Source: a virus | Length of the DNA stretch: 20,433 nucleotides | Virus record (IMG/VR): IMGVR_UViG_3300011258_000957 | Coordinates: 1-20,433 of that record | Strand: one strand, 5' to 3' | Shown: piece after piece, positions 1-20,433 of the stretch | Layout: each line of letters opens with the position of its first letter | Position numbering within the stretch: position 1 is the first letter of the stretch | Translations under genes and position numbers: made by a program | Notes under the pieces: generated by a model | Told to the model about the DNA's origin: nothing | The model's input: the letters and a program-made list of their open reading frames with translations, nothing else | The model's database searches: none

Positions 1-1
1 A

Positions 2-283
2 GAGGGCGGCGAATGGCCAGAGGACGAGGCTAGGGAGGCGGCTGGTGCGGCTTGGGCGGCTGGGGAGGCGGCTGGTGCGGCTGGGGCGGCGGATTGGGCG
101 GCGGCTTGGGCGGCGGCTGATGCGGCGTATTGGGCGGCTTCGGCGGCGTCTGATGCGGCGGGTTGGGCGGCTAGGGCGGCGGATTGGGCGGCGGAAGCAC
201 ACCTTGACCCAGACGCAGAGCGCGCGCGGCAGGCGGCAAAGCGCGAAGAATTGGGACTAAACACAAAACAGGAGGCCGATTGA
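2..283 (+). CDS. Ala/Trp-rich C-terminal end of a protein (5' end outside window)
   Basis: This frame is open from base 2 to the TGA at 281-283. Its stop overlaps the ssb ATG by one base (TGATG), as is common in this phage operon. It encodes about 93 residues. The first 10 are acidic, followed by about 55 residues in which Ala-Ala pairs alternate with single Gly, Trp, Asp, Glu, Ser, Tyr or Arg. A charged non-repetitive tail of about 38 residues ends in ...KQEAD. Six Trp residues are spaced 14, 4, 8, 11 and 7 apart, which puts them on one side of an ideal helix. Ala/Trp-rich ends of this type occur in uncharacterised phage proteins. The function cannot be named because the N-terminal domain is missing. 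The frame choice rests on the stop-start coupling and on the sensible charged tail. Confidence 0.7.
31..90 (+). repeat. 30-bp tandem duplication in the Ala-rich coding stretch
   Basis: Bases 31-60 and 61-90 match at 28 of 30 positions. The unit is ten codons long, so it keeps the frame and duplicates ten residues of the Ala-rich helix. Looser GCGGCN-rich imperfect repeats continue to about base 205. Replication slippage is a likely origin. Confidence 0.85.
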
Positions 284-750
284 TGGCTGGATCAGTAAAC
301 AAGGTTATTTTGGTGGGCAATTTGGGTCGTGACGTCGAGGTGAGGAATTTTGCCAACGGCGGAAAGGTGTGCAATCTGCGCATTGCCACGTCGGAGACAT
401 GGAAGGACAAGCAAACAGGCGAGCGCAAAGAACGGACTGAATGGCACAGCGTCGCGATTATGTCAGAGCCGGTTGTCCGCATTGCAGAGCAATACTTGCG
501 CAAGGGGTCTAAGGTGTACATCGAAGGCCAGCTAGAGACGCGCAAGTGGCAGGACCAAAGCGGGCAGGACCGCTATTCGACAGAGGTTGTCTTACGACCA
601 TACAGCGGCACGCTGACGTTGCTAGATAGTGCGGGCGGTGGTCAGGGCGGTGGCAATCAAGGCGGATACGGTGGACATGATCAAAGCCAGAACCACGGCG
701 GATCAAGCGGCGGCGGATCAAGGGACATGGACGACGAAATCCCGTTCTAA
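283..750 (+). CDS. ssb: Single-stranded DNA-binding protein
   Basis: This 155-residue protein binds single-stranded DNA during phage replication and recombination. Residues 1 to about 110 form the OB fold, with the family motifs [15 protein letters not shown] near the N-terminus, TEWHSV in the middle and [16 protein letters not shown] after it. Residues from about 115 are Gly/Gln-rich and disordered. The acidic tip DMDDEIPF is the usual tail by which SSB recruits partner proteins. The ATG at 283 was chosen because GGAGG lies at 271-275, seven bases upstream; the TTG at 280 is a poorer start. The gene is coupled to the Ala-rich gene by a one-base overlap. Length and layout match bacterial SSB, and nothing is missing. 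Confidence 0.97.
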
Positions 751-757
751 AAAAACC

Positions 758-786
758 TTGCGAGATTGCGCGGCGTGCAATATAAT
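758..786 (+). promoter_or_regulatory. Sigma70-like promoter downstream of ssb
   Basis: TTGCGA (758-763) and a perfect TATAAT (781-786) are separated by exactly 17 bases. The -35 box matches the consensus at 4 of 6 positions. The site lies in the 111-base gap between the ssb stop and the next ORF, where a promoter is expected. Transcription would begin near 792-794, just before the hairpin at 799. It would serve the small-gene cluster 862-3127. Confidence 0.6.
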
Positions 787-798
787 TTGGATATCGTC

Positions 799-837
799 GG
801 CGGGCTGATCAATTGGAGCAAACCAGCCCGCCATTTT
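799..837 (+). terminator. Hairpin with short T tract (terminator or leader hairpin)
   Basis: GGCGGGCTG at 799-807 pairs perfectly with CAGCCCGCC at 824-832 around a 16-base loop, and ATTTT follows. It could end transcription coming from ssb. Because it lies just after the promoter at 758-786, it would also be the first structure in transcripts from that promoter. It may therefore act as an attenuator or a protective 5' stem. The T tract is short and the loop is longer than in typical terminators. Confidence 0.5.
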
Positions 838-861
838 GCACCGACGGAAAGGAAAACACCG

Positions 862-930
862 ATGCAAAAACCAAATTACAGCAAAACGATTGCGCAAGCA
901 AACATCAACGTGTGGTCAAATGACGTTTGA
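862..930 (+). CDS. Possible 22-residue leader peptide
   Basis: This short ORF has the best ribosome binding site in the stretch: AAGGA at 849-853, eight bases before the ATG. It encodes 22 residues, beginning MQKPNYSKTIAQ. Its TGA at 928-930 lies eleven bases inside the next gene if that gene starts at 920, or just before it if it starts at 935. It may be a leader whose translation delivers ribosomes to the following gene. Alternatively it is the true N-terminus of that gene, joined by a +1 frameshift or a sequence error near 919. No homology is recognised. Confidence 0.35.
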   Translation: MQKPNYSKTIAQANINVWSNDV

Positions 931-1300
931 GAGCATGGACGACGTTGATTTGGGAAAGATGATGCGCAGCGCGTCATTGTCCAATGCCCGCGTCCGGTTT
1001 GAGTGGCCGGGTGCTTTTACGTGCAGCAAAGTGCCGGTTTTCGATCCGAAGTTGAAAAAGCCGTACAGGCGCAAAATTGACGATGAGCGCGATGCTTTTA
1101 CAAGAGAAATAAACGAATACATTTCTACGCTTGAACCTGGTCGCACATTTACAGCAACGGACATTGCCAACGCCGTTGGACGGTCAGCGCGCGCGGTCGG
1201 CAGGTGCGTATCACGAAAGCGGATGCACTTGTTTGACGTGGACGTGCAGGCGTCAAACTGTAAATCCAACAGGATTTTTATAAAGAGGGGAACCAAATGA
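920..1300 (+). CDS. Winged-helix-like DNA-binding protein, unknown role
   Basis: The protein has 126 residues from the ATG at 920. The frame is open back to a TTG at 836, but that start sits inside the hairpin's T tract and lacks a binding site, so 920 or the ATG at 935 is more likely. Residues 60-125 look like a winged helix-turn-helix: a first helix (EINEYISTLEPG), then FTATDIANAVGRSARAVGRCVSRK as the turn and recognition helix, then strand-like residues ending RIFIKRGTK. The N-terminal 60 residues are basic and unrecognised. The gene overlaps the HD-domain gene by ATGA. Its position after a promoter, in a cluster of small genes, suggests an early regulator or DNA-binding accessory protein, which is inference. 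Confidence 0.7.
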   Translation: MTFESMDDVDLGKMMRSASLSNARVRFEWPGAFTCSKVPVFDPKLKKPYRRKIDDERDAFTREINEYISTLEPGRTFTATDIANAVGRSARAVGRCVSRKRMHLFDVDVQASNCKSNRIFIKRGTK

Positions 1301-1785
1301 ACTTGACACAGATTCACCAAAGCGACGTTAACCGTTGGGCCGCAAACAAGAACCCAAAATTGCGGGGCAGCGGCGACACGACCGACAAGCACAGCTTGAG
1401 GATGATCAAGTTGTTGATTGCGCTGGCACCGGATCTTTTGATTTCTGACCGCCTTCTGCACGCTATTGCGCTGCATGACGTCGGGGAAAGCCAGATAGGC
1501 GATGTTAGCGGCAAAGCCAAACAAGAACGCCCGCAGCTGGCAGCGTGGCTAGATCACGCCGAGGCTGAAAACCGCGCGGCAATGGGCCTGACAATGCCCA
1601 AACTGAACGAAACCGAATGCCGCATATTGCATTTTCTTGATCGGCTGGACGCGCTGATGTGGTGCAAAATTTACGATCCAGAGCAATTGCGCGATCCAGA
1701 TTGGCAAGAGTGCATTGAATGGCTGGCGCAACAAGCCGACGCGCTGGGCGTGGATATAACCGAAGTGTTAGAGGCTATGCCGTAA
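1297..1785 (+). CDS. HD-domain phosphohydrolase (YfbR-like nucleotidase candidate)
   Basis: This 162-residue protein has the layout of a compact metal-dependent HD hydrolase. His32 (in DKHSLRM) and the His60-Asp61 pair (in ALHDVGES) are the first metal ligands. Asp115 (in LDRLDAL) fits the final conserved aspartate. The phrase HDVGESQIGDVSGKAK resembles YfbR-type 5'-deoxynucleotidases, in which HDxxE leads into an IGD segment. Such enzymes remove phosphate from deoxynucleoside monophosphates, so a role in phage nucleotide metabolism is likely; substrate specificity is inference. The start is supported by AGAGGGG at 1284-1290, six bases upstream, and by the ATGA overlap with the previous gene. 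Confidence 0.8.
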   Translation: MNLTQIHQSDVNRWAANKNPKLRGSGDTTDKHSLRMIKLLIALAPDLLISDRLLHAIALHDVGESQIGDVSGKAKQERPQLAAWLDHAEAENRAAMGLTMPKLNETECRILHFLDRLDALMWCKIYDPEQLRDPDWQECIEWLAQQADALGVDITEVLEAMP

Positions 1786-2114
1786 TGCGTCAAAATCCAG
1801 CTTATCAAGATATGTTAGATGACGCAGCGAAATGCAACGCAGCGGCATCAAAGCGTGACGGCCAGTCCCCTAAATCCTCGGAAGCATCTGCACACGCGGC
1901 GCGTGTCAATTTAGTGCTGAATTACATCAAGTCGCATCCGGGCAGCACGTCAACGGAAATCAAAGAGAACGCAATGGCGCGCGGCATAAGTTACAGCGCG
2001 ACGGTGAACATTCTCAACAAGCAACGGGCGGCAAGCGTTCTGCGCCGTGAGACAAAGAACATCGGCAGGCAGCGCAAGATTTTCCACGTCTGGTATTTTG
2101 TGGGGTCCGCATGA
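1785..2114 (+). CDS. Small winged-helix-like protein
   Basis: The protein has 109 residues. The start at 1785 overlaps the preceding TAA by one base (TAATG), with GAGG at 1771-1774 upstream. An in-frame start at 1719 would lie inside the HD gene and is rejected. Residues 1-36 are polar and probably flexible. Residues 38-107 resemble a winged helix: VNLVLNYIKSHPG, then STEIKENAMARGISYSATVN as helix-turn-helix, then a basic wing (RRETKNIGRQRK) ending in the aromatic strand FHVWYF. It may regulate transcription or act as a DNA-binding accessory; no specific family is recognised. It is coupled by ATGA to the microprotein at 2111. Confidence 0.7.
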   Translation: MRQNPAYQDMLDDAAKCNAAASKRDGQSPKSSEASAHAARVNLVLNYIKSHPGSTSTEIKENAMARGISYSATVNILNKQRAASVLRRETKNIGRQRKIFHVWYFVGSA

Positions 2115-2215
2115 CCGACGCACAGCACATTGCAGCCATCCTTGCAGCCCTTGGCGCGGCTTACACTGCCTGCGGCATACTCGTGATGCTCTGGCATATT
2201 TACAACGGACGATGA
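2111..2215 (+). CDS. 34-residue single-pass membrane microprotein
   Basis: The ATG at 2111 overlaps the stop of the preceding gene (ATGA), and the ORF ends at TGA 2213-2215. It encodes 34 residues. After a short polar N-terminus (MTDAQH), about 25 consecutive residues from IAAILAALGAAY to MLWHIY are hydrophobic, and the end is polar (NGR). This is one transmembrane helix. Its length and position suit a phage membrane-associated accessory protein or a very small holin-like protein, but nothing in the sequence proves a lysis role. The tight coupling on both sides is the main reason to accept it. Confidence 0.6.
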   Translation: MTDAQHIAAILAALGAAYTACGILVMLWHIYNGR

Positions 2216-2226
2216 AAGGGAAACAA

Positions 2227-2655
2227 ATGACTGACTTAACTAATATCGAAAAGCCTTATGTCCTTTGTACCCCCGAAGAACAGGAAGGGCTTAAAGGTCT
2301 TTTGATCACACCAGATGCGTTGCAGCATTTAGGCGTTGATGGCAAATGGGATAGACTTCTTTGCTGGGATGGAGGTTTGATGATGCACCTTACCTACCGC
2401 CAGAACCCCGCATGGAACCCGCCCAAGCTAGACGTGCCAGATTGGTTTTGGGGGAATACAGAATTCAACTGGGTAGCTATGGATGAAACCGACTGCGTTT
2501 ATGCATATGTAGGAAAGCCGTACACATCTGGCCTCACTTGGGAAAAGTCAATATACCTCTGTAAACGAATTGATAACTTCCTCACCCACAACTTCAACCC
2601 GCACAACATCCCATGGGATCAGAGCCTGACGGTTAGGCCGGGGCTTGAAGAATGA
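2227..2655 (+). CDS. Conserved-type phage protein of unknown function, Trp-rich
   Basis: The protein has 142 residues from the ATG at 2227, with AAAGGG at 2216-2220 as binding site. It is rich in aromatic residues. The central segment (VPDWFWGNTEFNWVAMDE, then VYAYVGKP) follows a pattern seen in many small uncharacterised phage proteins: a Trp-rich stretch, a W-A-x-D strand and a short aromatic strand ending in K-P. The C-terminal phrase IPWDQSLTVRPG also resembles the W-x-x-S-L-x-x-R-P ending of those proteins. No catalytic motif is visible. It is probably cytoplasmic, with no signal or membrane segment. The stop overlaps the next ORF by ATGA. Confidence 0.7.
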   Translation: MTDLTNIEKPYVLCTPEEQEGLKGLLITPDALQHLGVDGKWDRLLCWDGGLMMHLTYRQNPAWNPPKLDVPDWFWGNTEFNWVAMDETDCVYAYVGKPYTSGLTWEKSIYLCKRIDNFLTHNFNPHNIPWDQSLTVRPGLEE

Positions 2656-2667
2656 CACCTGATCAAT
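2652..2667 (+). repeat. 16-bp direct repeat at a gene start, copy 1
   Basis: ATGACACCTGATCAAT is identical to bases 2900-2915. Both copies begin at a start codon and encode MTPDQ. The similarity ends abruptly after base 16. Confidence 0.8.
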
Positions 2668-2849
2668 GTTTATGCGCCCACTGCCCATTGATGGCAAGCC
2701 CAGGACACGATTACTTGTTCGGGCGGCAACAAAGGCGCAAGGCGCGTCACATGGGCTTTTGTCTCTGCCTGACACTGCGCCAGAGACGCAAACACAGGCG
2801 CGGCAACAGTACCGCAAACGGCTGCGTCTATGCTACAAACGAGGATTAG
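2652..2849 (+). CDS. Small Cys-rich basic ORF, uncertain
   Basis: This 65-residue ORF starts at an ATGA overlap with the preceding gene and has only a weak binding site. It contains CLCAHC near the N-terminus, a second pair (CLC) near residue 38, and a basic stretch with HMGF and RRKHRR. The cysteine clusters could bind zinc, but no known zinc finger is recognised. A different frame is open across the same bases into the downstream helix-turn-helix gene, so the frame is uncertain. Its first 16 bases are identical to the start of the gene at 2900, so it may be a decayed or shuffled gene start instead of a functional gene. Confidence 0.4.
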   Translation: MTPDQCLCAHCPLMASPGHDYLFGRQQRRKARHMGFCLCLTLRQRRKHRRGNSTANGCVYATNED

Positions 2850-2899
2850 CGCAGAAAACATGCGCAACCATACCACAGATCGACATGAAAGGGAAATTT

Positions 2900-2915
2900 A
2901 TGACACCTGATCAAT
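2900..2915 (+). repeat. 16-bp direct repeat at a gene start, copy 2
   Basis: This is identical to bases 2652-2667. Here the sequence is the natural start of an XRE-type protein, so this copy is probably the original. Confidence 0.8.
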
Positions 2916-3127
2916 TCAAAGCGACGCGAAAGAGTCTAGGCTTCACACAGGCGGAACTTGCCGAGGAATGGGGCGTGCATGTCCAGTCGATCAGCAAGTG
3001 GGAGCGCGGGGTCGATCCCATTAGCCCGCTTGCCTTGTATGCGCTAAATCTTATTTATCAGATGGGCATTTGCGCACCCGGTCAGGAAAGAAGCACTAAG
3101 CCAAGGTGGCCAAGTGAAACGGATTGA
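2900..3127 (+). CDS. Cro/CI-type helix-turn-helix protein
   Basis: The protein has 75 residues and a single helix-turn-helix domain of the lambda repressor/Cro (XRE) kind. Residues 6-50 hold the signature: FKATRKSLGFTQAELAEEW for helices 1 and 2, then VHVQSISKWERG for the recognition helix, then helix 4 to about residue 55. It should bind DNA as a regulator. The ATG at 2900 was chosen because AAAGGG (2888-2893) lies six bases upstream; an ATG at 2885 would include that binding site. The segment ATGAAAGGGAAA at 2885-2896 also occurs at 2212-2223 before the gene at 2227, at the same distance from the start codon. It may repress the promoters at 758 or 3272, which is inference only. Confidence 0.85.
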   Translation: MTPDQFKATRKSLGFTQAELAEEWGVHVQSISKWERGVDPISPLALYALNLIYQMGICAPGQERSTKPRWPSETD

Positions 3128-3275
3128 TAGGTGGCGCACGCCAGAGGCCGACAGCTACCGCAAGCTATACAGTCGCAAGCAGTGGAAAGACTTGCGGGCG
3201 CGGGCCTTGTTGCGTGACCTGTACATGTGCCGAGTGTTTACCGAGTTTGACTTGGAGCCTAACAACCAAGTTTGA
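3114..3275 (+). pseudogene. Truncated HNH endonuclease
   Basis: The 53-residue ORF from the GTG at 3114 overlaps the end of the helix-turn-helix gene and reads like the N-terminal half of a phage HNH endonuclease. The segment YRKLYSRKQWKDLRARALLRD is the typical leader helix, followed by LYMCRV, where the first zinc cysteine normally sits. The second expected Cys is Phe here, and the frame stops at TGA 3273-3275 before the catalytic H-N-H segment. One base back, the -1 frame from 3272 reads LTVSCRRCTMSKRV and then stops. This resembles the C-terminal zinc knuckle of such enzymes. The catalytic middle is missing in both frames. HNH genes often sit beside terminase genes and help packaging cleavage. 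This copy is probably dead. Confidence 0.6.
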
Positions 3276-3300
3276 CCGTCTCTTGCCGTAGGTGTACAAT
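3272..3300 (+). promoter_or_regulatory. Sigma70-like promoter for the packaging and structural operon
   Basis: TTGACC (3272-3277) and TACAAT (3295-3300) are separated by 17 bases, and each box matches the consensus at 5 of 6 positions. The -35 box overlaps the stop codon of the HNH remnant. Transcription would begin near 3307 and give a leader of about 100 bases before the small terminase ATG at 3410. Confidence 0.6.
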
Positions 3301-3409
3301 GTCAAAGAGAGTTTAGTTATTTGGCGCAATTTCAATTGTGTGATGTAAGGGAATTTGCCTGAAAACTAAAACGGAAAATGCAAATTGAAACAATGTTTTG
3401 AGGGGAACT
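3301..3409 (+). other. AT-rich untranslated leader of the late operon
   Basis: No gene is supported here. The stretch is more AT-rich than its surroundings. TTTCAATT (3330-3337) and AATTGAAA (3383-3390) form an inverted repeat with a 45-base spacer, which could be an operator pair or a weak stem. A 7-codon ORF (3378-3401) ends inside the ribosome binding site GAGGGG (3400-3405) of the next gene; it may be chance. Confidence 0.35.
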
Positions 3410-3679
3410 ATGCGGGGATCTAAAAGCGACAAGATTTGGGCCGATGCTTTGAAACGCGCCGTCAATCGTGAAAGCGAGGGCAAGGGATCACCGAAGTGGC
3501 TAAACGTCATTGCTGATCAAGTTGTCAGCTTGGCCGCTGGGGGTGACATGGCGGCGGTTCGCGAGATAGGCGACAGGGTAGACGGCAAGCCGAAACAGGC
3601 GCTTGATGTCGAAAGCCCAAAAGGCAGCATGACACCAAAAGTAATTGAGCGAATTATTGTTAGACCTAGCGAAAAGTAG
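3410..3679 (+). CDS. Small terminase subunit candidate
   Basis: The protein has 89 residues from the ATG at 3410, with GAGGGG at 3400-3405. A TTG at 3398 is open too but would place the binding site inside the gene. The core (LNVIADQVVSLAAGGDMAAV followed by REIGDRVDGKPKQ) matches a short phage protein usually found just before terL and often annotated as a terminase small subunit. Such subunits recognise phage DNA and load the large subunit. The N-terminus (KIWADALKRAVNRE) could form a DNA-binding helix, but no clear helix-turn-helix is visible, so the role rests on position and remembered family resemblance. It is coupled to terL by TAGTG. Confidence 0.65.
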   Translation: MRGSKSDKIWADALKRAVNRESEGKGSPKWLNVIADQVVSLAAGGDMAAVREIGDRVDGKPKQALDVESPKGSMTPKVIERIIVRPSEK

Positions 3680-4986
3680 TGCCGGTTTTCAAATCTAAAC
3701 TGGCGATACCGACAGCAGAGGTTTTTTTACCATTGCTTGAGCCGTCGCGCTACAAGGGCGCTTGGGGCGGCAGGGCGTCGGGTAAATCGCATTTTTTTGC
3801 GGGCTTGATGGCAGAGGAACATTTAGCAAATCGCGGGCAAAGATCTGTTTGCATCCGCGAGGTGCAGAAATCTTTGAAGCTATCGGCTAAACAGTTAATA
3901 GAAGATAAGTTGCGCGAATACAGGCTGGGCGAATCTGATGGGTTTAAAGTCTGGCGTGAAGTCATCGAAACGCCGGGTGACGGAATTATTACATTCACGG
4001 GAATGCAGGATCACACGGCGGACAGCGTTAAATCGCTAGAAGGGTTCAACCGGGCATGGGTTGAAGAGGCGCAATCATTATCTGACAGGTCTTTAACATT
4101 GTTGCGGCCCACAATCCGATCGCCAGGTTCTGAGCTTTGGTTTAGCTGGAACCCGTCGAGGCCCACTGATGCGGTTGATCGGATGTTGCGGGGCGGTAAT
4201 CTCCCGACTGGTTCGACCATCGTCCGCGCAAACTGGTCTGACAATCCGTGGCTACCGTGTGAAGTCGAGCAAGAGCGGCAAGATAATCTAAGGATTGAGC
4301 CGGATCGATATGGGCATATTTGGGAAGGTGAATATGCGACTGTCTTGGCCGGGGCTTACTTTGCACGCCACCTAACGGAGGCGCAACTGCAAGGCAGAAT
4401 TGCTTTTGTGCCGCAAGATCCGCTTGTGTCCATTCATGCAGTTTGGGATATTGGCAGCACAAGCGGCAAGGCGGACGCCACGTCAATTTGGATTGTGCAG
4501 TACATTGGCGACGAGGTGCGCTGGCTTAATTATTACGAAGCAGTGGGCCAATCTTTTGACACTCATGTGCATTGGCTTCGCGATCGAGGATATGAAGATG
4601 CAACGTGTATTTTACCGCATGACGGCGTAAAGCACGACACGGTTGCCAAAATTACACCGGAGGGATTCCTGCGTAAAGCCGGGTTTAAAGTGTTTACAGT
4701 GCCAAATCAGGGCAAGGGCGCTGCGATGCTTAGGGTTGAGGCTTTGCGGTCCGTCTTGCCCGCCTCTCGCTTTAATGAAGAGACCACAGCCGGCGGACGC
4801 GAGGCGCTAGGGTGGTATCATGAAAAGCGCGACCAGCACCGCAATATAGGACTTGGCCCAAATCACGACTGGGCGTCTCATGCCGCTGATGCGGCTGGTC
4901 TGGTCGCGATTTACAGGCAAACGGCTATGTCTCGCGGCAAGAGATCCCGCGCGCCTCTTAGACGGCGTTTGAAAGGTGTAGTTTAA
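3679..4986 (+). CDS. terL: Terminase large subunit (PBSX/Terminase_3-like)
   Basis: This 435-residue packaging motor has an ATPase domain and a nuclease domain. The Walker A motif is GGRASGKS at residues 30-37. Walker B and the catalytic Glu are in RAWVEEAQ (125-132), and the coupling motif LWFSWNP ends at residue 159. The RNase H-like nuclease begins near residue 250; Asp257 (WDIG), Asp315 (ILPHDG) and Asp404 (in DWASHAADA) fit the metal-binding acidic residues. The protein drives DNA into the prohead and cuts the concatemer. The gene starts with GTG, overlapping the previous stop by one base. It looks intact and of normal length. A basic tail (RGKRSRAPLRRR) ends the protein. Confidence 0.95.
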   Translation: MPVFKSKLAIPTAEVFLPLLEPSRYKGAWGGRASGKSHFFAGLMAEEHLANRGQRSVCIREVQKSLKLSAKQLIEDKLREYRLGESDGFKVWREVIETPGDGIITFTGMQDHTADSVKSLEGFNRAWVEEAQSLSDRSLTLLRPTIRSPGSELWFSWNPSRPTDAVDRMLRGGNLPTGSTIVRANWSDNPWLPCEVEQERQDNLRIEPDRYGHIWEGEYATVLAGAYFARHLTEAQLQGRIAFVPQDPLVSIHAVWDIGSTSGKADATSIWIVQYIGDEVRWLNYYEAVGQSFDTHVHWLRDRGYEDATCILPHDGVKHDTVAKITPEGFLRKAGFKVFTVPNQGKGAAMLRVEALRSVLPASRFNEETTAGGREALGWYHEKRDQHRNIGLGPNHDWASHAADAAGLVAIYRQTAMSRGKRSRAPLRRRLKGVV

Positions 4987-5022
4987 TGTGCTATTAGGGC
5001 GGTGCATAAAAGGGGTTTGCTT

Positions 5023-5589
5023 ATGGGCGGCGCAATTGGTGGCGGTGAGTACACTAGCCTGAAAGATGTTTTAGACGGGGGTGGCGCAGGAGCGGAAGGC
5101 CCACAATTTGAAGGCGGGTTGCTTTCGGGCGTAGCTAACGCCATTGGCATTAAGCCGTTGGGTTTTTATGATCGGCAAGCGCAGCAGCCGCAACAGATCC
5201 CAAATCAGGTCAATATTGGGCAGCCTTTATCAATTGCTGGCCCAGTTTCGCGGCCTGGTGCGGCTGCAGTCACGCAAGCAACAGCACCGCCCGCACCAAT
5301 GCAGGCCGGAGTTTTGCCTAATGCGTCTTATGAGCCGATCGGGCAAGGGATGGCTGCGGCGCCAATTGGAGCGCAGGTAGACCTGACGGACGACGCAAGG
5401 GCAGCTCGAACGGGCGCGATGTATCAGCCTTTGCCAGCGGCCAGCCCGTCCCAAGCAGTTAGCGCAGAAATGGATCAATTCGATTTATGGCTATCACAAG
5501 ACCCTCACCGTCTGGCTACTTTTGAGCGGATGCCAGAGGCTTCGCAATTGCAGATTTTTAGGGATTGGCGGCGCGGGGTTCGTAATTGA
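5023..5589 (+). CDS. Gly/Pro/Ala-rich virion-type protein, unknown
   Basis: The protein has 188 residues from the ATG at 5023, with AGGGG at 5011-5015; the GTG at 5002 is less likely. Residues 10-40 (starting YTSLKDVLDGGGAGAEG) match 20 positions of a segment near the C-terminus of the protein at 9649. The middle (45-135) is Pro/Gln/Ala-rich and probably disordered. The last 40 residues are compact and polar (FDLWLSQDPHRLATFERMPE, then LQIFRDWRRG). The abrupt start within a motif that is C-terminal elsewhere suggests this gene is the detached end of an internal-virion protein. Function is unknown; location in the structural operon points to a virion protein. Confidence 0.75.
   Translation: MGGAIGGGEYTSLKDVLDGGGAGAEGPQFEGGLLSGVANAIGIKPLGFYDRQAQQPQQIPNQVNIGQPLSIAGPVSRPGAAAVTQATAPPAPMQAGVLPNASYEPIGQGMAAAPIGAQVDLTDDARAARTGAMYQPLPAASPSQAVSAEMDQFDLWLSQDPHRLATFERMPEASQLQIFRDWRRGVRN
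5050..5142 (+). repeat. Shared coding segment, copy 1
   Basis: This encodes residues 10-40 of the protein at 5023. Twenty of 31 residues match the segment encoded at 10117-10212 once one gap is allowed. The longest DNA identity noted is GACGGGGGTGGC. Confidence 0.7.
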
Positions 5590-6212
5590 TGGCAATTTCA
5601 ACGTTTTCTGAATTGAGCATAGCCATCGCCTCTTGGCTAAACCGCTCTGACTTGACGGCGACCATTCCAACGTTCATTGCCATGGCAGAGGCTCGTTTCA
5701 ATCGAGACGTTAAGCACTGGCGCATGGAAAAAACGGCCAGCTTGTCGTTTTCTGGTCAATTTGCGGGCATTCCGTCTGATTGGGTGCAAACTGACACCAT
5801 CACAGCCTCAACGGCAAATGGTCCTGTTTTCCTTGCGCCGATGTCGTCGGCGGATATGGCGCAGCGCAGGCAGGCGGGCGCTGACACATCTGGCGCACCG
5901 GCTTACTTTAGGATGACGGCAGGGCAATTTGAGATTTTCCCAACGCCTGACGCCACTTACTCGGGGTCGATTAATTACATTTCAAAATTGCCAGCGCTTG
6001 GCGACGATACGGCGACAAATTGGATTTTGTCATATCACCCAGACGCGTATTTATACACAGCTTTAACACATTCCGCGCCATTTCTAGGCGAGGACGAAAG
6101 GACAGCCGTTTGGGCGGCGTTGTCCAAATCTGCAATTGACGCAATAAATGCAGACGGCAGGCGCTCGCAAGTTAGCTCTGGTGTTAAAATGAGATTGAAG
6201 GGAATGTCCTGA
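5589..6212 (+). CDS. Head-tail adaptor protein (SU10-like)
   Basis: The protein has 207 residues and starts at 5589 with a one-base TGATG overlap. The N-terminal 50 residues (AIASWLNRSDLTATIPTFIA, then MAEARFNRDVKHWRME) have the helical pattern of the phage adaptor family: a W-L-N-R-x-D-L helix and then an A-E-x-R-x-N-R helix. These proteins form a ring under the portal and join the tail. The central part (about 50-140) contains the PSDWVQTDTI and FEIFPTP strands usual in the family, and a final helical part follows. It lies in the tail gene block, although the portal gene is 9 kb away. No defect is seen. Confidence 0.75.
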   Translation: MAISTFSELSIAIASWLNRSDLTATIPTFIAMAEARFNRDVKHWRMEKTASLSFSGQFAGIPSDWVQTDTITASTANGPVFLAPMSSADMAQRRQAGADTSGAPAYFRMTAGQFEIFPTPDATYSGSINYISKLPALGDDTATNWILSYHPDAYLYTALTHSAPFLGEDERTAVWAALSKSAIDAINADGRRSQVSSGVKMRLKGMS

Positions 6213-7123
6213 TGGCCACGATGACGTTAACAGATCCGACCATTTCTGGGTCCAATAATACGTGGGGCGCAACACTAAACGCAAACCACACGCTGATCGA
6301 AAACGCTTTCAACGGCGCAAGCCAAATTGAGCCGGCACTATCTGAGGGTGGCTGGGAGATTGGCGCGACTACCATCCTAGCGACTGGTGCAGAAATAAAT
6401 TTGCTAGATGGGGTCACTTACACACTGACCGATCTAAACGGATTGACGGCCAGCATCACGGAGCTAAATTATAGCGCCGGGGTGACAAGCGCCATACAGA
6501 CGCAAATCAACACGTTGCGCGGCACGTCATCTGGGGCCTCTGACCCTGCGGCTCCGGTCGCGAATATGCTGCACTACCAAACCGCAGACAATCTTTTAAA
6601 AATTAGAAACGAGGCAAACGACGCTTTCATCACGATTGGCCACGTCAGACAGTCAGAAAACGAGTGGCAGCCGCACATTGGCGGCAAGCGGGTTAAGAGC
6701 GTAGAAGCCACGATGACCGCCGGAACGACGCCAGACGACAGCCTAGTCACGCAAACTGGCATTAAAAGCTACGTTGACGCGCTGATTACTAAAACCGGGA
6801 CAGCGCCAGTTTTCGGCGTGCGGGCGTTTTGCGTTTGGGACGGCACAGGATTGACCGGCGCGACTACGCCACAAGCGTCGGGCAATATCGGCACGCTGAC
6901 CAAGGACGCAATCGGGCAGTGGACTGTCACTTTCACGACAGCGCTACCCGATGCGAATTACGCCGTGACCTATACCGCTGGAACAACGTCCGCGAGCGAT
7001 GGAGCTCAGAATACAGTAAACGTTTTTTCAACGTCAACGGGCGGTTTTTCTTTCACAATTTCCGACGCGACGGGGAATGATTACAGAGACGCTAATTACA
7101 ACAGCTTTACGGTTGTACGCTAA
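6212..7123 (+). CDS. Tail fibre-like protein
   Basis: This 303-residue protein starts by TGATG overlap. The N-terminal NNTWGATLNANHTLIENAF is the stretch often found at the start of phage fibre or tail-attached proteins. Residues 50-95 contain imperfect repeats of the E-L-N-x-L-x-G-V-T kind (AEINLLDGVT, then TDLNGLTA, then ITELNYSAGVT), typical of trimeric fibre shafts. A linker of about 100 residues follows. The last 100 residues (FCVWDGTGLTG, GQWTVTFTTALPDANYAV and onward) resemble a beta-rich head domain found at fibre tips. It is probably a trimeric receptor-binding or tail-associated fibre. At this length it is short, so a second fibre (perhaps the gene at 19830) may extend the host-contact apparatus. 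Confidence 0.7.
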   Translation: MATMTLTDPTISGSNNTWGATLNANHTLIENAFNGASQIEPALSEGGWEIGATTILATGAEINLLDGVTYTLTDLNGLTASITELNYSAGVTSAIQTQINTLRGTSSGASDPAAPVANMLHYQTADNLLKIRNEANDAFITIGHVRQSENEWQPHIGGKRVKSVEATMTAGTTPDDSLVTQTGIKSYVDALITKTGTAPVFGVRAFCVWDGTGLTGATTPQASGNIGTLTKDAIGQWTVTFTTALPDANYAVTYTAGTTSASDGAQNTVNVFSTSTGGFSFTISDATGNDYRDANYNSFTVVR

Positions 7124-8607
7124 TGCCGCTAGTCCCAATTACACCGCCACCAGGCGTGAAAGATGCCGGCACTGACCTGCAAAGCTCTGGCCGTTGGCTT
7201 GACGCGTCTTTGGTACGGTGGCGCGAGGGCGCCTTGCGTCCGGTTGGCGGCTGGCGTGAACGGGTAGCCAATGCAACGGCAAGCCCAGCGCGGGGTTTGA
7301 TCGCATGGCAGGACAACGACGGGGATAGATGGTCCGCAATTGGCGACGCCACAACCTTAAAAGTAATTACTGGCGGCGGCGCGGTTTCAGACGTCACGCC
7401 TGCGGGCTTGTCTGCGGGGCTGACTGACGCTGCGATTAATACAGGTTACGGCGGCGGGTATTATGGGCTTGGGACTTTCGGCACCCCGCGCGCAACTACC
7501 GGCACTTATTCAGAAGTCACAACGTGGGCTTTGGATACATGGGGCGAGGATCTTATTGCCTGTTCTTCGGCTGACGGGGGCTTATATCAGTGGGACACAA
7601 GCGTCGGATCCGCAACGGTTGCTGCGATTATAAGCGGCGCGCCAACGGGGTGCGCAAGTTTTGTTGTGACAGAGGAGCGGTTTTTGATGGCGTTGGGCGC
7701 TGCAAGTGATCCGCGTTTGGTGAAATGGTCAGACCAAGAGGACAATAACGTTTGGGCGGCGGCGGCGACAAATCAAGCGGGCGATTTTACGTTACAGACG
7801 CCTGGGCAAATCATGTGCGGCACTCGGATGCGCGGGATAACGCTAATTTTGACCGATGTTGACGCTCACACGGCGAGCTATCAAGGTCCGCCTTTTGTTT
7901 ACGGGTTCCAGCGAATTGGGTCCGCTTGCGGCATCATATCGCGAAAAGCGGTTGCAGTTACGGACGCGGGCGCATTTTGGATGGGCGCGCGGGGATTTTT
8001 CCGAACGGACGGTCAAGCCGTTCAACCTATCGCATGTGACGTGTTTGACAAGATTTTTAGCGATATAAACGAAGCGCAGCAGTCTAAGATTTGGGCGATG
8101 GCCTTGGCTGAATTCAACGAGGTCTGGTTTTTTTATCCGTCGCAATCGGGAACCGAAATAGACAAATATGTAAGCTATGATTATGCGCGCGGCATTTGGT
8201 CTTGCGGTTCACTGGCTCGAACTTGCGGCTTTTCTCGCGGCGTCTTTTCTTATCCTAATATGGCCGCCCCGGATCTTGAAATTTACGAGCATGAAGTTGG
8301 AAACAATTATGACGGCGGCGAGGTTTTCGCTGAAACGGCGCCGTTTATGATGGGGGAAGGCGATCGAATGATGATGGCTAAAAGCCTTTTGACGGATGAG
8401 GAGACGCAGGGCAGCGTGTCAATTACATTTAAGACAAAGGCATATGCAAACGGCGACACAGACACGCACGGACCATTTACACCGCAAAGCCCCACAGACG
8501 TTAGATTCACTGGCCGAACGGTGCAAATGCGGGTGTCTGGGTCGTCTTTGTCAGATTGGACGGTGGGCCGGATGCGCTTAGACGTTTCGGCTAGGGGGCG
8601 GCGATGA
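7123..8607 (+). CDS. Tail hub / DNA stabilisation protein (P22 gp10-like)
   Basis: This 494-residue protein is all-beta in character. Short strands recur with Trp and Gly (RWREGALRPVGGWRERV near the N-terminus, AVTDAGAFWMGARGFFRTDG in the middle, FNEVWFFYPSQSGTEID and SYDYARGIWSCG later). This is like the propeller-like stabilisation proteins of P22-type tails, which close the portal channel after DNA packaging; P22 gp10 is of similar length. The N-terminal EG-x-LRPVGGW phrase is common in these phage proteins. It sits between the fibre and the C1q-like gene, in keeping with a tail role. The start overlaps the previous stop by one base (TAATG). Similarity is judged by eye, so other beta-rich tail proteins remain possible. 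Confidence 0.6.
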   Translation: MPLVPITPPPGVKDAGTDLQSSGRWLDASLVRWREGALRPVGGWRERVANATASPARGLIAWQDNDGDRWSAIGDATTLKVITGGGAVSDVTPAGLSAGLTDAAINTGYGGGYYGLGTFGTPRATTGTYSEVTTWALDTWGEDLIACSSADGGLYQWDTSVGSATVAAIISGAPTGCASFVVTEERFLMALGAASDPRLVKWSDQEDNNVWAAAATNQAGDFTLQTPGQIMCGTRMRGITLILTDVDAHTASYQGPPFVYGFQRIGSACGIISRKAVAVTDAGAFWMGARGFFRTDGQAVQPIACDVFDKIFSDINEAQQSKIWAMALAEFNEVWFFYPSQSGTEIDKYVSYDYARGIWSCGSLARTCGFSRGVFSYPNMAAPDLEIYEHEVGNNYDGGEVFAETAPFMMGEGDRMMMAKSLLTDEETQGSVSITFKTKAYANGDTDTHGPFTPQSPTDVRFTGRTVQMRVSGSSLSDWTVGRMRLDVSARGRR

Positions 8608-9254
8608 CAGCGCCGTTTTTACCGTCACCTGGCGGGAATTGGCAGGAGTGGGGCCAATCTTTAGTCCGGGCTTTAGGTCGAGTGCTTGGGCAGCTTCAAT
8701 TCAAAAATCAATACAGCAGCGCCGCAGTTGATGGCGCGTTACTTTGGGATGCGTCTAGCTCTTATCCAGTTGTAAGCAAGGACGGGGAATGGCGACAGGT
8801 TGTCCTAGCTAACGGCTACGGCCAATTTTCGAAAGACGCGGACATTTCTGCGGCGTCAACGGATACGGCGTATTCCATCACATTTGACGATCCGTCAATC
8901 TTTTCAGCGGTTAGCAGATCCGGCAGTCAAATCTCTGTGTTGGAGGGCGGGTTGTACAAGGTCAGCTACGGGGCGCAGATTTTTAGCACCTCTGCCAGCA
9001 CTGTAGTGTTTCGCCTCTGGCTGTCGAGAAACGGTGCGGATATTGCGGGCAGTATGGTTATGGGGCATATGCACAGCAATCAAGACACATCCCATCTTGG
9101 GCGCGTGTCTATAGTGGCTTTGAGTGGTGGCGATCATCTCGAAGTAAAATGGTCAACCGATAGCACCCACGGAAGTCTAAAGGCGCAGCCCGCTACGGCG
9201 TATGCTCCTGCGTCTGCGTCCGCGCATGTATTGCTAACAAGAGTACACGGATGA
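8604..9254 (+). CDS. Tail-associated protein with C1q/TNF-like domain
   Basis: This 216-residue protein overlaps the previous gene by ATGA. Residues 5-35 (PSPGGNWQEWGQSLVRALGR) form an amphipathic segment that could attach it to the tail. The last 130 residues look like a compact jelly roll of the C1q/TNF type: a first strand pair (YSITFDD), a central VLEGGLYKVSYGAQI, then TVVFRLWLSRNGADIAGS, VSIVALSGGDHLEVKW and a final strand SASAHVLLTRVHG. Domains of this fold trimerise and often bind receptors, so a role at the tail tip in host recognition is likely, though this is inference. No signal peptide is seen. Its neighbours are both tail or structural genes. Confidence 0.65.
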   Translation: MTAPFLPSPGGNWQEWGQSLVRALGRVLGQLQFKNQYSSAAVDGALLWDASSSYPVVSKDGEWRQVVLANGYGQFSKDADISAASTDTAYSITFDDPSIFSAVSRSGSQISVLEGGLYKVSYGAQIFSTSASTVVFRLWLSRNGADIAGSMVMGHMHSNQDTSHLGRVSIVALSGGDHLEVKWSTDSTHGSLKAQPATAYAPASASAHVLLTRVHG

Positions 9255-9652
9255 CGCCTAATATTTGGGACTACAGAGAACCGTTAGAGCGAGCTTTGCA
9301 GTATAGCGGCGGGACGCATACGTTCGAGGATGTGGCGCAAATGGTTTTTGATCAGCGGGCGCAGTTGTGGCCAAATGGTCGAAGTGTTGCGGTTACTGAG
9401 GTTATAACATACCCGCGCAAGCGGATACTGCATTGCTTTTTAGCTGGTGGCAAAATGTCAGAAATCATTGAAATGATGCCACACGCTGCGCAATGGGGCG
9501 CGTCTGTGGGGTGTGCTGGCTTTACAATTGCGGGCCGTAAAGGTTGGAAGCGCGTACTCGATCGGCACGGATGGAAGCCTACTTTCACAGTTCTAGAAAT
9601 ACCGATAAAACAGTGCTATAATAAGCGCAAATCAGAGGAGACGGCGGCATGA
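9251..9652 (+). CDS. GNAT-fold-like phage protein
   Basis: This 133-residue protein overlaps the C1q-like gene by ATGA. Its order of elements resembles a small phage acetyltransferase-like family: an N-terminal helix (RALQYSGGTHTFEDVAQMV), strands (AQLWPNGRSVAVTEVITYP and KRILHCFLAGG), a helix (EIIEMMPHAAQWGASVGC) and the end AGFTIAGRKGWKRVLDRHGWKP. The G-R-K-G-W and H-G-W-K-P phrases are typical. The usual acetyl-CoA loop (R/Q-x-x-G-x-G/A) is absent, so enzymatic activity is doubtful. Proteins of this kind are repeatedly found inside podovirus structural operons, next to internal-virion genes. A role in assembly, injection or host modification would be guesswork. Confidence 0.65.
   Translation: MTPNIWDYREPLERALQYSGGTHTFEDVAQMVFDQRAQLWPNGRSVAVTEVITYPRKRILHCFLAGGKMSEIIEMMPHAAQWGASVGCAGFTIAGRKGWKRVLDRHGWKPTFTVLEIPIKQCYNKRKSEETAA
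9614..9622 (+). promoter_or_regulatory. Possible internal extended -10 promoter
   Basis: TGCTATAAT fits the extended -10 form (TGnTATAAT) and lies in an AT-rich patch at the end of the GNAT-like gene. No -35 box is seen at 17 bases. A start near 9629 would just include the GAGGAG binding site (9635-9640) of the next gene and could boost internal-virion genes. Confidence 0.3.
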
Positions 9653-10236
9653 GCGGCGGCGGCAAAGGTGGCACAAGCACAAGCAGCGTAAGGGTTCCGG
9701 CGTGGCTTGAAGAAGCCATGAGGCAAAACGTTTCACAAGCGCAGGATGCTGCGAAAATTGGCTTTGTGCCTTACTCTGGGCCTGACGTTGCGGCGTTGTC
9801 GCCCGGTCAAATGGCAGCGATGCAGGGCACAAATCAGGCTGCGCAAGCGTTTGGCGTCCCTCAATCGGACTTCATGTCGGGCTTGCCTGCGGCGCAGGAC
9901 TTTGGAGGCGTGCGCGGTTACAGCGCGGCGCCAGTATTCCAGCAGGCGCAGGGGCAGATTGATCCAGGACAAGCGGCGGCTTTAAACGCGCCATTTATTG
10001 ACCCAATGACCGGGCAGGGCGGCACGTCTTACGCGCAGCAGCCTGCTACGGTGCAGCATAGCGGTGGGGGCAATTCATCGACGCCGATCGCGGCGCCTGC
10101 GGGTGACGGTGGGGGCTACACAAGTTTCTCGGACATGTTCGACGGGGGTGGCCCCGGCGCATCTGGTGGTGCCTTCCAAGGCGGCGGGCTTTTGTCAGAT
10201 TTCGCTAATGCTCGTTCACTGAGGAGGAACCAATAA
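9649..10236 (+). CDS. Internal virion-type protein, Ala/Gln/Gly-rich
   Basis: This 195-residue protein overlaps the previous gene by ATGA and has GAGGAG at 9635-9640. The N-terminus MSGGGKGGTSTSSVRVPAWL, followed by GFVPYSGPDVAALSPGQMAAMQ, matches a widespread uncharacterised podovirus protein that begins with a Gly/Ser stretch and then P-x-W-L and Y-x-G-P-x-V-A-A-x-x-P-x-Q. Residues 75-155 are disordered and rich in Ala, Gln and Gly. Residues 157-188 (YTSFSDMFDGGGPGASGG and onward) match the start of the protein at 5023, and only seven residues follow. It is probably a minor virion or internal head component encoded before the transglycosylase and ejection proteins; the function is not known. 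Confidence 0.7.
   Translation: MSGGGKGGTSTSSVRVPAWLEEAMRQNVSQAQDAAKIGFVPYSGPDVAALSPGQMAAMQGTNQAAQAFGVPQSDFMSGLPAAQDFGGVRGYSAAPVFQQAQGQIDPGQAAALNAPFIDPMTGQGGTSYAQQPATVQHSGGGNSSTPIAAPAGDGGGYTSFSDMFDGGGPGASGGAFQGGGLLSDFANARSLRRNQ
10117..10212 (+). repeat. Shared coding segment, copy 2
   Basis: This encodes residues 157-188 of the protein at 9649 and matches the segment encoded at 5050-5142, in the same orientation. The 5 kb between the copies holds the rest of the gene at 5023, the adaptor, fibre, gp10-like, C1q-like and GNAT-like genes, and most of the gene at 9649. Confidence 0.7.
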
Positions 10237-10868
10237 TGTCAGGCGCAGGAAATCCAAACGTTTACCAGCAGAGCGCGGGCGCTTATCAGGGCGCATTGGG
10301 CGGAACGGCGCAGGCTATGGGCGGCCCTGACATTGGGGCGTTTATGAACCCATACACGCAAGCAGTTGCTTCGCAAACAATGGGCGACCTGGAGCGCCAA
10401 AGGCAAATGGCGGGGCAAAACACAGCGGCGCAGGCGCAGGCAGCGGGTGCTTTTGGCGGATCTCGGCACGGAGTGGCGGACGCTTTAACTAATGAAGCAT
10501 TCGCACGACAGGGCGCGCAAGCGTTAGCGGGTCTTAATCAGCAGGGATTCAACACGGCTCTAAGCGCGGCGCAAAATCAGCAACAAATTGGAATGCAGGG
10601 CGCGAGCCAGTTAGGGCAATTAGCTGGTCAAGGGTTCGGGTTTGGTCAACAGATTGGCAACCAACAAGCGCAGCAGGGTGCCTTTACGCAGGGATTAAAT
10701 CAGGCCGTGATTGACGCGGCTAAAGGGCAATTTTCGGGCTACACTGGCGCGCCAATGCAATCCGCTGGGTCTTTGGCTGGATTGCTTGGCGCAACGCAGC
10801 CCGGGCAGACAACGACGCAAAGTCAGCAGCCCGGGCTGTTCAACTATTTGTCTTTGGCGATGCTTTAA
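10236..10868 (+). CDS. Internal virion-type protein, Gln/Ala-rich
   Basis: This 210-residue protein has a strong binding site (GAGGAGGAA at 10221-10229) and a TAATG overlap. The core [20 protein letters not shown], followed by [20 protein letters not shown] and [20 protein letters not shown], is a pattern common in podovirus proteins encoded next to ejection proteins. Residues 100-150 are Gln/Gly-rich helical repeats ([32 protein letters not shown]). The composition suggests a helical, loosely folded protein packed within the head and ejected with DNA, by analogy with P22 and T7 internal proteins. No enzyme motif or membrane helix is evident. Confidence 0.7.
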
Positions 10869-12205
10869 TGAGTGCAGATAGGTACAGGGACGCAATCAAT
10901 CAAGCGGCGCAGCGCCACGGTGTGCCACCTGATTTGTTTTCTAGGCTTATCAAGCAAGAGAGCCAATTCAATCAAGGCGCAGTTTCTCCACGCGGGGCTA
11001 TTGGCTTGGCGCAGCTTATGCTGCCGACGGCGCGCGAATTGGGCGTTGATCCATATGATTTTGCGCAGAATTTGGATGGCGGCGCGCGATACTTGGCGCA
11101 ACAGCACAAGGATTTCGGGGATTGGGGATTGGCTTTAGCCGCATACAATGCAGGCCCCGGAAACGTTAGAAAATACGGCGGCGTTCCGCCGTTCAAAGAG
11201 ACGCAAAACTATTTAAAAGCCATTTTGGGGGGGCAGGACATGCCGGAAACGATCAGCACAAGGTCCGCGCCTCTTGCTCAACAGCGGCCATCAGCTTACC
11301 CACAAGCGCCAAGCCCTGCGGGGGCGGCTACGCAGCAGCAGCGGCCAAGGCTGGGCGAAGAGACGCGCAGCCGCTTATCAATGGCACTAGAGGGACTAAC
11401 GCTAAACCCAAATCAGGGGGTTATTGCTATTGCGCAGGATCGGCTTGCGAAGGCACAATCCGCGCGAGGCGCAAATAAAACAATGGACTACCTGCGTTCG
11501 ATTGGCCGCGATGACTTGGCGGGCGCGGTTGAAACTGGCGGTCTTGATGTTCAAACGGCTTTCAAGGTCGCGCTAACCCCGCAAAGGGTTGCAGATTATC
11601 AAGGGACCATTCCCGTTGGGTACATTATGAACCCTGATGGCTCTATTTCGCCAATGCCTGGATCGCCGCAAGAGCTGGAGATTAGGCAGGCTGAGGAACA
11701 GGCAAGGCAGCAACAGGAAGCGTCTGACGCGGCTGGGGGGGTCAAGGGGTTTGTTGTCGGTCGCTCGGTTGATCGCTTGGTTGATATGATTGACAGCGAG
11801 GGATTGTTTAATCTTCCAGAGGCCGGAATTGCTGGCAATGTGCTGGCGCATCTGGGCGTCAATCAAGAGGCTACCGACTTTAAAAACGAGCTTTCCACGG
11901 TTCAATCCAACGCGGCGTTTGACCGCTTGCAGGCAATGCGCGACGCATCGAAAACTGGTGGCGCATTGGGTGCGGTTTCTGAAAGGGAGCTAGTCCTCTT
12001 GCAGAGCGCGTACGGCAATTTGGAGCAAAGTAGCAGTCCTCAACTTTTGCGTGACAATTTAATGACGATTAAGCGGATTATGACCAAAATTGAAAGTGAC
12101 CCGATTGCAAGTCTGGCCTACTCTGGAGACATAAGTGGGGCAAGGCAATTGCAGGCATCTAAAGGCGGCGGGTTTACATTTACGGGAAGCGCAGGCGGGA
12201 GCTGA
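10868..12205 (+). CDS. Virion-associated lytic transglycosylase (SLT domain)
   Basis: This 445-residue protein starts with a TAATG overlap. Residues 5-120 form a soluble lytic transglycosylase domain. Glu31 in LIKQESQF is the catalytic acid, [10 protein letters not shown] (42-51) is the substrate-loop motif, and [12 protein letters not shown] (around 93-96) is the conserved tyrosine region. The enzyme would cut peptidoglycan during DNA entry. Residues 125-160 form a Pro/Gln/Ala linker. The remaining 280 residues are mostly helical and unrecognised, ending in a Gly/Ser-rich tip. The lack of a signal peptide, the long helical extension and the position between internal-virion genes argue for an ejected virion enzyme, not the lysis endolysin. 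Confidence 0.85.
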
Positions 12206-14898
12206 TGAAAACGTTTTTTTTCAAAACCCCTGGCGGGTACGAAGTCGAAGCGCGGGCCAATGACCAAGAGGCGGCTCTTGATATTGTCCGCGATAACTGG
12301 CAAACCATGCCGCGAATTATTATGCGCGACGGTTCAAGCAGAGTTTTAGAATCGTCTGACGGCAAAAGAATGTTTGTCTCTCCTGGCGGGGCGTTTACTG
12401 ATGCGGCTAGGATTGATCAGGTTTTGCAAGGATCCGACCCGGGGAAGCTAGTCCGTGACGCTTGGGATCGAGACATCATAGCGCAAGCACCTACGGCGGC
12501 TAGAGTAAACCAATTCCTGCGGGGCTTGCCGGCGGTTGGTTCGTTTGTTGATGAGGCTTTAGGCGCTGTTGCTGGCGATGATGCTAAAACGGCAGCGCGA
12601 GCGTCTGCGGGGGCAATGACGCGACAGAGGCCGATTGAGTCGGCGGCGTTGCAATTGGGTGGCGCGGTTACGTCTTTGCCCGTTGTGGCGGCTGGCGCTG
12701 GTGCGGCTGGGATGGGCACAGCTCTATCTCGCACGGCTGATTTTGCGGCAAGAGGGTCAAGGCTTGCGCGCGTTGGCAAGGGCGCTGCGATTGGTGCTGG
12801 CTTGGGTGGCGCAGAGGGCGCTGTGTACGGCGCAGGAGAGGGCCAAGGCGGTATTTCTGATAGGGCGGGGGCGGCGGCGACTGGCGCGGGCCTTGGCGCG
12901 GGCTTTGGCGGCCTTTTAGGCGGGGCTGCTCCTATCGTTGGGGATATTGCGGGCAACGTTTGGAATTCTCTTTTTAGATCAGAAGAAAGCAAAATAGCGG
13001 CGCAGCTTGGAATTTCCAAAGAAGCGGCGGCGGTGATTAAAACCGTTGGGCTTGATGGCGGGGACGCTGGGGACGCATTGCGACGTATAGAGCAAGCCGG
13101 CGAACGGGGGATGCTTGCGGACGCTTCCGAGGCGTCGCGGGCGTTGCTTGATGCGGTCACAAAGGGCGATTTAGGCGCGGCGGATGTAGCCAAGCGTCGC
13201 GTTGATGCGCGGGCGGTTCAAAGTAAGGGCTTGCTTTCTGACGCAATGGACGCGGCGATGGGGGCGCCGCAAAGCGCCGCGCGCAGCCAGGCAGGTATTC
13301 GCGCGGCAACGCAGGGCCAGCGAAACGATTTGTACAATCAAGCGCTAACGCAAGAAATTGATTGGAGATCTCCGGCTGGCGAGCGGCTTGATGCACTTTT
13401 GCAAACAACCCCGCCGGAAGCTATGCGGGAGGCGCAAAAAGCTATGGGGCTGCGGTCAAGGGCTGATATCCTGCCCGATTATAGCGGGGAATTTGCGGAT
13501 CGGGTCACGTCGGCCAGCAATTTGACAGATGAGGCCAGAGAAATTGACAGTTTTTTTTCTGCATATAGGGACGTAGCCGCAAATCAGACGCGCCGCCCGA
13601 TGTCCGCGCTGGTTAAAACGTTCGGCGGCATATCGCCAGACGGTCGAGCGGCTGAGGAGCTGCGCGCAATGGGGGTCACATCCAGAACACACCCCGCGCT
13701 ATTCAGGCGCGGCGGACTGGATCGCTTGGACAATTTGGAGATTGGTATATTCCCGGATACCTTTGCGCTGCGATCGGCTGATGAAACGGGCAACTATGCA
13801 AACGAGGAGGCTGTACTGCGGGCGCTGGCTGATGAGCAATCAGGCGCGCGGGTTATGTCCGCAGAGGATCAAGCGGATGTTGCAATTATGTCTGAATTTG
13901 AGCAAATGCTGCCAGAAATGGAAGCCCGTCGCGCCGCTCTTGATGCGCAACGCCAATTTTCAACGGCGCCGCAAGAGGTTTCGGACGCTTTTCCGGTGCG
14001 GACTATTGAAGAGGCGGACCAGATTAAAAGGGCGCTTGATGACATGCAGCGCCGCGAGGGTGCTGGGTTGATGGGCGGGACGACGCAGCGGGCGCGCGAT
14101 TTAAGCCAGAGGTCTAGGGAAATCAGGGATGCTCTGACTGATATGTCGCCAGCGTACAAGGACGCTTTGGCGGCTGGATCTGATACAATCAGCAGGGTTC
14201 AAGCGGTCGAATTTGGGTCTGAACTTTTGCAGCGAGCAACAACGCGCGATAGTGTTAGCGACTTTATACAGCAAGCTGGGCCGGGTGACATGGCGGCGGC
14301 AAGGCAGGGCTTGCGCGGCGCAATTGATGAAATCATGGCTAATGTGGGCGCGGTTGCTAGTGATCCAAACGTTGACGCTCGGACGGTATCTGAGACGCTT
14401 AGACGTTTATCGTCCCCTGCGGCTCGGCAGAAAATAGCAGACGTTTTAGGCGATGACGCGGGCGCAGTGTTTAGGGCGCTAGATGAGGCATCAGTTGCAA
14501 TTCAGTTGCGCGCGGGGATCGCGGAAAATAGCAAAACGGCAATCCGGCAATCAACAGATCAAATGATTGGCCGGGTTACTAGACCGGGCGTGATCGGCAC
14601 AGCAGCCCGAGGCGAGGCCGTCAACACGGCCAAGGAATTCACGCGGATGTTGACGGGCCTTACATCCGAATTTGATGCACGGCAAAAATCTGCAATATAT
14701 CGCGATATAGCGGAAGTCCTGACGCGCCAAGACACAAAACAATCTAGGGACGCTTTGCGGCTGGTCGATAAAATGCGGAACTCCCAAAAGCTGACAGAGC
14801 AAGAGCGCAGTTTTCTTGCTCGGGTGGTGTCGGGGGTGTCGGGTGCCGTAACTGGCGGATTATTAGGGCGCGGCGTTGCGCAGGAAGAAAGCCAATAA
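12205..14898 (+). CDS. Large internal virion / DNA ejection protein
   Basis: This 897-residue protein starts with a one-base TGATG overlap. Residues 1-60 form a small N-terminal part ([17 protein letters not shown] and onward). Residues 148-175 and 192-255 are hydrophobic and Gly/Ala-rich (for example GKGAAIGAGLGGAEGAVYGA and AGAAATGAGLGAGFGGLLGG), which is typical of phage ejection proteins thought to insert into the host envelope. The rest, to about 890, is helical and charged with no recognised enzyme motif, and a second short Gly-rich stretch ends the protein. By analogy with large internal proteins of podoviruses it would be packed in the head and form part of a channel for DNA entry. 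It follows the SLT protein directly. Confidence 0.75.
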   Translation: MKTFFFKTPGGYEVEARANDQEAALDIVRDNWQTMPRIIMRDGSSRVLESSDGKRMFVSPGGAFTDAARIDQVLQGSDPGKLVRDAWDRDIIAQAPTAARVNQFLRGLPAVGSFVDEALGAVAGDDAKTAARASAGAMTRQRPIESAALQLGGAVTSLPVVAAGAGAAGMGTALSRTADFAARGSRLARVGKGAAIGAGLGGAEGAVYGAGEGQGGISDRAGAAATGAGLGAGFGGLLGGAAPIVGDIAGNVWNSLFRSEESKIAAQLGISKEAAAVIKTVGLDGGDAGDALRRIEQAGERGMLADASEASRALLDAVTKGDLGAADVAKRRVDARAVQSKGLLSDAMDAAMGAPQSAARSQAGIRAATQGQRNDLYNQALTQEIDWRSPAGERLDALLQTTPPEAMREAQKAMGLRSRADILPDYSGEFADRVTSASNLTDEAREIDSFFSAYRDVAANQTRRPMSALVKTFGGISPDGRAAEELRAMGVTSRTHPALFRRGGLDRLDNLEIGIFPDTFALRSADETGNYANEEAVLRALADEQSGARVMSAEDQADVAIMSEFEQMLPEMEARRAALDAQRQFSTAPQEVSDAFPVRTIEEADQIKRALDDMQRREGAGLMGGTTQRARDLSQRSREIRDALTDMSPAYKDALAAGSDTISRVQAVEFGSELLQRATTRDSVSDFIQQAGPGDMAAARQGLRGAIDEIMANVGAVASDPNVDARTVSETLRRLSSPAARQKIADVLGDDAGAVFRALDEASVAIQLRAGIAENSKTAIRQSTDQMIGRVTRPGVIGTAARGEAVNTAKEFTRMLTGLTSEFDARQKSAIYRDIAEVLTRQDTKQSRDALRLVDKMRNSQKLTEQERSFLARVVSGVSGAVTGGLLGRGVAQEESQ

Positions 14899-14899
14899 A

Positions 14900-16954
14900 A
14901 TGCAGCCAAAATCACTGACTGACACGGACATTTCCAGCGCTATAAAATCAGCAATTACGGATGCGGTTGCATATATTGACTCTGAGATCGGCCCCGATCG
15001 CATACGCGCGGACAAATATTTTCGCGGGGAGACAACCATAGATCACGAAGAGGGCCGAAGCAAGGTTGTTGCTACAAAGTGCCGCGACACAGTGCGGGCA
15101 ATCAAGCCGGCGTTGATGCGCGTTTTTTTGCAGTCTGGCGATCCTGTAGAATTCTCACCAACCCGCAAGGATGCTATCCTAGACGCGCAAACTCGCACAG
15201 CCTTTGCTCGCCGGATTTTTGAAGAAAACAACGGTTTTATGAGGCTTAACGATGCGTTCCATGATGCGTTGATCAAGAAAACTGGCATTTTAAAGGTTTA
15301 TTACGATGAAACGCAAGAATTTGAATATGACGAATACTCCCAGATAACTATTGAGCAAGCGCAATTTGTCGCTGCCCAACAGGGCGTTGAAGTTTTTGAA
15401 GTGAAGCAGGACGCTGAAACGGGTTTGGTTTATTTGAAAGTCGGCAAAACTAGCGAAAGCGGGTGCATAAAAATTGACAGCATAGCGCCAGAAGATTTTT
15501 TCATTGATCGCGGCGCGGTGTCTTTGGATAATTGCTTTGTTTGCGGACACTCGACGGCTGCGCGCGTTGGCGATTTGGTCGAATTGGGTTTTGATTTTGA
15601 CCAGATTTATCGCTTGGCTGACGGCGATGGCGAAACGGACATGAGCGGCGAGCTTGCCCAGCGTTTGGACGGATCAATTGATGGCCAAGATGATTCGCCT
15701 AATGACCCGTCTATGCGTAAAATTTTGTTTACAGAGGCGTATATGAGAATTGACGTTGATGGCACTGGGGTTCCTGTTTTGCATAAATTTTTATGCGCAG
15801 GCACTAGCTATGATGTCATTGATTACGAGCTGGCCGATCAAGTGCCTTTTGCAGTTTTTGAGGTAGACCCAGAACCGCATACTTTTTTCGGGCGGTCGCT
15901 AGTTGAAATAATCGAGCAAGATCAGGACGCAAGCACGGCATTGCTGCGCGGATTGATTGACAACGTGGGGATGATGAACAACCCGCGACTTGTAGTCAAT
16001 GATGCCATGGTCGTCATGGATGATTTAATGAACGGCGAACAGGGCGCAATTGTGCGCGCTGAGGATGTTAACGCGGTTCGGGAAATGGTCGTCGGATCCG
16101 CGGCAAGCACGGCGCTGCCTGCAATTTCATATTTTGATGAAGCGATACGCGGGAAAACTGGCGTTTCTGGCGCGGGTCAGGGACTTGATGCTGACGCATT
16201 GCAAAGTCAAACGGCGGCGGGTGTTAACGCAGCCGTACAGGCGGCGACAGCGGTCGGTGAACTAATAGCCAGAACCCTAGCGGAAAGCGGAATGAAACAG
16301 CTTTTCCGGTTGATTGTGAGGCTTGCGGCGCAGCACCCAAAGCCTGACGAGATGGTGCGCGTTGACGGCCAGTATATACCAGTAGATCCGACAAGTTGGG
16401 GGACGGATTTGTCAATGCTGGTCAACATTGGGCTTGGCAACAACCAGCGCGATGAGAAAATTATTGCGCTTAACCAAATGCAACAATTTCAAATGCAAAT
16501 ATTGGGCACAATGGGCCTTGGCAATGGGCTTGTCGGCTTGTCTGGGCTAAGAAACACAATGGCCGATTTATTAAAGATTTCTGGACTGAACGATGCCGAT
16601 CGCTACATGATACCGCTTACGTTAGAAATGGAACAGCAAATGATGCAACAAGCGGCGCAACAGGCGGGCCAAGGCGCGCAAGCCCCTGACCCTGGCGCAG
16701 CATTGGCGCAGGCCGAGATGGGCAAGGCGAAAATTAGGGCGCAGGTTGACATGCAGAAAGCGGCGGCGGCCAATAGCATCAAGGTTGCAGATATGATGCG
16801 CAACGACGATTTGCAGCGCGATAAGATGGCCCAAGACTTAGCCCTTGGCGCGGCCAAGATTGCCGGCCAATATGGTTCGACAGTGGACACTGCGCAAATC
16901 CGAGCCGCTCAGCAGGCGCCGCGATCGGCAGAGGGTGGTGTGTCAAATGGATGA
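14900..16954 (+). CDS. Portal protein
   Basis: This 684-residue protein starts at the ATG at 14900, one base after the preceding stop, with AGGAAG at 14882-14887; an upstream in-frame codon at 14876 lies in the previous gene. Residues 45-130 (DKYFRGETTIDHEEGRSKVV, then CRDTVRAIKPALMRVF, then FMRLNDAFHDALIKKTGILK) match the clip and stem region of large podovirus portals. Residues 300-360 contain PFAVFEVDPEPHTFFGRSLV and LRGLIDNVGMMNNPRLVV, also typical. A long Gln/Ala helical C-terminus (about 590-680) fits a crown or barrel. The portal is a twelve-subunit ring at one head vertex through which terL packs DNA. It is followed by scaffold and capsid genes. Confidence 0.85.
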   Translation: MQPKSLTDTDISSAIKSAITDAVAYIDSEIGPDRIRADKYFRGETTIDHEEGRSKVVATKCRDTVRAIKPALMRVFLQSGDPVEFSPTRKDAILDAQTRTAFARRIFEENNGFMRLNDAFHDALIKKTGILKVYYDETQEFEYDEYSQITIEQAQFVAAQQGVEVFEVKQDAETGLVYLKVGKTSESGCIKIDSIAPEDFFIDRGAVSLDNCFVCGHSTAARVGDLVELGFDFDQIYRLADGDGETDMSGELAQRLDGSIDGQDDSPNDPSMRKILFTEAYMRIDVDGTGVPVLHKFLCAGTSYDVIDYELADQVPFAVFEVDPEPHTFFGRSLVEIIEQDQDASTALLRGLIDNVGMMNNPRLVVNDAMVVMDDLMNGEQGAIVRAEDVNAVREMVVGSAASTALPAISYFDEAIRGKTGVSGAGQGLDADALQSQTAAGVNAAVQAATAVGELIARTLAESGMKQLFRLIVRLAAQHPKPDEMVRVDGQYIPVDPTSWGTDLSMLVNIGLGNNQRDEKIIALNQMQQFQMQILGTMGLGNGLVGLSGLRNTMADLLKISGLNDADRYMIPLTLEMEQQMMQQAAQQAGQGAQAPDPGAALAQAEMGKAKIRAQVDMQKAAAANSIKVADMMRNDDLQRDKMAQDLALGAAKIAGQYGSTVDTAQIRAAQQAPRSAEGGVSNG

Positions 16955-17189
16955 CATCACTTTAGGCAACCGCGCGCGCGAGTTAATGAATGACGACGCT
17001 TTAATGCAAGTATTTAAGCTATGCCGGGAAAGATATGTAGGGCAAATGGTTAATCCTAATTCAACGGATGAAAACGTTTTGCATTCGCGGAGAAAATTGC
17101 TTGCGCTTGGTCAATTACAGCTTGATATGCGCAACATAGTGACACAGGGCGAAAAACAGGTTACACTTAGAAAGGGCGGCACCTCATGA
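16947..17189 (+). CDS. Small protein between portal and scaffold
   Basis: This 80-residue protein starts at the ATG at 16947, eight bases before the portal stop ends. It is helical and charged: ARELMNDDALMQVFKLCRER, then YVGQMVNPNSTDENVLHSRR and KLLALGQLQLDMRNIVTQGE. Small helical proteins with this layout (a short helix, a tyrosine-led segment, then an R-x-K-L helix) are commonly encoded between portal and scaffold in podovirus-like genomes; their function is unknown. Its stop overlaps the scaffold start by ATGA. No domain is recognised. Confidence 0.7.
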   Translation: MDDITLGNRARELMNDDALMQVFKLCRERYVGQMVNPNSTDENVLHSRRKLLALGQLQLDMRNIVTQGEKQVTLRKGGTS

Positions 17190-18142
17190 ACGAGACCGAG
17201 TTAAACAATTTTGCTGACCAATTGTTAGCACCAGAAGAGACACAAGAGGCAGGCGCCACCCCGCAAGCGGACGCGTCACAAGAAACGCCAGACGGTGAGG
17301 AAGAACCGCAGGGGGCCGGTGAAGCCCTTGAGGAAGTGACGGAAGCGGAAGCTGAAAGCGCTGACGATGTTGAAGGCGTAGCAGATGAACCCGAGGCGAT
17401 CGAAGAAAGCAAGACTTTCACCGTCAAAGTTGACGGCAGGGAAGTAAATGTTTCTCTTGATGAGCTTACCCGGGGTTATTCTGGCCAGGCGTATATTCAG
17501 CAAAGAATGCAGGAAGCTGCGACCCACAGAAAGCAAGTGGAGCAAGCCCGCCAGCAATTGAGCGCAGAGCGTCAACAATTTGTTGATTTGCAGCAGCAAA
17601 TACAGACAAACGGTGCTTTGCAGAAACCCACCCCGCCGGAGCCGTCGCTTTCGCAATCAGATCCGTTTGCATATATGCAGCAAAATGCCCAATATCAGCA
17701 CGATATACAGCAATTTGATGCGCAACAGCAACAGATCCGCTTGCAGTACGAGCAACACCAGCAGGCAGAAAGCCAAGCAATGCAAGCCCATTTGCATGAA
17801 CAACGTGAAATCATGCTGGAAACTATCCCAGAGTTGCGGGATGAGACCACGCGTGAAAAATTTACGGCGGACATGGTAAAAACAGCACAAGACGTTTACG
17901 GATTGAGCGCTGATCAAGTGGGGTCCGTGACGGATGCGCGGCAAGTCAACATTTTGGCTGATGCGATGCGTTACCAGCAGCTAAAGGCCGCGAAGCCGAT
18001 TGAGGTGTCTAGGCCAGCGCGAACAGTCAAGCCAACAGCTAAGGGCAAAAAGACAAGCTCTGAGGTGCGGCGCAATGCAATTCAAGCGGCAAAAAAGACC
18101 CAGACGAATGATGACTGGGCGTCGCTTATTTTCAAAGAGTAG
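17186..18142 (+). CDS. Capsid scaffolding protein
   Basis: This 318-residue protein is strongly acidic over residues 15-75, then has a short folded patch (FTVKVDGREVNVSLDELTRG). A long Gln-rich helix follows, likely to be a coiled coil (HRKQVEQARQQLSAERQQFV, later QQFDAQQQQIRLQYEQHQQA). The C-terminus is basic (ARTVKPTAKGKKTSSEVRRN). Acidic N-terminus, central coil and basic end are the usual build of phage scaffolds, which guide capsid assembly and bind coat subunits through the basic tail. It lies immediately before the major capsid gene, as expected. Confidence 0.85.
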   Translation: MNETELNNFADQLLAPEETQEAGATPQADASQETPDGEEEPQGAGEALEEVTEAEAESADDVEGVADEPEAIEESKTFTVKVDGREVNVSLDELTRGYSGQAYIQQRMQEAATHRKQVEQARQQLSAERQQFVDLQQQIQTNGALQKPTPPEPSLSQSDPFAYMQQNAQYQHDIQQFDAQQQQIRLQYEQHQQAESQAMQAHLHEQREIMLETIPELRDETTREKFTADMVKTAQDVYGLSADQVGSVTDARQVNILADAMRYQQLKAAKPIEVSRPARTVKPTAKGKKTSSEVRRNAIQAAKKTQTNDDWASLIFKE

Positions 18143-18151
18143 GAAATACTT

Positions 18152-19108
18152 ATGGCACAGCCAGCCAACACGTTCGACAGTTACGATCAAGTCGGGATTC
18201 GCGAGGATTTGAGCGATGTGATCCACAACATTTCACCGGAGGAGACGCCGTTTTACACAGCTTGCGTCAAGACCTCGGCTGAAAATACATATGCTGAACA
18301 TCAAACCGAGGCTTTGCGGGCGTCGGCAGACAATAAGCATATCGAGGGCGACGACACGACGGCAAGCGCGGTCACGCCAACAACGCGGCTTGGAAATTAC
18401 ACCCAAATTTTCAAAAACGCCGTCATCACAACCGGCACGGACAAGGGCTTGAAGAAAGCTGGGCGCGGTCGCGAAATGGCGCGCCAGATCGTCAAGGCCG
18501 CAAAAGAGCAAAAACTGGACATTGAAAAGGCGCTGTTTGCAAATAATGCGCGCGTAGCTGGCAACAGCACCACCGCCCGCGAATTGGCTGGGGCGCCAGC
18601 TTGGTTGATTTCCAACGTTGATTTTGTCAGCGCAAGCTCTGGCGCAAATCCAACCGGGGACGGCACGGACGCGCGCACAGATAGCGGCGCCCCCACTGCA
18701 TTTACTCAGACAAAGTTTAATTCGGTTATGCAGTCTATTTGGACTAGCGGCGGCAAGCCTGACGTTTGCTATCTTAGCTCGTTTCAAATGAATGTGGCGC
18801 AGGGCTTCACCGGGAACAACGCGCAGCGCGCGACGATCGGCGCAGAGCAAAATAAAGTTGTTGACTTTATGTCCGTCTACGTCACGCCGTGGGGTACTGT
18901 TAAATTTGTTCCTACGCGGGAAAACCGGAGCCGTGACGTGTTTATCATGCAATCGGACATGTGGGCGGTTCCAACCTTGCGCGCGACTAAAACGGAGGCG
19001 TTGGCTAAGACTGGCGACAATGACAAGCGCCAAGTCGTTACGGAGTTGACGCTGCACTGTTTGAACGAGGCCGCGTCTGGTATCGTTGCTGATAACAGCA
19101 CGTCGTAA
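18152..19108 (+). CDS. Major capsid protein (DUF5309 / SU10-like, HK97 fold)
   Basis: This 318-residue protein opens with AQPANTFDSYDQVGIREDLS, then DVIHNISPEETPF, the signature start of the DUF5309 capsid family, in which a short N-terminal arm precedes the HK97-type core. Further family phrases are IFKNAVITTGTDKGLKKAGR and AEQNKVVDFMSVYVTPWGTV, with the final strand RDVFIMQSDMWAVPTLR. It forms the icosahedral shell. The binding site AGGAAA (18141-18146) lies a suitable distance before the ATG, and the gene is separated from scaffold by nine bases. The gene ends just before a strong hairpin. Confidence 0.93.
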   Translation: MAQPANTFDSYDQVGIREDLSDVIHNISPEETPFYTACVKTSAENTYAEHQTEALRASADNKHIEGDDTTASAVTPTTRLGNYTQIFKNAVITTGTDKGLKKAGRGREMARQIVKAAKEQKLDIEKALFANNARVAGNSTTARELAGAPAWLISNVDFVSASSGANPTGDGTDARTDSGAPTAFTQTKFNSVMQSIWTSGGKPDVCYLSSFQMNVAQGFTGNNAQRATIGAEQNKVVDFMSVYVTPWGTVKFVPTRENRSRDVFIMQSDMWAVPTLRATKTEALAKTGDNDKRQVVTELTLHCLNEAASGIVADNSTS

Positions 19109-19115
19109 AGTTAGG

Positions 19116-19140
19116 GCGGGGGCAATGCCCCCGCTTTATT
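19116..19140 (+). terminator. Hairpin terminator after the capsid gene, with a competing arm
   Basis: GCGGGGGC (19116-19123) pairs perfectly with GCCCCCGC (19127-19134) across a 3-base AAT loop, and TTTATT follows. This is a Rho-independent terminator with a weak T tract. A third arm, GTGGGGGC (19145-19152), can pair with the same GCCCCCGC with one G-U pair and a 10-base loop. That pairing would cover the ribosome binding site of the gene at 19156. Confidence 0.75.
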
Positions 19141-19155
19141 CCAAGTGGGGGCTTT

Positions 19156-19437
19156 ATGAGTAAAGTTGAATTTCGCGTTACGTGCGCAGGCATGTTTGTT
19201 GACGGTCGGTTGCTTAAAAAAGGTGAAACTTTTTTTTGGGATTTGGAAACGGCAGAAAACCAGCGATCTATTAAACCGCATTTGACATTTGAAAGGGCCG
19301 CAAATGAAAACGCAACAGCGAATACTGGACCAAGACGGCAAAATAATAATCCACCAGCGGCACGATGTGACGGGGATGTTGGGCTTGACGGCAGCAATGC
19401 GAAACGAAAGCCGGGGCGACCTAGGAAAAGAAAATAA
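19156..19437 (+). CDS. Small protein with AT-hook-like basic end
   Basis: This 93-residue protein has the G-rich binding site GGGGG (19147-19151) just upstream. Residues 1-50 form a small beta-type domain (VEFRVTCAGMFVDGRLLKKG, then ETFFWDLE), similar in style to small phage proteins placed after the capsid gene. Residues 50-80 are Asn/Ala-rich, and the end KPGRPRKRK resembles an AT-hook (G-R-P core) that binds the minor groove of DNA. Its last 134 bases also code, in another frame, for the N-terminus of the protein at 19304. Function is unknown; a head-completion or DNA-contacting role is possible. Confidence 0.65.
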   Translation: MSKVEFRVTCAGMFVDGRLLKKGETFFWDLETAENQRSIKPHLTFERAANENATANTGPRRQNNNPPAARCDGDVGLDGSNAKRKPGRPRKRK

Positions 19438-19591
19438 ATTAGCGGCCAATGTCCCAATGAAGTTGTTTTACGAATGGGCGAAAAAATGGGGCGTTAATTA
19501 TAACGATTCAGACGCAATGCAGGATGTGCTTGCGCGCGAATTGAACGACAGCAACAACGCGCATTTGCGCGTATGGACAGGGGACTTTTAA
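19304..19591 (+). CDS. Conserved-type small phage protein overlapping the previous gene
   Basis: This 95-residue protein starts at the ATG at 19304 with GAAAGGG (19291-19297) six bases upstream, inside the preceding gene but in the +1 frame. The C-terminal half (KLFYEWAKKWGVNYNDSDAM, then QDVLARELNDSNNAHLRVWT) resembles a short phage protein family with a W-x-x-K-W-G-V segment and an E-L-N-D end. The N-terminal part (GKIIIHQRHDVTGMLG) also looks family-like. It is polar and probably cytoplasmic or virion-associated; the role is not known. The frame is supported by its own binding site and by the TAATG junction to the next gene. Confidence 0.7.
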   Translation: MKTQQRILDQDGKIIIHQRHDVTGMLGLTAAMRNESRGDLGKENKLAANVPMKLFYEWAKKWGVNYNDSDAMQDVLARELNDSNNAHLRVWTGDF

Positions 19592-19830
19592 TGTCTTTAG
19601 TGCACCCACAAGACCCAGGCCGGGAGTTTTTCAACATCACGGCAAGCAATTCAACAAACATTTCTTTTCGTGGGCTGTACGTTGGCTCGGGCGGGGACGT
19701 TAAAATCAAAGATGAAGGCGGCGCTGATATTGTTTTTTCAGATCTGGCGGCCGGCATGATTCACCCCATCGGCGGTCAGCGCGTTTACTCGACGGGGACC
19801 ACGGCTTCAAACATTATCGGCGTTAAGTAA
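19591..19830 (+). CDS. Small beta-structured phage virion protein
   Basis: This 79-residue protein starts with a TAATG overlap, with ACAGGGGA at 19577-19584. The sequence FFNITASNSTNISFRGLYVG, then GGDVKIKDEGGADIVFSDLA, then a final block (RVYSTGTTASNIIGV) follows a pattern common in small phage proteins encoded near head genes: I-T-x-S-x-S-T, then L-Y-V-G-x-G-G, then a V-x-F strand, an A-G-x-I-x-P-I turn, and a T-G-T-T-A-x-N-I end. It is likely an all-beta decoration, spike or fibre-base protein. That role is inferred from context. Confidence 0.7.
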   Translation: MSLVHPQDPGREFFNITASNSTNISFRGLYVGSGGDVKIKDEGGADIVFSDLAAGMIHPIGGQRVYSTGTTASNIIGVK

Positions 19831-20433
19831 ATGCGGATCGGCATCGGAAGCGGCGTTTGTTTCGGGGCGCGCAGAAACCCGCTTGCGGCTTACGCTGCGG
19901 CTGGCTTTGTTCCAAAGCTGGTTGCTAACTTTACGACCGAGTTTTACGCCAAAGAGGGCCGGAAAAGCACGTTCGGTGGCGTGCTTGAGTCCACGGCCAC
20001 GACTAACGGAACGATGGTGGATAGCGACGGGCTGCTAAAGTGGCGTCCGCATAACGAGGCGACAAATCCAACAGCGCCAGCGAGCCAAACGATAAGTGTT
20101 GTTTCCGGTGCTGATTACACGGTTGAGTGTACGGGCGTTTCTATTGTTTTATCTGGTGCGGGGACGGGTACAGTCACGGAAGGTAATCCGGTTGAAATAA
20201 CCGCTGGGTCCACGTCGCTTACACTTACGGTCACAGGATCAACAGGAACCTTGTGGGCATATCGCAGCGACCTTGGTGGCATGGTCAACAATCCAGACAC
20301 AGGCACATCTTTTGTCCCTACGACTGGATATCTGCCGAGGCGCAATCACTACGTTTACAACGGTAGCGCATGGGTAAAGGCAGGTACGCTGATTGAACCA
20401 CAGACGCGGACAAACTTACTTTTAAACAGTGGG
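19830..20433 (+). CDS. Fibre-like structural protein, cut by the window end
   Basis: The ORF opens at the ATG at 19830 (TAATG overlap) and is still open at the last base, giving at least 201 residues. The N-terminus (MRIGIGSGVCFGARRNPLAA) is short and probably an attachment segment. Residues from about 75 are Thr/Ser/Val-rich and beta-like (ISVVSGADYTVECTGVSIVL and onward). The last visible residues LIEPQTRTNLLLNSG form the G-x-LIEP-x-R-TNLL motif found in phage tail or head fibre proteins, where it usually precedes a carbohydrate-binding-type domain. The motif predicts that a receptor- or sugar-binding domain follows outside the window. Confidence 0.65.

Follow-up and report, generated by a model that had tools for sequence, protein, structure and literature searches.

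A terminator-type hairpin that follows the SU10-type major capsid gene in a phage, and the match between its 3' arm and the next ribosome binding site

Background

In the virus described here the major capsid gene is followed at once by three neighbouring RNA arms, the second of which could pair with either the first or the third. The question is whether they constitute a regulatory switch or a simple hairpin followed by a ribosome binding site. The initial annotation proposed a terminator combined with a switch in which pairing of arms 2 and 3 would hide the binding site of the next gene. As will be seen, the terminator-type hairpin stands, the switch is not supported since the 2-3 pairing is not kept, and the evidence agrees best with the fallback offered at the same time, in which a simple terminator happens to be followed by a G-rich site.

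The virus and the features of the locus

The window, by which we mean the whole stretch of DNA that was analysed, is a virus record of 20433 bases. A second contig represents the same virus (99.98% identity over 14638 bases) and is identical in the post-capsid stretch. Among named viruses the closest is Octadecabacter Antarctic DB virus 2, with 68.7% identity in the capsid protein; the available part of its description makes it a podovirus and predicts a P22-like neck (PMC9239159). The features discussed below are:

18152..19108, + strand: major capsid protein gene (SU10_MCP / phrog_1328; Pfam PF17236, E 6e-82; PHROG 1328, E 2e-85), stop codon TAA at 19106-19108
19112..19138, + strand: terminator-type hairpin of 12 pairs with the 3-base loop AAU; core of 8 G-C pairs, 19116-19123 / 19127-19134; -21.8 kcal/mol
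19135..19142, + strand: U-rich tail past the G-C core, UUUAUUCC, 5 U of 8, interrupted
19145..19152, + strand: arm 3, the G-rich Shine-Dalgarno (SD)-like site of the next gene; anti-SD duplex -8.4 kcal/mol
19156..19437, + strand: downstream gene for a small protein of 93 aa, with homologues in the same position in relatives

The gene before the element had been called the capsid gene, and the SU10_MCP and phrog_1328 matches agree. The arms had been placed correctly as well, arm 1 being GCGGGGGC (19116-19123), arm 2 GCCCCCGC (19127-19134) and arm 3 GTGGGGGC (19145-19152), and the anti-SD duplex together with the homologues of the ORF bears out the description of arm 3 as the G-rich binding site of the gene at 19156. 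A Pfam search with the 93-aa protein gave nothing above the cut-off, and no sigma-70-like sites were listed by a consensus scan of the + strand from 17167 to the capsid gene.

The hairpin in the window

Arms 1 and 2 extend to 12 pairs (19112-19123 with 19127-19138), and the hairpin starts 3 bases past the capsid stop codon. Its stem is G+C-rich and stable, as that of an intrinsic terminator should be, with the core of eight G-C pairs and a predicted energy of -21.8 kcal/mol for the hairpin alone (19109-19139). In the predicted fold of 19100-19170 the core pairs have probabilities of 0.985 or more, and this segment is more stable than its own shuffles (z -3.5, with 2 of 200 shuffles equally good). 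The 1-2 helix is still favoured over the 2-3 helix in predictions at 4, 15 and 25 C, and when folding of the growing chain is considered arm 3 is made only after 1-2 is already complete. No other + strand hairpin of the whole window is as strong, and its core is found once there (expectation 0.21, with up to 3 mismatches). The site of the tail also appears in the list from a terminator consensus scan, which yields no more sites than shuffles do. A known RNA family for the element was rejected on the basis of 0 Rfam matches in the window at gathering score (4227 families scanned).

The hairpin among relatives

The family set comprised the window, relatives from two capsid scans (best 80 of 598 and best 80 of 596 matches, the scans sharing some contigs) and further loci, seven of which were added by genome contigs. 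The window's own copies were excluded, and so was L086. Of 169 sequences 166 were usable, L017 (too short), L079 (no stop) and L170 (N) being dropped, and these gave 73 distinct post-capsid stretches, from the window and from relatives 44-76% identical to it in the capsid protein; all 73 entered the counts, and part of them were also read by eye. Statistics on arms and leaders refer to 67 of the 73: the best gapless hairpin was weaker than -9 kcal/mol in L008, L009, L050, L061 and L125, and L126 has no ATG start.

Among the matches listed, 68 of the 73 distinct sequences carry, within the first 75 bases, a gapless hairpin at least as stable as -12 kcal/mol. Shuffles reached this threshold in 21 of 1460 cases, and stretches from inside the capsid gene in 2 of 292. 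With the leader present the hairpin has a probability above 0.9 in 67/67. There are 54 distinct pairs of stem arms among these 67 sequences, and this variation amounts to compensatory change across the family. The hairpin is missing from three of the 73 (L009, L050, L061), in which the next gene comes directly; L008 has a long-loop G-first hairpin and L125, by eye, one whose loop is likewise long but whose 5' arm is C-rich. As a separate observation, the post-capsid hairpins are polar, with more G than C in the 5' arm in 66/67 and CCCC in the 5' arm in 0/67; L125, outside the 67, is by eye an exception, and the control for this polarity is limited to 5 other U-tailed hairpins.

The base composition after the stem bears on what the hairpin does. 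Instead of being an intrinsic terminator, it could mainly protect the 3' end of the mRNA or act as a barrier to processing, and its retention despite a poor U tail in seven members (at most 2 U among the 8 bases past the core, for example L148, L133 and L147) is in keeping with that; given these seven and the interrupted tail of the window, intrinsic termination may not apply to every member. However, at least 4 U of 8 follow directly after the core in 52 of the 67, which is what a terminator requires, and the two roles are mutually compatible. We consider it unlikely that protection is the main role.

Arm 3 and the alternative helix in the window

The pairing of arms 2 and 3 is present as it had been described (eight pairs, one of them G-U, and a 10-base loop), and the helix in fact reaches 10 pairs (19127-19136 with 19143-19152, 6-base loop). 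Such a match is uncommon for a single leader, yet this one was singled out for being striking. Composition-preserving shuffles of the leader (n=20000) gave at least 8 contiguous pairs in 107 cases and 10 pairs in none; exchanging arms and leaders between family members gave at least 10 pairs in 11 of 4422 combinations, a swap rate at which, by our own arithmetic, at least one such match would arise by chance among 67 members with a probability of about 15%.

On its own the 2-3 helix (19127-19158) is predicted at -19.4 kcal/mol, versus -21.8 for 1-2. The proposal that it forms as an alternative helix is not upheld by the fold of 19100-19170, in which its predicted occupancy is 7e-5 versus at least 0.985 for the 1-2 core. 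With arm 1 forced unpaired to 19118 or 19120 the predicted probability of 2-3 becomes 0.72 or 0.9994. The two mutually exclusive helices are thus in workable balance only with arm 1 held unpaired, and not in free RNA.

It had further been supposed that pairing 1-2 leaves the binding site free. The predicted fold does not leave it simply free: with 1-2 formed, the SD is unpaired with a probability of 0.44 and the AUG with one of 0.001, the start codon being engaged in a helix with the end of the capsid gene around its stop. This second helix, 19103-19111 with the next start at 19151-19159, belongs to the minimum-energy fold and might itself be regulatory: ribosomes translating the end of the capsid gene would open the next start, giving translational coupling, and with bases to 19112 held unpaired the predicted unpaired probability of the AUG rises from 0.001 to about 0.72. 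The helix is specific to the window, however, which has the top pairing sum (7.92) in a family where the mean is 0.73 and only 8 of 67 members exceed 2, and we regard such coupling as quite improbable.

Arm 3 across relatives

A switch used throughout the family would keep arms 2 and 3 complementary. For the 67 sequences having a hairpin and a start codon, the pairing of every 3' arm was computed both against its own leader and against the leaders of all the others. The mean energy was -5.15 kcal/mol for own leaders versus -5.50 for swaps (-4.91 versus -5.39 with the window removed), and in 0.9975 of 2000 permutations the pairing equalled or exceeded the real one in strength. Own pairing is thus weaker than that of swaps, which argues against a kept 2-3 helix, where the opposite sign is expected. 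The window's own match (-20.7) ranks 1 of 67, followed by L064 (-13.7) and L164 (-13.3), and is an outlier, not a family trait. Since 0 of 4422 swaps reach this energy, chance is not the sole possible reading of it. The window leader contains a run of five G and would therefore match most C-rich 3' arms of the family; against the 66 other arms its mean is -12.5, with eight arms at -16 or better and five at -18 or better. L152, which has the identical stem core GCGGGGGC, carries the site AAGGAG.

A degenerate pattern for the downstream gene, RVTCxGMF, retrieved 10 stretches, one from the same virus and nine that were analysed separately from the 73. What these nine nearest downstream-gene relatives have in common is the stem GGGGCGGC / GUCGCCCC, in some cases as a variant, together with the site AAGGGGUGA or AAGAGGUGA. 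Arm 2 can form 6-9 contiguous pairs with the SD region in 7/9 and only five in L178 and L181, and helix 2-3 is interrupted in two of the nine. The longer pairings in the seven count against a match by chance alone. Seven rows are distinct. In these, helix 1-2 is intact throughout (100% of pairs) and one pair has changed on both sides, a result equalled by 71/500 shuffles, so that this small set says little by itself; helix 2-3 is 87.5% paired, with three of its eight pairs broken in some rows, none changed on both sides and 500/500 shuffles equal. The sites of these relatives look like a lengthened complement to the 16S end, with anti-SD duplexes of -11.7 to -14.9, and this accounts for their form without a switch.

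The expectation that all three arms covary in related phages is therefore not borne out for 2-3, for which the swap test is negative and no compensatory change is seen; relatives retain the hairpin but not arm 3 as its pairing partner. On these grounds, and with the helix interrupted in two of nine, a family-wide switch was rejected. Closer relatives were sought by the scaffold protein (the same virus and one 25% match), by the downstream protein and by the exact hairpin (the same virus only), and by DNA comparison with phage records, where a single record matched, in its capsid gene alone. As no sequence was found between identity and about 76% capsid identity, arm 3 is not traceable step by step.

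A switch confined to this virus would have to be gated by the ribosome, which at the capsid stop would cover the base of arm 1 and so release arm 2 to pair with arm 3, with the next site hidden as a result. The energies of the two helices taken alone, the response of 2-3 to an unpaired arm 1 and the first rank of the match are in favour of this. Against it, the 2-3 helix is neither kept in the family nor accompanied by compensatory changes, the hairpin occurs in a single further record, which belongs to the same virus, so that selection is not indicated, and the ribosome footprint on the capsid stop is an assumed one; we therefore think it very improbable. Equally doubtful is a lineage-specific three-state switch built from the post-capsid terminator, in which 1-2 and the stop-start helix would hide the start when no ribosome is present, a ribosome nearing the capsid stop would open the start, and a ribosome on the stop would cover arm 1, so that 2-3 would form, the terminator would be lost and the binding site hidden; if real, such a device would sense capsid translation in a compact way.

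The trp- and erm-type systems are familiar examples of translation-sensitive attenuators and SD-sequestering leaders. Exclusive pairings of neighbouring arms can likewise be drawn in the window, and its predicted fold flips with arm 1 unpaired; unlike those systems, the window has no known stalling leader peptide, kept alternative helix or compensatory change.

Probable reading: a terminator and an ordinary ribosome binding site

The element is best explained, with a probability of roughly 0.8, as an intrinsic-terminator-type hairpin right behind the major capsid gene, arm 3 being an ordinary ribosome binding site. A hairpin occupies this position across the family with varying stems, and no 2-3 pairing is kept with it; termination, its efficiency and its effect on stoichiometry are what we infer from that. 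The complementarity of arms 2 and 3 follows from a G-rich site lying opposite the C-rich 3' arm used by the family, and is most likely a chance complement. A striking three-arm match can thus come about when the 3' arm of a conserved terminator is rich in C and the ribosome binding site opposite it rich in G. Claims of this kind have a simple control, the exchange of arms and leaders among related phages.

The hairpin is best read as a terminator, perhaps a leaky one, that separates capsid from downstream expression. A fraction of the polymerases would stop at the hairpin, giving an excess of capsid mRNA with a protected 3' end, and the remainder would read through into the small downstream genes. 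T7 reportedly has a terminator directly behind its capsid gene. In the available part of the LUZ100 description, capsid expression appears to be governed by a promoter close by and by a strong terminator right behind the gene, as in T7 (PMC10134795); this was the one direct precedent found in the partly available literature on terminators behind capsid genes or on such switches. The likeness to LUZ100 and T7 lies in the site directly after the capsid gene and in the presumed role, capsid above downstream genes (PMC10134795, as far as its available text goes); the difference is that the window belongs to another phage group, with an SU10-type capsid, and that its terminator is a predicted one. 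The conserved hairpin suggests that SU10-type-capsid phages commonly put a terminator directly behind the capsid gene, like T7-like phages.

Other observations

The strongest - strand hairpin in the window (798-833, -22.8 kcal/mol) lies between the SSB gene (280-750) and an ORF listed at 836. The first post-capsid ORF of Octadecabacter Antarctic DB virus 2 (MW805364; L082:4010-4279) is unannotated, and gp27 of that record has a later start, in the overlapping frame. The downstream ORF of the window (19156-19437) shares 134 bases (19304-19437), out of frame, with the next ORF (19304-19591, phrog_3982). The overlap is also 134 bases in L082, L088, L090 and L094, 140 in L164/L150, 113 in L171, 167-170 in L101/L104/L112, 233 in L140 and only 11-14 in L002/L122/L042. 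Differences within it among four relatives fall mostly at third positions of the second ORF, so that the second frame looks to be the constrained one.
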